The position numbers and the translations under genes were made by a program. The notes under the pieces were generated by a model that was given only the letters and a program-made list of their open reading frames with translations, did no database searches and had not been told where the DNA came from. From Pantoea sp. alder81 (GTDB lineage: Bacteria; Pseudomonadota; Gammaproteobacteria; Enterobacterales; Enterobacteriaceae), in NCBI RefSeq assembly GCF_020179835.1, contig NZ_JAIUDA010000004.1:248001-312000 (forward strand): DNA of 64,000 bases, read 5' to 3'. Below are positions 1-64,000 of this stretch, in pieces. The first letter of the stretch is position 1. Each line of letters opens with the position of its first letter.

Positions 1-44
1 TTACAAGATGAACAAAACGTTCGATATAAAGAACAGGAGTAATT

Positions 45-593
45 GTGACGCCACCGATCGATCTTATCTCTGCTGGATTAGTGCGCGAACGCCAGCGTGC
101 AGGGCTCTCGTTAACCGAAGTGGCACGCCGCGCCGGCATTGCCAAATCCACGCTTTCCCAACTGGAAGCGGGCAACGGCAATCCCAGCATTGAGACGCTG
201 TGGTCACTGTGCGTGGCGCTGAATATTCCTTTCGCCCGTTTGATGGAACCGGAAGTGAAGCGTTTACAGGTGATCCGTCGCGGTGAGGGCATGATGGTGT
301 CGGCTGAACTCGCGGATTACCAGGCCGCGTTACTGGCCAGCTGCCCGCCGGGCGGTCGTCGTGATTTATATCTGATCACCAGCCAGCCGGGTGCACCGCG
401 CGCCTCTCATCCACATCCACCGGGTTCAGTTGAACACATTATCATCGCGCAAGGTCGCGCCCTGGTTGGGCCTACCGATTCGCCGGTCGAACTTCATCCA
501 GGCGACTACATCTGCTACCCCGCTGACGAACCGCACATCTTCGAAGCGCTGGAAGCGAATACCATGGCGGTGCAGCTTTCAGAGCAAAATTAG
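45..593 (+). CDS. XRE-family regulator with C-terminal cupin sensor domain
   Basis: 182-residue cytoplasmic transcription factor. Residues about 9-65 form an XRE/Cro helix-turn-helix (RERQRAGLSLTEVARRAG, then KSTLSQLEAG). Residues about 105-178 form a cupin barrel with HPHPPGSVEH and a later HPGDYICYPADEPHIF, the two conserved cupin motifs. Proteins of this build usually sense a small metabolite through the cupin and control a nearby transporter or exporter; the ligand cannot be read here. The start is GTG at 45, preceded by AGGAG at 35-39, a good ribosome-binding site. It lies upstream of a GNAT acetyltransferase on the same strand, about 90 bases apart, so the two may be co-transcribed. Confidence 0.85.
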   Translation: MTPPIDLISAGLVRERQRAGLSLTEVARRAGIAKSTLSQLEAGNGNPSIETLWSLCVALNIPFARLMEPEVKRLQVIRRGEGMMVSAELADYQAALLASCPPGGRRDLYLITSQPGAPRASHPHPPGSVEHIIIAQGRALVGPTDSPVELHPGDYICYPADEPHIFEALEANTMAVQLSEQN

Positions 594-681
594 TCATAAC
601 AATTTCCTATATTCAAACCCGATGATCGGCGCGGGACACAGTGGCATGCTGTGTTTTTCGCTAGCCGATTATCAGGAACAT

Positions 682-1203
682 ATGGATATTATTCCCGCCC
701 GACCCCATCACGCCGCTGCCATTCAGAAAATCTATGCGTGGCACGTCATCCACGGCACCGCCACCTTCGAAACCGAACCACCTAGCGAAAGCGAAATGCT
801 TAACCGCGTTAAAGATGTGCAGCAGCGCGGTGGCTTCTGGCTGGTGGCGCAGGAGGATGAACAGGTATTAGGTTATTGTTATCTGGCGCCTTATCGACCG
901 CGCTATGCCTATCGCTTCACGCTGGAAGATTCGATTTATCTCGATAATGAACAAACCGGACGTGGCGTCGGGCGAGCGTTATTGCAAAAAGCGATTGCGC
1001 TGGCAGAAGCAGCAGGCTTTCGCCAGATCATCGCCATCGTGGGAGATAGCGCCAATCAGGGATCGCTGGGATTGCACCGGTCGCTCGGCTTCGAGCACAC
1101 CGGCGTGATGAAATCGGTGGGATTCAAACATGGCCGCTGGCTCGACACCGTCGTGATGCAGCGCTCACTGGGTGTCGGTGATAGCCAGCCGCCAGAGCGT
1201 TAA
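682..1203 (+). CDS. GNAT N-acetyltransferase, phosphinothricin acetyltransferase/MnaT type
   Basis: 173-residue acetyl-CoA-dependent N-acetyltransferase. The fold is recognisable from the N-terminal MDIIPARPHHAAAIQKIY, the central GYCYLAPYRPR strand, and the acetyl-CoA loop EQTGRGVGRALL followed by a helix and NQGSLGLHRSLGFE. This arrangement is typical of the PAT/MnaT subfamily, which acetylates phosphinothricin-like or methionine-derived substrates. The frame is open upstream to 391, but that stretch overlaps the cupin gene and does not look GNAT-like, so the ATG at 682 is chosen. The stop overlaps the stop of the convergent ABC ATPase gene by 4 bases. Confidence 0.82.
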   Translation: MDIIPARPHHAAAIQKIYAWHVIHGTATFETEPPSESEMLNRVKDVQQRGGFWLVAQEDEQVLGYCYLAPYRPRYAYRFTLEDSIYLDNEQTGRGVGRALLQKAIALAEAAGFRQIIAIVGDSANQGSLGLHRSLGFEHTGVMKSVGFKHGRWLDTVVMQRSLGVGDSQPPER

Positions 1204-2600
1204 GCCGCCTGCATCGCGATCACGCGATCTGTCCCCTTCTCCAGCAGTTCGCGATCGTGGCTCACCAGCAGTACGCCGCACTGCTGGTGACGCGCCATCT
1301 GCGTTATCAGCTGCAGGGTTTGCTGCTGTACCAGCGGATCGAGTCGCGATGTTGGCTCATCGGCGAACAGGAAAACCGGTTCAAGCAGCATGACGCGTAA
1401 CAGAGAAAAGCGCTGTAACTCGCCGCCCGAGAGGGAATCCGGGCAGCGCGTAAGTAATGAAGGATCTAACGCCAATTGCTCCATTAGCGTGTCGCGTTTA
1501 GACCGTTCAATGCGATGACGGCGCAGCACATCCTCCAGGCTTTGTGACAGCGTGCGCATAGGGGGAAACAACGCCGAGGGATCCTGATAGATCTTCTGAT
1601 ACTTCAGCGCGCTCGCCGCAACATGACGTGTGATACTGCCCTGTTGTGGCGCGAGTAATCCCAGTAATACGTCGCCAAAACTGCTTTTCCCACTGCCGCT
1701 GGCGCCATGTAAACCGACAATTTCACCAGCATGCAGGGTGAAGTTTTCTGGCACGCCCAACGTATTTCCACCGCGCTGCAGTTTTATTCCCTGCGCGCTC
1801 ACCACCGGTTTGCTACGGATCACCGTGCTTTGCCGTTGCGGCCAGGCAACGGGGTCGGCGGCCAGCAACTCGCGGGTATAGCTCTGCTGCGGGGTGTGTA
1901 ACACCTGCTGCGCTGTACCTTGCTCGATCACTTTGCCTTTGTGCATGACGATAACGTCGCCGCCTAACTGACGCGCCAGCGCGATATCGTGCGTGATGGT
2001 CAACAGCGTTCCGCCTTCAGCCACTTCACGACGCAGCAATGCAGAAACGTCATCGCGTCGGGACACATCCAACCCCTTGGTCGGTTCGTCTGCTATCAGG
2101 ATCTCCGCACCACCCGAGCGCGCCGCTGCAAATGCCGCGCGCTGGGCCATGCCACCGGACAGTTGCCACGGGAATTTCTGTGCCGCAACCTGTAATCCCA
2201 GCTGTGCGAGGTCATCCTGCGAAGCCGCAACGCTTCGCGGCGCGGAATGCCCTCGAATATAGCGATAGCCTTCCTCAACCTGCTGCTGAATCGCCATGGT
2301 GGGATCCAGCGCCAACCAGGGTTCTTGTGGCAGCGAGGCCATAGTCCTTCCCCACAAGCTACGTATCGCATCACGATCCTGCGGTAACTGATAGCGTTGA
2401 CCGTTGATGATCAAGGTTCCGCTGGCCTGTAATGTCTCCGGCAAAATTCCCATTACCGCCTGCGCCAACAGGCTTTTTCCTGAGCCGGTTTCACCTAATA
2501 AGGTGAGCGGCTGGCCAGGTTGCAAGTGAAAATCGACCGGTTCCACCAGCGTGGCATCTGCTGTTGATACCGTTAGGCCAATGGCCTGTAATCCCTTCAT
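1200..2600 (-). CDS. Fused double ATP-binding subunit of a Nik/Opp-type ABC importer
   Basis: 466-residue protein carrying two complete ABC ATPase domains, like a NikD-NikE or DppD-DppF fusion. Domain 1 has Walker A GETGSGKS (about 36-43), signature LSGGMAQR and Walker B ILIADEPTKGLD. Domain 2 has Walker A GASGSGKS, signature LSGGELQR and Walker B VFLFADEPTSRLD. It would power the two permeases encoded immediately upstream. The frame is open to 2843, but that extension lies inside the permease gene; the ATG at 2600 overlaps the permease stop by 4 bases, a translational coupling. The substrate is not determinable from this subunit; the operator of the operon suggests metal or metallophore uptake. 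Confidence 0.85.
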   Translation of the reverse strand: MKGLQAIGLTVSTADATLVEPVDFHLQPGQPLTLLGETGSGKSLLAQAVMGILPETLQASGTLIINGQRYQLPQDRDAIRSLWGRTMASLPQEPWLALDPTMAIQQQVEEGYRYIRGHSAPRSVAASQDDLAQLGLQVAAQKFPWQLSGGMAQRAAFAAARSGGAEILIADEPTKGLDVSRRDDVSALLRREVAEGGTLLTITHDIALARQLGGDVIVMHKGKVIEQGTAQQVLHTPQQSYTRELLAADPVAWPQRQSTVIRSKPVVSAQGIKLQRGGNTLGVPENFTLHAGEIVGLHGASGSGKSSFGDVLLGLLAPQQGSITRHVAASALKYQKIYQDPSALFPPMRTLSQSLEDVLRRHRIERSKRDTLMEQLALDPSLLTRCPDSLSGGELQRFSLLRVMLLEPVFLFADEPTSRLDPLVQQQTLQLITQMARHQQCGVLLVSHDRELLEKGTDRVIAMQAA

Positions 2601-3379
2601 GCACGCTCCTTTTTCATCATCAGGTTGAGGCTTATCAGCAATAAAAACAGCGCGGCAACGGGCTGCAACAGTAACCAGGGGGCTTCCCAGGCAAAGGGCA
2701 GCAGTTCCGTCATCATCAAACCCAGTTCCGGCGTCGGTGGTCGGACACCCACGCTGATAAAGCCCAGTGCCGATACGGCCATGATGGCACTGCTGAACGA
2801 GAACAGCGCAACTGTGAGCAGTACCGGTGCGAGTGCCGGCCACAGGTGGCGACGAAAACGGTAAAGCGCGTTAAAACCCAGCAGTTTTGAAGCCTGCATG
2901 CCTGGTGAATGCACAATCGGAAGTAAGGTGGCGCGCGTTACGCGGAAGAATTCCACCCACAGTACCAACGAGATCCCCAGCCACAGCATCTGCGGCGAAT
3001 CAGGGGCAATCGCCGCCAGTAACAGCACCAGCAGCAAGCCGGGTAGCGCGAGATACATATCACTCAGCATACTGATTAAGCGGTCCAGCACACCGCCATA
3101 AAGCGCACTGAACGCGCCAGCCAGCACACCGACCAGCATCGCACTGATCACGCACAGTGCAGCCAGACCCAGTGACAGGCGCAGCGCCGCACTCAGGCGC
3201 GGCAGCATGTCACGCCCCAGGTGATCAAAACCTAACAGATTGGCCTGGCTGGGCGGCTGCAACATGTTGAGTAGCTCTTGTTGCAGGGGATCGCCATGAT
3301 GAAACAGAGGCAGTAAAAAGGCGTAGCTCAGTAGCAGAGCCAGCAGCAGTAAACCGGCATGACGTGAAGTCAATTTCAT
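2597..3379 (-). CDS. ABC importer permease, DppC/NikC type
   Basis: 260-residue inner-membrane permease of the BPD_transp_1 family, with about five to six hydrophobic segments starting at LLLLALLLSYAFLLPL. The cytoplasmic coupling loop is recognisable from EFFRVTRATLLPIVHSPGMQ followed by ALGFISVGVRPPTPELG, the classic C-type permease ending. It pairs with the B-type permease encoded upstream; the genes overlap by 4 bases at 3376-3379. It works with the fused ATPase and the binding protein at 4311-5837. At 260 residues it is slightly shorter than many DppC proteins, with a short N-terminal tail. Confidence 0.85.
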   Translation of the reverse strand: MKLTSRHAGLLLLALLLSYAFLLPLFHHGDPLQQELLNMLQPPSQANLLGFDHLGRDMLPRLSAALRLSLGLAALCVISAMLVGVLAGAFSALYGGVLDRLISMLSDMYLALPGLLLVLLLAAIAPDSPQMLWLGISLVLWVEFFRVTRATLLPIVHSPGMQASKLLGFNALYRFRRHLWPALAPVLLTVALFSFSSAIMAVSALGFISVGVRPPTPELGLMMTELLPFAWEAPWLLLQPVAALFLLLISLNLMMKKERA

Positions 3380-4311
3380 GGACGCGTCCCTCGCGGATCA
3401 AGCAGATGGCAACCCGCATCCACCAGCATGTTAAGCAGTACAAACAGCAGGCCGAGCGTCATGGCACTGGCCTGTATCACCGGCACATCGCGGGCGAAGA
3501 TGGCGTGAACCAGTGCATGACCGATGCCTGGCCAGGCAAACAATGTCTCTACCACTACCACGCCTTCCACCAGCCAGACAAACTGCATACCGAACCAGGT
3601 GAGTACCGGTGTTCCCAGATTGCGTAAACCGTGACGTTGCAACAAGGTGGCGGGCGCCAGACCTTTTTGCGCCCCCCAATGGTAATAGCCTGCATTCACC
3701 ACCTGCCGGGTGGCTTCGCGCACCACGCGCACGCCCACCGCGCTCAGGGACAAGGCCAGCGTCATCGCCGGTAACAGGAAATGGCGCAGCTCACCGTGTC
3801 CCGCAGTCGGCAGCCAGTCGAGTTGCAGCGCGAACAACACGATCAGCAGCATACCCAGTGCAAAATGCGGCACAGACTTAAGCATCGACGTCAGCCAAAA
3901 CAACAGCCGATCCAATTTGCCATTGGCGTGGCAACCGGCCCAGATACCCAGTGGCAGCGTGATAACCAGCGTCAACAGCAATGAAACGCTTGCTAATGCC
4001 AGCGTCTGGCTCAGTTGCCATCGCAGTTCGTCCATCACCGGTTCGCCGGAGACCAGCGAACGGCCAAAGTTGAATTGCAGCAGATCGAACAGCCAGTGCA
4101 GTAAGGCGCTGCCTTGATCGGTTGCACCGTTTAACTCCTGCTGCACGCGCGCGACAGCATCCGCATCAACCCGATCATAGCCGTAGCGACCACTGGCAAT
4201 ACGCCACGCCATATCGCCCGGCAGTGACCGGACCAGAAACCAGGTGAGTAAACCCACCGAGAGCACGACAAAAAACGCCTGCATTAGACGCCAGCTTAGT
4301 TGTCTGATCAT
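3376..4311 (-). CDS. ABC importer permease, DppB/NikB type
   Basis: 311-residue inner-membrane permease. The N-terminus (RQLSWRLMQAFFVVLSVGLLTWFLVRSLPGD) is the standard B-type first transmembrane segment followed by the LPGD periplasmic motif. Coupling-loop and C-terminal membrane segments follow (VREATRQVVNAGYYHWG, then FVWLVEGVVVVETLFAWPG). Two starts are possible: an ATG at 4323 and the ATG at 4311. I choose 4311 because GGAG sits at 4320-4317 with good spacing and the ATG overlaps the TGA stop of the binding-protein gene by one base, the usual coupled arrangement. Confidence 0.85.
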   Translation of the reverse strand: MIRQLSWRLMQAFFVVLSVGLLTWFLVRSLPGDMAWRIASGRYGYDRVDADAVARVQQELNGATDQGSALLHWLFDLLQFNFGRSLVSGEPVMDELRWQLSQTLALASVSLLLTLVITLPLGIWAGCHANGKLDRLLFWLTSMLKSVPHFALGMLLIVLFALQLDWLPTAGHGELRHFLLPAMTLALSLSAVGVRVVREATRQVVNAGYYHWGAQKGLAPATLLQRHGLRNLGTPVLTWFGMQFVWLVEGVVVVETLFAWPGIGHALVHAIFARDVPVIQASAMTLGLLFVLLNMLVDAGCHLLDPRGTRP

Positions 4312-5837
4312 CACGGCTCCCATCGCAGCTGGCGCAGGCCGAAGTGACGTTCAAACGGATCGAGCGCGACGTTTTTCAGTTGGCTGTTGATCGCTGCCGA
4401 TTGTTGATACCAGGCGATTGGAATCACCGGCAGATCCTGTTGCAGCGCCGAAGTGATCAACGTTCGAGCCTGGGCACGCGCGGAGGCATCGGTGGATTGC
4501 GTCAGGGTATGCAGTGCGCCACTGAATCCCGCCGGATGCCAGTTCATCGCTCCCCAATCGCCGCCTTTCTCGGCGTAATCCTGCAGCAAGGTGCCGGTTG
4601 GATCGGGCGTTAGTGCAAAGTTGCGTGAGAACAGCGCCAGTTGTAATTTCCCGCTGTGATGCTGGGCAGGAATTTCGCTGGCATTGGTTGAGTTGATTTT
4701 CACTTCTATACCAACTTTGCGCAGCTGCTGCTGAATAACCATCGCCATCAACGGCAGTTCAGGGCGATCCGGGAATGTCAGCAGCGTCAGGCTAAATCGC
4801 TGACCGTTGCGTGTCAGCACGCCGTCTGATCCTGATTGCCAGCCGGCTTTTTGCAACAGAGTGATAGCCTCATCGGGCTGATAGGCCAGTGGTTGCAGTG
4901 CCGCGTTGTGCCACTCACCCATGTTCGGCGGGAACAACTGACTGGCAGCACCCGGATAGCGCAACACCGCCATCGCCAACGCGTTGCGATCGATCGCCAT
5001 GCTGATCGCTTCGCGCATCGGTTGTTCGGCTAACAGCGGATCGCCCAGATTGAGCTTCAACATCAGCGTGCGCGGCACAGAAATGGCGGGAAGCTGCAGC
5101 GCAGGCTTACGTGCCAGACGCTGACGGCTGGCTGCATCAAGATTGAACACATAATCCTCATCACCGCTTTCTGCCAGTAGCGCGCGGGTTTCTGCCCGGC
5201 CGGAGGAGAGATAGCTGGCTGTGGCGATATGCGGTTTTTCACCCCAGTACGCTTCAAAACGTTTTACTGCTAACGACTGCGGCGGCTGAAAGGCGGTCAG
5301 CATGAAGGGACCACTGCCGATGATGCGCGTAATGTTGCCCTGTGCATCCCAGCTGGATAGCGCCAGTATTTGTGAGCGGCTTTCAGCCAGGACGGAAAGC
5401 AGTGGTGTGAAAGGCTCGCGCAGTGTGATGGTCACCACCTGCCCTTCCCCGCTGATCTCAGTGATGGGTGTTTTATCCAGTAATCCCGCTTTGTTCCGCG
5501 CAGTGTTGAGTGATTTCACTACCACTGACGCATCCAATGGCGAGCCATCATGAAAGCGCACGTTATCGCGCAGTTGTAATTGCCAGCGCAAACCGTCTTC
5601 CGAGACCTGCCAACTCTTCGCCAAAGCCGGGATCGGTTCACCGCGTTCGTTCACTTCCACCAGCGTTTCCACCACATCCATGCGCAGAAGGATGTCACCG
5701 GAAAGCGCCGGATCGGCACCTTTAATTTCAAACGGAGCGGCAATGCGCACCGTGTTTTCCTGATGCTGCGCCGCGAAAGAGGCGCACGAAGCCAGGCCGA
5801 GCGCCGTGGCGATCAGCAATTTTTTCATTGATTTCAT
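4311..5837 (-). CDS. Substrate-binding protein of a Nik/Opp-type ABC importer
   Basis: 508-residue solute-binding protein of the SBP_bac_5 (peptide/nickel/opine) family. It has a basic N-terminus and a hydrophobic signal region; the LASC at about residue 15-18 could be a lipobox, or cleavage could occur after SFA, giving a soluble periplasmic protein. The mature part begins with RIAAPFEIKGADPALSGDILLRMDVVETL and contains LRDNVRFHDGSPLDASVVVKSLN, the family signature. First gene of a four-gene operon with two permeases and a fused ATPase. Its promoter carries a Zur-like operator about 46 bases upstream, so the ligand may be a zinc or nickel complex, possibly a metallophore, rather than a peptide. 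The ligand is inference. Confidence 0.85.
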   Translation of the reverse strand: MKSMKKLLIATALGLASCASFAAQHQENTVRIAAPFEIKGADPALSGDILLRMDVVETLVEVNERGEPIPALAKSWQVSEDGLRWQLQLRDNVRFHDGSPLDASVVVKSLNTARNKAGLLDKTPITEISGEGQVVTITLREPFTPLLSVLAESRSQILALSSWDAQGNITRIIGSGPFMLTAFQPPQSLAVKRFEAYWGEKPHIATASYLSSGRAETRALLAESGDEDYVFNLDAASRQRLARKPALQLPAISVPRTLMLKLNLGDPLLAEQPMREAISMAIDRNALAMAVLRYPGAASQLFPPNMGEWHNAALQPLAYQPDEAITLLQKAGWQSGSDGVLTRNGQRFSLTLLTFPDRPELPLMAMVIQQQLRKVGIEVKINSTNASEIPAQHHSGKLQLALFSRNFALTPDPTGTLLQDYAEKGGDWGAMNWHPAGFSGALHTLTQSTDASARAQARTLITSALQQDLPVIPIAWYQQSAAINSQLKNVALDPFERHFGLRQLRWEP

Positions 5838-5880
5838 TATGGTTTCCGAAAAATACCGCTACAAAAATCCCAGAGAAATT

Positions 5881-5897
5881 ACGTTATAACATAACAA
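5881..5897 (-). promoter_or_regulatory. Zur-like operator upstream of the Nik/Opp-type importer
   Basis: Read on the minus strand, the site is TTGTTATGTTATAAC followed by gTAA. It matches the left two thirds of the perfect palindrome at 40153-40178 exactly and departs at one position in the right half. GTTATAACATAAC fits the published Zur core used in proteobacteria. It lies 44-60 bases upstream of the binding-protein start, where bound Zur would block RNA polymerase. Confidence 0.6.
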
Positions 5898-6027
5898 TAC
5901 ACATTTAAACACAGATCGCCTGCGGGGATAAACGGTTTGCGCGGGTGTTTATGACAAATTGACACTGCATGCTCGGGCGTGACTGGGTTATGCTGAACCG
6001 AATCTGACCCCTCAAGGAGAAACGGAA

Positions 6028-6213
6028 ATGCCAGAGATCGTTGTCTATGCTGCGGAAGGCCGCACGGTTGAGCAGAAGAAGAAGTTGCTGAAAGCTGTTA
6101 CTGCCGCAGTCGCGGACTCGTTTGAGATTGATGCCAATTCAGTGACGGTCTCAATCATTGAAACGCCGAAGCATCATAAATCTAAAGGCGGCGTGCCGTT
6201 TGATGAGCGGTGA
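6028..6213 (+). CDS. 4-oxalocrotonate tautomerase family enzyme
   Basis: 61-residue small tautomerase. After removal of Met it begins with Pro, the catalytic general base of the family (PEIVVYAAEGRTVEQKKKLLKAVT), followed by the typical helix and a second strand (SVTVSIIETPKHHKSKGGVPF). Length and layout are normal for 4-OT-like subunits, which act as hexamers on enol/keto dienoates; the substrate here is unknown. It has AAGGAG just before the ATG. The gene sits alone between the leftward importer operon and the toxin-antitoxin pair, and ends at a hairpin at 6231-6250. Confidence 0.82.
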   Translation: MPEIVVYAAEGRTVEQKKKLLKAVTAAVADSFEIDANSVTVSIIETPKHHKSKGGVPFDER

Positions 6214-6230
6214 TTTGAGATTTGAAACAT

Positions 6231-6250
6231 AAAAGCCCTGATGGGCTTTT
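6231..6250. terminator. Bidirectional rho-independent terminator
   Basis: AAAAGCCC, loop tgat, GGGCTTTT: an 8-bp stem with A-rich and T-rich flanks. It lies between the convergent tautomerase gene and the antitoxin gene and can serve both. Confidence 0.75.
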
Positions 6251-6255
6251 ATGTT

Positions 6256-6573
6256 TTACAGGATGAAAACCGCTGGGCCTTTATCCTCAATGGTGTTGAG
6301 GATACGCAAAGCCGCTTTATTGGGTTTACTCTCGTTCCGTTCCCACTTTGAAACACTCTCAACTGACATGCCGGTGGTCATTGCTAATGCTGCCTGCGAC
6401 ATCTTCCATCTTAAGCGTACCGCTTTGATCTCAATCCCAGACATAGCGCGTACAGGCGGGATATTACGTGCTTCGATCGCCGCGCTGATTTCCGCAACCG
6501 TCTCGTCCTGAACAATTCCCAATTGGTTATAGCGCTGCGCCATATCGTGGATTTTCTTTAAGCGATCAGTCAT
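6256..6573 (-). CDS. HigA-like antitoxin, helix-turn-helix protein
   Basis: 105-residue DNA-binding protein with an N-terminal helical part and a C-terminal XRE-type helix-turn-helix (IKAVRLRWKMSQAALAMTTGMSVESVSKWERNESKPNKAALRILN). This is the layout of antitoxins encoded downstream of a RelE/HigB-like toxin. The ATG at 6573 overlaps the end of the toxin gene by 8 bases, a translationally coupled order with the toxin first, as in higBA. It is expected to bind and neutralise the toxin and to repress the operon from the dyad at 6980-7009. Confidence 0.82.
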   Translation of the reverse strand: MTDRLKKIHDMAQRYNQLGIVQDETVAEISAAIEARNIPPVRAMSGIEIKAVRLRWKMSQAALAMTTGMSVESVSKWERNESKPNKAALRILNTIEDKGPAVFIL

Positions 6574-6955
6574 CACAAGTTACCTCGATTAGTTCTTTTA
6601 ACTTAATCAATTCCCGGACCTTCTCATCTGACATCGCAATAAAATCCCGAGCGATACGGCAATAAGCATCAATTTCATCATCTTCAAGTTCTTTGCCTTT
6701 CTTCTTTGACAGCTGACTTTTCAGGTACATATCAAAGAAATAAATGTTGTTGCCATAATTGAAGAAAACAATGCTACGCGCGCCGTCAGATGCCCCAACA
6801 CCGGGCAACCCAAGTCGTTTTTTGAACGTGTAACGTCCTAATGGGTCGCCATGTAATCCCGCAAAAATCGACTTTGCAGCTTTACACAAAATTTTATCAT
6901 TGATGCGTGCATTACATCTCTCTTCCTGAAATTCTGGCGTCAGGTAAATGCCCAT
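6566..6955 (-). CDS. RelE-family toxin of a type II toxin-antitoxin pair
   Basis: 129-residue protein of the RelE/YqfN-like toxin group, which typically acts as an mRNA interferase on the ribosome. Supporting features are TPEFQEERCNARINDKILCKAAKSI, a basic FKKRLGLPG segment, GASDGARSIVFFNYGNNIYFFDMY (the core beta-sheet of the RelE fold) and a C-terminal helix rich in charged residues. It is first in the operon, with the antitoxin overlapping its end. Catalytic residues cannot be assigned with certainty from sequence alone. Plasmid pairs of this kind usually stabilise the replicon. Confidence 0.78.
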   Translation of the reverse strand: MGIYLTPEFQEERCNARINDKILCKAAKSIFAGLHGDPLGRYTFKKRLGLPGVGASDGARSIVFFNYGNNIYFFDMYLKSQLSKKKGKELEDDEIDAYCRIARDFIAMSDEKVRELIKLKELIEVTCDD

Positions 6956-6979
6956 TTACCCCTCCTTGCCTTAAAATAT

Positions 6980-7009
6980 CCGTAAGCGTGACTATAGTCT
7001 TGGTTACGG
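6980..7009. promoter_or_regulatory. 30-bp dyad, candidate autoregulatory operator of the toxin-antitoxin operon
   Basis: CCGTAA (6980-6985) and TTACGG (7004-7009) flank a perfect 10-bp palindrome GACTATAGTC (6990-6999), all symmetric about the same centre (6994.5). The site begins 25 bases upstream of the toxin start and overlaps the expected promoter. HigA-like antitoxins bind such dyads. Assignment to this antitoxin is inference. Confidence 0.55.
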
Positions 7010-7386
7010 GTCAGGTCAAATTACAAGCGAAGGACTTGGTTGAACCTATGTGCTAATAACCGCAATAACATGTGGTTAAAGTCGCTAAGTTTGTTGTGCA
7101 TTCACTGTAGTCAGTAAATCCAACCTGACAGCACGCAATTGCACAACATCTACATAGGTATCAATTCAACTGAAAAAGTCCAATATGCCAGTATCTCAAT
7201 CAATCTGATTTGGTATCACTTAGAGGCTACATTGCGGGGAGATCAATAGTTGGTATGTTAGTAAGCGCATACATCTTTAGCTATTGAAAAGAATCTGCAG
7301 AGTGCATTTGCTTTGCGGTGAAGAATGAGCAACATGACGGAATAGAATTCGGGGAATCAGGGCGTGCACTGCACGCCCTAAAAGTC
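7010..7386. other. Intergenic stretch with one near-iteron, otherwise no gene seen
   Basis: No convincing reading frame on either strand. It holds one iteron-like 14-mer at 7101-7114 (one mismatch from TTCACTGTAATCAG), flanked at a distance by an 8-bp inverted pair, GTTGTGCA at 7093 and TGCACAAC near 7140. The rest looks like AT-rich spacer. Confidence 0.5.
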
Positions 7387-8763
7387 TTAACGACGGTTCT
7401 TCCAGACGGTCTGGATATTACAGAATTCGTGGACACCAAAGCTGGAAAGTTCACGACCGTAGCCGCTCTTCTTCACGCCACCAATCGCCACACGGGGATC
7501 GGAAGCACCGTTGCCATTGATAAACACGGCGCCGGTTTCCAGTTTCTCTGCCAGCTCATTCGCCATCGCTTCGTTACCGCTCCACACGGTGGCACTCAAA
7601 CCAAATTCGCTGTCGTTGGCCAGTTCTAAAGCATGCTGCGCATCACGTGCTACGGTAATCGCCGCCACAGGGCCAAAGATCTCCTGCTGGAAGGCGATCA
7701 TGTCGGGTGTCACATCAGCAAGGATCGTTGGGGCATAGTAGTTGCCGACGCCATCGATCTTATGACCACCGATAACCAGGCGCGCACCCTGTTTCAGGGT
7801 TTGCTGTACCTGCTGGTCTAACTCATCACGCAGATCATAACGCGCCATCGGTCCGATATAAGTTTCTTCATTCAACGGATCGCCAATTTTTAATGCCTGC
7901 ACAGCAGCGCTAAAACGCGCCTCAAACGCTTCTGCGACACTTTCTTCAATGATGAACCGTTTGGCTGCCATGCATACCTGTCCGGTGTTCTGGTAGCGTC
8001 CTGTGACCGCTGAAGCCACTGCTGCATCGAGATCCGCATCGGCAAGGACGATAAAAGGATCTGCACCACCCAGTTCCAGCACGGTTTTTTTCAACACGGC
8101 GCCGGCTTGCGCCGCAATCGCTCCACCTGCCCGCACACTTCCAGTCACTGCAACAGCAGCAATACGAGGATCCTTGATCGCTGCTGAAACACCGTCGTTA
8201 TCCACGTTAATCACGGTGAAGCCACCTTTTGGCAGATCGGTCGCATCAAATAGTTCCGTCATGAGATGCGCTGAACCCATCACACTTGGGGCGTGCTTCA
8301 GCACATATGTATTCCCTGCCAGCAGCATACTGACTGCGCCGCGCAGCACCTGCCAGTAAGGGAAGTTCCACGGCATCACGGCGAGGATCACACCTAACGG
8401 GCGGAACGACTGCCAGGCTTGCTGATTTTCCACCAGCGTGGGTTTGTCAGCCAACATGGCCGGACCCTGTTCTGCGTACCAGTCACAAAGGTTCGCGCAT
8501 TTCAGGACTTCAGCACGAGCCTGTGCAATGGGTTTACCCATCTCCAATGTCGCCATTGTGGCGAGTTGATCCTGACGCTGACGGATCTGTTCTGCTAACT
8601 GACGCAATACGATGACACGCTGAGCCATGCTGGTGGCGCGCCATTGTGTGAAAGCATCAGCGCTGGTCTGCAACGCAGCTTCAAGCTCAGCTGCATTCTG
8701 TAGTGGATAGGTTGCGATGATTTCGCCAGTGGTAGGATTACGTGAAATAACGTTGTCAGTCAT
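7387..8763 (-). CDS. sad: NAD(P)-dependent succinate-semialdehyde dehydrogenase, Sad/YneI type
   Basis: 458-residue aldehyde dehydrogenase that oxidises succinate semialdehyde to succinate, the last step of 4-aminobutyrate breakdown. It reads closely like E. coli Sad: ANLCDWYAEQGPAML, PTLVENQQAW, PLGVILAVMPWNFPYWQV and AAVAVTGSVRAG. The active-site Glu is in VLELGGADPFIV and the catalytic Cys in QNTGQVCMAAKRF. The end, GGVKKSGYGRELSSFGVHEFCNIQTVWKNRR, is also Sad-like. It stands alone between the toxin-antitoxin pair and the origin, with no GABA aminotransferase nearby, so it may act as a general semialdehyde dehydrogenase. Confidence 0.9.
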   Translation of the reverse strand: MTDNVISRNPTTGEIIATYPLQNAAELEAALQTSADAFTQWRATSMAQRVIVLRQLAEQIRQRQDQLATMATLEMGKPIAQARAEVLKCANLCDWYAEQGPAMLADKPTLVENQQAWQSFRPLGVILAVMPWNFPYWQVLRGAVSMLLAGNTYVLKHAPSVMGSAHLMTELFDATDLPKGGFTVINVDNDGVSAAIKDPRIAAVAVTGSVRAGGAIAAQAGAVLKKTVLELGGADPFIVLADADLDAAVASAVTGRYQNTGQVCMAAKRFIIEESVAEAFEARFSAAVQALKIGDPLNEETYIGPMARYDLRDELDQQVQQTLKQGARLVIGGHKIDGVGNYYAPTILADVTPDMIAFQQEIFGPVAAITVARDAQHALELANDSEFGLSATVWSGNEAMANELAEKLETGAVFINGNGASDPRVAIGGVKKSGYGRELSSFGVHEFCNIQTVWKNRR

Positions 8764-9004
8764 AAGATGCCTTCGTCATGAGTTGTAGGGTGTGAATATG
8801 GCTTTCACCTTACGCTCTGAGAAGATTGATGAAAAATGAATAATAGTGAGGAAGTTGTTCTCTTCTGATGAAAGCTTAGGATGCTATTCGCAAAGAATTA
8901 ATGTTTTAACGCTATTGATGGGATCAATCCTACTGACTTACATATTCCGACAGTTTTTGATGGCAGATGCTGATTCTTCATAGGGTTATGCAGTTATACA
9001 GTGA

Positions 9005-9065
9005 ATAGATCTTAAAGAAAGATCATAGAGAGATCTTAAAGAGATCCTAAGAGATCCCCGATCGC
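9005..9065. other. Dam-site-rich segment of the replication origin
   Basis: Six GATC sites fall in about 55 bases (starting near 9008, 9021, 9033, 9043, 9053, 9060), embedded in A-rich repeats of the type AGATCTTAAAGA. Clustered Dam sites beside iterons are typical of the melting/sequestration region of iteron plasmids. It lies just upstream of the iteron array and repA. Confidence 0.6.
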
Positions 9066-9104
9066 TGTAAGCCGCACCCCACAAGGCCTGAGAAGGTGAT
9101 CGCG

Positions 9105-9203
9105 TTCACTATAATCAGAAAAACGTTCACTACAATCAGCATAATATTCACTATAGACTGTAGAATGTTCACTATAAACAGTGTTAATGTTCACTGTAAT
9201 CAG
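9105..9203 (+). repeat. Five-iteron array upstream of repA (oriV/repA operator)
   Basis: Five direct copies of a 14-mer related to TTCACTGTAATCAG start at 9105, 9126, 9147, 9168 and 9190, a period of 21-22 bases or two helical turns. Copies vary at internal positions (CTATAATC, CTACAATC, CTATAGAC, CTATAAAC, CTGTAATC); the one nearest repA is the consensus. In RepFIB-like plasmids RepA binds such repeats to start replication and to repress its own gene. A DnaA-box-like TCATCCACA follows at about 9217. Confidence 0.85.
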
Positions 9204-9243
9204 AAATCGATCCTTTTCATCCACAGAATGAAGATCTCAGGCT

Positions 9244-10173
9244 ATGGCAGATAAAGAGAGTGAAAACAAAGCGTTACTAGAACCTTTTCTGTCGGTGACA
9301 AAAAATAGTGGTGAGGTTATTCAGCTTCATCCCAATAAAAATAACACCGTACAACCGGTCGCCTTGATGCGCCTGGGTCTGTTCGTTCCGACACTAAAGT
9401 CTACTGCGCGTGGGAAATCGGGCGCGATGGCTTCAACGGACGCCACAAAAGAGCTCAAGAACCTTTCATTGGTTAAATCTGAAGGCTATGAAAAGATTAC
9501 CATTACTGGCGCAAGGCTGGATATGGATAATGATTTCAAAACCTGGGCTGGCATTATCCAGTCTTTCTCGCGTTATCCCTCAAAGGGCGACACGGTGACG
9601 CTGCCGTTTATTGATTTCGTGAAAATGTGCGGGATCCCTTCGGCAAATTCATCAGCGGCCTTACGTAAGCGTTTGGATGCCTCTTTACGACGCATCGCAA
9701 CCAACACGTTGTCCTTTGAAGGTAATGGCAAAGCGTATCATACCCACCTTGTGCAGTCGGCGTATTACGATCGCGAAAAGGATCTGGTGCGTATCCAGGC
9801 CGATCCTAAGCTGTTTGAGCTGTATAACTTTGACCACAAAGTCTTACTTCAGCTGCGTGCCATCTCACGCCTCAAACGTAAGGAATCGGCTCAGGCGCTG
9901 TATACCTATCTTGAAAGCTTGCCAACCAATCCCGCGCCTATATCGTTAGCGCGTCTGCGTATGCGCTTAAACTTAGGGTCTAAGACCACCACACAAAACC
10001 ACGTGGTCCGACGCGCGATGGAGCAGCTCAAAGAGATTGGCTACCTCGACTATTCTGAAGTGAAGCGTGGACGTTCTGTGTTCTTTATTATTCACAGCAG
10101 GACGCCGAAGCTTGATGGTATCAGCAACCTTGAGAGCATTGATTCCCTCGATGAAATCGAGTTTGAAGACTGA
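9244..10173 (+). CDS. repA: RepFIB-like plasmid replication initiator
   Basis: 309-residue initiator of the Rep_3 superfamily with two winged-helix domains. The first is around residues 60-180 ([35 protein letters not shown], then [21 protein letters not shown]). The second is around 185-300 ([27 protein letters not shown], then [12 protein letters not shown] and [28 protein letters not shown]). It binds the iterons on both sides of its gene. The start ATG at 9244 lies 41 bases after the last upstream iteron. The type matches initiators of large Pantoea plasmids; that match is from memory of the family, not a search. Confidence 0.9.
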
Positions 10174-10182
10174 TTTTTCGCG

Positions 10183-10317
10183 TTCACTGTAATCAGCGCC
10201 CTTCCTGAGAGAGTGTCACTTTATCGCCAAAAGTGACACTCACCTCTTTCACTCTGTTCACTGTAATCAGCATACCTTCACACATTCACTGTAATCAGTA
10301 ACGTTCACTGTAAACAG
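10183..10317 (+). repeat. Forward iterons immediately downstream of repA
   Basis: Four copies in repA orientation: 10183-10196, 10257-10270 and 10285-10298 (all exact TTCACTGTAATCAG) and 10304-10317 (CTGTAAACAG variant). They surround the repA terminator hairpin. Confidence 0.85.
10212..10240 (+). terminator. Strong hairpin after repA
   Basis: Perfect 11-bp stem AGTGTCACTTT / AAAGTGACACT around the loop atcgcca, 39 bases after the repA stop. There is no long T-run, so it may be a weak terminator or a structural element between iterons. Confidence 0.55.
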
Positions 10318-11032
10318 TATCCAGCGACTCGCTAATCTCACTTTCACTTATATCGCTCTTATAATAGACGATTCATTGGGCTAATAATTGATAGTGAGTA
10401 CTTACCAGGTGGGTATTTATCTCGGGCATCTCCCACAATTGGTATCGATTGCTGATTACAGTGAACATTGGGAATGCGGGAAGCTTATGCTGATTACAGT
10501 GAATGTTGGTTGTGAAGGGGCAACTGATTACAGTGAATGAATTAGGTTAACTTGATGAATTTTATCGTTAATATTATGGAATGTGTCATTCATTCACTGT
10601 AATCAGTTTAATCGCTGTACAAGTAAACAGTAAAAGTGACAGGGTTGCTCACCTTCACTGATTACAGTGAATTTTCGCCCTCATTGCAGATTGCAGTGAA
10701 CGTTATGCCAATGAGATTGATGATGGATTTAAGGAGGTGATCCTGTGCGTCACGCTGTCACTGATTACAGTGAATGCTCAACTGCCCTCCCCTCTTCCGA
10801 TGCACATCTCTCCCCCGACCTCTATGGCCGCCGAGGATCATTCTACTGATTACAGTGAACGTTAATGGTCTGACTGCCGATGAGCTGTTACTGAATACAG
10901 TGAATGTTTTGGCTGTGGATTCGGTAGTATCAGGAAGACGGTCATAAGTGGTTTGCTGATTACAGTGAACGTTTGAGCTCACAGGCAGACATTGTTTTTC
11001 GCGTTGAGCCTGTAATTGAGGCGGCTAAAATA

Positions 11033-11074
11033 CTCATCTCTCATCTCTCATCTCTCATCTCTCATCTCTCATCT
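11033..11074 (+). repeat. Heptanucleotide tandem repeat, CTCATCT x 6
   Basis: Six perfect copies of CTCATCT in a row, followed by a decayed partial copy. It lies in the iteron field between the copies at 10956 and 11406. Confidence 0.95.
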
Positions 11075-11450
11075 CTCGTCTTAAAGCTCAAACCGACCAT
11101 ACTTCCCGAGGCGTTCCCCCACTCATTCCTCATCGAACATGGCTCTTCAACCCTCACCCATTGAGCATGATTAACCCTTCAACTGTCTTCACAACTCTTC
11201 CACTGAGCATCATTAACCCTCCAGGACTCGCCAGTCATTGCACCAGCTATCTTCTATTCACCATGAGTCACCACTAACCACTTATCAGCTTTAACTCATG
11301 AGTAAGTAGCCATGAGTCCTCAATGATTTTCATCCTCTCTCATCCATGAACACGCAACCATCACTCGGGAGCCATTAACCGCAACTGGCTACTCAACATG
11401 GGTTACTGATTACAGTGAATGTTGATCGCCATTCCAGACCGTTTTTTCAT

Positions 11451-11501
<51 letters not shown>

Positions 11502-12281
11502 ATTCACTGATTACAGTGAACGTTCTGTCTATTACCCGCTCCCCTCTCACCGATAATGGTGATTCCATTCAGAACGAAATTACTGACTATAGTGAACGCT
11601 GCGCTTAGCGAACGATTTGGCTTACTGATTACAGTGAACGGTTGATTGCGACTTAGACAAACTGCTGATTACAGTGAATGCTTGTGAGCCATACGAGGTG
11701 TCGTTTACTGATTACAGTGAACACTTGGTAAAAAGCGAGGCTACCCAAGCGCAGTCTACTGATTACAGTGAATGCTCATATTGGAACTCAGCCGTCGCGA
11801 ACCAAACTGAATCGCCCACTACTGATTCCGCCATGGGCTACCCAGGGCATTCAAAGCGCAGCGTAAGAAACAAGTCATGCTGATTACAGTGAACGTTACG
11901 CCGATGCTTGCTGATTACAGTGAACCTTATGCCGATTGCAGTGAACGTTTGCTGATTACAGTGAATGTTTAGCTGACTGCAGTGAACGCAGAGCGTGATT
12001 TCAGTCGCAATACCCTGCCCTTTAATCTCGTGCAACGGACACTCCAAATACTGATTACAGTGAATGTTGGATCAAATCAGCGAATGCGGCTTTGGTCACA
12101 CTTTCACCTTTTATTATGCTCTGGTTAAAACAACATCGCTGATTACAGTGAACGTTTGCACTAACACCCTCTTACTCAAGGTCTTTTCATAAACCTAAGA
12201 GTTTCGCATTAGATGAGATAGATTTGCCTCATGTGCAGGATTTCGGTATAAAGTCATAAATCCTACATGTGTGGAGCAAGT

Positions 12282-13481
12282 ATGGCTAACGATGAGAAGC
12301 AAGTTCTGAAAGTCGCACAACGTTCAGAAAAGATGCTGATGAGCCTGACGGAACAGATTCAGGCGCAGAAAGAAGAGTTGAAAGAAAACACTTTTTATCA
12401 GGTTTACGCTAAAGCGGCGTTAGCCAAACTCCCTAAATTGACGCGTGCGAGCGTTGATTACGCCGTGAATGAAATGGAAGAGAACGGCTATCCATTTGAT
12501 AAACGTGCTGCGGGCAGCTCGACTAAGTATGCGATGTCGATTCAGAACATCATTGATATCTATCATCACCGTGGTGTTCCAAAGTATCGCGATCGTCATG
12601 GAGATGCGTTCACGCTTTTTGTGGGTAATCTCAAAGGCGGCGTATCAAAAACCGTATCGACGGTCTCACTGGCCCATGCGTTACGTGCGCATCCGCATCT
12701 GCTGTTTGAAGATCTGCGTGTTTTAGTCATCGACCTCGACCCGCAATCCTCTGCCACCATGTTCCTCAATCATGAGCGTTCGGTAGGACTGGTGGAAGCC
12801 ACAGCGGCTCAAGCGATGCTGCAAAACGTGGGCCGTGAAGAACTGCTGAACGAATTCATCGTGCCATCAATTATTCCCGGCGTAGACGTTCTGCCGGCTT
12901 CGATTGATGACGCCTTCATTGCTTCACGCTGGGAAGAACTGTGTGCTGAGCATCTGCCTACGCAGAACGTGCATGCGGTTCTGTATGACAACGTCGTAGC
13001 AAAATTGAAGAAAGATTATGACTTCATCTTCATCGACAGTGGCCCACATCTGGATGCCTTCCTGAAGAATGCTATCGCAGCGTCTGATTTATTGATGACG
13101 CCGGTTCCTCCCGCTCAAGTTGATTTCCATTCAACGTTGAAGTATCTGACGCGCCTCCCGGAACTGATTGGCATTATTGAGGAATCGGGCGCATCCTGCC
13201 GCTTGCAAGGCAACATCGGCTTTATGTCGAAGCTATCGAATAAAGCGGACCACAAGCTCTGTCACAGCCTGGCGAAAGAGATCTTTGGCGGCGACATGCT
13301 GGATGCTGCGTTACCGCGTCTGGACGGCTTTGAACGTTGCGGAGAGTCATTTGATACGGTGATCTCTGCGAATCCATCGACATATGTGGGCAGCACCGAA
13401 GCCTTGAAGAATGCGCGTTCGGCAGCGGAAGATTTCGCTAAAGCCGTGTTTGATCGCATTGAATTTATTCGCCTGAACTGA
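12282..13481 (+). CDS. parA: ParA partition ATPase, type Ia with N-terminal DNA-binding region
   Basis: 399-residue Walker-type ATPase of the large (P1/F SopA-like) group. An N-terminal region of about 110 residues resembling the helix-turn-helix part of these proteins precedes the ATPase core. The deviant Walker A is GNLKGGVSKTVSTVSLAHAL; Walker A' is VLVIDLDPQSSATM and Walker B is YDFIFIDSGPHLD. ParA segregates the plasmid with ParB and normally represses the parAB promoter. ATG 12282 is preferred over an upstream in-frame ATG at 12267 because GGAG lies 7 bases before it. parB follows after 7 bases. Confidence 0.9.
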   Translation: MANDEKQVLKVAQRSEKMLMSLTEQIQAQKEELKENTFYQVYAKAALAKLPKLTRASVDYAVNEMEENGYPFDKRAAGSSTKYAMSIQNIIDIYHHRGVPKYRDRHGDAFTLFVGNLKGGVSKTVSTVSLAHALRAHPHLLFEDLRVLVIDLDPQSSATMFLNHERSVGLVEATAAQAMLQNVGREELLNEFIVPSIIPGVDVLPASIDDAFIASRWEELCAEHLPTQNVHAVLYDNVVAKLKKDYDFIFIDSGPHLDAFLKNAIAASDLLMTPVPPAQVDFHSTLKYLTRLPELIGIIEESGASCRLQGNIGFMSKLSNKADHKLCHSLAKEIFGGDMLDAALPRLDGFERCGESFDTVISANPSTYVGSTEALKNARSAAEDFAKAVFDRIEFIRLN

Positions 13482-13488
13482 GGTTACT

Positions 13489-14460
13489 ATGAGCGCAAAA
13501 CGAATCACGATTGGCCGTACCTTCAGCCAGACACCTTTGCAGACAGAGGATGCTTCCGACGGACATTCTCAAACCTTCATCCTCTCAACCGGTAAGCGTG
13601 CCCTGTTCACGCTTGAGCACATTACGGCGAAGGAAATCGAAGAAAAAACCTATGTCGTCATGGAAACCAATGGCCGCGATCAGTCAGGCCTGACGCCAGA
13701 ATCGCTGCGCGACATCATTCGCACTATCAAATTACAGCAGTTCTTCCCTGCTATTGGTGTGAAACAGGGCGACCGTATCGAAATCCTGGATGGCTCCCGA
13801 CGTCGCGCGGCGGCTCTCCACTGCAAAACCGGGCTGGATGTGCTTGTCACTGAGGTCGCCATCACAGCCGATGAAGCTCGTCGTCTGGCACAGGACATCC
13901 AAACCGCGCGCGAACATAATCTGCGTGAAGTAGGAATGCGTTTACTGTCATTGAAGGACAGTGGCCTGTCACAGAAAGAAATTGCACAGAGCGAAGGTCT
14001 TTCGCAGGCGAAAGTCACGCGTGCATTACAGGCTGCGAGCGTGCCACTGGAGCTGGTGACTTTGTTCCCCAATCATTCCGAGTTAACTTACCCGGACTAC
14101 AAAACGCTGCTGCAGGCTTATGAAAAGCTGCAGGAGATTGGTCAGTCGGTTGAAGCGTTAATTGACACCATCGGCATGGATGTAGACACAGTCTGCGCAC
14201 GAGATGGCCTGGCTGAAGATGAAGTGAAAAATGGTATTTTGCGTCTGGTACGCAATGGCAGCCAGACGCTGATCCAGTCGCCAGCTAAGGATAAAGCTGT
14301 CGCCACACCTCTCTGGTCGTTTGCAGATAAAGATCGCTATGCCCGCAAGAAAACGCGAGGTCGCATGTTCAGCTACGAATTTAATCGTCAGTCTAAAGAG
14401 CTTCAGGATGAGTTAGATAGAGTGATAAATGAGACACTCAACAAATATCTCAATCAATAG
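13489..14460 (+). CDS. parB: ParB centromere-binding protein
   Basis: 323-residue partition protein in an operon with parA. The ParB/Srx-like domain (about 50-130) contains LRDIIRTIKLQQFFPAIGVKQGDRIEILDGSRRRAAAL, the arginine-rich motif that binds CTP in the family. A helix-turn-helix follows (MRLLSLKDSGLSQKEIAQSEGLSQAKVTRALQAA, about 145-180). The C-terminal part (YARKKTRGRMFSYEFNRQSKELQDELDRVI) resembles the DNA-binding/dimer domain of P1-like ParB. It should bind the palindromes just downstream. A terminator follows the stop immediately. Confidence 0.9.
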   Translation: MSAKRITIGRTFSQTPLQTEDASDGHSQTFILSTGKRALFTLEHITAKEIEEKTYVVMETNGRDQSGLTPESLRDIIRTIKLQQFFPAIGVKQGDRIEILDGSRRRAAALHCKTGLDVLVTEVAITADEARRLAQDIQTAREHNLREVGMRLLSLKDSGLSQKEIAQSEGLSQAKVTRALQAASVPLELVTLFPNHSELTYPDYKTLLQAYEKLQEIGQSVEALIDTIGMDVDTVCARDGLAEDEVKNGILRLVRNGSQTLIQSPAKDKAVATPLWSFADKDRYARKKTRGRMFSYEFNRQSKELQDELDRVINETLNKYLNQ

Positions 14461-14466
14461 CGAAAT

Positions 14467-14489
14467 GCCGCCTTCGGGCGGTTTTTTTT
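14467..14489 (+). terminator. Rho-independent terminator after parB
   Basis: CCGCC, loop ttcg, GGCGG followed by eight T. The ultra-stable ttcg loop and T-run 7 bases after the parB stop make it a clear intrinsic terminator. Confidence 0.88.
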
Positions 14490-14495
14490 GCCTGA

Positions 14496-14830
14496 ATTTC
14501 AGCTTTTCGCCAGTGCTATTTCATCGCTAACTGTATGAAAAATATCTAACCTGCGTGGAAATTTCAGGCTGAAATCGCCAATTATTTCATCGTGTCCCTT
14601 TGCTAAAATCTCATGCGACTTAGTTTTGTGAATCAGTGATGGAGGCAAATTGACCAGCTGGATAGGAAATCGACAAAGGTTATTTAAAGGAGGATTTTAA
14701 ACTGCGGATGTTCTGAAATTCGCTAAGTTCGCCAACACAATTTCACGATTAATTTATTGAATTTAAAGTGTTTTATGATTTAATTTCAGGCTGAAATCGC
14801 CAGTATTTCAGCGAATTTCAGCTCTTCATT
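14496..14830. promoter_or_regulatory. Candidate parS centromere region
   Basis: Two copies of ATTTCAG-g-CTGAAATCGCC lie at 14557-14579 and 14779-14801, with half-sites or degenerate copies at 14496-14511 and about 14806-14822. The core is an inverted repeat (ATTTCAG / CTGAAAT). The cluster is directly downstream of parB, the usual place for parS in F- and P1-like systems. No gene lies in 14461-14907; the remaining sequence is AT-rich. Confidence 0.6.
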
Positions 14831-14870
14831 AATGAAACTAACCCGGTTTAGCCAGATGATATACAATGAT

Positions 14871-14893
14871 TTATCCACAGAAAAGGTGGATAA
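14871..14893. promoter_or_regulatory. Inverted pair of DnaA boxes
   Basis: A consensus DnaA box TTATCCACA (14871-14879) is followed after 5 bases by its near-complement GGTGGATAA (14885-14893, one mismatch). It could help load DnaA on the plasmid or be part of the centromere region; it is more than 4 kb from the iterons next to repA. Confidence 0.5.
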
Positions 14894-14907
14894 CTTTATT
14901 GGCGAAG

Positions 14908-16842
14908 TCAGGCCGTTAGCGACAAGGCATTGAAAGATTGCCAGACAGCGTCCCGAACGCGAACAGGTTTGTTTATCAGACCCAAGGCATAAAAGCGATC
15001 GGCGATAATCTGCTGCTCTTTGATCACCTCAAACGCCATTGAACGCGTTTTATGACTGCGTCGGGTCAATGCCCTCTCGACAGCCAATATATCAAGACCT
15101 AATTCCTGCGCGAGCAGACCAGCCGCTTCATGGCGATGACTATCAATAAAAATGCCAGTCTGCTGCAAGCTATCTACCAGCTGCTGGACCACGTCATGAT
15201 GTTTTTCTACATAATTGCGACGGGCCAGATAGAATTGGTGGTTGCGGACACGTCCCTCACCATTGGCAAGCACACGCAATTCAGAATTGCTCTCTGCCGC
15301 ACTGAGCAAAGGGTCCCACATCATCCAGGCATCAACAGCGAGATTATCACTCGCGGTCAGCGGATATTTCGGCGGCGCATACACCACTTTCAGTTCATCA
15401 AGGGCGATACCCGCTTCTTCCAACACTTGCAGCAGTAACCAGTGAACATTAGAACCTTTATTGACCGAAATGCGTTTACCGCGTAAATCGGCAATGCTAC
15501 GAATATCGCTATCGACCGGAACAACAATCCCCACGCTGCTTGGCGCTGGTGGTTCCCAGGCGATGTAAGTTACGGCATTGCCATTCGCCTGGGCAAAAAT
15601 AGGCGGGACCTCGCCGGTGGTACCAAAATCAATCTCATTATTCTGCAATGCATAAAGCAATTGAGGCCCGGCAGGAAATTCGCTCCACAACACGCTGACG
15701 CCCTGCTGTGCAAAGCACTGCTCAAGACTTTGCCGTGCTTTTAACACGCCAAGATTACCGAATTTCTGATAACCAATACGCAACTCTCGTTCCTGATTAG
15801 GCTCAAGAGAAGAGGCAGTTGCAATGTGACTCGCCGTCTTACGCCGTCCTTTTATCATTCCCTGATGAGCAAGATGAGTACGCAGTGTGTGGCGGCTGAT
15901 GCCAAGTAACGTCGCGGCCTGCGTCTGATTTTGATCGGTGAATTCCAGCGCGTTATTAATCAGACTGGCAATCACGCGATCAAACAGCTGATTGGGCTTG
16001 GTGGAGAGTTGTTGACGCAGGAAGCTATCAAGCGTTGATTCCTCCGCACTGTTGAAACCCTGTTCACTGTGTCCCGCCAGTCGCAGCTGGGTTGACGTCA
16101 GCGTCTCTTCCCGGCTGAGGAGCACTGCATTATGTAGCGTATTTTCCAGCTCACGAATATTACCCGGCCAGCTGTACTCAAGCAGTGCTTCCAAGGCATC
16201 AGGAGATAAGCGGCGTGCCGGTCGACCTAAGCGACGTGCATAGAGTGAAAGGAAATACTGCGCCAGTAGCGGGATATCATCACGACGCTGACGCAATGGC
16301 GGCAGCGGCACTACCGCAATGTTGAGACGATAGTAAAGGTCTTCTCTGAATCGTCGTTCGCGGATCGCCTGTGCTAAATCTACGTGGGTGGCAGCGATGA
16401 CACGCACATCGACTTTGATCGGCTTGCGCGAACCCACACGCGTAATCTCGCGTTCCTGCAACACGCGCAGCAATTTAACCTGTAATGAGAGACTCAGTTC
16501 CCCAATCTCATCCAGCAGCAACGTGCCGCCCTGCGCGGATTCAAACCAACCGGGATGAGATTGGGTCGCGCCGGTAAATGCCCCTTTCTCATGACCAAAG
16601 AGTTCGGCCTCAGCAAGACTTTCCGTCAAAGCGCCGCAGTTAACGGCGAGGAAGGGGCCATGTCGGCGTTGGCTATGATGATGCAGATAGCGTGCCACCA
16701 CTTCCTTACCCGTGCCGGTCTCGCCGACAATTAATACAGTGGCATCCGTGGGAGCGAATTTATCGAGGAGTGATTGAAAAGCGAGAGAAGCCGGGTCGAC
16801 TAAACGCGGTGAGTCGGTGTAATTGCTATAGTTGGTCAGCAT
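14908..16842 (-). CDS. Sigma-54-dependent activator fused to an SsuA-like substrate-binding domain
   Basis: 644-residue enhancer-binding protein with an unusual C-terminus. There is almost no N-terminal receiver. The AAA+ domain (about 15-255) has Walker A GETGTGKE (40-47), the sigma-54 contact loop GAFTGA (87-92), Walker [12 protein letters not shown] (105-115) and [15 protein letters not shown] (221-235). A Fis-type helix-turn-helix lies at about 305-328 ([17 protein letters not shown]). Residues about 353-644 are homologous along their length to the SsuA protein encoded at 28596-29543: shared [46 protein letters not shown] and [30 protein letters not shown]. Lacking a signal peptide, it should sense a sulfonate-like ligand in the cytoplasm and drive the divergent sulfur island. 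The sensing role is inference. Confidence 0.88.
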
Positions 16843-16921
16843 AGTTTGATGTCCATTAAGGAGTATCAGTACACGCTAAACTTTGCTATTCAGTGTTAAC
16901 AGCAGGAAAAAAGCATAAGCA

Positions 16922-16967
16922 GTTGCATATGCAGCAATAGCTGTAGGCGGTAAGTTGCCGATGCAAC
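16922..16967. promoter_or_regulatory. Paired dyads, candidate enhancer for the sigma-54 activator
   Basis: GTTGC-atat-GCAGC (16922-16935) and GTTGC-cgat-GCAAC (16954-16967) are related inverted repeats exactly 32 bases apart, about three helical turns. They lie about 97 and 129 bases upstream of the predicted sigma-54 start site, a normal enhancer distance, and just upstream of the activator gene, so they could also mediate autoregulation. Confidence 0.5.
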
Positions 16968-17029
16968 TACCCGATTACGGCTTAAGTCCTTAACCTGCTG
17001 AAATACCGCAATAATCACCAGAGCCAAAG

Positions 17030-17046
17030 CTGGCACGCTTTTCGCT
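17030..17046 (+). promoter_or_regulatory. Sigma-54 (-24/-12) promoter of the sulfur island
   Basis: TGGCACG, four bases, TCGCT: GG at 17032-17033 and GC at 17044-17045 with the required ten bases between. Only one base departs from TGGCACG-N4-TTGCW. Transcription should begin near 17057, about 60 bases before ssuD. Confidence 0.75.
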
Positions 17047-17115
17047 AATAGCCATATAACTAAATAAGCAGTCCGAAATGACCATTTTTTAATAAAGTTA
17101 TATAGGAAAAGCATA

Positions 17116-18288
17116 ATGGCCGAATCCGCAAACAAGAATATTAATGTCTTCTGGTTTCTCCCGACGCACGGTGATGGACGCTATCTGGGCACCACGGAAG
17201 GTGGGCGCCCGGTTGATTTGGCTTACTTACAGCAGGTGGCATTAGCTGCCGACAATCTCGGTTTCTACGGCGTGCTGATTCCCACGGGTAAAAGCTGCGA
17301 GGATTCGTGGCTGGTCGCGTCTGCACTGGCACCCATCACCAAGCGCCTGCGCTATCTGGTCGCCGTTCGCCCTGGACTTCAACCACCGACACTGGCTGCG
17401 CGCATGGCCACAACCCTGGATCGCCTCTCTGAAGGACGTTTGCTGATTAACGTGGTGACTGGCGGTGACCCGGTTGAGAATAAAGGCGATGGCATCTTTC
17501 TCAATCACAGTGAGCGCTATGAAGTCACCAAAGAGTTTCTTGATGTCTACAGCCGTTTAATGCGCGGAGAGAAGGTTGACTATGAAGGGCAGCATATTCA
17601 CGTTGAAGGCGCTGAGGTGTTGTTCCCGCCCGTTCAGGAAAATGGCCCACCGCTCTACTTTGGCGGTTCGTCTGATGCAGCCATTGATGTTGCCGCTGAG
17701 CAAATCGATACCTATCTGACCTGGGGTGAGCCCCCTGAGCAGGTCGCAGAGAAGCTGGCGGTGGTCCAGGAACGTGCAGCTGCGCGCGGACGCAAACTGG
17801 AATACGGCATCCGCCTGCATGTCATCGTGCGTGAAACGGAACAGGAAGCGAAAGCGGCGGCGGAGAAACTAATTGGTCATCTGGATGAAGACACCATCGC
17901 GCAGGCGCAGAAGATCTTTGCGCGTATGGATTCAGCAGGCCAGGCGCGTATGAGCGCGCTGCACAAAGGTTCCCGCGATAATCTCTATATCTCGCCAAAC
18001 TTATGGGCAGGCGTCGGTCTGGTGCGCGGTGGAGCAGGAACGGCATTAGTGGGCAGTCCTGAGCAGGTCGCAGAACGTATTCGTGAATATCAGGCATTAG
18101 GTGTGACCAACTTCATCCTGTCGGGATATCCACATCTGGAAGAAGCGCATCGTGTGGCAGAATTGCTGCTGCCGCTGTTACCGCTGGCAAATGGTCAGCA
18201 GCAGCGTTCGCGCACTATCAACACCGGGCCATTCGGTGAAACCATTGGTGGTGATAAGCGCCCTTCAAAGCAGGTGAGCGCCAGCTAA
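17116..18288 (+). CDS. ssuD: FMNH2-dependent alkanesulfonate monooxygenase
   Basis: 390-residue bacterial-luciferase-like monooxygenase that releases sulfite from C2-C10 alkanesulfonates using reduced flavin and oxygen. It shows the SsuD N-terminus [17 protein letters not shown], the substrate-pocket Cys in [18 protein letters not shown]-type strands ([18 protein letters not shown]), [28 protein letters not shown] and the flexible active-site segment around [29 protein letters not shown]. Full length for the family. First gene behind the sigma-54 promoter; no ssuE flavin reductase is seen in the window, so reduced flavin must come from elsewhere, perhaps from the FAD protein downstream. Confidence 0.92.
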
Positions 18289-18302
18289 TGCAGGAGAAGA
18301 CG

Positions 18303-19709
18303 ATGGCACGACCACATATCATCATCACGGGTGGCGGGTTTAGCGGAACTGCACTGGCGATTCATCTCGCACGCCAATCGTCCTCTCCATTACTGATTAC
18401 AGTGGTCGAACCGCGTGAGCAACTGGGCGGTGGTGTGGCCTACTCCACGCAAGAACCGGCGCATCGCATCAATGTTCCGGCTTCACGCATGCAACTCAGC
18501 GGTGATGAGCAGGGCGCCTTTGACCGCTGGTATCGTCAGCAGCCGGAGTGTTCACTGGATTCAGCAGCCCATTGCGAAGACGGCTCAGTCTATCCGCAGC
18601 GCGGTATGTTTGGTCGCTATCTGGCAAAGCAGTTTGCCCTCGCGGCAGAACGGCATCCGCAGATTGAGCTACGACACGTTCAGGCCAGTGCCATAGCGTG
18701 GGAAGGGCAGCAGCTATTGCTCAGCAATGGTGAGACGCTACAGGGCGATGTGCTGGCGTTAGCGATTAGTCACCCGCCGCCATCATTGCCTCATTCGCTG
18801 CAACCCTTTGCCCATCACCCAGCGCTCATTGCCAATCCATGGCAAGCCGGCGTGCTGGATGTGATAGATCCTGACGCAGCTGTAGCTATTATTGGAACCG
18901 GCCTGAGCATGGCGGATGTGGTTGCCTCATTAGGCACCCGCCACCATCGAGGCCCATTAACCGCCTTCTCGCGCCGTGGGCAGCTCTCACGCGCTAATCT
19001 GCAGGGTGAGTGGCCTGAATGGACGTTAGCGCCTCAGAGCGTCCCTGGCGTGCGTCTGTGGCTGCATCACATCAGGGATGAGGTTGCCCGTGCGGCACGG
19101 CAGCAATTACCCTGGCAGCGCGTGCTGGACGATGTACGCGCACAGGGCCAAACCATCTGGCAATCGTTGCCGTTGCGCGAGCAGCAGCGCTTTGTGCGCC
19201 ATCTGCGTTCATGGTGGGATGTACATCGTTATCGCATCGCGCCGCAGGTGTCTGCAGAAATCATCAGACGACAGCAGCAGGGTAGTTTGCAGGTGCTGGC
19301 AGCCAGACTGGACGCCATCACTGTACAGGGCCATCAGCTGGCAATCACGCTGCGCACTCGCCAGGGTGAAACGGAAACGCGCCTGCTTGATCATCTGATC
19401 GTCACCACGGGACCCGGGCATGATGCGCTGACTCAAAGTCAGCCGTTGTTGCGTTCGCTGAGTGAACAAGGCCTGGTCCGAGGTGACCAGCTTGGCTTTG
19501 GTCTCGATGTGGACCTGCAGTCACACGCACTTAATCAGCAAGGCCTGCCCAATGCTCGCCTGTTAGTGGTGGGCCCCGCTGCACGCGCACGTTTCGGTGA
19601 GTTGATGGGGTTACCACAGGTAGCCGATCACGCTGCTGCCGTTGCTCAGCAAATTCTCAAGGAACTTAATATCGCTCAAGACGAGCGATGTCCCCCTTAC
19701 GCTTCTTAA
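18303..19709 (+). CDS. FAD/NAD(P)-binding oxidoreductase, NAD_binding_9 type (YdhS-like)
   Basis: 468-residue flavoprotein with a dinucleotide-binding motif at the very N-terminus (HIIITGGGFSGTALAIHLA) and a second one mid-protein (VAIIGTGLSMADVVASL). YSTQEPAHRINVPASRMQLSGDE resembles the YdhS/HpnW-like FAD group. The exact reaction is unknown; within a sulfur-scavenging operon it may supply reduced flavin or oxidise a sulfur compound. An upstream ATG at 18288 overlaps the ssuD stop, but AGGAG at 18292-18296 is ideally placed for ATG 18303, so that start is used. Confidence 0.8.
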   Translation: MARPHIIITGGGFSGTALAIHLARQSSSPLLITVVEPREQLGGGVAYSTQEPAHRINVPASRMQLSGDEQGAFDRWYRQQPECSLDSAAHCEDGSVYPQRGMFGRYLAKQFALAAERHPQIELRHVQASAIAWEGQQLLLSNGETLQGDVLALAISHPPPSLPHSLQPFAHHPALIANPWQAGVLDVIDPDAAVAIIGTGLSMADVVASLGTRHHRGPLTAFSRRGQLSRANLQGEWPEWTLAPQSVPGVRLWLHHIRDEVARAARQQLPWQRVLDDVRAQGQTIWQSLPLREQQRFVRHLRSWWDVHRYRIAPQVSAEIIRRQQQGSLQVLAARLDAITVQGHQLAITLRTRQGETETRLLDHLIVTTGPGHDALTQSQPLLRSLSEQGLVRGDQLGFGLDVDLQSHALNQQGLPNARLLVVGPAARARFGELMGLPQVADHAAAVAQQILKELNIAQDERCPPYAS

Positions 19710-19784
19710 TCTCTCAAACATCCTAAAAACACACTAACGAACGCCGGGTCGTCGCACGATCACGGCCTCGCTATGGAGATTGCT

Positions 19785-21179
19785 ATGCCATCGCAACGTG
19801 AAATTCGCCTGAATGCTTTTGATATGAACTGTGTCGGACACCAGTCACCGGGTTTGTGGGCGCATCCGCGCGACCGCTCCTGGCAATACAAAGATCTGGA
19901 GTACTGGGTCGATTTAGCGCGCCTGCTGGAGCGTGGCAAATTTGACGGCTTGTTTATCGCCGATGTGCTGGGTATTTACGATGTGCTTGACGGGAACGGT
20001 GATGCCGCGATTCGGCAGGCGACGCAGGTGCCGGTCAACGACCCGCTGGCGTTAATCACCCCAATGGCGCTGGTGACGGAGCATCTGGGTTTTGGCCTCA
20101 CCGCATCGCTGTCGTTTGAACATCCTTATCCCTTCGCGCGCCGTTTATCGACGCTCGACCACCTCACAAAAGGGCGCATCGGCTGGAATATTGTGACTTC
20201 GTATCTGGAGAGCGGGGCGCGCAATATTGGCCATCATGCGCAGAGCGATCACGACAGCCGCTACGACTACGCTGATGAATATTTGCAGGTGGTGTACAAG
20301 CTTTTAGAAGGCAGTTGGGAACAGGATGCTGTATTACGCGATCGTGAACGGCGTATCTTCAGCGATCCCCGCAAAATTCACCCCATCAATCATCAGGGCA
20401 CCTTCTTCAACGTACCGGGCATTCACCTGTGTGAGCCGTCACCACAGCGCACGCCGGTGTTGTATCAGGCGGGTGCATCGAGTCGTGGCAAACAGTTTGC
20501 CGCTGAGCACGCGGAATGCGTGTTTGTTGCCGCGCCGTCGAAAGTGCTGCTGAAGAAAACCGTAGCGGATATTCGTCGCCGAGCAGAAGAAGCAGGGCGC
20601 GATCCACGCAGCATCCTGATCTTCAATCTGCAAACGGTAATTGTCGGGGAGACCGATGCCGTCGCGCAGGCGAAGTGGAAAGAATACCAAAGCTATGTCA
20701 GCTACGAGGGTGCACTGGCGCTGGTATCTGGCTGGACGGGTATCGACTTCGGTCAATATCAGCCAGATCAGGTGCTGAAGTACCTGCACACCAACGCCAT
20801 CCAATCAGCCGTCGAAACCTTCTCCACCGCCGATCCCAATCGTCAGTGGACGGTGAAAGCGCTGGCGGATTGGGTGGGTATTGGTGGTTTTGGCCCGCTG
20901 ATTGTCGGCAGTGCAGCAACCGTGGCCGACGAACTGCAAAGCTGGGTGGAAGACACTGACGTTGATGGTTTCAACCTCGCCTACGCATTAACGCATGAAA
21001 CCTTTGAAGACGTGGTTGAACTGCTGATCCCTGAACTGCAAAAGCGCGGCGTTTACAAAAAGGAGTATGCGGAAGGGACGCTGCGCGAGAAGTTGTTTAA
21101 CGCCGGGCCACAGTTGACCGCACCGCATCCAGGCGTGGGCTATCGAGTGAAAAGCGCGGCGCAGCAGGAGGTCATATGA
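19785..21179 (+). CDS. NtaA/SnaA/DszA-type FMN-dependent monooxygenase
   Basis: 464-residue luciferase-like monooxygenase of the NtaA/DszA group, flavin-dependent enzymes acting on nitrilotriacetate, pristinamycin or dibenzothiophene sulfone. Typical segments are LNAFDMNCVGHQSPGLWAHP, FDGLFIADVLGIYD, LGFGLTASLSFEHPYPFARRLSTLDHLTKGRIGWNIVTSYLESGARN and VLYQAGASSRGKQFAAEHAE. In this setting its substrate is probably an organosulfur compound, but that is inference from neighbours. ATG 19785 has GGAG 6 bases upstream; an earlier in-frame ATG at 19773 is less likely. The stop overlaps the start of the next gene by 4 bases. Confidence 0.85.
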   Translation: MPSQREIRLNAFDMNCVGHQSPGLWAHPRDRSWQYKDLEYWVDLARLLERGKFDGLFIADVLGIYDVLDGNGDAAIRQATQVPVNDPLALITPMALVTEHLGFGLTASLSFEHPYPFARRLSTLDHLTKGRIGWNIVTSYLESGARNIGHHAQSDHDSRYDYADEYLQVVYKLLEGSWEQDAVLRDRERRIFSDPRKIHPINHQGTFFNVPGIHLCEPSPQRTPVLYQAGASSRGKQFAAEHAECVFVAAPSKVLLKKTVADIRRRAEEAGRDPRSILIFNLQTVIVGETDAVAQAKWKEYQSYVSYEGALALVSGWTGIDFGQYQPDQVLKYLHTNAIQSAVETFSTADPNRQWTVKALADWVGIGGFGPLIVGSAATVADELQSWVEDTDVDGFNLAYALTHETFEDVVELLIPELQKRGVYKKEYAEGTLREKLFNAGPQLTAPHPGVGYRVKSAAQQEVI

Positions 21180-22195
21180 TCGAAATTGACCAACTGAGCA
21201 AGCATTACCGCACCGCTGACGGGCGCGTCACCGAGGTGCTGAAAGCCATCAACTTGCAGGTACCGCAGGCCAATATCACCGCCGTTGTTGGGCCCAGCGG
21301 CGCGGGAAAATCCACGCTGGCGAAGTGCATCAGTCTACTGGAGCAGCCCAGTGCGGGCAGCATTCGCGTCAATGGCAGCGATCTCTCGCGGTTGAATGGC
21401 GAAGCACTGCGTCGCGCGCGCCGTTCGATTGGTACCGTTTTTCAATCCTCAGCCTTACTGCAGCGAAAAAGCGCCTGGGAAAACATCGCGCTGCCTTTGC
21501 GTTACCTCGGTGTGGTCGAGCGGGATATTTCTGCGCGTGTCGGTGAGTTGCTGGAGAGTGTTGGACTGAGCCATAAAGCCAAAGCCTATCCCGACCAGCT
21601 TTCGGGGGGACAGCGTCAACGTATTGGCATCGCGCGTGCGCTGGCGTTGCACCCTACCGTGCTGTTAGCCGACGAAGCGACTTCTGGCCTCGATCCTGAA
21701 GCCACGGTGGCTGTGCTGGATTTGCTAAAGAAACTGCGTGACGACTATAAGCTGGCGATTGTGCTGATCACCCACGAGATGGATGCCGTGCGTCAGGCGG
21801 CGGATGCCGTAGCCGAAATTCGCGATGGGCAGATTGTGCAGTATGGCGTGGTGAAGCATTTACTGGCACAGCCCGATTCGTCACTGGGGCAACGTTTGTT
21901 CCCACTGGTGGCGCAACCTGGCGTGGCGGAATTGATTCTGCAACTGAGTTATCGCACAGATGTACCGGTCATCAGCGACTGGATCTCGCGTTTGAGCGTG
22001 CAATTCAATCTGCGCATCGATCTGCTCGGTGCGCACGTTGAGCTGGTCAACGGTATCCAGGCGGGTCGCTTGCAGGTGGGCATTCACTTCCAGCAAGAGC
22101 GTGTGCCACTGGCGCGATTGCTGGCGCAACTCGAACAGTTTGGACTGGTTGCCAGCGTCTCGGGCAGTGTACATCAGCTGCGGGAGGCGGTATGA
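21176..22195 (+). CDS. MetN-like ABC transporter ATPase with C-terminal regulatory domain
   Basis: 339-residue ATP-binding subunit of the methionine-uptake (MUT) family. Walker A is GPSGAGKSTLA (about 39-49), signature LSGGQRQRIGIARAL, Walker B VLLADEATSGLDP, followed by the H-loop THEMDAV. The last 90 residues (LILQLSYRTDVPVISDWISRLSVQFNLRI, then GRLQVGIHFQ) match the NIL domain through which methionine inhibits MetN. It forms a tight operon with the permease and binding protein, all overlapping by 4 bases. Position after an organosulfur monooxygenase suggests uptake of a sulfur compound, not necessarily methionine. Confidence 0.85.
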   Translation: MIEIDQLSKHYRTADGRVTEVLKAINLQVPQANITAVVGPSGAGKSTLAKCISLLEQPSAGSIRVNGSDLSRLNGEALRRARRSIGTVFQSSALLQRKSAWENIALPLRYLGVVERDISARVGELLESVGLSHKAKAYPDQLSGGQRQRIGIARALALHPTVLLADEATSGLDPEATVAVLDLLKKLRDDYKLAIVLITHEMDAVRQAADAVAEIRDGQIVQYGVVKHLLAQPDSSLGQRLFPLVAQPGVAELILQLSYRTDVPVISDWISRLSVQFNLRIDLLGAHVELVNGIQAGRLQVGIHFQQERVPLARLLAQLEQFGLVASVSGSVHQLREAV

Positions 22196-22890
22196 GCGTT
22201 TCCGTGATAAGTCAGGACACGCCGTGGCTGGAGATTCCGGCATTGATGTTACCTGCGATAGGTGAGACCGCGCTGATGGTCGGCATCGTGATGCTGTTCG
22301 TGGTGAGCTTCGGCGGTATCGTTGGCGTGGTGTTGTTTAACACCTCAGCACGAGGACTGTTTCCTCATCGCGGCGTGCACCGGGTGCTGAGTTGGATTGT
22401 GAATATGGGGCGCTCGTTGCCGTTTCTGGTGTTGATGTCCGCAATCATCCCGTTCACCTTCTGGCTGACCGGCACCACCATCGGCATTCCTGCGGCGGTA
22501 GTCCCGATGATTGCAGCGGGGATACCATTCTTTGGCCGTCTGGTGGATAACGCGCTGCGAGAACTGCCAGGTGAAGTGACCGCGGTGGGTTTGGTGTGCG
22601 GTGGTTCGCGCTGGCAGATCATCCGTTCGGCGCAGCTCAGTGAAGCCTTACCCGCTGTTGTTGCCGCCATCACCCTCAACCTGATTTCCATGATCGAGTA
22701 CTCCGCCATCGCAGGCACCATCGGCGCGGGCGGTATCGGCTATTTAGCCGTGGTGTACGGCTACCAGCGCTTCGACAACCACATCATGATCGCCACCATC
22801 GTGGTGCTGATCGCTTTGATACAAACCATTCAATTTATCGGCGACCGTTTAGTCGCGGTTCTTCGCCATCCTCAGGGGATATCACGATGA
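22192..22890 (+). CDS. MetI-like ABC transporter permease
   Basis: 232-residue inner-membrane permease with about five hydrophobic segments. MetI-type features include ETALMVGIVMLFVVSFGGIVGVVLFNTS, the conserved NMGRSLPFLVLMSAIIPFT and the coupling region AVGLVCGGSRWQIIRSAQLSEALPAVVAAITLNLISMIEYSAIAGTIGAGGIGYLAV. It partners with the NIL-domain ATPase upstream and the binding protein downstream; both junctions overlap by 4 bases. Confidence 0.87.
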   Translation: MSVSVISQDTPWLEIPALMLPAIGETALMVGIVMLFVVSFGGIVGVVLFNTSARGLFPHRGVHRVLSWIVNMGRSLPFLVLMSAIIPFTFWLTGTTIGIPAAVVPMIAAGIPFFGRLVDNALRELPGEVTAVGLVCGGSRWQIIRSAQLSEALPAVVAAITLNLISMIEYSAIAGTIGAGGIGYLAVVYGYQRFDNHIMIATIVVLIALIQTIQFIGDRLVAVLRHPQGISR

Positions 22891-23762
22891 CAACACAAGA
22901 ATTTGAGTTACGTAAAACGCGGCGCTGGCCTTGGCTACTGCTGATTATAGTGGTCATTGCGTTGGCCGCTGCCGCCTGGTTCTGGCGCAGTCAGCAGCCG
23001 CAGGCGGTCGTCTTTGGCACCACGCTGCAGGTTCACTTTGAACCGGCGATGGCGGGAGAACAGAAATTGATTGAGTATGTGGGTGAGCACGTCGCGCCCG
23101 ATTATGGCCTGAAGCTGGAAGCGGTGGGCGTACAGGATCCGGTGCAGGCGGATCGCGCCGTGGCACAAGGGCAATATGCGGCAACCGTCTATCAGCACCA
23201 GTGGTGGTTAAAGCAGGTGGTGGATGCCAACGGTTTCCAGCTCACCTCCGCCTTACCGCTGTTCCAGTGGGCATTTGGCGTCTACTCCGATCGCTATAAA
23301 TCCATAGCCGACCTGCCGCAGGGGGCCACCATTGTGGTGCCGGATGACGGCGCGAACCAGGGACAAGCCTTGTGGCTGCTGGCGCGTCAGGGGTTGATCA
23401 CGCTCGATCCTAACGTTGAACCGCGTACCGCCAAATTAAAAAACATTGTCGGTAATCCGCATGGCTTCGTCTTTAAAGAACTCGATTTGCTGACCATGCC
23501 ACGTGCGTTGAATTCGGTGGATGCGGCGATTGGTTATGTTTCGCAATTTGATGCCGGAAAAGTCACGCGTGATAAGGGCATTCTGTTCCCTCCGGCACCG
23601 CGTACTTTTGCCTCGCAACTGGTGATTGGTACGCCCTATCTGGAGCAGGAGAACATTGTGAAACTAAAGCAGGCGTTTTCCGATCCTCGCGTCCAGCAGT
23701 GGCTGAAAACGACGGATGATCCGTTAGTTAAAGGCGTATTAGTGCCGGTCTCTGCAGACTAA
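22887..23762 (+). CDS. MetQ-like binding protein with a membrane anchor instead of a lipobox
   Basis: 291-residue protein of the NlpA/MetQ family. It shows VGEHVAPDYGLKLEAVGVQDPVQADRAVAQGQYAATVYQHQWWLKQ and IVVPDDGANQGQALWLLARQGLITL, typical of methionine-binding proteins. It begins with about 14 cytoplasmic residues, a basic KTRRWPW and one hydrophobic stretch (LLLIIVVIALAAAAWFW, about 18-34), without the lipobox cysteine normal for MetQ. It is therefore probably held in the inner membrane by an uncleaved signal anchor. Last gene of the met-like operon; a terminator follows at 23783. Confidence 0.82.
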   Translation: MTTQEFELRKTRRWPWLLLIIVVIALAAAAWFWRSQQPQAVVFGTTLQVHFEPAMAGEQKLIEYVGEHVAPDYGLKLEAVGVQDPVQADRAVAQGQYAATVYQHQWWLKQVVDANGFQLTSALPLFQWAFGVYSDRYKSIADLPQGATIVVPDDGANQGQALWLLARQGLITLDPNVEPRTAKLKNIVGNPHGFVFKELDLLTMPRALNSVDAAIGYVSQFDAGKVTRDKGILFPPAPRTFASQLVIGTPYLEQENIVKLKQAFSDPRVQQWLKTTDDPLVKGVLVPVSAD

Positions 23763-23782
23763 CTTCCTACTGTTTACCCCTC

Positions 23783-23813
23783 ACCCGGTCTCGCGATGCG
23801 CGTCCGGGTTTTT
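23783..23813 (+). terminator. Terminator after the MetNIQ-like operon
   Basis: ACCCGG / CCGGGT stem with a 15-base partly self-complementary loop (gcg runs), followed by TTTTTG. It separates the sigma-54 operon from the MFS/flavoprotein unit. Confidence 0.7.
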
Positions 23814-23888
23814 GTGTTTAAAAAATATTTTATATTATTGATTTATAACAATTAAATATCACTATTTGTTGCTTTGGACCTGAAGGCT

Positions 23889-23900
23889 AAGCGCTTATAA
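23889..23900 (+). promoter_or_regulatory. AAGCGCTTATAA motif upstream of the MFS/flavoprotein unit
   Basis: The same AAGCGCTTATA sequence occurs upstream of the orphan ssuA at 29579, and a related GATCGCTTATAACC at 29612. It lies about 40 bases before the MFS start. It may be a shared operator or part of the promoter (for example CysB/Cbl-linked); the binding protein is unknown. Confidence 0.35.
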
Positions 23901-23939
23901 CAACCTCACCTGCACAACTAAAAAACAACGTGAGGCGTT

Positions 23940-25379
23940 ATGAGTTCCGTTCCTTTAGAAAACACCTTACCGGCATCTGAGCCGGTACGTTCGGTCAGTG
24001 ATGTGGCAAGGCTGATCAACACTCGCAGTGACAAAAACAATTATGCGCGCATGATTGTGTTCCTCGCGCTCGGCGGCGTCTTCCTCGATGCCTACGATCT
24101 CACCACGCTCTCCTACGGGATTGACGATGTGGTACGCGAATTCCAGCTTTCCCCACTTATAACCGGACTGGTGACCTCGTCAATTATGGTCGGCACCATC
24201 GTCGGTAACCTGGTAGGTGGCTGGTTGACTGACAAATATGGCCGTTACTCCGTCTTTATGGCCGATATGCTGTTCTTCGTGGTCTCCGCCATCGCAGCAG
24301 GATTAGCCCCTAATGTCTGGGTGCTGATTGGCGCACGTTTCCTGATGGGGATTGGCGTGGGGATCGATTTGCCGGTGGCGATGTCCTATCTGGCAGAGTT
24401 CTCGAAATTTGCTGGCAAAGGCAATAAAGCCGCGCGTCTCGCCGCCTGGTGCCCGATGTGGTACGCCGCCTCAACGGTGTGCTTCCTGCTGATCTTTGCT
24501 CTCTACTTCCTGTTACCGAAGGATCATCTCGATTGGTTGTGGCGCGCATCCCTGCTGTTTGGGGCAGTACCTGCGTTATTGATCATCGCGGTACGCAGCA
24601 AGTTCATGAACGAATCACCGTTGTGGGCAGCCAATCAGGGCGATCTTAAATCTGCGGTGCGCATTCTGCGTGACTCTTACGGCATCCATGCTCATGAGGC
24701 AGAACCGGAAGCGCTACCCGCGGAAGCGGCACCCAAAGTGAGTTTCCGCGTGCTGTTCCAAAAACCCTGGCGTGAGCGCACCATCGTGGCCGGCGTGATG
24801 AACATCTGTATCTCATTTGAATACACCGCAATCGCCTTCTTCCTGCCTTCGATCCTTGCGCAGTTCCTCGGCGCGGGCGTATTTGAAACTATCTCTGCGT
24901 CGCTGGGCCTGAATGCGCTGTTTGCTTTCACCGGCGGTTTGCTGGGTATGCGTCTGGCCTGGAAATATCCATCACGCCATGTGGCGATTGCCGGATTTGC
25001 ATTGCAGTTCTTCGCGCTGATTGCATTGGCACTGATTGGGCACCCAGAAGCCATTGCGGGGATTGTGTTTGCGGTGCTGATGCTCGGCTTGTGGCTGTTT
25101 GCCGAAGGCTTTGGTCCGGGCGCGCAGCTGATGGTCTATCCGGCGCTCTCCTATCCGACTTCCATCCGCGCAACTGGTGTGGGCTTCAGCCGTGCGCTGT
25201 CAGGCATTGGTAGCGCGCTGGCGCTGTTTATTCTGCCGATTCTGCAAGCGGCGCTGGGCACCAACATGTTCTGGGTGGTGTCGCTTGCCGCCATCATCCC
25301 GATCTTCTTCCTGCTCGCGGTCCGCCACGAACCGACGCGCCACGACATCGACGATCTTTCTCATCAGGAGCAACCATGA
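23940..25379 (+). CDS. MFS transporter, sugar-porter-like
   Basis: 479-residue inner-membrane transporter with about twelve hydrophobic segments. The N-terminal soluble part precedes ALGGVFLDAYDLTTLSYGIDDV, and the MFS motif between helices 2 and 3 is GGWLTDKYGRYSVFMADML. A second half follows after a charged loop near residue 260 (EAEPEALPAEAAPKVSFRVLFQKPWRERT). Helix-1 acidic residues (FLDAYDL) suggest proton-coupled import. It overlaps the SfnB/DszC-like gene by 4 bases, so it probably imports that enzyme's organosulfur substrate. Confidence 0.85.
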   Translation: MSSVPLENTLPASEPVRSVSDVARLINTRSDKNNYARMIVFLALGGVFLDAYDLTTLSYGIDDVVREFQLSPLITGLVTSSIMVGTIVGNLVGGWLTDKYGRYSVFMADMLFFVVSAIAAGLAPNVWVLIGARFLMGIGVGIDLPVAMSYLAEFSKFAGKGNKAARLAAWCPMWYAASTVCFLLIFALYFLLPKDHLDWLWRASLLFGAVPALLIIAVRSKFMNESPLWAANQGDLKSAVRILRDSYGIHAHEAEPEALPAEAAPKVSFRVLFQKPWRERTIVAGVMNICISFEYTAIAFFLPSILAQFLGAGVFETISASLGLNALFAFTGGLLGMRLAWKYPSRHVAIAGFALQFFALIALALIGHPEAIAGIVFAVLMLGLWLFAEGFGPGAQLMVYPALSYPTSIRATGVGFSRALSGIGSALALFILPILQAALGTNMFWVVSLAAIIPIFFLLAVRHEPTRHDIDDLSHQEQP

Positions 25380-26590
25380 GCTTACTTTCAACAGGAACCG
25401 ACTACTCGAAACTGGCAGCGCATTTCCGTCCATTGTTCGACCGTATCGCTGAAGGTGCAGTGGAACGCGAACGCCACCGCACATTGCCGCATGAGGCGAT
25501 AACATGGTTAAAAGAAGCGGGCTTCGGCACCGTGCGCATCCCGAAAGAGCAGGGCGGATGGGGCGCATCGCTGCCGCAGCTGTTCCAGTTGCTCACTGAA
25601 CTGGCTGAAGCGGATTCAAATCTGCCTCAAGCGCTACGCGCGCACTTTGCATTTGTCGAAGACCGCCTGAACCAGCCCGCAAGCGCAGAGCGCGATCGCT
25701 GGTTCCGCCGCTTTAGCGATGGCGAGCTGGTGGGCAGCGGCTGGACAGAAATTGGCACGGTGAAGCTCGGTGATGTGATTACCCGCGTCACGCCAGCCGC
25801 AAATGGCTGGACGCTCAGCGGCGAGAAGTTTTACAGCACCGGAACACTGTTCGCAGACTGGATAGATGTGTATGCCCGCCGCAACGACAATCAGGGCGAT
25901 GTCATCGCTCTGGTAAGCACTCACCAACCGGGTGTAACGCGTGATGACGATTGGGATGGTTTCGGCCAACGCTTGACCGGCAGCGGCACCACGCGCTTTG
26001 ACCATGCCCACGTCGAACAGGAACACGTATTCGATTTCGCTACGCGCTTCCGCTATCAAACCGCGTTCTATCAACATGTGCTGCTGGCGACATTGGCCGG
26101 GATTGGGCGTGCCGTGGCACGCGATGGCGCTCAGGCGGTGGCGGCACGTAACCGAATCTACAGCCACAGCAATGGCGCAACTTCTCGCGAGGATGTGCAG
26201 GTACTCCAGGTGATCGGCGAAATCACCAGTCTGGCGTTTGCGGTGGAAGCTACAGTGATCCGCGCCGCACATTCACTGCAATCAGCGTATGAAACTCATT
26301 TAAGCAACGACGAAGCGCAACTTTTGGCAGTGAATGCGCTGGCCGAAGCTGAAGCGGGTCAGGCACAGGTGATCGCCAGTGAACTGGTGCCGCGTGCCGC
26401 CACCGAGTTGTTTAATGCGCTGGGCGCATCGGATACGCGCATCAGTAAAGCGCTGGATCGCCACTGGCGTAATGCGCGTACGGTGTCGTCACACAATCCT
26501 GTGATTTATAAAGCGCGCGATATTGGTAACTGGAAAGTTAACGGCACGCCGCCGACCGGGATTTGGCAGATTGGGCGCGGGGAAGGCTGA
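25376..26590 (+). CDS. SfnB/DszC-like acyl-CoA-dehydrogenase-fold flavin monooxygenase
   Basis: 404-residue flavoprotein of the acyl-CoA dehydrogenase superfamily, in the SfnB/DszC group that acts on sulfur compounds. The N-terminal helical domain contains LKEAGFGTVRIPKEQGGWGASLPQLFQLLTELAEADSNLPQALRAHF. The middle beta domain contains GDGELVGSGWTEIG-like and GWTLSGEKFYSTGTLFADWIDVYARR segments, and the C-terminal bundle RISKALDRHWRNARTVSSHNPVIYKARDIGNW is typical of DszC-like enzymes. Likely uses FMNH2 to oxidise an organosulfur substrate for sulfur release. Cotranscribed with the MFS gene. Confidence 0.83.
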   Translation: MSLLSTGTDYSKLAAHFRPLFDRIAEGAVERERHRTLPHEAITWLKEAGFGTVRIPKEQGGWGASLPQLFQLLTELAEADSNLPQALRAHFAFVEDRLNQPASAERDRWFRRFSDGELVGSGWTEIGTVKLGDVITRVTPAANGWTLSGEKFYSTGTLFADWIDVYARRNDNQGDVIALVSTHQPGVTRDDDWDGFGQRLTGSGTTRFDHAHVEQEHVFDFATRFRYQTAFYQHVLLATLAGIGRAVARDGAQAVAARNRIYSHSNGATSREDVQVLQVIGEITSLAFAVEATVIRAAHSLQSAYETHLSNDEAQLLAVNALAEAEAGQAQVIASELVPRAATELFNALGASDTRISKALDRHWRNARTVSSHNPVIYKARDIGNWKVNGTPPTGIWQIGRGEG

Positions 26591-26629
26591 TATTTTGCCT
26601 GAAGTGGGCTGCAGTTCTGCCGCCCACTT

Positions 26630-27484
26630 TCAATACAAGGTATTCAAACTTTCCCGAATCACTTTCAGAGCGGTGGTCACATTGACACTCGGGCGTCGTG
26701 TAACGAACAGCCCATAAGCCACTTTCACCGGGCCATGGTCGAAATGGACCAAACGCATGGTGTCAGGGCGGATAAGCTCAGCCGGCAGCATCGCAACACC
26801 AAGCCCGCCCTCTACGGCGGGTATAATCGCGCCAAGATTCGAACTGGTTACCGCAATTCTAAACTCCTTGCCTGCCTCAACCAGCGCATCAAACATTAAT
26901 CGTCGCCATGAACAAGGTTCAGCACACACAATGGCATCCACTGTCTGCGTGCTATCCCAGGGGTAATCGATACCGCAGACCCAGTGCAGATCAATTTCCC
27001 ATCGGGTCAACGGGTCTTCGCTAAAGCCAGCGGTGAGGCCCATCACCATATCAAACGCATTCTCCTGCCAGCGTTTGGCCAGAATATGATCGCTCTCGAT
27101 CGAAAGCTCAATATGCAAGTCTGGACATAAGCGTCTTAGCCGTCCGAGAGCGAACGGCAACAGACTGGACGCCACATCTTCGGACATGCCGATGCGAATT
27201 GTTCCGACGGGTGTGCTTTCACTCAGTTGCGCTACCGCCATCTCACCCAACGCGAGAATTCGCACCGCAAAACTGAGCAGCACTTCTCCCTCTTTGGTCG
27301 GCACCACGCCTCGCCCGGTTCGGCGCAGCAAACGTTGGCCCGTATGTTCTTCCAGCCGGCGGATCTGGGCACTGAGAGCGGATTGCGCGCGTCCTGCTTG
27401 CTCGGCAGCGCGTGTCAGGCTGCGGTGATGACAGACTGCAACGAAAGTACGAAGTAGTGCGGGTTCAAAATTGTCCGATATCAT
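26630..27484 (-). CDS. LysR-family transcriptional regulator
   Basis: 284-residue LysR-type regulator. The N-terminal helix-turn-helix reads LLRTFVAVCHHRSLTRAAEQAGRAQSALSAQIRRLEEHTGQRLLRRTGRGVVPT, followed by a linker helix and the inducer-binding fold (VGTIRIGMSEDVASSLLPFALGRLRRLCPDLHIEL). It is divergent from the quinone-oxidoreductase-like gene at 27593, with about 110 bases between, and most likely controls that gene. Its 3' end faces the sulfur genes but is on the other strand. Confidence 0.88.
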   Translation of the reverse strand: MISDNFEPALLRTFVAVCHHRSLTRAAEQAGRAQSALSAQIRRLEEHTGQRLLRRTGRGVVPTKEGEVLLSFAVRILALGEMAVAQLSESTPVGTIRIGMSEDVASSLLPFALGRLRRLCPDLHIELSIESDHILAKRWQENAFDMVMGLTAGFSEDPLTRWEIDLHWVCGIDYPWDSTQTVDAIVCAEPCSWRRLMFDALVEAGKEFRIAVTSSNLGAIIPAVEGGLGVAMLPAELIRPDTMRLVHFDHGPVKVAYGLFVTRRPSVNVTTALKVIRESLNTLY

Positions 27485-27592
27485 GATGGGATTATGTCTG
27501 ATACATGTGAATGCAGCCTACCAACATATCATCGGCTTCGCTACGCTTTAAGGACCAATCATTATTCGTATTCAGAAATGTGGAGAGCAGAG

Positions 27593-28552
27593 ATGAAAGC
27601 AGTAACTTACCCCCAACCCGGTGGTCCAGAAGTTTTACAGCTGGTGGATGTCGCTGAACCTTCGATTGCGCAGGATGAGCTGCTGGTGGCGGTAGAAGCC
27701 ATTAGTGTTGAAGGTGGCGATATCATTTCGCGCAACAGTCAGCACTTACAAGCGGGTGAGTCTTTAGGCTATGCGGCGGCGGGAACCATTGTTGATATCG
27801 GTTCAAACGTGACGGAATTCAGGATTGGTCAGAAAGTGGCAACGTTCAACTGGCGAGGAGCCTATGCGGAACGCCGCGCTGTCGCAGCATATAACTGCTT
27901 TCCTGTTCCAGAAGGCCTGGATCTGCGCATTGCTGCTGCCATTCCGGTTGGGCCAGGCACCGCGGCATGGGCGTTTCATTTAGGTAAACTGCAGCCTGGC
28001 CAAACCGTACTGATTCTCGGCGCGGCGGGTGGTGTGGGCATGGCAGCGGTCCAACTGGCCTCCCGAATGGGTGTCCGGGTAATTGGAACCGGTACGCGTC
28101 CAGAATCACTGGAGAAGTTACGTGAGTTTGGCCTCAATGACGCCATTGTGGTGGGTGACAAACAGGCTGGCGAGCAGGTGCGGGAATTACTGGGCGGCAA
28201 TAAAGTGGATTTGCTGATCGATACCATCGGCGGTGCTGCATTGTCAGACGGTATTGAAGTATTAAAAGACGGAGGGACGGCGATTTTGATTGGTATCCTC
28301 GCCGGACGTAATCAGATGGTTGATGCGGAATATCTGCTGCTGCACCGTATCACGCTGATCGGGTGTCTACTGGGCCCGGAATGGGGTGAGAAAGCCATTG
28401 CCCGTGAGTTAGTTAACGAGCTGATGTCCATGGCAGCGAAAGGGGAGTTGACCATTCCCATCGATAGCACTTATCCGCTGGAGCAAGTGGTAGCTGCTCA
28501 TCAACGAGCAGAAACCCGTGGGCGTTTGGGTAGAGTGTTTATTACGGTTTAA
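27593..28552 (+). CDS. NADPH:quinone oxidoreductase-like zinc-independent alcohol dehydrogenase
   Basis: 319-residue medium-chain dehydrogenase/reductase of the quinone oxidoreductase (QOR) branch. MKAVTYPQPGGPEVLQLVDVAEPS is the family N-terminus, the nucleotide-binding loop is VLILGAAGGVGMAAVQLASRMGVRVIGTG, and the end is AHQRAETRGRLGRVFITV. No zinc-ligand cysteines are present. The frame extends back to 27494, but that lies in the divergent promoter; ATG 27593 follows GGAG at 27582. It probably reduces quinones or alpha,beta-unsaturated carbonyls; the substrate is unknown. Confidence 0.83.
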   Translation: MKAVTYPQPGGPEVLQLVDVAEPSIAQDELLVAVEAISVEGGDIISRNSQHLQAGESLGYAAAGTIVDIGSNVTEFRIGQKVATFNWRGAYAERRAVAAYNCFPVPEGLDLRIAAAIPVGPGTAAWAFHLGKLQPGQTVLILGAAGGVGMAAVQLASRMGVRVIGTGTRPESLEKLREFGLNDAIVVGDKQAGEQVRELLGGNKVDLLIDTIGGAALSDGIEVLKDGGTAILIGILAGRNQMVDAEYLLLHRITLIGCLLGPEWGEKAIARELVNELMSMAAKGELTIPIDSTYPLEQVVAAHQRAETRGRLGRVFITV

Positions 28553-28557
28553 CAGTA

Positions 28558-28575
28558 AGCGGCCGTTGGGCCGCT
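28558..28575. terminator. Hairpin between convergent genes
   Basis: AGCGGCC, loop gttg, GGCCGCT: a perfect 7-bp stem between the QOR gene and the convergent ssuA gene. Usable in both directions, though without a strong T-run. Confidence 0.6.
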
Positions 28576-28595
28576 CACTACCTAATGGGTACCGA

Positions 28596-29543
28596 TCACT
28601 TCTTATCCAGCGACCAGGTCGCACTGCGCACATCCACTTTCACCGGCAGCAATCCAACGCGGGTAAAGGTATCGGCTAACGCCTGCTGTTCATCAAACAC
28701 CTGTGGCGTCATGCGCGTGGCACCATACGGCAGGCGTTTCAACGTCGTCTGCCAAATCGCCTTATCTAATCCGGTCGATTTGGACAGAATCGCGGCAGCC
28801 TCATCCTGATTGGCGTTCGCCCAGTCACTCAATTTGCTCAATTCATCCACCACCTGTTTCGCGGTGTCAGGATGGCCTTCAGCAAACGGACGGCTGGCGA
28901 GATAAAAGGTGTAATGCGGCACCAAACCTTCCGCATTGCGGATTTCACGCGCATCGGCATTCGCTTCTACTTCGGCAAGGAACGGATCCCAAATCACCCA
29001 CGCATCAATCGCGCCTTTCTGGAAGGCGGCGCGCGCATCAGCCGGCGGCAGGTAAACCGGCTTCACGTCCTTATAATTCAGACCGGCATCTTCCAGCGCT
29101 TTCACCAACAGATAATTAACGTCCGATCCTTTATTCAGTCCAACGCGCTTACCTTTCAAATCCGCCACACTTTTAATCGGCGAATCTTTTGGCACCACAA
29201 TCGCTTCAGTTTTGGGGTTAGCAGGGGAGTGACCAAGATAGATCAAATCCGCTTTGGCAGCCTGCGCGAAAGCGGGTGGGGCATCGCCGGTCGCGGCTAA
29301 ATCGATGCTGCCTACGTTCAAGCCTTCCAGCATTTGCGGCCCGGCCGGGAATTCCACCCAACGGATGTTGATCCCTTCCTTCTTGAAGGTTTCATCCAGC
29401 GTGCCGCGATATTTCAACAGCGCAAAAATATTGGCTTTTTGATAGCCAATGGTCACGGTTTCTGGGTTAGCAGCAAAAGCGTGCGCAGACAGCAGGCCAA
29501 AGCTAAGCGCCAACGCGCTCAGAACAGGAATTTTTGTTTGCAT
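28596..29543 (-). CDS. ssuA: Aliphatic sulfonate ABC transporter substrate-binding protein
   Basis: 315-residue periplasmic binding protein with a clear signal peptide (KIPVLSALALSFGLLSAHAFA, cut before ANPE). The mature domain has VTIGYQKANIFALLK, VEFPAGPQMLEGLNVGSIDLAATGDAPPAFAQ, DLKGKRVGLNKGSDVNYLLVKALEDAGL and IDAWVIWDPFLAEVE, as in SsuA. It delivers sulfonates to SsuBC, but neither ssuB nor ssuC is in the window, so it either serves a transporter encoded elsewhere or is a remnant of a larger locus. Its closest relative in this window is the C-terminal half of the sigma-54 activator at 14908-16842. Confidence 0.9.
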   Translation of the reverse strand: MQTKIPVLSALALSFGLLSAHAFAANPETVTIGYQKANIFALLKYRGTLDETFKKEGINIRWVEFPAGPQMLEGLNVGSIDLAATGDAPPAFAQAAKADLIYLGHSPANPKTEAIVVPKDSPIKSVADLKGKRVGLNKGSDVNYLLVKALEDAGLNYKDVKPVYLPPADARAAFQKGAIDAWVIWDPFLAEVEANADAREIRNAEGLVPHYTFYLASRPFAEGHPDTAKQVVDELSKLSDWANANQDEAAAILSKSTGLDKAIWQTTLKRLPYGATRMTPQVFDEQQALADTFTRVGLLPVKVDVRSATWSLDKK

Positions 29544-29578
29544 GATGAGTCTCTCGTGGATTTTTTCTCACCATAGCA

Positions 29579-29625
29579 AAGCGCTTATATAACCAATAAA
29601 TAACTAATTTCGATCGCTTATAACC
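29579..29625. promoter_or_regulatory. Repeated GCGCTTATA(T)AACC-type motifs in the ssuA promoter region
   Basis: AAGCGCTTATAtAACC at 29579-29594 and GATCGCTTATAACC at 29612-29625 are spaced about three helical turns. The first is shared with the MFS promoter at 23889. On the minus strand the first also gives GG-N10-GC, a poor sigma-54-like match. Confidence 0.35.
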
Positions 29626-29647
29626 TAATTTTTTGTGATCAAGATCA

Positions 29648-29661
29648 TTCACTGTAATCAG
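29648..29661 (+). repeat. Orphan consensus iteron far from the origin
   Basis: Exact TTCACTGTAATCAG, identical to the consensus iteron of the replicon core, lying in the ssuA/FUSC intergenic region about 17 kb from the nearest origin copy. Confidence 0.8.
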
Positions 29662-29777
29662 CATGTCATCTCAATTTGCATAGATGCCCAGATAATTAGC
29701 ACGGTAATAATTTGTATAACAAATCAAAATGTCATATCGATATGCTTCTGTCAGGATAGGCACTTACGTTGCCTGCT

Positions 29778-31850
29778 ATGGGTTTCTTTCGCTCTATGAA
29801 GTGGTTTTCACAAAGCGCAGTGCTGTTTTCTGCCAAAACTTGTCTTGCCGCCTTTCTGGCTTTTTACATTGCTCTGGAACTCAATCTCGATAAACCGGCG
29901 TGGTCACTGACTACAGTGTACGTTGCCTCCCAACTCTATTCGGGTTCGACCGTATCGAAATCGGTGTTTCGCTTCTTTGGCACCGTGTTGGGCGGGTTGT
30001 TTACGCTGTTGATCTACCCGATCACCGTTGAGTCACCGATGCTGTTTAGTCTGTGTATCTCTTTATGGGTGGCGGTGTGTCTCTACCTGTCGCTGCATGA
30101 CCGTACGCCGAAAAGCTATGTGTTTATGCTCGCCGGTTACAGTGCGGCAATCATGGGCTTTCCCGACGTCACGTCACCCTCAGCCATCACCTACACGGTG
30201 ATTTCGCGTATTGAAGAGATCACGGTGGCGATCATCTGTAGCAGCCTGGTGCACCGATTGATCATGCCGGTGTCGATGCGCAGTTTGTTGGAGCAAAGCG
30301 TCAGCCAGTGGTATCAAAATGCGCGCAAGCTGTGTAGCGAGTTAGTTACCGCTATGCCGGCTGAAAAATCAGTGGAGCGTGAAGATATTTTGATTCAGAT
30401 GGCTAACTATCCGCTCAGCGTTGAGACGCTTATTACGCACTGCGTCTATGAAGGCGATGCGGCCCGGCGTCTGGTGCGATTGGTTAGCGTGCAGTATCAA
30501 CATCTTTCTTACCTGATTCCGACGTTAACGGCGATTGAGTCGCGGCTTAATTTACTGGCGCAGCAGGAAATCCGTTTTCCGGACTATGTTGCAGAGGCGT
30601 TCCAGCAGTTTTTGTTATGGCTGAACGGCGATGACCAGGTTCAGGTGCACGATGTCCTCAGCGTTACACAGGCGCAGTTGAAGCAGGCCTGGCAGGAAGG
30701 GCGACTCAACAGTGAAGAGAGTATCTTGCTGATTGGATTGCTGGAGCGTTTACTCAACTTCGTGCGCATCGCCAATGCTTATCACAGTGTCAGTGAGCGC
30801 GTCAGTGAGTGGACACCCACCGTTAAGCCGGGCAAAACCGTGCGTGCGCATAAGCACGTCGATAAAGGTTTATTGCTGCTCTCCTGCTTCACCGCGTTTT
30901 TTGCTACCTTCGCCACCTGCTTGTTCTGGATAGGCAGCGGCTGGAAGGATGGCTCGACTGCGCCGATGATGGCGGCGGTACTCTGCTCATTCTTTGCCGG
31001 GTTGGATAGCCCCATCGCGCCAATGAAGTTGTTCCTCAAGGGCGTATTGATCTCGATGGCGATCAGTTTGCTTTACGTCACGGTGCTGATACCGCAGGCG
31101 GTGACTTTCGAGGCGATGATCATCTGCCTCGCACCCGGATTATTTGCGCTGGGTCTGGTGATTGCTAACCCGGCGACCAATCTGATTGGCCTGATCGTCG
31201 CCACGCAGATTCCGGGGCTGATTGGCATGAGTCACCATTTCAAACCAGATCTTCTGCTTATAGTGAACGCCATGCTTTCGACGCTGGTGGGCATTGTCAT
31301 CGCTTTGGTGCTGACGTTGCTGATCCGCAACAAACGTCCATCGTGGACGGCGAAACGCGCGGTGCGCAAAGGGATCCGCGATCTGCTGCAGTTTATCGCA
31401 ACGCTACGGCTCAACACGGTGACGATGACGGCGCGTCAGCAATTTGTGGCGCGCACGCTGGATAAGGTCAACATCATCCTGCCACGCAAACGCGTCGATC
31501 CGTCACCCGATCTGGTTTCCGGCGGCAATTTGATTGCCGAGGCCTGGCTTGGCGCCAACTGTTACGACTATTACACGCGGCACAAAGCGTTGCTGACTGC
31601 GAATGGCATTGAGAGCGCAGCCATGTTTCATGAGCTGAGCGTATTCCTGAAGCAGAGACTCAAATCCCTGCAGACTCAACCACATCCTGCATTGCTGCAT
31701 GAGCTAAATCGGTTGTTATTAAGGTTAGAGGCGCGAACGCAGCAGGAGCAGGCATTGTTTGCACCGATGTTCCACTTGTTCAATATCCGCTTATCGCTGT
31801 TTCCCTCAGCGCGCTGGCCGGAAAACGCGACACTGGAGTCTGGCCTGTAA
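29778..31850 (+). CDS. FUSC/AaeB-like inner-membrane efflux protein
   Basis: 690-residue protein of the FUSC (aromatic-acid exporter, AaeB/YccS) family. It has two sets of membrane segments: about residues 10-150 (AVLFSAKTCLAAFLAFYIALELNLDKPAWSLTTVYVASQLYSGSTVSKSVFRFFGTVLGG) and about 355-515 (LLLLSCFTAFFATFATCLFWIGSGWKDGSTAPMMAAVLCSFFAGLDSP). Each is followed by a large soluble helical domain. Family members export p-hydroxybenzoate and related acids with an AaeA-like membrane-fusion partner; none is encoded beside it here. ATG 29778 is used; a TTG at 29769 and an ATG at 29796 are alternatives because no strong ribosome-binding site is seen. Confidence 0.82.
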   Translation: MGFFRSMKWFSQSAVLFSAKTCLAAFLAFYIALELNLDKPAWSLTTVYVASQLYSGSTVSKSVFRFFGTVLGGLFTLLIYPITVESPMLFSLCISLWVAVCLYLSLHDRTPKSYVFMLAGYSAAIMGFPDVTSPSAITYTVISRIEEITVAIICSSLVHRLIMPVSMRSLLEQSVSQWYQNARKLCSELVTAMPAEKSVEREDILIQMANYPLSVETLITHCVYEGDAARRLVRLVSVQYQHLSYLIPTLTAIESRLNLLAQQEIRFPDYVAEAFQQFLLWLNGDDQVQVHDVLSVTQAQLKQAWQEGRLNSEESILLIGLLERLLNFVRIANAYHSVSERVSEWTPTVKPGKTVRAHKHVDKGLLLLSCFTAFFATFATCLFWIGSGWKDGSTAPMMAAVLCSFFAGLDSPIAPMKLFLKGVLISMAISLLYVTVLIPQAVTFEAMIICLAPGLFALGLVIANPATNLIGLIVATQIPGLIGMSHHFKPDLLLIVNAMLSTLVGIVIALVLTLLIRNKRPSWTAKRAVRKGIRDLLQFIATLRLNTVTMTARQQFVARTLDKVNIILPRKRVDPSPDLVSGGNLIAEAWLGANCYDYYTRHKALLTANGIESAAMFHELSVFLKQRLKSLQTQPHPALLHELNRLLLRLEARTQQEQALFAPMFHLFNIRLSLFPSARWPENATLESGL

Positions 31851-31943
31851 GTGTGCAGTGAAGTGGGTATTCGCGTTGGGTGCATGCGCTGCAAGGCCAA
31901 ATCCCGTACAGTGCTGAACAGGCTTGAAAAAGGATAATCGCAA

Positions 31944-32642
31944 ATGAAAATGATCGGTTTGATTGGTGGAATGAGCTGGGAATCGACGGCGCTTTACTAC
32001 CGCATCATTAATGAGCAGGTGAAGCAGCAACTCGGCGGACTGCACTCGGCGCGCAGCCTGATGTACAGCGTCGATTTTCAGGAAATCGAGAAGCTGCAGG
32101 TGGCGGGTGAATGGCAACGAGCTGGTGAGATTCTGGCTGATGCCGCGCGCAGTCTGGAAAAGGGCGGAGCGGATTTTATCGTGCTCTGTACTAACACCAT
32201 GCACAAAGTCGCCAACCAGATTACCGATGCGGTGGATATCCCGCTGTTACACATTGCGGATGCGACTGCGCAGCGCATTCAAGCTGCGGGCGTGAAGCGC
32301 GTGGGCTTGTTAGCCACCGCTTTCACCATGGAGCAGGAATTCTACAAAGGTCGTCTGGCGCAATCTGGTATTGATGTGCTGGTGCCGGATGCGCCGGGCC
32401 GTAAAGCGGTGCATGACATCATTTATCAGGAGTTATGCCTCGGCATAATTCGTGAAGCGTCACGCGCGCGTTATCGCGAGGTGATTGCTCAATTGGTGGA
32501 GCAGGGCGCTGAAGCGATCATTCTGGGCTGCACCGAAATCACCTTGCTGGTGAAGGCTGAGGATGCCAGCGTGCCACTGTTTGATACCACATTAATTCAC
32601 GCGGAAGATGCGGTGAAACTAGCTTTAGCGGAATGTAGCTAG
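31944..32642 (+). CDS. Aspartate/glutamate racemase family protein, YgeA-like
   Basis: 232-residue cofactor-independent racemase closely resembling E. coli YgeA, a broad-range amino-acid racemase. KMIGLIGGMSWESTALYYRIINE is the family start; the two catalytic cysteines are expected in IVLCTNTMHKVA (about residue 83) and IILGCTEITLL (about 197). It is followed by a terminator and by the convergent, broken PLP-enzyme gene, also of amino-acid metabolism, suggesting a common role in D-amino-acid handling. Confidence 0.87.
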   Translation: MKMIGLIGGMSWESTALYYRIINEQVKQQLGGLHSARSLMYSVDFQEIEKLQVAGEWQRAGEILADAARSLEKGGADFIVLCTNTMHKVANQITDAVDIPLLHIADATAQRIQAAGVKRVGLLATAFTMEQEFYKGRLAQSGIDVLVPDAPGRKAVHDIIYQELCLGIIREASRARYREVIAQLVEQGAEAIILGCTEITLLVKAEDASVPLFDTTLIHAEDAVKLALAECS

Positions 32643-32728
32643 CCTGCTATTTATAATTTGTGTTATTATTTGTTCATTGAAGGCACAACGTCTGACCCCA
32701 CATGGTCGTACAAGGATGTGCCAGAACT

Positions 32729-32756
32729 GGCTGCCAATAAGTTGGCAGCCTTTTTT
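32729..32756. terminator. Terminator between the racemase and the convergent PLP-enzyme gene
   Basis: GGCTGCCA, 6-base loop, TGGCAGCC, then TTTTTT: an 8-bp perfect stem with a T-run, terminating the racemase transcript. Confidence 0.85.
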
Positions 32757-32760
32757 GTGG

Positions 32761-34032
32761 TCAAAATGCTGTTTCCAGTGAATCAGTGACGCAATAATCG
32801 TCATCGACCAGCGGCAGATAGCGCCATTTATCAAATGCGGTACAAGGATGTGAAATACCGCATCCTACCCAATCACCCGGTTGTAATCTTTCATCATCGG
32901 GCAATAGCAAATACGCATGCTGATCGTTCACATCGCTGATACGCAGATGCGTTGCCGCGCGCGGCTCACTGCCGTCTGCGTTGCGTATCCACAGCGGATT
33001 GGGCAAATCCTGATCGAACGGCACATCACGCCGACCAAAATCGACAAACGCCAATCCTGGCTCAGGGCGAGATAACACCCGACCCCAAATCTCCAGCGCC
33101 GCATCGAAGTGGTGGTTTGCGCCCGGTTGGGCGAACGGCGCAATGCGCGCATACAAGCCGCTGTCATGTGCCATATAGGCACCGGAGCGAATCAAAGGTG
33201 TCATTGGTAGCGGTAAATTCGCGGCGGTAAAACACTCTGTCACCACGTCAAACCATGCGCCACCGCCGGCACTGAGAATAATGTGATCGCTACTGAACAG
33301 CTGTTTCTCAGCCAGAAATGCGGCGGTGCTGATCATCATTGCGCAGTAATCCTTTACTCGCTGCACACCCGCCGCATCGCGACCGGCACCCAGCGCGCCC
33401 TCATAACCCGCCACGCCCACCAGTTCTAGTGAAGCGCTGGTTTTAATCGCTTCGGCAATCTCTAACGCTTTCTGTTGTAAACGGCAGCCGGTGCGTCCGC
33501 CGCTCACCGACATCTCCAGCAGCACAGAAATCTGTGCATCACCGAGATGCTGCTCCAGCAGTTTGACGCCTTGCAGTGAATCCACATAACAAAGGAAGCC
33601 GTGATCGGGATGCTGTTCCTGCCACTGCCCAATCCAGCGAATGCCTGCCGGATCGACCAGTTCATTGGCGAGAAACACATTGCGAATACCAAACTGACGC
33701 AGCGCGCGCACTTGCGCTGGCGTGGCGGCGCCTAAACCCCACGCACCACCTTCGCTGATAGCGCGGCGTAAAATCGCAGGCGACATTGATGTTTTACCGT
33801 GAGCCGCCAGCATGATGCCGTTCTCCTAGCAAAAAGCGTCAAGCTGGTGAAGATTGTTTTCCAGCGCAGACTGCTTCATCACCATCAAGGGTGAGAAGAC
33901 CTCGTCACTGGTAAACACATTGCTGCCACGCGATAACGGCTGATCGCCCGCACCCGCCACCGATTTAAAACGTGGCGCGGGCTGTTGGGTATCCAGTAAA
34001 CCGTCTGCCTGCAGTGGAAAACGAATAGACAT
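32761..34032 (-). pseudogene. D-threonine aldolase/D-serine dehydratase-like PLP enzyme, interrupted by an in-frame amber codon
   Basis: The reading frame 34032-32761 encodes about 423 residues of the alanine-racemase-fold group (D-threonine aldolase, D-serine dehydratase, amino-acid deaminase). A single TAG at 33828-33826 interrupts it after residue 68 (QLDAFC, stop, ENGIMLAAHGKTSMSP); there is no frameshift. The PLP lysine lies just after the stop in HGKTSMSP, and the C-terminal metal site HPCTAFDKWRYLPLVDDDYC is intact. AGGAG at the stop and an ATG at 33813 could allow reinitiation without the first 73 residues. Last gene of the amino-acid ABC operon. It may be a pseudogene, read through by a suppressor, or reinitiated. 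Confidence 0.75.
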
Positions 34033-34043
34033 AGTGGCTCCTG

Positions 34044-34781
34044 TTAGTGCTCAAGCACGCGCGATAAGAATTGCTGAGTGCGGGGATTTTGTGGATTCAC
34101 AAAGATTTGCTCCGGCGAACCCTGCTCGGCGATCACGCCCTGATCCATAAACACCACCCGATCCGCCGTTTTGCGGGCAAAGCCCATTTCGTGGGTGACC
34201 ACCACCATGGTCATCCCTTCACGCGCCAGGCTGCGCATCACTTCCATCACTTCACCGACCAATTCCGGGTCGAGCGCGGAAGTGGCTTCATCGAAGAACA
34301 TGATTTTTGGTTCCACGGCCAGTGCACGGGCAATCGCTACGCGCTGCTGCTGACCACCAGAAAGTTGCGCCGGATAATAATGTGCACGCTCGGCCAGCCC
34401 GACACGCGTTAAGGCTGCCATGCCACGTTTGTTGGCCTCCGCTTCAGACAGCTTTTGCGCTTTGATCAACGCCAGCGTGACGTTGCCTAACGCGGTTTTA
34501 TGGGGGAACAGGTTGAACTGCTGGAACACCATGCCGACGTGACCACAGATTTCACTGCTGCGTTTGCGGTCGTGCAGCGGCACTTTATTGACCCAGATTT
34601 CGCCGCCATCAGCGGTTTCTAAACCGCTCATAATGCGCAGTACGGTGCTTTTTCCTGAACCGGATGCACCAATCAACACCAGCACTTCGCCAGGTGAGAC
34701 TTCCAGACTGATCTCTTTCAGCACCTGCGTCGGGCCAAACGATTTTGAAATGCGGCTCAGCGTAATAGCGGACTGGCTCAT
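34044..34781 (-). CDS. Polar amino-acid ABC transporter ATPase
   Basis: 245-residue GlnQ/HisP-type ATPase. Walker A is [12 protein letters not shown] (about 38-49), signature [20 protein letters not shown], Walker [17 protein letters not shown] and switch [11 protein letters not shown]. It drives the two permeases encoded upstream for uptake of a polar amino acid. ATG 34781 has AGGAG upstream and overlaps the permease stop by 4 bases; an earlier in-frame start at 34817 would lie inside the permease gene. Confidence 0.9.
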
Positions 34782-35422
34782 GATATTTGGCTCCTGGTTT
34801 GATGATGTTGAACCCAACGAGAAAGCGGGAAGCAGATGGCGAAATAGAGCAGGGCGACCAAACCGTAAATCACCACCGGCTGGCCGATGCGATCAACGAT
34901 TGCCTGGCCCTGATGCATCAGTTCGGACATGCCAATCATGCTGACGATCGAGGTGTCTTTAATCAGCGAAAGATACTGACCGGCCAGCGGGGGCAACACG
35001 ATGCCGCGGGTCTGCGGCAGTATCACGCTCATAAAGGTTTGACGTTTGGAAAGGCCGAGAATCCACGACACTTCCCATTGCCCTTTCGGCACCGCTTCAA
35101 TCCCGGCACGGAACACTTCCGCGATATAAGCGCCTTGATAGATGCTCAAGCCAAGAATCCCGGCGGCAAAAAGGTTGATCTCATAACCGAAGTAAGCCAC
35201 GCCGAAGTAGATAAACATCAGCGTGATCAACACCGGCGTACCGCGAAACAGTTCGGTATAAATCACAGCAATCTGTTTGGCGACCGGCAGACGGCTGGTG
35301 CGCAGCACAGCAGCCAGCAGACCGAGCAAGGTACTGCCAATAATGGCGGCGATAGACAGCAACAGCGTGATACCCAACCCTTTCAGCAGGATGGGGAAAG
35401 AGCTGATAATTAACTCGCTCAT
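34778..35422 (-). CDS. Amino-acid ABC transporter permease (second)
   Basis: 214-residue inner-membrane permease of the HisM/GlnP family, with three to five hydrophobic segments. The coupling loop [44 protein letters not shown] is typical. It begins inside the end of the first permease gene (4-base overlap) and forms the transmembrane pair with it. Confidence 0.88.
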
Positions 35423-36156
35423 AACGCATTCTCCCGTTTCACTGGATTAGTCAGCCATTTTTTTGCCCACCACCAGGCGGACTTTTTTACCGGGGTCACC
35501 AGCGGCGGGTGGAACATATGCCGTCCTGCTATTGTGCCCAGCCAGGAGAACAGATTACTCAGCACCAGATACACCAGCGCCACCACGCTAAACGTCTGAA
35601 TGTAGAGCAGGGTACGAGCGTTGATCACCGTCGCGGTGCCGGTTAGTTCTGGCAGCGCGATAGCGGAGAGCAGCGAGGTGCCAAGCAGCAGCTGAATCAG
35701 GTTATTGATAATTGCGGGCCATACGGCGCGCGCTGCCTGCGGCAATATCACGCTGAGAAAGATCTGCCGACGCGGAATGCCGAGAATATAAGCAGCTTCC
35801 AGTTGGCCTTTTGGCACCGATTGAATCCCGGCGCGAAACGTTTCTGATAAATACGCGCCCACGTTAACGCCTAATGCCAATACGCCCGCGGTAAATGCAC
35901 TCATGGTGATGCCGAGAGAGGGCAGGCCAAAGAAGATGATAAAAATCTGCAGCAGCACCGGGGTGTTGCGAATGAATTCAACGTAGCAGTGGCTGATCCA
36001 GCGTAGTGGCGCGACGGGTGAAGATTTTGCCAACGCCGATAACAGCCCCAGAGCTACAGCCAGCGCGAAGGCCAATAGCGTCACCTGTAATGTCAGCCAT
36101 GCGGCTTCCAGAAAGGTATCGGCATAGCGCCATAAGGTGAGCCATTGATAATTCAT
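35419..36156 (-). CDS. Amino-acid ABC transporter permease (first)
   Basis: 245-residue inner-membrane permease of the HisQ/GlnP family. AWLTLQVTLLAFALAVALGLLSALAKSS, FIRNTPVLLQIFIIFFGLPSLG and the coupling loop QLEAAYILGIPRRQIFLSVILPQAARAVWPAIINNLIQLLLGTSL are diagnostic. It ends with a basic cytoplasmic tail (KKSAWWWAKKWLTNPVKR) longer than usual. Preceded by the binding-protein gene, about 50 bases away. Confidence 0.88.
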   Translation of the reverse strand: MNYQWLTLWRYADTFLEAAWLTLQVTLLAFALAVALGLLSALAKSSPVAPLRWISHCYVEFIRNTPVLLQIFIIFFGLPSLGITMSAFTAGVLALGVNVGAYLSETFRAGIQSVPKGQLEAAYILGIPRRQIFLSVILPQAARAVWPAIINNLIQLLLGTSLLSAIALPELTGTATVINARTLLYIQTFSVVALVYLVLSNLFSWLGTIAGRHMFHPPLVTPVKKSAWWWAKKWLTNPVKRENAL

Positions 36157-36206
36157 GGTTTGACTCCTTCAAACGGCGCGACAAATATTGCCGCGCCGCA
36201 GATCAA

Positions 36207-37043
36207 TCAAAATTGCGGGTTGAGCGGATAACGCGGCTTGCTACCGAACCATTTCTGGTACAGCTGGGCGTTTTCACCCGAGGCGTTAATTTCAAACAGG
36301 AACTCATTCAGATAGTTGGTCCATACCTGATCGCCCTGTTTCACACCGAAGGCGTTGTATTCCAGCGGCACCAGCGCTTCGTTGGTCACGGTCAGCGTAG
36401 GGTCCAGCTTGGCCTGATACGCAAGGAAGTTGTTATCCTCGATCATCGCATCGGCCTGACCCTGTTTCACGGCAAGGATCGCGGCTTGTGATGAGTCGTA
36501 TTCCTGAATTTTCACGTCGATGCCGAGGTTGCGCACTTCATCACCGTTAGTGGAGCCTTTTACGGTGGCGATAGTCTTGCCTGCCATATCATGGGCAGAT
36601 TGGATGCCGCTGTTTTTGCGCACCAGCATCGCTTCACTCGCCACCACATATGGGTTGGTAAAGCCGATCTCTTTGGCGCGTTCCAAATTGCGGGTGAAGT
36701 TACAGAACACCACATCGACTTTATTGGTTTGCAGGTTCGGGATACGGTTGGCGCTGGTGGTATTCACCATCTCCAGCTTCACGCCCATCTCTTTAGCCAG
36801 CGCCTTCGCCAGGTCCACGTCATATCCATCCGGATTGCCGTCTTTGTCATAGAAGCCAAAGGGGGCAAAGCTCAGGCAGTCACCGACGCGCAGCGCGCCG
36901 CGTTGCAGCACGTTCTGCAGAGCCGATTGCGGCGCTGCACCCGCTTCTTTTTTTTCTTCTGTGGGCGTACACCCTGCCAGAGCCAATAAAACCAGCGCAC
37001 CGGCAACGGCTTTGGCACTGAATTTCAGCGATGTAGTATTCAT
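36207..37043 (-). CDS. Amino-acid ABC transporter substrate-binding lipoprotein
   Basis: 278-residue periplasmic binding protein of SBP_bac_3. The signal ends in a lipobox LALAGC (Cys at about 25), so the mature protein should be a lipoprotein. The mature domain shows LQRGALRVGDCLSFAPFGFYDKDGNPDGYDVDLAKALAKEMGVKLEMV and DVVFCNFTRNLERAKEIGFTNPYV, with arginine and aspartate contacts typical of polar amino-acid binding. Lipid anchoring is unusual for this family in Gram-negatives but known. The ligand is probably an amino acid processed by the RidA/PLP-enzyme pathway of the operon. Confidence 0.87.
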   Translation of the reverse strand: MNTTSLKFSAKAVAGALVLLALAGCTPTEEKKEAGAAPQSALQNVLQRGALRVGDCLSFAPFGFYDKDGNPDGYDVDLAKALAKEMGVKLEMVNTTSANRIPNLQTNKVDVVFCNFTRNLERAKEIGFTNPYVVASEAMLVRKNSGIQSAHDMAGKTIATVKGSTNGDEVRNLGIDVKIQEYDSSQAAILAVKQGQADAMIEDNNFLAYQAKLDPTLTVTNEALVPLEYNAFGVKQGDQVWTNYLNEFLFEINASGENAQLYQKWFGSKPRYPLNPQF

Positions 37044-37183
37044 TTCTATGCTCTCTTATAGAATTTAGACGAGACGGCTTTCACCGATATTTCACAGCTA
37101 AATGAAAAGCATCAATTAATAACAGGCTGTCCTGGTGTGGGCGAAGAAATTAAAAATACGCCAGCCTGCTTTAATCGTAATAA

Positions 37184-37576
37184 TTATTTACGATCGGCGC
37201 GGAAGCATTTGAAGTCCACTTCTACTTTGCAGTCGACCACTAAATCCTGCACGCTACAAATACGCGCCGGTGGGTTTCCGCTGAATATCTCACTGAATAC
37301 TTTATTAAAGGAACTGAAGTAGCGTGCGTCGGTTAACACCGCCGTGACGTGTACCACATCTTCCACGCGATAGCCCGCTTCACGCATGATGTCGAGACAG
37401 TTTTCAAAGGCTAACTGCGTCTGTTCAATGATGCCGCCTTCCACGACTTCACCGTCGCGCATCGGCGTCTGGCCCGAGATGTACAGCCAGCCGTCAGCCT
37501 CTACCGCACGGGCGAAGGGTAGCTTTTGCCCACCGGTGCCGGTCCCGCCTTCAATGCCATAACGTTTTATCGTCAT
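37184..37576 (-). CDS. RidA family enamine/imine deaminase
   Basis: 130-residue RidA (YjgF/YER057c) protein. These trimers hydrolyse reactive 2-aminoacrylate and related enamines made by PLP-dependent dehydratases. VEADGWLYISGQTPMRDGEVV, AFENCLDIMREAGYRVEDVVHVTAVLTD and the catalytic Arg in PPARICSVQDL are present. It is the first gene of the amino-acid transport operon that ends with a PLP-dependent deaminase-like gene, a functional match: RidA removes the enamine released by such enzymes. Divergent from the IclR regulator. Confidence 0.88.
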   Translation of the reverse strand: MTIKRYGIEGGTGTGGQKLPFARAVEADGWLYISGQTPMRDGEVVEGGIIEQTQLAFENCLDIMREAGYRVEDVVHVTAVLTDARYFSSFNKVFSEIFSGNPPARICSVQDLVVDCKVEVDFKCFRADRK

Positions 37577-37608
37577 GCAAATTGCCTCATTTCTGGAGTG
37601 GTTAGTTT

Positions 37609-37624
37609 GTCCGATATATCAGAC
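37609..37624. promoter_or_regulatory. Near-perfect palindrome upstream of ridA, candidate IclR-family operator
   Basis: GTCCGATATATCAGAC: 16 bases palindromic except for one base pair, centred about 40 bases upstream of the ridA start in the divergent region shared with the IclR gene at 37958. The rest of the 380-base intergenic stretch is AT-rich with no gene. Confidence 0.5.
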
Positions 37625-37957
37625 ATGAATCTGCAATACCGGATAGGGCAAGATTTGCACAGTGGATTTGCTTTTGCAATATGTGATCGGCTATTTAATT
37701 TTTTGTGATGCAATCGGGATCGCAAAATAAATCTCTTTGAATGTTTTCGTTTAATAAGAATGTGACCTTTATCGAACATTTTAAATGTCAGAGAAAAATC
37801 GTTGCGCCAAAATGAGGCCCCAAAATAGATCGCCATAATATAACGACAGTAACTATATTTTTGTTTTTACGGGGATGGGTAATTGTTGCGTTGGGGTGTA
37901 TGATGCTTTCTTTTTTCATGTATTCCAATCGCACCAATGCAACAGGGGAGTGAGCGT

Positions 37958-38710
37958 ATGCCGGATGAAAAACCGTCACGGGCGCGAGGTGTTGACCGGG
38001 TTATCGATATTTTCCGTCAGTTACATACTGCCCGTCAGCCGATGGCGATGCGGGATTTGATCGATGCCACCGGCGCACCTCGATCCAGCGTCTATGAATT
38101 GGTCAGCCTGCTCAGTGAAGCCGGACTGGTGGAGTTAGATGCAGAGGGTGCGGTGTTCTTTGGTCGCGAGATGCACTATTACGGTGCGGATTACATGGCG
38201 CATAACGATCTGATCCGTCGCGCGCATCAGTTGATGGTGGAGATTGTGGCGCGGCATGGCGAAACCGTGCAGCTTTGCATGCTGGAAGGCAACAAGTACA
38301 CCGTGGTGCTTTCCGAAAGCAATGCGCATCCGTTCAAAATCACCTCGGATATCGGCGTGCGCGTGCCAATCACCTGGACTGCTACGGGGCGCTTACTGCT
38401 GAGCAACTGGTCTGATAGTGCGATCCTCGATTTGATCCCCGAAGAAGATTACCGGCTTGCCAGCGGGCAGATTCTCGATAAACAGGCTTTTCTCGATGAA
38501 ATCCATCATGCGGGCAAATTGGGCTATTGCATGACGGAAGGCCTTTCTGAAAGCTTTACCTGCTGCATGGCTGCGCCGATCAGTTCTCGCAGCGGCCAGG
38601 CCGTTGCCGCCATCTGCTTTATGGTGAGCCGCGATACGCCACAAGAGCGCCGGCAAATGTTATTGCAGGAACTCATTACCTCAGGGCAGAAGCTGTCCGA
38701 TTTCACCTGA
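37958..38710 (+). CDS. IclR-family transcriptional regulator
   Basis: 250-residue regulator with an N-terminal winged helix (RVIDIFRQLHTARQPMAMRDLIDATGAPRSSVYELVSLLSEAGLVEL) and a C-terminal ligand-binding domain (VQLCMLEGNKYTVVLSESNAHPFKITSDIGVRVPITWTATGRLLLSNW, then CMAAPISSRSGQAVAAICFMVS). An in-frame ATG at 37937 exists, but ATG 37958 has GGGGAG 9 bases before it. Divergent from the RidA/ABC operon, which it probably controls in response to a pathway intermediate. Confidence 0.87.
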   Translation: MPDEKPSRARGVDRVIDIFRQLHTARQPMAMRDLIDATGAPRSSVYELVSLLSEAGLVELDAEGAVFFGREMHYYGADYMAHNDLIRRAHQLMVEIVARHGETVQLCMLEGNKYTVVLSESNAHPFKITSDIGVRVPITWTATGRLLLSNWSDSAILDLIPEEDYRLASGQILDKQAFLDEIHHAGKLGYCMTEGLSESFTCCMAAPISSRSGQAVAAICFMVSRDTPQERRQMLLQELITSGQKLSDFT

Positions 38711-38767
38711 ATCGCATTTCCCTGCGGCGGCGGATTGCACGCTGCCAGCAGGGAACGGATAATTCAG

Positions 38768-38844
38768 CCGCCATCCGCCATCCGCCATCCGCCATCCGCC
38801 ATCCGCCATCCGCCATCCGCCATCCGCCATCCGCCATCCGCCAT
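38768..38844 (+). repeat. Heptanucleotide tandem repeat, CCGCCAT x 11
   Basis: Eleven perfect copies of CCGCCAT (77 bases) between the IclR gene and the FecB-like gene. It is the third perfect 7-bp tandem repeat in the window. Confidence 0.95.
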
Positions 38845-38930
38845 CCAACCCTCATCGCTCAGCATTAATATCCGGTTACAACCCGTTGTTCTGGCGTTTA
38901 TTTTCGCCCCTTAAGGTTGTGTTAAGGTAA

Positions 38931-38949
38931 TTGATAATAATAACTATTC
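38931..38949 (+). promoter_or_regulatory. Fur box upstream of the FecB-like gene
   Basis: GATAATAATAACTATTC matches the Fur consensus of NATA/T-type hexamers well. It lies about 22 bases upstream of the start codon, over the expected promoter, so the gene should be iron-repressed. Confidence 0.65.
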
Positions 38950-38970
38950 TTTTTACCACGGAGTTTTAGG

Positions 38971-40077
38971 ATGAAAACGCGCCTGCTACTGGCAATGGGG
39001 TTACTGGCTTCCACCGCGGCTTCGGCCACCACTTACCCGTTAACCGTCACCGACATGGACGGCCACACGCAAACCATCAATCAAGAACCGCAACACGTTA
39101 TCCTGCAAGATGGCCGCGATATTTTGACGCTGGCGCTGCTCGATCGTGATGACCCGTTCAAGCGTGTGGTGGCGTGGAATAACCTGCCGAAGAAACAAGA
39201 CACCCAAACCTGGGATCTGCTGAAGGACAAATGGCCAGAAGCCACCAAAATTGTCGATATGGGATTCAGCGACCAGGGGCAGGTGAACCTGGAAAGCGTG
39301 CTGGCGCAGAAACCGGATTTGATGATTGCCCAACTGCGTGCCAAACCGGCGCTGCAACAATCAGGCGTGTTGAGTACCCTGAGCAATCTGCATATTCCCG
39401 TGGTGTTTGTCGATTATGAACTGCATCCGGCACAAAACACCGCGCCGAGCGTAACGCTGTTGGGTAAAGTGTTGAACCGTGAAAGCCAGGCAAAGGCCTA
39501 CACCGACTTCTATCAGCAGAAGTTCGATCGCATCACCCAAGGCGTTGCTGAGGTAAAGAATAAACCGACCGTGTTCATCGAGCCGATTGCCGGTAACAGC
39601 GACAACTGCTGCTTCACCCATAGCCACAATGGCTGGGGCGGATTAGTGGAAGCCGTGGGCGGTAAGAATATTGGTTCCGAGTTGCTACCGGGCAACGTGG
39701 GCTTTATCGCTCTGGAAAAAATTATTGCCATGAAACCGGATGTTTACATCATGACCGGTTCAAAACGTCCTAACACCAACGTGCTGCCATTTGGTTACGG
39801 CGTGCAGCCGAAAGAGGTGAATGCCACTTTCCAGACGCTGCTGAAACGTACCGGTCTGGCACAGATCGAGCCGGTGAAGAATGGCCGCGTGTATGGCGTG
39901 TACCATCATTTCTATAACCACCCTTACAACATCGTGGGGATGGAAATTTTGGCAAAAGACCTTTATCCGCAACAGTTTGCCGATCTGACGCCTAACGCTG
40001 ATTTCCGTACCATCGTGAAAAAATTCACCAAATTGCCGGATGAAGCGATCGATCTGAGCTATCCCGACAACAAGTAA
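38971..40077 (+). CDS. Iron-complex (FecB-like) periplasmic binding protein
   Basis: 368-residue class III periplasmic binding protein. A signal peptide (TRLLLAMGLLASTAASA) precedes YPLTVTDMDGHTQTINQEPQHVILQDGRDILTL, the standard N-lobe start of FecB/BtuF-like proteins; LESVLAQKPDLMIAQL and GGLVEAVGGKNIGSELLP are also typical. FIEPIAGNSDNCCFTHSHNGWGG contains a Cys-Cys and His pair that could contact metal or haem. No permease or ATPase genes accompany it, so it must work with components encoded elsewhere. Fur box upstream, terminator downstream. Confidence 0.83.
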   Translation: MKTRLLLAMGLLASTAASATTYPLTVTDMDGHTQTINQEPQHVILQDGRDILTLALLDRDDPFKRVVAWNNLPKKQDTQTWDLLKDKWPEATKIVDMGFSDQGQVNLESVLAQKPDLMIAQLRAKPALQQSGVLSTLSNLHIPVVFVDYELHPAQNTAPSVTLLGKVLNRESQAKAYTDFYQQKFDRITQGVAEVKNKPTVFIEPIAGNSDNCCFTHSHNGWGGLVEAVGGKNIGSELLPGNVGFIALEKIIAMKPDVYIMTGSKRPNTNVLPFGYGVQPKEVNATFQTLLKRTGLAQIEPVKNGRVYGVYHHFYNHPYNIVGMEILAKDLYPQQFADLTPNADFRTIVKKFTKLPDEAIDLSYPDNK

Positions 40078-40087
40078 TGCTGACTAG

Positions 40088-40111
40088 CGGGCCGTAAAGG
40101 CCCGTTTTTTT
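40088..40111 (+). terminator. Terminator after the FecB-like gene
   Basis: CGGGCC, loop gtaaa, GGCCCG, then seven T. A clear intrinsic terminator 11 bases after the stop codon. Confidence 0.88.
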
Positions 40112-40152
40112 AGCCTCACGCAACAATCTTACTCCGACGCAATGACAACAGC

Positions 40153-40178
40153 ATTTGTTATGTTATAACATAACAAAT
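40153..40178. promoter_or_regulatory. Perfect 26-bp Zur-type palindrome upstream of the COG0523 gene
   Basis: Every base from 40153 to 40178 pairs with its mirror; the core is GTTATGTTATAACATAAC. It fits Zur operators described for proteobacteria, and COG0523 genes are classic Zur targets. It ends 57 bases before the chosen start codon. Confidence 0.78.
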
Positions 40179-40235
40179 ATAACGTTGGCTGTGGCATGTC
40201 ACCGCAGCAGCATTTGTCATGTTGAAGGAGTTGCA

Positions 40236-41447
40236 ATGTCATCATTATCCCCGAATTTTAAAAAGTTGCCGGTTACTGTTCTCTCCGGTTTTCTCGGTGC
40301 AGGCAAAACCACGCTGCTTAACCACATTCTCAATAATCGCGAAGGTCGCCGCGTGGCGGTGATCGTCAACGATATGTCGGAAGTGAATATCGATGCCGCC
40401 CTGGTGCGTGAGGGCGGAGCGGAGCTGTCGCGCACCGATGAGAAACTGGTGGAGATGAGCAACGGCTGCATCTGCTGCACGCTGCGTGAAGATCTGCTGT
40501 TAGAAGTGGATCGCCTCGCAAAAGATGGCCGTTTCGATAATCTAGTGATCGAATCCACCGGTATTTCCGAGCCGCTTCCGGTGGCGGAAACCTTTACCTT
40601 TGCCGATGAAGACGGTCAGAGCCTGTCGGAAGTCGCTGCTCTTGACACCATGGTCACGGTCGTGGACGGCTTTAATTTCCTGCGCGATTACGAATCCAAC
40701 GAAAGCATCAAATCCCGCGGTGAATCGCTGGGTGAAGAAGATGAACGCACGGTGGTGGATCTGCTGGTGGATCAGATTGAATTCTGCGACGTGCTGATTC
40801 TGAACAAAACTGATCTTATTGATGAAGCGGAAAAAGCCCGTTTGTTGGCAATCCTTTACTCGCTGAATCCGCGCGCACGCATTGTCACTTCCGAATTTGG
40901 CAAAGTGCCGTTGGATCAGGTGTTAAACACCGGCTTATTTGATTTCGAAGCGGCCTCACAAGCACCGGGCTGGCTGCAAGAACTGCGCGGTTCACATACG
41001 CCAGAAACCGAAGAGTACGGCATTCGCAACTTCGTGTTTCGCGCGCGTCGTCCCTTCCATCCCACCCGCTTCGCCAGCGTGATCGAAGGTGATCTCAAAG
41101 GTGTGGTGCGGTCTAAAGGTTTCTTCTGGCTCGCCAGCCGCCCGCGCTATGCCGGTTCATGGTCACAGGCCGGCGGCGTGACGCGTCAGGGCCTGGCAGG
41201 CATGTGGTGGGCAAGCGCGCCAAAAGAGCGCTGGCCGGAAGACCCTGAGACGCTGGAATACATCATGCAGAACTGGGTTGAAGGCACCGGCGATGCGCGG
41301 CAGGAAATCGTGTTTATTGGTATTGAGATGGATGAAGCCCTTCTGCGCAGTCAGCTGGAAAATGCGCTGCTGACTGATGAAGAGATGGCGCAGGGGCCTG
41401 AAAACTGGGCCGAATATCCGGACCCGTTTGAACCCTGGTTTCACTAA
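40236..41447 (+). CDS. COG0523 (CobW/ZigA/YciC-like) metal-chaperone GTPase
   Basis: 403-residue G3E-family GTPase. Walker A is [12 protein letters not shown] (about 18-29), the metal site CxCC is in [14 protein letters not shown] (Cys 78, 80, 81), and Walker B/switch residues are in [14 protein letters not shown]. The base-recognition motif is [10 protein letters not shown], and the CobW C-terminal domain runs from about 285 ([32 protein letters not shown]). Such proteins are induced on zinc starvation and insert metal into client enzymes. The open frame extends up through the operator to 40155, but ATG 40236 has AAGGAG at the right distance. Confidence 0.9.
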
Positions 41448-41493
41448 TGACAGGCTATAAATCTTTCTGTGCGTTGATGGATAAAGATTAAAA

Positions 41494-41563
41494 CCGGGCA
41501 CACAGGTAACACTTTTAACCCGGCACACAGGTAACACCTTAGACCGGCCACACAGGTAACAGT
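41494..41563 (+). repeat. Three 25-bp-spaced copies of CACACAGGTAACA
   Basis: Copies of CACACAGGTAACA at 41499, 41524 and 41549, each preceded by a CCGG-containing segment, spaced exactly 25 bases. They lie between the two COG0523 genes. The unit looks like the end sequence of a transposable element repeated in tandem, but no transposase is present. Confidence 0.8.
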
Positions 41564-41602
41564 GCTAAATGCGCACCCTGCGTTACTCCTCCGGGTATTC
41601 GT

Positions 41603-41624
41603 AGGGGCGCCATTTATGGCGACC
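41603..41624. repeat. Imperfect palindrome ahead of the second COG0523 gene
   Basis: GGGGCGCCAT / TTATGGCGACC pairs as a short stem-loop, 30 bases before the start codon. Similar short palindromes are dispersed in Erwinia/Pantoea-type genomes; that statement is from memory and not checked. Confidence 0.4.
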
Positions 41625-41653
41625 AAAAAATGCTGCGGCAGCAAGAGGTCACG

Positions 41654-42844
41654 ATGCAAAAAATCCCCCTCACCATTCTCAACGGTTTTCTCGGTGCAGG
41701 AAAAACGACGCTATTAAAAAGCCTGCTGATTCAGGCTCATAAACAGCAACTTGCAGTCTGCGTCATCGTCAATGATATGAGCGAACTGGACGTCGATGGC
41801 GTGCTGATTGCCAACACTGAAATCGTCAACACCAGTAAACACAATTTCATCACGCTCTCGGCCGACAGTATCAGCAGCCGAAGCGGCATTGAAAAACTCA
41901 ATGCCTCGCTGGCGTCGATGCTCAATGCGCATCGTCCGGACCTGATCCTGCTGGAAACCTCTGGCAGCAGCCATCCGTTGCCGCTGGTGCGCTATTTCCG
42001 CGACCATGCCGAGGTGCAACTCAACGGATTCTTATCATTGGTCGACAGCGTGATGCTAAACGACGATTACCAGCAGGGCGAGGCGCTGATTCCTCGTTTG
42101 CAAGCCAATCTGACTCGTCACGAACGGCGCATCGAGAATCTGCTGGCAGAGCAAATCATGTTTTGCAGCCATCTGCTGCTCACCAAAAATGATCGGTTGC
42201 CGTCTTCCAACATTACCCGCATTGCCCAGGCCATTCATCCGCTCAATCCCTATGTGGCAGTGATGGCGGTATCACGGGGAAACCTGCTGCTGAGCGAACT
42301 CATGGCGATGCCGTCCTACGATTTCGGACGGGTCGCGCAGTTAATTGAAGAATTAGCGGATGAGGTGGATGTCATTGATCCCGGCGCGTGGCAAATGACT
42401 TCCGAAGTGATTCACGACGATCGTCCATTCCATCCGCAGCGATTGTGGGATACCTGCCATCACTTTATGGGCGCGGGCATCTATCGCAGTAAGGGCTTTT
42501 TCTGGCTGCCGACGCGAGATGACCTGGCACTGTTGTGGAATCAGGCCACTGGCAGTATCAGTCTGGAATTTATCAGTTACTGGAAAGCGGGAATTCTGAA
42601 TCATCGTGATAGTCCGCTAACGGCAGAGGAGCGCGCGGCGGTCGAACTGGCAGTGGCAAAAATGCCGGGGCGATTTGGCGATCGACGCTGCAGTTTAACG
42701 GTGATTGGTGAGCCGGATGACGTGAAAAGCTTCAGCGCCGCCCTGAAACGCTGCTTTCTCAATGAAGAGGAGATTGCATGGTGGCAAAGCGGCGGTGAAT
42801 TTGCCGATCCCTGGCCGCAGCGAGTCGCGCGTGTATCGGCCTGA
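41654..42844 (+). CDS. Second COG0523 GTPase-like protein, CxCC motif missing
   Basis: 396-residue paralogue of the preceding protein. Walker [14 protein letters not shown] (about 11-23) and [15 protein letters not shown] are conserved, as is the C-terminal [39 protein letters not shown]. Where the first protein has NGCICCTL, this one reads ITLSADSISSRS, so the metal-binding CxCC is absent. The guanine-specificity motif NKTD is changed to TKND. It may regulate or partner the canonical copy, or have a different cargo. ATG 41654 has AAGAGG upstream. No Zur box of its own is seen; it could be read through from the upstream gene across 206 bases. Confidence 0.85.
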   Translation: MQKIPLTILNGFLGAGKTTLLKSLLIQAHKQQLAVCVIVNDMSELDVDGVLIANTEIVNTSKHNFITLSADSISSRSGIEKLNASLASMLNAHRPDLILLETSGSSHPLPLVRYFRDHAEVQLNGFLSLVDSVMLNDDYQQGEALIPRLQANLTRHERRIENLLAEQIMFCSHLLLTKNDRLPSSNITRIAQAIHPLNPYVAVMAVSRGNLLLSELMAMPSYDFGRVAQLIEELADEVDVIDPGAWQMTSEVIHDDRPFHPQRLWDTCHHFMGAGIYRSKGFFWLPTRDDLALLWNQATGSISLEFISYWKAGILNHRDSPLTAEERAAVELAVAKMPGRFGDRRCSLTVIGEPDDVKSFSAALKRCFLNEEEIAWWQSGGEFADPWPQRVARVSA

Positions 42845-42845
42845 A

Positions 42846-43073
42846 TTAACCGGCTAGCGCGCGCATTTGCGTACAGAACGGACACTGGCAGCCGGATACG
42901 GGCTTTAACAACGCCGCATGCACTTCTGCCGTCGCCAGAGGCTGCGTCAAATCGACGTTGGCCACTGCGGTATCCGGCTTTTGCGCCAGTTTTAACATAT
43001 CAATCTTTGCCTGAAAGGCACCTGCTTTTGCCGATGCTATGGCGATAAGCAACAGAGGAACAGTGGTCTTCAT
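42846..43073 (-). CDS. Small exported protein with CQCPFC motif
   Basis: 75-residue protein of unknown function. The N-terminus (KTTVPLLLIAIASAKAGA) looks like a cleavable signal peptide. The mature part of about 55 residues is plain until the C-terminal VSGCQCPFCTQMRALAG, with three cysteines in a CxCxxC pattern suited to metal or disulfide chemistry. The gene is divergent from the dksA-like gene and shares its 72-base intergenic region and Zur-like box, so it is probably zinc-repressed. A periplasmic zinc-handling or thiol role is inference. Its end lies one base from the convergent second COG0523 gene. Confidence 0.6.
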   Translation of the reverse strand: MKTTVPLLLIAIASAKAGAFQAKIDMLKLAQKPDTAVANVDLTQPLATAEVHAALLKPVSGCQCPFCTQMRALAG

Positions 43074-43097
43074 CGCAGCAACCTCAATGAATGATTT

Positions 43098-43120
43098 GAA
43101 ATGTGACGATATAACATTAA
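43098..43120. promoter_or_regulatory. Zur-like box between the small Cys protein and the dksA-like gene
   Basis: GAAATGTGACGATATAACATT matches the gammaproteobacterial Zur consensus (GAAATGTTATA-N-TATAACATTTC) at about 17 of 22 defined positions, with an intact right half TATAACATT. It lies about 25 bases from both divergent start codons. Confidence 0.6.
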
Positions 43121-43145
43121 CACAGGGCTGTTAAGGAATTTCAAC

Positions 43146-43565
43146 ATGAACAAACCCACAGCAGCGGAGCAGCAAAACCTCCTGAGTATGCCGCCCGACG
43201 CGTATATGAATGCTCACCAAAGTGATTTCTTTTTGCGCTTATTACGTTTTGAGCGTCAGGAATTACTTGACCACATCGACTATCTAAAAACACAACTGCA
43301 GCGCAATGAACAGCAAGGAGATGAGGCCGACAAGGCGCTACGTGAGGAAGAGCTGCGTCTGTTGTTTCGGCAGATTGATCGTGAAAGCCGCCTGATACCC
43401 AAAATCGCAGCGGCGATGCAGCGTATCCATCAGGGTGAATACGGCTTCTGTCGGGAGACGGGCGATCCGATTGGCCTGGCGCGTTTGTTATTACGCCCAA
43501 CAGCGGAACTCTCAATTGATGCGAAGATTAAACAGGAGCGGGTTGAAGCGCAGTACCGCAAATAA
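43146..43565 (+). CDS. dksA2: DksA-like RNA polymerase regulator without zinc ligands (DksA2 type)
   Basis: 139-residue DksA/TraR family protein. It has the long coiled coil with the acidic tip DEADKA (D59, D62, A64), matching the DxxDxA needed for action in the polymerase secondary channel. The C-terminal globular domain keeps the fold (GEYGFCRETGDPIGLARLLLRPTAELSID) but of four zinc cysteines only the first remains: Cys102, Thr105, Ser123, Ala126. Zinc-independent DksA2 proteins replace DksA during zinc starvation and are Zur-regulated, which fits the upstream box. It should modulate rRNA and amino-acid promoters with ppGpp. Confidence 0.85.
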   Translation: MNKPTAAEQQNLLSMPPDAYMNAHQSDFFLRLLRFERQELLDHIDYLKTQLQRNEQQGDEADKALREEELRLLFRQIDRESRLIPKIAAAMQRIHQGEYGFCRETGDPIGLARLLLRPTAELSIDAKIKQERVEAQYRK

Positions 43566-43570
43566 CAGTC

Positions 43571-43592
43571 ACCCAGAGCGCAGGCTCTGGGT
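43571..43592. terminator. Hairpin between dksA-like gene and methyltransferase gene
   Basis: ACCCAGAG, loop cgcagg, CTCTGGGT: a perfect 8-bp stem 6 bases after the dksA2 stop and just beyond the end of the convergent methyltransferase gene. No T-run on the plus side. Confidence 0.55.
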
Positions 43593-43593
43593 G

Positions 43594-43607
43594 CTGATTA
43601 CTGTGAA
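43594..43607 (-). repeat. Near-iteron at the end of the methyltransferase gene
   Basis: CTGATTACTGTGAA, one mismatch from the inverted iteron CTGATTACAGTGAA, overlapping the last codons and stop of the methyltransferase gene. Confidence 0.5.
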
Positions 43608-44269
43608 CGCCCCAACCACATTGACACTTCAACGCCGTCGTTAAACGGCAGCGACAGATAGCCACGCTCGCTGTGTACATATTCGAGATATTCCGGGCTG
43701 AAATCGGCATCATCGGCGATGATCAGCGCGCCAGGACGCAAGTATGGCTCAACCAGCGCCAGTATTTCAGGGTAAATCGCTTTCGCGCCATCCAACACCA
43801 ACATATCAATTGAAACTGGCAGTTCGCTGTTTAAGGTCTGCAGCGCATCGCCCACACGCACTTCAATCAAATCACTTACGCCCGCATCGGCAAAATGATT
43901 ACGTGCCAGTGCCACTTTGCCCGGCTCAAACTCACTGGTGATGATCTTCCCGCCGCCGTTATCACGCACTGCGGCCGCCAGATGCAGCGTCGAGATCCCG
44001 AATGAGGTGCCAAACTCCACCACTGCACGCGCCTTGCTGCTGCGCGCCAGCATGTACAGCAATTTGCCGGTTTCACGCGACACCGCCAGTGGCACATCTT
44101 TCAGGTGGCCATAGAGTTCGAGGTAATCGGTTTTGCTTTGCAGCAGGCGATGTTGCTCTTCATCGGACATTACGCGAAACGCCTCATTAGTCGGATGCGA
44201 TAGATTGTCTGCCAGCTCAAACAGGTAATTCAGCAGCGGCGCCAGTGGCGCGGAAGTTAAGGTGTTCAT
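43598..44269 (-). CDS. SAM-dependent O-methyltransferase, catechol-O-methyltransferase-like
   Basis: 223-residue class I methyltransferase of the O-methyltransferase family 3 group. The SAM motif is VVEFGTSFGISTLHLAAAVRDNGGGKIITSEFEPGKVALARNHFADAG, followed by an acidic DMLVLDGAKAIYPEILALVEPYLRPGALIIADDAD. The substrate is unknown. The start ATG at 44269 is preferred to an upstream extension to 44350 that would cover the divergent promoter. Divergent from the TetR gene, its likely regulator. Confidence 0.83.
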   Translation of the reverse strand: MNTLTSAPLAPLLNYLFELADNLSHPTNEAFRVMSDEEQHRLLQSKTDYLELYGHLKDVPLAVSRETGKLLYMLARSSKARAVVEFGTSFGISTLHLAAAVRDNGGGKIITSEFEPGKVALARNHFADAGVSDLIEVRVGDALQTLNSELPVSIDMLVLDGAKAIYPEILALVEPYLRPGALIIADDADFSPEYLEYVHSERGYLSLPFNDGVEVSMWLGRSQ

Positions 44270-44350
44270 GATGATTCTCCGTGGATTAATCTGTGTGAAC
44301 AGAATACGATGAATCATTCGCATTTCACTATTCGTGTTCGGGAGCGACAA

Positions 44351-44989
44351 GTGGCTGAAAATCGTAACGCTAAGATTTCAAAGAGAAAAAGTCCGCAGCA
44401 AGCGCGCTCCAGCGAGCTGGTTTCCGCAATATTGCAAGCCGCTACTCAGGTTTTAGAGCAGGAGGGTGCCACGCGATTTACCACGGCACGCGTGGCAGAA
44501 CGGGCGGGTGTCAGTATTGGATCGCTGTATCAATACTTTCCCAATAAAGCGGCTATTCTTTTCCAATTACAAAGCGAGGAATGGCAACGCACCGGCGATC
44601 TTTTAGGATCGATCCTGCGCGATCGGGCTGTACCCGCACGTGAACGTCTGCATCAACTCACGCTCGCTTTTTTACACTCCGAATGTGAAGAAGCCGCCAT
44701 GCGCACCGCGCTCAACGATGCGGCTCCTTTGTATCGCGATGCTCCGGAAGTGGCGGCGGCGCGCGCGGCGGGGGAAAACGTGGTGAGTGAGTTTCTGCGT
44801 GAGTTACTGCCCAATCTGGAAGAGAAACAACGTCTGCGCGCTGCGGACCTGATCAACAGCACACTGGGTAACGTGGGCAAGCATTTTTCCGAAACGCCGC
44901 GCTCTGAGGTAGAAATTCAGGACTACGCGCACGATATGGCAGACATGTTCTGTGTCTGGATCAGGGAAAAAGGGGCGGATTTGCAGTAA
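44351..44989 (+). CDS. TetR-family transcriptional regulator
   Basis: 212-residue repressor with an N-terminal TetR helix-turn-helix (SELVSAILQAATQVLEQEGATRFTTARVAERAGVSIGSLYQYFPNKAAILFQL) and a helical ligand domain with a TetR_C-like end. The start is ambiguous: ATG 44309 is in frame, but GTG 44351 has GGAG at 44341-44344 with ideal spacing, so GTG is used. It probably represses the divergent methyltransferase gene. Confidence 0.83.
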   Translation: MAENRNAKISKRKSPQQARSSELVSAILQAATQVLEQEGATRFTTARVAERAGVSIGSLYQYFPNKAAILFQLQSEEWQRTGDLLGSILRDRAVPARERLHQLTLAFLHSECEEAAMRTALNDAAPLYRDAPEVAAARAAGENVVSEFLRELLPNLEEKQRLRAADLINSTLGNVGKHFSETPRSEVEIQDYAHDMADMFCVWIREKGADLQ

Positions 44990-45126
44990 AACATGGCACT
45001 GGAAATCTCTGAAAGCGGTTAACAATCTCATTATTACCATTCTCATTAATCCACACCGCGAGTAAGCTCTATGAAAACCTTTTCACAGCTGGATGGAATG
45101 CTGGTCAAACGATACGGGAGAGCAAG

Positions 45127-45948
45127 ATGGCAGTAAAAATGATTGCGGTGGATATGGATGGGACTTTTCTCGACGACAACAAACAGTACAACGCCCAGCG
45201 TTTTGCGCGCCAGTACGCCTTGTTGAAAGAGAAGGGCGTTCGTTTTGTGGTCGCCAGTGGCAATCAGTATTACCAGTTACAACGCTACTTCCCGGATATC
45301 AAAGATGAAATCGCCTTTGTCGCCGAGAACGGTGCCTGGGTGTCAGACAGCAATGAAGAGATCTTCTGCGGAGAATTGGCGCCAGAACGAGTCCATCAAA
45401 TTTTGGATATTCTGGCCAAAGAGCCGGAGATTAGCACCGTTGTGTGCGGTCGCAACGGCGCTTATGTACACACCTCGATGCCGGAAGACGTCATTGCGAT
45501 GCTGGCGAATCATTATCATCGCCTGGAGAAACGCGACAATCTGTACGATATCGATGACACCATCTTTAAGTTCTCGTTGAATCTCGCGCATGAAGGTGTT
45601 GATGCTCTGATGGAGCGCTTACATACGGAACTGGGCGCGATCGAAAACATCATGCATCCGGTCTCCAGCGGCTTTGGCTTTGTTGATCTGATTATTCCGG
45701 GTTGCCACAAAGCGCACGGTATTGCGCTGCTGCAGGAAAAGTGGGGCATCGATGATTGCGAAGTGCTGGCGATTGGCGACAGCGCCAACGACCTCGAAAT
45801 GCTGCGTCAGGCCTGCTACAGCTTCGCGATGGCCAATGCCGCCGACGCTGTGAAATCGGTGTCGCGTTATAAAACTGACAGCAACAACGACGAAGGTGCG
45901 TTGAACGTGATTGCGCGTTTGCTGGCGCGTGAAGAGCCGTTTAGTTAA
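45127..45948 (+). CDS. supH: Cof-type HAD sugar phosphatase, SupH/YbiV-like
   Basis: 273-residue haloacid-dehalogenase phosphatase. The nucleophile motif is IAVDMDGTFLDDNKQYN (Asp at about 9 and 11), motif II is VVASGNQYYQL, the cap domain contains DIDDTIFKFSLNLAHEG, and motif III/IV is LAIGDSANDLEMLRQACYSFAMANA. It reads closely like E. coli SupH (YbiV), which dephosphorylates sugar phosphates such as fructose-1-phosphate and ribose-5-phosphate. A 21-codon frame at 45071 overlaps its start. No obvious operon partner. Confidence 0.9.
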   Translation: MAVKMIAVDMDGTFLDDNKQYNAQRFARQYALLKEKGVRFVVASGNQYYQLQRYFPDIKDEIAFVAENGAWVSDSNEEIFCGELAPERVHQILDILAKEPEISTVVCGRNGAYVHTSMPEDVIAMLANHYHRLEKRDNLYDIDDTIFKFSLNLAHEGVDALMERLHTELGAIENIMHPVSSGFGFVDLIIPGCHKAHGIALLQEKWGIDDCEVLAIGDSANDLEMLRQACYSFAMANAADAVKSVSRYKTDSNNDEGALNVIARLLAREEPFS

Positions 45949-46041
45949 CTCATTAAAGTATAGCGGCAGGGTTTATCACATTTATCTATAGTTGAAGCTC
46001 CACTTGGATATCAGATAGATTTTGCCGCCACGTTTATCACT

Positions 46042-47217
46042 TCAGATTCCGCGTCGGGCCAGCCTCTTCTCCATACTCTTTACCATTGGGGGTAAGAGTA
46101 ATGCGCTGCTTATCACCAGTATCAAGAACATGACCGGCAACGGTGATGCCTCTTCAAAAGTCATAGCTGAAAGAAAAAAGGCGAGAGTGGTGCTCAGTGA
46201 CATCAGCGCCGTTTGCACAGTCAGGAAGCCGGCACGACTTGTCTTATCGGGAAACTTCGCTGTCACACAAGACACCACCACTAATCGCCCATAAGCTCCA
46301 CCCAGAAATAGCCCAATAAAAAGTCCACTGGCGTGTAGACCTGTAACGGGTAGCAGGATGCTGACCAGCAATATCAGCGTTGAGACAATAGCTAATGTGT
46401 AGCCGGGTAAGTAAGCCAATAGTTTTCCGGTGAGTTTTGTCGCTAACAACCCAGCGATGCCACCAATGAAAAACAGAGTGGGCAGAGAAGCGGTGAGAGC
46501 CTGCATGTGTTGGGTCAGCATCGGCACCAATGCAGGGATGATGAGCATAGGTGTAAATTGCGCGACGGCGTTTCCGCTAGCAAAAAACAACCACTCTGGC
46601 GTCAGTGTCATCGATGCTTGATTCACACCATTGCTCTCGACATCAGGAATAAATCGGGCAATAAGCCCTAAACACACCAGGCACAGCAAGCTAATAAGTC
46701 TTGGTGCACTACACCAGCCGAAATGTGTGCTCAAAAACAGCATCGCCGGCATGCCTGCAATGCTTACTACAGAGAAAGAGGCGATGACGGTGGCAATCAT
46801 CCGCGCTTGTAACGCCGCTGGCGCGAGGCTGATTAACAAACTCATTCCGACGCCCATTGTTGTTCCTCCCGCTAACCCCGCCATAAATCGCAGAAGCAAG
46901 AGCAAGGTATAACTGCTCGTAAATGTGATCAGTACCGTCAGAACTCCCAAAAGCGCCATATTCCAAAGTAAAAATTGTTTGGCGCTCACGCTATTAATCC
47001 ATTTCCAAACACATAAGCCGGATATCACTGAAGTAAGGGTGTAAGTGCCTGTGACATAACCTGCATAAGTGACAGGCACTGAAAAATGAGATGCCATATA
47101 GACGAACAATGGATTGAACATCATGTACTCAAGTGCATTTGTGAACTGTACAAACGCGATGATTAAAGCGATGCGCATCACGGCGGATGAGCCCAATGCA
47201 GGGCTAGAGAGGTTCAT
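46042..47217 (-). CDS. MFS efflux transporter, DHA1-like
   Basis: 391-residue inner-membrane transporter with about twelve hydrophobic segments (VMRIALIIAFVQFTNALEYMMFNPLFVYMASHF, then GYVTGTYTLTSVISGLCVWKWI and GLAGGTTMGVGMSLLISLAPAALQARMIATVIA). The overall look is that of the sugar/drug efflux DHA1 group; the substrate is unknown. ATG 47217 is preferred because GGAG lies 6 bases upstream; the frame is open to 47232. Divergent from the LysR gene at 47320. Base composition seems slightly more AT-rich than that of neighbours. Confidence 0.82.
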   Translation of the reverse strand: MNLSSPALGSSAVMRIALIIAFVQFTNALEYMMFNPLFVYMASHFSVPVTYAGYVTGTYTLTSVISGLCVWKWINSVSAKQFLLWNMALLGVLTVLITFTSSYTLLLLLRFMAGLAGGTTMGVGMSLLISLAPAALQARMIATVIASFSVVSIAGMPAMLFLSTHFGWCSAPRLISLLCLVCLGLIARFIPDVESNGVNQASMTLTPEWLFFASGNAVAQFTPMLIIPALVPMLTQHMQALTASLPTLFFIGGIAGLLATKLTGKLLAYLPGYTLAIVSTLILLVSILLPVTGLHASGLFIGLFLGGAYGRLVVVSCVTAKFPDKTSRAGFLTVQTALMSLSTTLAFFLSAMTFEEASPLPVMFLILVISSALLLPPMVKSMEKRLARRGI

Positions 47218-47319
47218 AGTTTTCTCCATCAAGTTAGTGGAGGCTTAGTCTATTGCCCGTGCATCACTATGATTAGAGATATAAAGTAGGATGATTAATT
47301 ATCAAAAATGGGATGATGG

Positions 47320-48234
47320 ATGCGCAGCAAAATCGATTTAAATGTCTTGAGGGTATTCGTCACCGTTGCCGAGAAAGGCAGTTTTATTGGCGGCGCACGT
47401 GCTTTGAATATACCCGCATCAAATGTGAGTCGTCAGATTTCCCAGCTGGAAGAACGATTAGGTATGCGACTCATACATCGAAGCACGCGTCAAATGAAGC
47501 TTACCGAGGCAGGGCAGTTGTTTTTTGACAGCATGCGACCACTGCTGGACTCGGTGAATGAGACGGAAGCCAGATTAAGCCACGCGCAAACTGAGCCTGA
47601 AGGCCTGCTTCGCGTGTGTTTGCCGAATGGAGTAGGACCGGTGATCTTCGGCAATCTTTTGGCTGACTTTGCACTGCGATATCCCAGAATTGAACTCCAT
47701 TGCACTACCAGTCTGCTGGGAGCAGAGGCACTGTGGGATGATTGCGATGTTGTTGTCGATATCAGTCGCGGCACGCGCGCCAGCAGTGATGTCATAGCCC
47801 GACCGCTGGCTTCATTGCCCTGCCACATTGTTGCAGCACCGACTTTACTTCGAAAATACGCCAAACCTACGCAAACAGAACAATTGCTGGCTCTGCCCTG
47901 TATCACCACCGTTAGTGCACTTCAGGGGCAAGCGTGGCAATTTCTAACCACTGGCAAAGGATTTCGACACATCAATGTGCTGAGTCCTTTCCGTGTCGAC
48001 AGTGGTGAGATGGCAATGCAAGCTGCACTGAAAGGCATCGGGTTTGCCATCCTTTCAGCGCAGGCTTGTGAGCCTTATATTCGTAGTGGGCAGTTAGAAG
48101 TGATTGAGCTTGAACTCGCTCCCGCCCCCCTTGAGATTGCGCTGCTCTATCAGGAGCGTAGTTTTCTTCCCGCAAGAAGCCGCGTGTTTATTGATTTCCT
48201 GCAAGAGGCGGTGCGTAATCAACGAGAAAAATAA
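47320..48234 (+). CDS. LysR-family transcriptional regulator
   Basis: 304-residue LysR regulator: helix-turn-helix LNVLRVFVTVAEKGSFIGGARALNIPASNVSRQISQLEERLGMRLIHRSTRQMKLTEAG, followed by a CrgA-type effector domain (GLLRVCLPNGVGPVIFGNLLADFALRYPRIELH). Divergent from the MFS gene, about 100 bases apart, and its likely regulator. Its end overlaps the end of the convergent SDR gene by 16 bases. Confidence 0.87.
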   Translation: MRSKIDLNVLRVFVTVAEKGSFIGGARALNIPASNVSRQISQLEERLGMRLIHRSTRQMKLTEAGQLFFDSMRPLLDSVNETEARLSHAQTEPEGLLRVCLPNGVGPVIFGNLLADFALRYPRIELHCTTSLLGAEALWDDCDVVVDISRGTRASSDVIARPLASLPCHIVAAPTLLRKYAKPTQTEQLLALPCITTVSALQGQAWQFLTTGKGFRHINVLSPFRVDSGEMAMQAALKGIGFAILSAQACEPYIRSGQLEVIELELAPAPLEIALLYQERSFLPARSRVFIDFLQEAVRNQREK

Positions 48235-49109
48235 CCCGCCTCGCGCATATCCTGCAGCAATCCCGGCCCGGTGGGCTGCCAGTTAAAGGTCTGGCGCGTC
48301 CATTCACTGGACGCGGGGTTATCGATTGAAGCAAAGAACGCCATCCACCCCAGCCACTCTTTCGCCTCTTCCAGCGTCAAACTTTTTACCGGCAGCGATA
48401 AACCTGCGCCAATGGTTTCGGCGATCTGACGAAATGCGATGCCTTCCTCCTGAATCGCATGCAGAATCGTCCCGGCTTCGGCGTGCTCGGCGGCGAGGCA
48501 GAACAACTCAGCCGCATCATCACGATGCACCGCTGGCCAACGATTCGCGCCATCACCGATATACACCGCCGCGCCTTTCTCTTTCGCCATATTGATGATC
48601 ATCGGCACGAATCCGTGATCCCCTGCGCCGTGCACCGTTGGCGGCAGGCGCACCAGCGAGATGCGCACCCCTTTATCCGCCAGCGCGAGTGCGGCGATGT
48701 TGGAGTCGGAACGAGGATGTCCGCCGGAAACCGGTTGAGTCTGCTCAACCGCGAGACGCCCTGGCGACACCAACGCGGTGCCGGTGGTCACCACTAATGG
48801 ACGATTGGATCCGGCCAGCACTTCACCCATCGCCAGAATCGCCTGCTGATCGATAGCCGCTGCGTGATCCATACGGCTGAAATCATGGATATAGCCGGCA
48901 TGGATCACACCGTCACTCTGTTCAACGGCGCTGCGCAGGCTGGCGATATCTTCTAAATCGCCGCGCATCACCTGGACTCCCTGCTGGTGCAGTTTCTCAG
49001 CCGACGCGTCACTGCGCGCCAGTCCAAGCACATCCACTCCGCGTGCCTGCAGTTTTTTTACGATGGCGGAACCGATAAAGCCGCTCGCGCCGGTCACAAA
49101 AAGTCGCAT
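48219..49109 (-). CDS. SDR-family NAD(P)-dependent epimerase/reductase
   Basis: 296-residue extended short-chain dehydrogenase-like protein. The Rossmann motif is RLFVTGASGFIGSAIVKKLQARGVDVLGLAR, followed by VMRGDLEDIASLRSAVEQSDGVIHAG. The usual YxxxK is not obvious, as in many atypical SDRs of this NmrA/epimerase-like group. The reaction is unknown. Divergent from the XRE-family gene at 49213, which is its probable regulator. Confidence 0.8.
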   Translation of the reverse strand: MRLFVTGASGFIGSAIVKKLQARGVDVLGLARSDASAEKLHQQGVQVMRGDLEDIASLRSAVEQSDGVIHAGYIHDFSRMDHAAAIDQQAILAMGEVLAGSNRPLVVTTGTALVSPGRLAVEQTQPVSGGHPRSDSNIAALALADKGVRISLVRLPPTVHGAGDHGFVPMIINMAKEKGAAVYIGDGANRWPAVHRDDAAELFCLAAEHAEAGTILHAIQEEGIAFRQIAETIGAGLSLPVKSLTLEEAKEWLGWMAFFASIDNPASSEWTRQTFNWQPTGPGLLQDMREAGYFSR

Positions 49110-49212
49110 ATTCGTACTCCCATCTCTGGCTGTTGAAGCACTATGATAAAAGTCTGCGGCGCGGCGAAAAGTCGTGAGCTTATACAGGTATATGCACTAA
49201 CAGGATAACGCC

Positions 49213-50037
49213 ATGACCTTGCAAGACGACAATCTCCTCGGTAACTACCTGCGCAAACGCCGTCAGCGGCTGGATGCCGGCAAACTGGGTTATCCCTTGT
49301 TGCGCCGTCGCACCCCCGGATTACGCCGGGAAGAGGTGGCGGTGCGCGCCTGCGTCAGCACCACCTGGTATACCTGGTTAGAGCAGGGCCGAGGCGGAGC
49401 GCCTTCCGAAGAGGTACTCGAGCGTTTATCTAAAGCGCTGGAGTTGAGCGCCGCCGAGCGCGATCACCTGTTTCTGCTGGCGCAAAATCGGTTGCCGGGC
49501 GTCACCTGGCAGGCGGGCGTGGATGTTTCCCCCTCGTTGCAACGCGTCCTCGACAGCATGACGCACACGCCTGCACTGGTGAAAACTGCCGAGTGGCAGG
49601 TGGTCGCGTGGAATCACGCAGCAACCAGGGTGTTCGTGGATTACGCCGAGCTGCCGCCGGAACAGCGCAACATTCTGCTGATGATGTTCAGCAACGAAGA
49701 GATGAAAAAGCGTCTGCCGGATTGGCATCAGGTCACGCGCGGTATGGTGGCAAATTTCCGTGCCGACGTGGCGCGCACCGGTGCCAGCGAGCATGTGCGC
49801 GCGCTGGTGGAAGAACTCAGCGCGATGAGCGAAACCTTCCGCCAGCTGTGGCAATCGCAAGAGGTGAGTCAGCATGGCGAAGGGATAAAGCAACTGTGGC
49901 TGCCAGACGAAGGTGTGCTGGAGTTGGAATACAGCACCTTCGCCGTTGAGGGTAAGCCCGGTTTGAGTCTGGTGGTGTTTAACCCACGCTTGCCGAGGGA
50001 TCGGGAGACGGTGGCGCGTCTAATGGCGCGTCCGTAG
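49213..50037 (+). CDS. XRE-family regulator with MmyB-like ligand domain
   Basis: 274-residue regulator of the type common beside SDR genes. The N-terminal helix-turn-helix (LGNYLRKRRQRLDAGKLGYPLLRRRTPGLRREEVAVRACVSTTWYTWLEQGRGGAPSEEVLERLSKALEL) is followed by a PAS-like MmyB domain (LQRVLDSMTHTPALVKTAEWQVVAWNHAATRVFVDYAELPPEQRN), which binds small hydrophobic ligands in relatives. Its 3' end overlaps the convergent HxlR gene by 59 bases. Confidence 0.86.
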   Translation: MTLQDDNLLGNYLRKRRQRLDAGKLGYPLLRRRTPGLRREEVAVRACVSTTWYTWLEQGRGGAPSEEVLERLSKALELSAAERDHLFLLAQNRLPGVTWQAGVDVSPSLQRVLDSMTHTPALVKTAEWQVVAWNHAATRVFVDYAELPPEQRNILLMMFSNEEMKKRLPDWHQVTRGMVANFRADVARTGASEHVRALVEELSAMSETFRQLWQSQEVSQHGEGIKQLWLPDEGVLELEYSTFAVEGKPGLSLVVFNPRLPRDRETVARLMARP

Positions 50038-50410
50038 CCGCTTTTAAGTGGGCTTCCATCGCATCCAACGCTGCCTGATTATCCAATCCCCACTGGTACA
50101 TCTGCTCAATCGGTGCAGCGAAGGTCTGTCCCAGCGGTGTTAAGCGATAATCCACTTTGGGCGGGATAACGTCATACACGTGGCGGGCAATCAGTCCGCG
50201 CTGCTCCAGCTCTTTCAGTGTCTGAAACAGCATCTTCTTCGAAATCCCCTGCAAACTGCGCTGCAGTTCCCCGGTGCGCGCACGCTGTCCCGGCCAGTGA
50301 TAAAGCGCATGCAGCACCATGCTGTTCCATTTCTGCGAGAACAGGTCCATCAAGCGACGCGGCGGTGAATCCGCATAAAAAACCAGTTTACCGTCAACCC
50401 AGGCTGGCAT
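49979..50410 (-). CDS. HxlR-family transcriptional regulator
   Basis: 143-residue HxlR (MarR-like winged helix) regulator: LFSQKWNSMVLHALYHWPGQRARTGELQRSLQGISKKMLFQTLKELEQRGLIARHVYDVIPPKVDYRLTPLG, with a proline-rich C-terminal tail. Family members often sense aldehydes or electrophiles. It is divergent from the zinc alcohol dehydrogenase gene at 50521, about 110 bases away, and should control it. The tail is encoded by sequence that also codes for the end of the XRE protein on the other strand. Confidence 0.85.
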   Translation of the reverse strand: MPAWVDGKLVFYADSPPRRLMDLFSQKWNSMVLHALYHWPGQRARTGELQRSLQGISKKMLFQTLKELEQRGLIARHVYDVIPPKVDYRLTPLGQTFAAPIEQMYQWGLDNQAALDAMEAHLKAATDAPLDAPPSPDPSASVG

Positions 50411-50520
50411 CAGTCTCGCTCCTTTATGGTCACCAAATGGTGACTACTATCATTTTTGCACCACGTTGACTATAGTCTGCCGCCTTCAACTCAATAACGC
50501 CAGCACCTTGCGGAGGCACC

Positions 50521-51570
50521 ATGAAAATCAACGCATTTGTCGCACACGACGCGGCTAAACCTTTAGTATCCAGCCAGATCGCGCTGCGTCCACTGCAACC
50601 GCAGGACGTTAAAATCGATATCCTCTATTGCGGCGTCTGCCACTCCGATCTGCATATGGCGCGTAACGAATGGGCGGTGAGCCGCTACCCTCTGGTGCCG
50701 GGCCATGAAATTGTCGGTCGCGTGCGTGAAACCGGTGCAGCGGTCACAAACTTCAAGATTGGCGATGTGGTAGGTGTTGGCGTGATGGTCGATTCCTGTC
50801 GCGAATGCCATTTCTGCCAGCAGCAGGAAGAGCAGTACTGCGAAGCCGGATTTACCGCCACCTACAACGGGATTGATAAACATACCGGCGACAGCACCTG
50901 GGGCGGATACGCGCAGAATGTGGTGGTCGATCAGCATTTCGTAGTGTCAGTGCCACAGAACCTGCCGCTGGCGGGCGTCGCGCCACTGCTGTGTGCAGGC
51001 GTCACCGTCTGGTCGCCGCTGCGTCACTTCAAGGTGCAGGCTGGTGACAAAGTTGGCGTCGTCGGTTTAGGTGGCTTAGGCCATATGGCGGTAAAACTGG
51101 CGAGCGCGATGGGTGCGGAAGTCACGCTGTTTACCACCTCACCAGAAAAAGGTGCCGATGCACGTCGTCTTGGGGCCAGCCGCGTGGTGGTTTCGCGTGA
51201 TGCCGATCAGATGGCGGCGGCACAAACCTCTCTCGACTTCATCATTGACTGCGTTTCCGCGCCTCACGATCTCGATCCTTACCTCGCGACCTTAAAAACC
51301 AATGGCCGTTTGGTGCTGGTGGGCATTCCAGAACAACCGCACCAGGCACCTGACGTCACCCCGATGGTCTTCCGTCGCTTGAGCATCAGTGGCTCATCCA
51401 TCGGCAGCATCAAAGAGACGCAGGAGATGCTGGATTTCTGCGGAGAGCACAACATCACGGCAGATATCGAATTGATTGCCGGTGAAGCGGTTGAAGATGC
51501 CTTTGCGCGCATGCTGAAAGGCGATGTGAAGTATCGCTTTGTTATTGATATGGCAGCGACTCGCTGGTGA
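50521..51570 (+). CDS. Zinc-dependent alcohol dehydrogenase/aldehyde reductase, YahK/CAD type
   Basis: 349-residue medium-chain dehydrogenase. Catalytic zinc ligands are in YCGVCHSDLHM (Cys about 39) and VPGHEIVG (His about 61); the structural zinc site is SCRECHFCQQQEEQYC. The NADP-binding loop is VGVVGLGGLGHMAVKLASAMGAEV. The layout fits the cinnamyl-alcohol-dehydrogenase-like reductases such as YahK, which reduce a broad set of aldehydes with NADPH. Divergent from the HxlR regulator. Confidence 0.88.
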   Translation: MKINAFVAHDAAKPLVSSQIALRPLQPQDVKIDILYCGVCHSDLHMARNEWAVSRYPLVPGHEIVGRVRETGAAVTNFKIGDVVGVGVMVDSCRECHFCQQQEEQYCEAGFTATYNGIDKHTGDSTWGGYAQNVVVDQHFVVSVPQNLPLAGVAPLLCAGVTVWSPLRHFKVQAGDKVGVVGLGGLGHMAVKLASAMGAEVTLFTTSPEKGADARRLGASRVVVSRDADQMAAAQTSLDFIIDCVSAPHDLDPYLATLKTNGRLVLVGIPEQPHQAPDVTPMVFRRLSISGSSIGSIKETQEMLDFCGEHNITADIELIAGEAVEDAFARMLKGDVKYRFVIDMAATRW

Positions 51571-51578
51571 TAAAAGTT

Positions 51579-51601
51579 GGCGATTTCAGCCTGAAATCGC
51601 C
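51579..51601. promoter_or_regulatory. Perfect 23-bp copy of the parS-like palindrome
   Basis: Left arm GGCGATTTCAG, one central base, right arm its exact complement. It shares ATTTCAG and CTGAAATCGCC with the two copies after parB at 14557 and 14779, but is more symmetric. With no loop it is a poor hairpin, so it is more likely a protein-binding site than a terminator. Confidence 0.55.
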
Positions 51602-51610
51602 AGTTCAAAA

Positions 51611-52528
51611 TTACTTCAGCTGCATTCCCACGTTCAGCGAGAAGTGCTGCACCAGCTGCGCCGCACTGAAATTGTCGTGATGAGATAATCCCGCCGCGAC
51701 AATTTCCAGCACATTTTCGCCACAGGCGATATAAAGCGGATCGATGGAAATAATGCTGCCCGGTGCGTGCTGATGCGGCTGGGTAATTACGCGGCTTTTC
51801 CACACGGTAAAACGCTGTTCTCCCATCAGGCTATACGCACCTGGCCACGGATAAGCGACGCCGCGAATCAGAGCATGAATCTCATCGGCAGTGTGATGCC
51901 AGTGAATCTGCCCATCTTCCGGCTTCCGTTGTCCCGGTTCGCTGGCGAGACTTTCATCCTGCGCACGTTCAATCAAACTACCCGCCCGCAGTGCGCGCAG
52001 CCAGCCTGGCAACTGTTCGCGCGTGGTGCGCACCAGCTTGCGATGGAGAGACAGCGCTTCATCTTCATCGGTGATAACGACACGGCTCTGCGCCAGTATC
52101 GGGCCACCGTCTGGGACATCATTGATGCGATGCAGCGTCACCCCGGTTTCACGCTCATTACGGATAATCACCCAGTTAAGATGCGCCCGTCCGCGATAGG
52201 TGGGCAGCAGCGAAGCGTGCACGTTGAATGCGCCTTTTTTGGCAGTGGCAATTAATGCGGGGGAGAGCGCTTGTCGATAGGACAGCGTGAGAATCGCATC
52301 GGGTTGCAGCGAGGTGACTTTGGCAATCCATTCTGGCGTGTTGATATCGTCCGGGCAAAACACCGGGATCTTCAGCTGCAGCGCCATGGCTTCAACCGAG
52401 TTAAAAAAACTGTTTTCCTGATGTGCACCTGCGTGAGTGAAGACGCACACCACCTCGAATCCCACTTCCTGCAAGCTCTCCAGCGCCGCACATCCCATCT
52501 CGTGATACGCACATAACACGACTTTCAT
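51611..52528 (-). CDS. Formyltransferase, stand-alone ArnA N-domain-like
   Basis: 305-residue 10-formyltetrahydrofolate-dependent formyltransferase. It resembles the N-terminal domain of ArnA (KVVLCAYHEMGCAALESLQEVGFEVVCVFTHAG), with the catalytic Asn-His pair in GAFNVHASLLPTYRGRAHLNWVIIRNERETGVTLHRI and the Asp in VPDGGPILAQ. The C-terminal OB-like domain (YPWPGAYSLMGEQRFTVWKSRVI) is also ArnA-like. The decarboxylase half of ArnA is absent and there are no arn neighbours, so its substrate is probably another amino-sugar or amine. ATG 52528 is chosen; the open frame to 52663 is not formyltransferase-like. Confidence 0.83.
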   Translation of the reverse strand: MKVVLCAYHEMGCAALESLQEVGFEVVCVFTHAGAHQENSFFNSVEAMALQLKIPVFCPDDINTPEWIAKVTSLQPDAILTLSYRQALSPALIATAKKGAFNVHASLLPTYRGRAHLNWVIIRNERETGVTLHRINDVPDGGPILAQSRVVITDEDEALSLHRKLVRTTREQLPGWLRALRAGSLIERAQDESLASEPGQRKPEDGQIHWHHTADEIHALIRGVAYPWPGAYSLMGEQRFTVWKSRVITQPHQHAPGSIISIDPLYIACGENVLEIVAAGLSHHDNFSAAQLVQHFSLNVGMQLK

Positions 52529-52723
52529 TGTTCCGCCTGTGAATACTGTTAACGACTGATGCCAAGCATAGCAGCGGAAGATTATGCCTGGCTTAAACCG
52601 CGCAGATGATCCCAGTTCAATCGTCGGATGTTTGTTGTTGCCCCCAACTCTCCGCTGCATCATTAGTGCCTAACGAGGCAGCGGATTTCCGCGATTATCT
52701 ATCCACTAACTGAAATGCTTGTT

Positions 52724-53164
52724 TTACGGAGCTGGGAATTGCCCAATCTGCTGGAACAGCGCCATCCAGTCTTCCATGTGCCAGGTGGTCGTGACGCGTT
52801 CACCGTTCAGTAAGTGAAACTCATGCAGGCGAACGTGAATACGGCGACCGGTTGGCGCGATACCCAAAAACTCGCCCTGGTGTGTCCCGGTGATTTCGGC
52901 ACGCACTGCCGCTTTGCCCGGTTCCTGCAGCATGTCATGCACGATGATGTTGATGTCCGGAAAAGCGGCGATAAAACTTGCCAGCACCGGTTTAAATCCT
53001 TCTGGTCCAGGCCCTTGCCCCGGCGCTAAAGGAATATCACTCCAATCTTGCGTCACCGCCAGATCCAGCAGATCCGGGTTCTTTTCACTAAACGCACGGT
53101 ACAGATTTTCTACGGCCGCGCGTTCTGTTTGCAGACGTTGGTCGAGTTGTTGTGTCACGGACAT
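52724..53164 (-). CDS. SnoaL-like ester cyclase family protein
   Basis: 146-residue NTF2-fold protein of the SnoaL-like polyketide cyclase/ester cyclase group: RAVENLYRAFSEKNPDLLDLAVTQDWSDIPLAPGQGPGPEGFKPVLASFIAAFPDINIIVHDMLQEPGKAAVRAEITGTHQGEFLGIAPTGR is a clear match in layout. The actual activity of most such bacterial proteins is unknown. Divergent from the LysR gene at 53277 and probably controlled by it. Confidence 0.8.
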   Translation of the reverse strand: MSVTQQLDQRLQTERAAVENLYRAFSEKNPDLLDLAVTQDWSDIPLAPGQGPGPEGFKPVLASFIAAFPDINIIVHDMLQEPGKAAVRAEITGTHQGEFLGIAPTGRRIHVRLHEFHLLNGERVTTTWHMEDWMALFQQIGQFPAP

Positions 53165-53276
53165 AGCGGAAACCTTCTTTAAATAAGTTAGCGGTGCATC
53201 TCACCGGCTTGTGCAGTATTCCCGAAGCTGCCACTATCAATCCAACAAATGATTGGTATAGAGCAATATACAAAAT

Positions 53277-54188
53277 ATGAATTTTGATGGTTTCGATCTT
53301 AACTTGCTGGTGGCCTTTAACGCCCTGATGATGGAGCGCAACGTGACGAAAGCAGCGGCGCTGGCGGGCGTAAGCCAACCCGCGATGAGTGCAGCGCTGG
53401 CTCGTTTGCGTCGCGTATTTGATGACCCATTGTTTATCCGCAGCGCGGAAGGTTTACTGCCAACGGCCAAGGCGCAGGAGATGGCGATTCCGGTAACGGA
53501 TGCGTTGAGTCAGGTACGTGATTTGATGAAACCGGCCGAGGAGTTTGATCCTAATGACAAGCAACGCAGCTTTACGCTGGGCCTCACTGAATACCCGCTA
53601 CATGTTTTGCTGCCTGCATTAACCAAAAAGCTGGCGGCGTTGGCACCCAATTGCACCATCCATGTGCGTTACTTTATCGATCGTGATGAGGTCGTTGCGC
53701 TGCTGGATGCGGGTAAAATTGATGTTGCTGTAGGCGTGCCACCGACCAAAGCCGAGAACCGTATTCTTTCGCAACCGCTACTACGCGATGACTTTGTCAC
53801 GCTGGTGGGAGGCGATCACCCCATCGCGCATGAAGAGATGAACCTACAGACATTTCTGTCAATGCCACATATCCTCGTCTCCCCGGAAGGCAACCGATAT
53901 GGGCTGGTGGATCAAAAACTGCGGGAGCAGGGATTGGCGCGCAACATCAGCCTGACTTTGCCCACCATGTTTACCGTACCTGATTTACTGCCTGGCACGG
54001 ATTATGTGGCGACAGTGCTGAGCCGCGTGGCGACGACATCGGGCCATCAAGATCGGTTCGTAATGTGTAAACCGCCAATAGAATTACCTTCGATCCCCTT
54101 TGATTTGCTCTGGCACCGCAGGACGCAGGATAGTGCAGCACACCGTTGGTTACGCGGGGTGATGAGCGACGCAGTAAGCTTGCTGTAG
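53277..54188 (+). CDS. LysR-family transcriptional regulator, NodD-like
   Basis: 303-residue LysR regulator with the DLNLLVAFNALMMERNVTKAAALAGVSQPAMSAALARLRRVFDDPLFIRSAEGLLPT helix-turn-helix typical of the NodD/NahR branch. The effector domain follows (RSFTLGLTEYPLHVLLPALTKKLAALAPNCTIHV). Divergent from the SnoaL-like gene. Whether it also affects the racemase gene downstream is unclear; about 130 bases separate them. Confidence 0.87.
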   Translation: MNFDGFDLNLLVAFNALMMERNVTKAAALAGVSQPAMSAALARLRRVFDDPLFIRSAEGLLPTAKAQEMAIPVTDALSQVRDLMKPAEEFDPNDKQRSFTLGLTEYPLHVLLPALTKKLAALAPNCTIHVRYFIDRDEVVALLDAGKIDVAVGVPPTKAENRILSQPLLRDDFVTLVGGDHPIAHEEMNLQTFLSMPHILVSPEGNRYGLVDQKLREQGLARNISLTLPTMFTVPDLLPGTDYVATVLSRVATTSGHQDRFVMCKPPIELPSIPFDLLWHRRTQDSAAHRWLRGVMSDAVSLL

Positions 54189-54316
54189 TTAAATGACTTA
54201 TGAATGACGGCAGGCAACAGTTGTCTCCACGGTTCAAACCTGCCAATTTACTGCACACAATTAAAACAGCATTGCTTGAGCAAACACCTTCAACTTCACA
54301 CCAGGAGTGACACCTC

Positions 54317-54958
54317 ATGTTAGGCATCATCCGCGTATTAACCCATCCAGATCAGCACTTTGTCGAAGAGCATGGCCGACTGATTCATCAGGAATATGGC
54401 ATTAACGCCATTAGCCGGGCGATTCCCGATCAGCACAAAGGTATTTTCGATGATGCCAGTGAAGCACTGGCGGTGCCAAAGATCGTGGTGCTCGGCCAGC
54501 AACTGGAAGCTGACGGCTGCAATGCCTTGTTCCTGAGTTGCGCCGCCGATCCGGGCCTGGCGGCACTGCGTGATGCGGTATCGATTCCGGTGATCAGCGC
54601 CGGTTCGGCATCGGCAAGTATTGCGCGCATGTAGAAGCGTCCTGTGGCCGTGATGGGCATTGGCGCGGTGGCACCGGCACCTTTCCGCCAGCTGCTGGGT
54701 GAATCAGTGCGTTATGCGCGTCCGGAAGGGGTGCTGAACACCACGGACTTGCTGAGTGCCGAAGGTCGCGCCGCCGCCCTGGCCTGCGCCGATAGTCTCT
54801 ATCGCGAGGGCATAGAAGTGATCGCCTTCTCCTGCACCGGTTTCTCCACCATCGCGCTGGGCGACAGCATTCGCCAGCAGCTCGGCAAAATCGCGGTGGA
54901 TGCGGTGAGTGCGGCAGGCCTGTTTATCAGCCAGCTAGCCCCGCAATCCGCGCGATAA
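54317..54958 (+). pseudogene. Asp/Glu/hydantoin racemase family gene interrupted by an in-frame amber codon
   Basis: One frame from 54317 to 54958 encodes about 213 residues of the Asp/Glu/hydantoin racemase superfamily. The single interruption is TAG at 54632-54634 (SASASIARM, stop, KRPVAVMGIGAVAPAPF). The first catalytic Cys is expected in NALFLSCAADPG and the second in IEVIAFSCTGFST; both are intact and lie on either side of the stop. No ribosome-binding site is seen for the downstream part (GTG 54644), so without suppression it is probably inactive. It is the second amber-broken amino-acid-metabolism gene in the window. Confidence 0.78.
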
Positions 54959-55095
54959 CCTGCTCGCGCCGCTGCCCGGCGGCGCATAACATCCTGTAAT
55001 CGCTTTTTTGTGATCTCCGCGATAAACAAATCCCGCTTCGCTCCGATAACTCCCTTACCAGAATTTACAAAAACAACATTCGCAGGAGAGGGAAC

Positions 55096-56931
55096 ATGGG
55101 GCTGGTATCCCGTTTACGTAATGTACGCATCACCCGAAAATTGTCAGCAGGATTTGGCATTGTGTTGCTATTGGTGGCGTTAGCCACTGGAATTAGCGTG
55201 CAGCGCTTCAATGCGATTCACGATATTTACCAGAAAACCAATCTGATTTACGACATCAACATTGAGGTGTTCCAGGCCAAAATTAACCGCCTCAAATATC
55301 TCTATGGTGATGATAAATCGGGCAAAGTGATGGCTGATTACGTGGCGCATGCCCAGCAGCTCAATCGCGAAGCCAAACAACTCTCCTGGACAGACAATGC
55401 CCGCGCGCTGGTGGATGAACTGGATACCCATCTCGCCAGCTTCCAGAACAGCATTGGCGCGATGACGCAAGCCACGCAGCAACTGAATAGCCAGCGTGCA
55501 CAGCTCGATTCCCTGAGTCAGCAGGATATGACATCGCGCTACACGCAGTTGATCCGCACACCGGTGACCAATCCTGAGTTGACCAACCAGATTTACGAAC
55601 TGTTATTTGCTATCAGTAACGTGCGTGAAGAAGCCTGGGCGCTGCGCTTCAATGTCACTGATACTCTGCGCAATACCTTGCAAACCCATTTCCAGCAGGC
55701 CGATCAGGGCATGAAAGCCTTGCTGGCTCAGTTACCACCTGAGCAGCAGGGCGGTTTCAACGCGCTGTGGCAGGACACGGAACGTTTCAAAGATCTTAGC
55801 CTGCAAGCTGCCGACAGCTATGGTCAGCTGCGCGCGTCAGAAGACACGGTAAAAGTAGCAGGCGATAAGAGCAGCGCGGCGATCAAAAAGATCATTACTA
55901 TCGTCAAAACGCGCAATGATGAACTGGCAAACGGTTCAGCTACGCTGTCGTTGCTGATCGGTGGGCTGGCCATTCTGTTTGGCGTGCTGGTGGCGTGGTA
56001 CATCATCCGTCAGATTACGCGTCCGGTGTTTCACAACCTTGAGCTGGCGGAGCGCATTGCCAGCGGCGATTTAAGTTCTCAGTTCGCCACCGATCGACAC
56101 GATGAGCTCGGTAAGCTGACGTCGGCGATGGGGCGGATGAACGATCGTTTGCGCAGCATGATTGGGGATGTGTTGAGTAGCGTCAGCAGCGTGTCGCAAG
56201 CCGCCAGCGAGATTAACCAGGGCAACCTGGATTTGTCATCCCGCACGGAACAGCAGGCAGCGGCGGTGGTGGAAACGGCTGCCAGCATGGAGCAGCTCAC
56301 GGCCACCGTTAAAAACAACGCAGCAAATGCCCGACAGGCGAGCAAGATCGCCGCAGAAGCTTCGCATAATGCCAACCAGGGCGGCAAAGCGGTACGCGAT
56401 GTGGTGAGCACTATGGGCGATATCTCGGACAGCTCGAAGAAAATTGCGGATATCACTGCCGTCATTAACAGCATCGCCTTCCAGACCAACATTCTGGCAC
56501 TAAACGCGGCAGTTGAAGCGGCACGAGCCGGTGAGCAGGGGCGCGGTTTTGCGGTCGTCGCCAGCGAAGTGCGCAATCTGGCACAGCGCAGTGCCGGTGC
56601 AGCAAAAGATATCGAACAGTTGATCAGCGAGTCAGTGAGCCGCATCAGCAATGGTCATCAGCAGGTGGCGCGTGCCGGCGAAACTATGGATCAAATCCTC
56701 GGCAGCATTGCCCGCGTGAATGAGATCATGGAGGAGATTTCTGCGGCATCGGATGAGCAAAGCCGTGGTATTGAGCAAATTGCTCGCGCGGTAGGTGAAC
56801 TCGATACCACTACTCAGCAAAACGCCACACTGGTCAGTGCATCCTCGCACTCGGCAAACTCGCTGGAAGAGCAAGCGATGATGCTGGAGAGATTAGTGTC
56901 GCAGTTCCGCTTGCAGGGCGCGGGGCGTTAA
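55096..56931 (+). CDS. Methyl-accepting chemotaxis protein
   Basis: 611-residue chemoreceptor. TM1 is at about 16-38 ([20 protein letters not shown]), followed by a periplasmic four-helix-type sensor domain of about 250 residues, TM2 at about 285-307 ([22 protein letters not shown]) and HAMP ([24 protein letters not shown]). The coiled-coil signalling domain has the highly conserved hairpin tip ([40 protein letters not shown]). The C-terminus ends in RLQGAGR, without the NWETF-like tether for CheR/CheB. The ligand is unknown. Confidence 0.92.
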
Positions 56932-56947
56932 TTACGGTAAAACATGG

Positions 56948-56976
56948 GGCGGCCTGATGGCCGCCTTCGTTTTTTA
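56948..56976. terminator. Terminator between chemoreceptor and MHS transporter genes
   Basis: GGCGGCC, loop tgat, GGCCGCC, then ttcgtttttt. A strong intrinsic terminator for the chemoreceptor gene, located at the convergent junction. Confidence 0.87.
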
Positions 56977-58236
56977 AAGTGGCCTGCGGTGATCGTCTTT
57001 ATTCAACGTCCACAGCGCGACAAAGCTCACCAGCGCCGTACCCATCACATACCATGCCGGAATATCCGCATTACCCGTCTGCTTCATCAAACCGGTAATA
57101 ATCAGCCCTGCGCAGCCAGAAAACAGCGCATTCGACAGCGAATAAGCTAATCCGAGCCCGGTGTAGCGCACGCGCGTCGGGAACATCTCCGCCAGCATCG
57201 CCGGACCAGGGCCTGCAAGCATACCGACCAATGCCCCGGCCACAAACACCACCGCCGCTTTGATCAGCAAGCCGTTTTGTGGGTCCTGCAATACTTTCAG
57301 CAGCGGGAATGCCAGCACCAACAATAAAAACGTTGCCAGTAACATTACGGCGCGCCTTCCCACGCGATCGCTCAGGATTCCGGCAGGCAGGATGGTGGCC
57401 GCGAAACCGAGATTAGAAATCACCGCAATCAGCAGCGCCTGATTGAAGCCGGTATGCAGCGCAGCCTGCAGATACGTCGGCATAATCACCAGATAGGTAT
57501 AACCCGCCGCGGACCACACCATCAGTCGTCCGATACCCAGCACAATGGCACGCGCAGTGGCGCCGACCGACGCGCTTTCTGCCTCGGTGGCTTGCGCAAA
57601 CTGTGGAGACTCTTCTAAGCCTGAACGTAGCCAAAGTGCGATGGCGCCTAGCGGCAGTGCAAGCAGGAAAGGAATGCGCCAGCCCCAGTCACTCATCGCT
57701 GCGTCTCCGATGAGCAACGGCAAAACCGCCACCACGGCCACGCCCGCCAGTAATCCAAACGCCACGGTCAGAGACTGCCATGCTCCGTAAAAGCCGCGTT
57801 TGCCAGGCGGCGCAAACTCCGTCATCAGCGAAACTGCGCCGCCGTATTCTCCGCCCGCAAACAAGCCTTGCAGGATGCGTAACGCGGTAATCAGCAGCGG
57901 TGCGGCAACGCCAATGGAGCCATAAACCGGCACCAGACCGATCGCAGCGGTCGCGAGCGTCATCAATATCAACACAGCGATCAGCACCGGTTTGCGTCCA
58001 TAACGATCGCCCAGCCTGCCGAACACCACCGCGCCTAAAGGTCGGAAAAAGAAGGCCACGGCGAATGCCGCATAAGTCAGAATCAGACTGGTGAGGGCAC
58101 TTTCACCTTCAAGCTGGAAGAAGTTTTTAGCCATTAGCGTGGCCATAAAACCGTAAACGGCAAATTCATACCATTCAATAAAATTGCCAACCGATCCGGC
58201 GATGAGCACGCGCTTGTGTGCCGCAGAAAGAGACAT
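56974..58236 (-). CDS. MFS transporter, metabolite:H+ symporter (MHS) family
   Basis: 420-residue inner-membrane symporter. The start (KRVLIAGSVGNFIEWYEFAVYGFMATLMAKNFF) and FFFRPLGAVVFGRLGDRYGRKPVLI are hallmarks of the MHS family (KgtP, ProP, ShiA). LQGLFAGGEYGGAVSLMTEFAPPGKRGFYGAWQSLTVAFG is also characteristic. The substrate is probably a carboxylate or similar metabolite; it cannot be decided from sequence alone. Next to it lies a truncated MocR-type gene on the same strand. Confidence 0.87.
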   Translation of the reverse strand: MSLSAAHKRVLIAGSVGNFIEWYEFAVYGFMATLMAKNFFQLEGESALTSLILTYAAFAVAFFFRPLGAVVFGRLGDRYGRKPVLIAVLILMTLATAAIGLVPVYGSIGVAAPLLITALRILQGLFAGGEYGGAVSLMTEFAPPGKRGFYGAWQSLTVAFGLLAGVAVVAVLPLLIGDAAMSDWGWRIPFLLALPLGAIALWLRSGLEESPQFAQATEAESASVGATARAIVLGIGRLMVWSAAGYTYLVIMPTYLQAALHTGFNQALLIAVISNLGFAATILPAGILSDRVGRRAVMLLATFLLLVLAFPLLKVLQDPQNGLLIKAAVVFVAGALVGMLAGPGPAMLAEMFPTRVRYTGLGLAYSLSNALFSGCAGLIITGLMKQTGNADIPAWYVMGTALVSFVALWTLNKDDHRRPL

Positions 58237-58377
58237 GATGTTTTCCTATAAGCAGGGGGCAGTGAACATCCTGCGGGCAAGCCGCTGGTGTGACAACCGC
58301 TGGTGCTAATCGGCTGCTAAAAATCGCTGTGGGTTCAAAGTTCTCACTGATTGAGTGGCTGAAAACCACGATTCGTC

Positions 58378-58806
58378 TTACAAATCTTTTTCGTATTCAA
58401 TCGCTTCCTTTACTTTTATCAGTGCCGATTGCAAATCATGCAGGCTTACAGAACCCAGCGCCAGTCGGATAGCCTGCGGCACGGTCGTCGAGGTACTAAA
58501 AGGCTCTGCGGTTGAAACGGAAATTCGATGCTGCAGCAAGCGTTTTACCACGCGCTCCGCCCGAGCCTCATCGGGTAACACAATCCAGATAAAATAGGCA
58601 TTCGGATGGCCATAGCAGGTAAAAACCTGCAAGATTTTTCGCGCCAGGGTTTGACGTTGCCCGGCATCTCTTCGCTTCTCTTCCTCAAGTTGTGCGACGT
58701 ATCCCTCTCGCAACCAGTCGCAGACGATGGAGGTCATAATAAGGCAGTGTGCTGTCCCAGCTGCAGTGTAAAGGATTAATTCCCAATTGAACGTGGTCAA
58801 TGGCAA
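58378..58806 (-). pseudogene. C-terminal remnant of a MocR/GntR-type regulator (aminotransferase-like domain)
   Basis: The last about 125 residues of a MocR-family protein: IMTSIVCDWLREGYVAQLEEEKRRDAGQRQTLARKILQVFTCYGHPNAYFIWIVLPDEARAERVVKRLLQHRISVSTAEPFSTSTTVPQAIRLALGSVSLHDLQSAL. This matches the small C-terminal part of the class I aminotransferase-like domain. The winged-helix N-terminus and the PLP-lysine region are missing, and the first about 14 residues of the frame do not fit the family. It is therefore a deletion remnant, probably of a regulator for the adjacent MHS transporter gene. Confidence 0.75.
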
Positions 58807-58825
58807 CCGTTATTAAAGTAACCAA

Positions 58826-58851
58826 CTGGCCCTCTTTAAAAAAAGGGCCAG
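58826..58851 (-). terminator. Hairpin downstream of the 37-residue membrane peptide gene
   Basis: CTGGCCCT / AGGGCCAG stem of 8 bp with an A-rich loop, 43 bases beyond the small gene in its direction of transcription. No T-run after the stem, so efficiency is uncertain. Confidence 0.45.
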
Positions 58852-58893
58852 TAACTATCCGGATGTCTCAAACAAAACGGTTACGGACAGCGG

Positions 58894-59007
58894 CTATTTC
58901 TTTCTTGGTAACATAACCGTGGTAGCCTTTTTTTGTGCCTTCAAGATCCTCGGCCTGACGAAGAAGAACATTACTGCAATGAATATTACAAAAGAAACTA
59001 CTGACAT
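58894..59007 (-). CDS. 37-residue putative membrane peptide
   Basis: Small frame MSVVSFVIFIAVMFFF followed by VRPRILKAQKKATTVMLPRKK: one hydrophobic helix of about 15 residues and a very basic tail. A good ribosome-binding site (AAGGGGAT) lies 8 bases before the ATG, only 13 bases after the stop of the 673-residue gene, so the two look like an operon. No homologue is recognised. Single-pass peptides of this build can act as toxins, regulators of a partner protein or small subunits of membrane complexes; no function is assigned. Confidence 0.55.
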   Translation of the reverse strand: MSVVSFVIFIAVMFFFVRPRILKAQKKATTVMLPRKK

Positions 59008-59020
59008 CGGCTGATCCCCT

Positions 59021-61042
59021 TTACTGAACCACATGTTCCATAATGATTTTCATTTCCTCAGAAATCTTACCCTTAGACCTTTTTACGTAATAGTTATACA
59101 AAGGTCTTAAGGCGACACCTTCTTTAACCTTCTGAAGAAAATTCCAGTAGTTTGGATCCGCGTCCCATTGCATCGCTTGTTTGATCCAGAAATCCATAAC
59201 AAAAAGGTTTTTATCCATACCCCGGGCATTGAATGCGCAAAAAGCATACAGGTAGGCAATGTAAGCCATCTGATCTATCCTTACACCTGCTTGAAGCAAT
59301 ACTTTGGGGGCCTCAATAAACAATCCCTGACGAATCTGCTTCTCATCACTGGATGCAATTAAACTACATGCATAATCATACTGTGATAATGCATCCCCTG
59401 ACTGAATATTTATTTTTAATAATCTCTCTCTTTCAATGGTTAATTCTGCCTTCTCAGAGGGATTATCGTTACCTTCTATCAAGGTCTCTAAATCACGAGA
59501 TTTAATCAACATTGCCTGTGAAGAACTTCGCTGTATGGCAATATTAAGAAACATATTTGCTTTGTCGATATTAGTATTAACAGAAAACATTTTTGCAAGG
59601 CCAGGAGCGTTACCGTAATAAATCTCATAACATAGTATGGAAGCGTTAATCCCACGATATTCGGTGGAAAACTTTTCAATCACTGACTTTATCGATGCAG
59701 CATAGCCCATTTTACTCAGGATAAAAATGTGCAATCTAAACATCCCGTAATCAAGATTTTTTTCTCCGGAAATATAATAATCCTCAATACTTTCGCGCTG
59801 ATTTTCAAGGAACATGTCGGATAACGGAAAGTTTGCAGCCAGAGCGCTGTATAAGACTTCAATCGGGGAGGTAAGATTGCGGTATTTCGTTTGTCTGGAG
59901 AGGTCGTCAAAGACATTCAACTTATCTTCAAACTCAAAAATTTTCATCATGGAGAACAGGACATTGAAAACCTCAGTAGCCCGGTAGAAAATAATCCAGG
60001 GTGAAGCAAGTTTGACAATATCATGCAATGATTGATAAATACTCCACACCAACGCATCTCTCGAATTCTTACGATCGTCAGGCATAGTCGTCAGAATATG
60101 GTAACAGAAATCAATATATTCGAACCGGGTCAGGGAATCTTCTTCATCGCTAAGGTGGTCATTAACGAGTTCTGCGAATTGAATCTCTCTTTTTTCCAGA
60201 GCTTTTCTAAGATTGACCGATGGCAGTGTATTATATGCCGTTAGCCGGTCATATTCTTTCTCGCGATGCAAAATTTTCATCTGCAGATCAGATAAGCCTG
60301 AGCAGTATTCACTTTCCAGGAATTGAGATGCTTTTTCATATTTTTCATCACCATACCATCTCGGTGACAGAAGCCTGATAATCGTTTTTCTTGACTCAAT
60401 ATGTCCAGGTGCCGTTATCAGGATGTGCCTCAACCAATAGAGTGGAATGAAGCTTATTTCATCAGCAGTTGGTGTCGAAAGCGTTATTTTAATCAGTCCC
60501 TCTGGAAGGCTATATCCATCAAATGAAGATATATACTTCCTGGCATCATCATCGTAATGCGCGCAGGTGAATTCAATTGGTTGATTGACAGGCAACTCCA
60601 GCCAGTCAGGTATACCAAATCGTCCTGACGCCTCTAATAGCTTGTTATAGATCACAACACTTTTAGGATTTAATTCAAGCGTTTTCAACGCCCAGTAAAA
60701 AAATTGGTCGTTGGCAATACTGAATCTCTGGTATTGTGCGGGAGTTACACGGTCCATAGTTTTTATCCCACGTTCATTTGCAGCGGTCATATACCAGAAG
60801 CCTGCAATGAAAACATAAGGATAATAACTCTGCGGAACTTCTTCCTTCCAGGCGTGAAGTTGTTGCAGTATTTCATTCACATCTTCAACTTGAGGGTTAA
60901 ACAGGAACTGAATTTGCAGCACTTTATGCAGATCCAGTTCCGCCAACGGTGCAAACAGTTGCTCAAGGTTATGGTAATTCTTTTGACTTAAATTACGCTT
61001 CACATGTTGTTGTAAGTCATTTATTTCTAAGAGAGATTTCAT
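59021..61042 (-). CDS. 673-residue helical-repeat protein of unknown function
   Basis: Long acidic, mostly helical protein without signal peptide or clear membrane segments, so probably cytoplasmic. The N-terminal part (HNLEQLFAPLAELDLHKVLQIQFLFNPQVEDVNEILQQLHAWKEE, then FWALKTLELNPKSVVIYNKLLEASGRFG) and the C-terminal part (YDYACSLIASSDEKQIRQGLFIEAPKVLLQAGVRIDQMAYIAYLYAFCAF) read like tetratricopeptide/Sel1-type repeats. It may belong to the DUF4034-like enterobacterial proteins, but I cannot confirm this. Codon use is clearly more AT-rich than in the flanking genes, a sign of separate acquisition. It is followed by the 37-residue membrane peptide. Confidence 0.75.
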   Translation of the reverse strand: MKSLLEINDLQQHVKRNLSQKNYHNLEQLFAPLAELDLHKVLQIQFLFNPQVEDVNEILQQLHAWKEEVPQSYYPYVFIAGFWYMTAANERGIKTMDRVTPAQYQRFSIANDQFFYWALKTLELNPKSVVIYNKLLEASGRFGIPDWLELPVNQPIEFTCAHYDDDARKYISSFDGYSLPEGLIKITLSTPTADEISFIPLYWLRHILITAPGHIESRKTIIRLLSPRWYGDEKYEKASQFLESEYCSGLSDLQMKILHREKEYDRLTAYNTLPSVNLRKALEKREIQFAELVNDHLSDEEDSLTRFEYIDFCYHILTTMPDDRKNSRDALVWSIYQSLHDIVKLASPWIIFYRATEVFNVLFSMMKIFEFEDKLNVFDDLSRQTKYRNLTSPIEVLYSALAANFPLSDMFLENQRESIEDYYISGEKNLDYGMFRLHIFILSKMGYAASIKSVIEKFSTEYRGINASILCYEIYYGNAPGLAKMFSVNTNIDKANMFLNIAIQRSSSQAMLIKSRDLETLIEGNDNPSEKAELTIERERLLKINIQSGDALSQYDYACSLIASSDEKQIRQGLFIEAPKVLLQAGVRIDQMAYIAYLYAFCAFNARGMDKNLFVMDFWIKQAMQWDADPNYWNFLQKVKEGVALRPLYNYYVKRSKGKISEEMKIIMEHVVQ

Positions 61043-61351
61043 GAGTAAACGTCCTGTATATGAATCATGATGCTATTGTATAAATCCGCAAAACCTTTTT
61101 TCCGCAACAGAAAAAACGTGATGAACTGAATGACCTGGCCAAGTGTGGGTTCAAGTCTGTGGGAGTTCTCTTGTATGTCACATGCTTACAAGATCCACCT
61201 TACCAAAAAATATATAATTATTTAAGTCTATATTTTATTCCCTGCAGCTTCCGTTTTTCGCTCGAAGCGGAGCTTACTATTACCCGGGCTGCTTTGAGCC
61301 TGAGATGACGATTCATGCTGCGGATGCCATTTTACGAATAAATATAAATTT
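61043..61351. other. AT-rich promoter-side region with no gene seen
   Basis: AT-rich sequence upstream of the 673-residue gene. No convincing reading frame or repeat is visible. It presumably holds the promoter of the unknown module. Confidence 0.4.
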
Positions 61352-61785
61352 TCACATGCAGAACTGATGGTTGCTAAGTATTCCCTGCTCATCCCTTTGA
61401 ATCATTAGCATTGGGTTTTCCCGCGCTGATGGAACACTTACTGAACCGAACCGTAATGGATTTGCAGAACAGACCTAACCACAAATATTTGCCGGGATCC
61501 CCGCAAAATTGGCAGCAATAGGGCCGTGAACGTGTCCTAAAGAAACAGCCAGCAGCCTGTCCGGAAATCTTCATATCAGCTCATCAATCTCACTCATTGC
61601 CATGCATATCGTTTCATCAAGTGAAGGATTTCGGAAGGAAAAATGTGATGGTGAAGTAACAGCAGAACCGGAGCATCATCAGCCTCGCCAAGTTGCTTTT
61701 CCAGCCATCCCATACGGCCCGATAGTGAGCCGTAGTTCTGTTCGCTGACAGTTGAGTCCACGCCTGCCAGGCATATTTCGCATGT
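61352..61785 (-). pseudogene. Decayed metallophosphoesterase (CpdA/Icc-like phosphodiesterase)
   Basis: On the minus strand, one frame reads AGVDSTVSEQNYGSLSGRMGWLEKQLGEADDAPVLLLLHHHIF, which fits the GLDS-x-GxL-x-WL...LHHPPF segment of cyclic-nucleotide phosphodiesterases. After a frameshift near 61620 another frame gives SLGHVHGPIAANFAGIPANICG, matching the GHVH metal-binding motif and its following region. In-frame stops (TGA after DELI, TAG after NICG) and the lost N-terminal half show that it is a pseudogene. Recognition is from the conserved motifs only. Confidence 0.6.
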
Positions 61786-61845
61786 GTTTTAACTGAAGTG
61801 CAGCAACTCCCCCGGTGGGTAAGTGAATGAATCAAGGTGGCGTTT

Positions 61846-62742
61846 ATGGCAAGAAGCAGTAATACAAGGGTGTGTCACGCTAGCAATGCTGGATTACAGG
61901 GATGGATGAGTGGATTTATCGGGATGATTATTTTTAGTCGGTCGTTACCGGCAACGCGCGTGGCGGTACAAAGTTTTGACCCCTTTTTCCTGACTTTTAT
62001 GCGCGCTTCAATTGCAGGAATGTTAGCGGTCCTGCTCATCTTAGTTCTTCGACAGCGCAGACCTGCATTGGGGCAGTTTTTTTCATTGCTGATTGTCGCG
62101 CTGGGTGTCGTGATAGGCTTTCCATTGCTCACTGCACTGGCGTTACAGCATGTTAGCTCAGCACATTCCATCGTTTTTATTGGATTGCTTCCAATGTCTA
62201 CCGCACTTTTTGCTGTGATTCGCGGAGGCGAGCGACCGCGAAAAGCATTCTGGTTATTTTCCACTCTTGGCTGTCTATTAGTGATGGGGTTTGCGTTGGT
62301 GCACAGCGCAGCGGCATCACTGACCGGTGATCTCTTGATGTTCGCTGCAACATTAGTATGCGGTCTGGGTTACGCGGAAGGGGCGATGCTTTCTCGTCAC
62401 ATGGGCGGCTGGCAGGTTATATGCTGGTCACTGATCCTTTCACTGCCTGCTATGTTGCTGGCAACGATGATGACTGCACCCGGCAGTTTCCAGTCGGTCC
62501 ATGCGTCTGCGTGGTGGGCATTGGGTTATGTATCGCTGTTCAGCATGCTGATTGGTTTTATCTTTTGGTATAAAGGCCTGGCAACAGGGGGGATCGCCAG
62601 CGTAGGACAACTGCAGCTTTTACAGCCTTTCTTTGGCCTCATTTTCTCAGCCTGGTTACTTCATGAATCCATTAATCCATCGATGCTGGTGGTGACGGCA
62701 GCCGTTGTAGGTTGTTTGGCCGCTGGGCGTAAATTTCGGTGA
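61846..62742 (+). CDS. EamA/DMT-family transporter
   Basis: 298-residue inner-membrane protein with about ten hydrophobic segments in two EamA repeats (MSGFIGMIIFSRSLPATRVAVQSFDPFFLTFMRASIAGMLAVLLILVLRQR; LLMFAATLVCGLGYAEGAMLSRHMGGWQ and SVGQLQLLQPFFGLIFSAWLLHESINPSMLVVTAAVVG). Such proteins export amino acids or other metabolites. ATG 61846 is used; a GTG at 61837 is in frame, and a start nearer the first helix is possible. No regulator adjoins it. Confidence 0.83.
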   Translation: MARSSNTRVCHASNAGLQGWMSGFIGMIIFSRSLPATRVAVQSFDPFFLTFMRASIAGMLAVLLILVLRQRRPALGQFFSLLIVALGVVIGFPLLTALALQHVSSAHSIVFIGLLPMSTALFAVIRGGERPRKAFWLFSTLGCLLVMGFALVHSAAASLTGDLLMFAATLVCGLGYAEGAMLSRHMGGWQVICWSLILSLPAMLLATMMTAPGSFQSVHASAWWALGYVSLFSMLIGFIFWYKGLATGGIASVGQLQLLQPFFGLIFSAWLLHESINPSMLVVTAAVVGCLAAGRKFR

Positions 62743-62764
62743 TAGCTTTACGCAATCTTAACGA

Positions 62765-62791
62765 ACCTTGCGCAGTTGTTAAGCGCAAGGT
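62765..62791. terminator. Hairpin after the EamA transporter gene
   Basis: ACCTTGCG / CGCAAGGT stem of 8 bp with an 11-base loop, 22 bases after the stop. No T-run, so a weak or factor-dependent terminator at best. Confidence 0.4.
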
Positions 62792-62871
62792 AAATATTCT
62801 TAAAATAAACCGCTCCGCTCGCTGTTTTTCCCGTTAAACTGCTTTTCTTGTCGATCAGACTTTTCCAGTGA

Positions 62872-63957
62872 ATGAATTATTACTCACCTGATGATAGCCA
62901 TCTGAAGCGGCGTTCGGAACGCTTCGTACGTCGTATGTTTATCATGCGCCAGCTTGGCACAATTTTATGTTTCTTCCCGATTCTCTCTGTATTGATGGAG
63001 ATGGATCGCGGTGTGGCGTTCAGCGCCCTGTTATTTACCAATGCGTTTGTCTGGCCGTGGGTGGCTTATCGCCGGGCATTGCGTGCAGAGGATTCAACCG
63101 GCACCGAACGCAATAACTTAACGCTAGACGCGGCATTTGGTGGGATTTGGGTGGCGCTGATGGCGCTTAGCCCTTTGCCGTCATTTATCATTATGGCGGT
63201 GCTGGCCTCGGATCGTTACGCAGCAGGGGGCGCAGCGCAGTTGATCGCGGCCATGCAGGCTTTCCTTTGTGCTTTTGTGATGGTCTGGCTGGTAGATGGC
63301 GCGGGGGTCCATCTCGCATTCAGTGCGCAAACCGTCTGGCTGACGTTGCCGCTGGCAACCTGCTATATGCTGGTATTGAGCGTGACGTCTTACAATCTCA
63401 CCTGGCAACTGCGTAAACGAAACCGGGAACTGGAACGCATCGCACTGATGGATCCTGGTCTGGAAATTCCCAACCGTCGGCTGTTTGAGCGTCGTCTGGA
63501 GAGTGAATTTCTCAGCACGCGTCGTGGTGAAAGTGCGGGCTATCTGTTGCTGATGGATCTCGATTACTTCAAGTCGGTGAACGATACCTGGGGCCATGAA
63601 GCCGGGGATTTTTTGCTGGCGGAGATTTCGGCGCTGCTACGCAATCACGTGGGCTTGCAGGATATTCCCGCGCGTTTCGGTGGCGATGAGCTGGGCGTGA
63701 TCGTGCATCATGCGACCGATGAATCGGTGGTGGCACTGGCGAACCGACTCAAAGAAAAAATTGCTCAGGTGCGCCTGCCGGCGTCAGCGGAGTTTCACTG
63801 CTCGGTGAGTATTGGCATTGCCTCTGCCTCCAATGCGGAGTCATTACGTCACTGGCTGCGCCATGCGGACGAAGCGTTATACGAGGTGAAACGCGCCGGA
63901 CGTAATGGCGTGCGACTGTGGGAACCGCCGCAACCACCGTTGGCCGGCGCCGCCTGA
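62872..63957 (+). CDS. Membrane-bound diguanylate cyclase (GGDEF domain)
   Basis: 361-residue protein with an N-terminal membrane sensor of the MASE2/MASE-like type (about 35-180, six hydrophobic segments beginning MRQLGTILCFFPILSVL) and a C-terminal GGDEF domain (about 190-355). It makes cyclic di-GMP from two GTP. Key residues are present: LLMDLDYFKSVNDTWGHEAGD for metal and GTP binding, and the signature as RFGGDELG, a GGDEL variant that keeps the catalytic Glu. The RxxD inhibitory site upstream is not conserved (GLQD), so product inhibition is probably absent. The membrane part suggests sensing of an unknown signal. Confidence 0.9.
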   Translation: MNYYSPDDSHLKRRSERFVRRMFIMRQLGTILCFFPILSVLMEMDRGVAFSALLFTNAFVWPWVAYRRALRAEDSTGTERNNLTLDAAFGGIWVALMALSPLPSFIIMAVLASDRYAAGGAAQLIAAMQAFLCAFVMVWLVDGAGVHLAFSAQTVWLTLPLATCYMLVLSVTSYNLTWQLRKRNRELERIALMDPGLEIPNRRLFERRLESEFLSTRRGESAGYLLLMDLDYFKSVNDTWGHEAGDFLLAEISALLRNHVGLQDIPARFGGDELGVIVHHATDESVVALANRLKEKIAQVRLPASAEFHCSVSIGIASASNAESLRHWLRHADEALYEVKRAGRNGVRLWEPPQPPLAGAA

Positions 63958-64000
63958 TCAGGCAAACGTCGGTTCGCAGTTCACCGGGAAGTTGAGTGAA

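Follow-up and report, generated by a model that had tools for sequence, protein, structure and literature searches.

ZinT of E. coli and Salmonella is a Zur-regulated periplasmic zinc protein that is auxiliary to ZnuABC. The targets of E. coli Zur that are named in a review (PMC6103462) are znuABC, zinT, rpmE2, rpmJ2 and pliG, the last of which also appears as a known Zur target in PMC4219657. Furthermore, AztD is described in PMC6689063 as a periplasmic zinc metallochaperone that hands zinc to AztC, PA4063 of Pseudomonas aeruginosa figures in PMC8561739 as an exported, periplasmic zinc-starvation protein, and Haas et al. (2009; PMC2770081) deal with Zur-linked COG0523, DksA2, HemB and HisI genes.

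Here, we analyze a stretch of 64,000 nucleotides from Pantoea sp. alder81 (contig NZ_JAIUDA010000004.1), referred to as a whole as the window, in which a small gene stands between dksA2 and two COG0523 genes. It is our view, taken with moderate confidence, that this gene is repressed by Zur and that its product is a metal-binding peptide, exported through Sec, that serves in zinc starvation. The features on which the discussion turns are the following.

40156..40175, strand not assigned: Zur box 5' of zigA, with 0 mismatches to the published motif
40236..41447, plus strand: zigA, ZigA-type COG0523 zinc metallochaperone with CxCC (NF038288, 697.9 bits, cut-off 600)
41654..42844, plus strand: cobW2, second COG0523 GTPase, tail-to-tail with the small gene (NF038288, 209.9 bits, below the cut-off of 600)
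42846..43073, minus strand: small protein of 75 aa, predicted to be exported (ORF and translation, Ka/Ks, family scans)
43102..43121, strand not assigned: shared Zur box, 18/20 against the published E. coli motif, kept in Pantoea and L082
43106..43134, minus strand: sigma-70-like promoter of the small gene, TTAACA-17-TATCGT (consensus match only)
43146..43565, plus strand: dksA2, DksA-family protein with a single Cys (PF21157, PF01258, TIGR02420 at 117.3 bits, cut-off 115.5)

Results

The small gene and its surroundings in the window

The initial annotation described a 75-residue protein with a signal peptide and one cysteine cluster, and the reading frame bears this out. Judging by pattern only, the N-terminus consists of Lys-2, a hydrophobic stretch and A-x-A, with predicted cleavage at A19|F20, and the only cluster, C62-x-C64-x2-C67, lies in the C-terminal part (GCQCPFC at 61-67). 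Ka/Ks values are low, 0.04-0.13 in six Pantoea-type comparisons, and stay under 1 in each of the 24 pairs, out of 25 tried, for which they could be computed (range 0.02-0.41).

The COG0523 pair with which the small gene was said to complete a zinc-starvation locus consists of zigA, preceded by its perfect Zur box, and cobW2. The latter lacks the metal-binding CxCC, as do its four close homologues in the loci L064, L070, L082 and L083, each of which adjoins a copy of the small gene and dksA2. Between zigA and cobW2, at 41491-41561, there is a 25-bp tandem repeat (2.8 copies) whose unit contains CACACAGGTAACA, a 13-mer with no exact copy elsewhere in the source genome. On the other side of the small gene, the product of dksA2 retains one cysteine, three of the four zinc-finger cysteines having presumably been replaced, judged against E. 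coli DksA; this agrees with the earlier proposal of a Zur-box promoter common to the small gene and a DksA without zinc-finger cysteines. Far from this locus, a near-perfect Zur box (window positions 5877-5896, 1 mismatch) lies 40 bp 5' of an ABC importer that looks by eye to be of the oligopeptide/nickel type, with a binding protein (4311-5837), permeases (3376-4323 and 2597-3379) and a fused ATPase (1200-2843); possibly, it imports metallophores or peptides under Zur regulation.

The small gene and dksA2 are divergent, and the 72 bases between them (43074-43145) hold, as had been noted, one Zur-like site, which lies at 43102-43121 and has two mismatches to the E. coli motif TRWNAYRWTATAWYRTNWCA quoted in PMC6103462. 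In an alignment of seven promoters, namely those of the window, five named close relatives and L082, the longest unchanged run outside genes, ATGTTATATC, falls inside this site. The sigma-70-like promoter overlaps the box, one such promoter being found in the region against 0.4 expected. At up to two mismatches, the motif is non-specific genome-wide (18+18 strand matches against 5+12 for the reversed control), and the two mismatches of the window site to the shorter core GTTATnnnATAAC are by themselves not significant (21 matches in the window, 15.6 expected). For this reason, the case for a Zur site in the window rests on its conservation and on the homologues. Elsewhere in the source genome, with gene names given by eye from translations, the motif is found with 2 mismatches in the znuA/znuC gap, with 1 mismatch at a second zinc-type ABC importer and with 0 mismatches at a pair of the L31/L36 type with a Cys-free L31.

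Extent of the family

A profile of 23 members detects the family at 46 places in 45 of 392 Enterobacteriaceae genomes, representing 26 of 154 genera; four other genomes of the window's genus among the 392 are without the small gene. With the window protein as sole query, matches are obtained in 20 of 295 Enterobacteriaceae genomes and in seven named contigs, four of them Pantoea and three labelled Enterobacter, Erwinia and Pseudomonas (proteins 97-99% identical). At the level of the order, the profile matches 5 of 394 genomes, all of the same family, and at the level of the class 2 of 274, namely the genome of the window itself and a match with two in-frame TGA codons that we take as chance; in other words, nothing credible is found beyond the family rank in these 394 and 274 genomes. 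The totals of 45 given below refer to the loci outside the window, with neighboring reading frames taken from a mechanical caller, and they all include L102-L104, the last three by score (E 4e-5 to 8e-5), which are without GCxCxxC and could be either false hits or copies in decay.

The small protein had been called undescribed, and indeed no Pfam, NCBIfam, PHROG or PDB model covers the family, searches of these collections giving no credible match; nor did a literature search of open-licence full texts find the small gene described or its expression reported. Weak or scattered matches were set aside, namely TRIM32 (E 0.31), CsgA (3 of 23 members, best E 0.0005), one PHROG (1 of 23, E 0.002) and DUF7833 (1 of 23, E 0.004). 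Metallothionein family models do not match the members, which hold 3-5 Cys, signal peptide included, and the AztD model NF038015 matches none of the 23. AlphaFold2 models built on two shallow alignments have mean pLDDT values of 52.9 and 48.9, too poor for judging the fold.

Cysteines and export signal

The motif GCxCxxC is present in 42 of the 45 loci, and its four-cysteine form, C-x6/7-GC-x-C-x2-C, in 37. In alignments of 23 and 20 rows, which exclude L102-L104 and some rows of which begin one to three codons early (L006 in the former, L082 and L088 in the latter), the three Cys and the Gly of GCxCxxC and the Arg that follows are invariant. In the Pantoea clade and in L082 the first Cys is absent, and two residues before its place there is a His that is conserved; His52 of the window protein is kept throughout its clade. 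As far as one can judge from sequence, this has the look of a swapped metal ligand, and would suit a metal ligand better than a disulfide.

The family also follows, by pattern only, the rules of Sec export (a Lys at the N-terminus, a hydrophobic core and small residues at both -3 and -1). In particular, A|F stands at the predicted cleavage site in 45/45 loci, the residue at -3 being A in 37 loci, C in 7 and V in one. The Cys at -3 (SCLA|F) is seen in L091-L097 and in the phage copies described below. None of the 45 loci tested fits the canonical lipobox.

Zur boxes across the family

Within 150 bp upstream of the small gene, a GTTATnnnATAAC core with at most one mismatch occurs in 30 of the 45 loci and is perfect in 18, while among 9000 shuffled controls none is perfect and 0.8% come within one mismatch. 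A core of this kind also precedes 19 of the 324 other reading frames of 150 aa or more in these loci, several of the 19 being zinc-type genes themselves. Counted by genus, a Zur box is present in 17 of 25. The core was taken from a consensus after some of the sites had been seen, and the published motif therefore serves as an independent check: it gives 32 of 45 loci a score of 17-20 out of 20, and in 31 of these 32 the score is equaled by at most 5 of 100 shuffles (by 13 in L096). On these comparisons, the Zur association of the family is well supported, and we infer that Zur actually controls the small gene.

Fifteen loci have no near core, among them L102-L104. Three of the fifteen, all from one genus, have the small gene downstream of a PPC-domain gene, which we take to be PliG-like, in an operon with a perfect core before the PPC-domain gene; these are also three of the 8 four-Cys loci, out of 37, that are without a near core. 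The four loci of genus g72 keep GCxCxxC and have neither a Zur box nor the fourth Cys, and yet Ka/Ks is low (0.10 and 0.02 in two pairs). Box and motif tend to go together, the box being found in 16 of 20 genera with the four-Cys motif versus 1 of 5 without it (Fisher p 0.023). Of the suggestion that homologues always adjoin Zur targets, the part concerning a Zur box stands as a recurrent feature, joined in some lineages by other zinc-starvation genes, whereas dksA2 as a constant neighbor has to be rejected, as only 4 of 45 loci (L064, L070, L082 and L083) have it within 5 kb.

Neighbors and plasmid copies

A zinc-type neighbor (dksA2, COG0523, AztD, AztC- or ZniA-like, HemB or HisI) is present within 5 kb in 13 of the 45 loci, a count in which L067 and its relative L072 enter through an AztD match below cut-off, L084 through HemB alone, and L079 and L081 through a binding protein that could be of the manganese type. 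Genus g98 has four loci, in each of which the small gene is divergent from a Peripla_BP_2/FecCD importer, with at least two perfect cores between them. In L064 and L070, a fusion protein with AMP-binding and chorismate-binding parts (scanned in L064) is encoded upstream of dksA2 with a Zur-like core one mismatch off, possibly pointing to zinc-regulated metallophore synthesis near the small gene.

On the Klebsiella plasmid pBio30, the small gene, annotated as a hypothetical protein, lies between an oxidoreductase gene and annotated aztDCBA genes; hemB and a gene for a dihydroorotase are close by, and the small gene is preceded by a perfect core. A four-Cys member matches 73 of 72,556 plasmid records, 66 of which are from Klebsiella. 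The copy on another Klebsiella plasmid, pINF237_01-VP, has no Zur box; about 700 bp before it (L130:3835-4287) there is an annotated transcriptional repressor that is Fur/Zur-like by eye.

Phage copies

In phage 21 and its relatives, the small gene lies between cos or terminase genes and TonB-domain and bor genes, the TonB C-terminal-domain gene of phage 21 being at L126:764-1090. Such matches come from 7 of 50,697 records, three of which were inspected, and from 36 loci of IMG/VR, 34 of them of phage-21 type. What is more, of 5426 complete E. coli genomes, 1213 match a 600-base phage segment that includes the small gene, and 1212 of them do so over at least 80% of the segment's length. In none of five phage-type records inspected is the small reading frame annotated. 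A DNA search of E. coli with the gene of genus g98 gives no match, the phage copy having emerged from the protein search only. Beyond what had been noted at the one locus, the family is found widely, mostly with a fourth Cys, and is carried on plasmids and phages.

The phage copies have no Zur box upstream. Instead, the sequence variants printed show a Fur-like match of 14-15 out of 19, counted against a Fur consensus. When the phage-21 region is shuffled with only its base composition kept, 2 of 3000 shuffles reach 15. In the more distant viral loci L168 and L169, neither a Zur nor a Fur site is clear. By their sequences, the phage copies look controlled by Fur and not by Zur, and zinc is therefore perhaps not the sole trigger.

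Discussion

Sequence comparison establishes the family itself, its conservation, its association with Zur boxes and the pattern of its export signal. The family, which enteric-group bacteria appear to turn on once zinc is exhausted, probably handles metal beyond the inner membrane. In the mechanism that we propose for the window, Zur bound at 43102-43121 would repress the small gene together with dksA2 as long as zinc is present, and both would be made as zinc falls. The preprotein would be exported and cut before Phe-20, leaving approximately 56 residues, and its C-terminal site (Cys4 in most relatives, His and three Cys in Pantoea) would be a periplasmic binding site for Zn2+ or a similar soft metal. 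The mature peptide would then buffer the metal or pass it to a zinc-binding protein such as ZnuA, ZniA or AztC, this hand-over being a guess. We infer the metal binding from the invariant cysteines, the His swap and the company of zinc-starvation genes (AztD, AztC, HemB, HisI, COG0523 and dksA2), which favor this reading. Against it count the four-Cys loci without a near core, the g72 loci with their low Ka/Ks but no box, the phage copies with a Fur-like site and the four genomes of the window's genus that lack the small gene; in addition, the cysteines of an exported protein may be oxidized.

Could the cysteines instead serve a redox function? CPFC is a redox-type motif, as found in glutaredoxins, and one can imagine an exported thiol/disulfide factor whose CxC/CPFC cycling guards or repairs envelope proteins with empty zinc sites during zinc starvation. 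Such a role would be in line with a protein that looks exported and with four Cys that can form two disulfides. However, no thioredoxin-fold or glutaredoxin family model matches the family, the Pro of CPFC is found in only 27 of the 42 GCxCxxC loci (the rest having A, G or S), and the clade of the window has three Cys and the conserved His. We consider this explanation unlikely. A second alternative, which we rate as quite improbable, is a peptide directed at the envelope, acting on an uptake receptor or the TonB system either by gating or as a shield against phages or bacteriocins that use receptors induced by metal starvation. The setting of the phage copies near cos, with bor and a TonB-domain gene beside them and a Fur-like site, speaks for it, as do the TonB-receptor genes near the small gene in L083 and L096; but receptors were recognized in these two loci only, among the part of the neighbors that was scanned, and the residues conserved in the family are of metal-ligand types. 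Finally, that the box serves dksA2 alone, with the small reading frame an unregulated or non-functional neighbor, would account for a single shared box whose core score alone is not significant, but is very improbable given the low Ka/Ks of the small gene, the Zur boxes upstream of homologues away from dksA2, and the case of P. dispersa, where the box is kept at a locus with the small gene and zigA and no dksA2 or cobW2 is found in the 5 kb flanks of the small gene.

Returning to a Zur-repressed exported metallopeptide, one may take a further, tentative step, which we regard as possible but doubtful. Namely, this unnamed family could be a mobile metal-starvation module that is run by Zur in zinc islands of chromosomes and plasmids, and of which phage-21-type phages of E. 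coli carry a Fur-rewired lysogenic-conversion copy. If this were true, a prophage would be giving its host a metal-starvation envelope function in approximately one fifth of the complete E. coli genomes searched. More generally, the zinc-starvation factors would gain a new class in a small, exported Cys peptide that many genera keep under Zur boxes, and the copies in phage-21-type prophages and Klebsiella plasmids point to a mobile role in metal limitation.

How does such a peptide compare with the known systems? With ZinT it would share Zur control and a periplasmic location, while differing in its size of approximately 56 residues and its Cys-based site; what is more, the ZinT family model is absent from its Pfam and NCBIfam matches. 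PA4063 has a ferredoxin-like fold and His-rich loops, and the search of PDB sequences found no relation between it and the small protein. The phage copies lie in the same right-end region as bor and thus resemble the lysogenic-conversion genes of the Bor/Iss type in lambdoid phages, although the small protein is by pattern not a lipoprotein: the phage subgroup does have a Cys at -3, but no lipobox is seen in the 45 loci tested. The main text of Haas et al. (2009; PMC2770081) does not contain "periplasmic" or "signal peptide" even once; the neighbor genes reported there are of the same kinds as those found here and have the same regulator. Finally, AztD shares loci with the small-protein family in several genera, but it is large (421 aa in L086) and of a different sequence, the small gene being an extra gene beside aztD.
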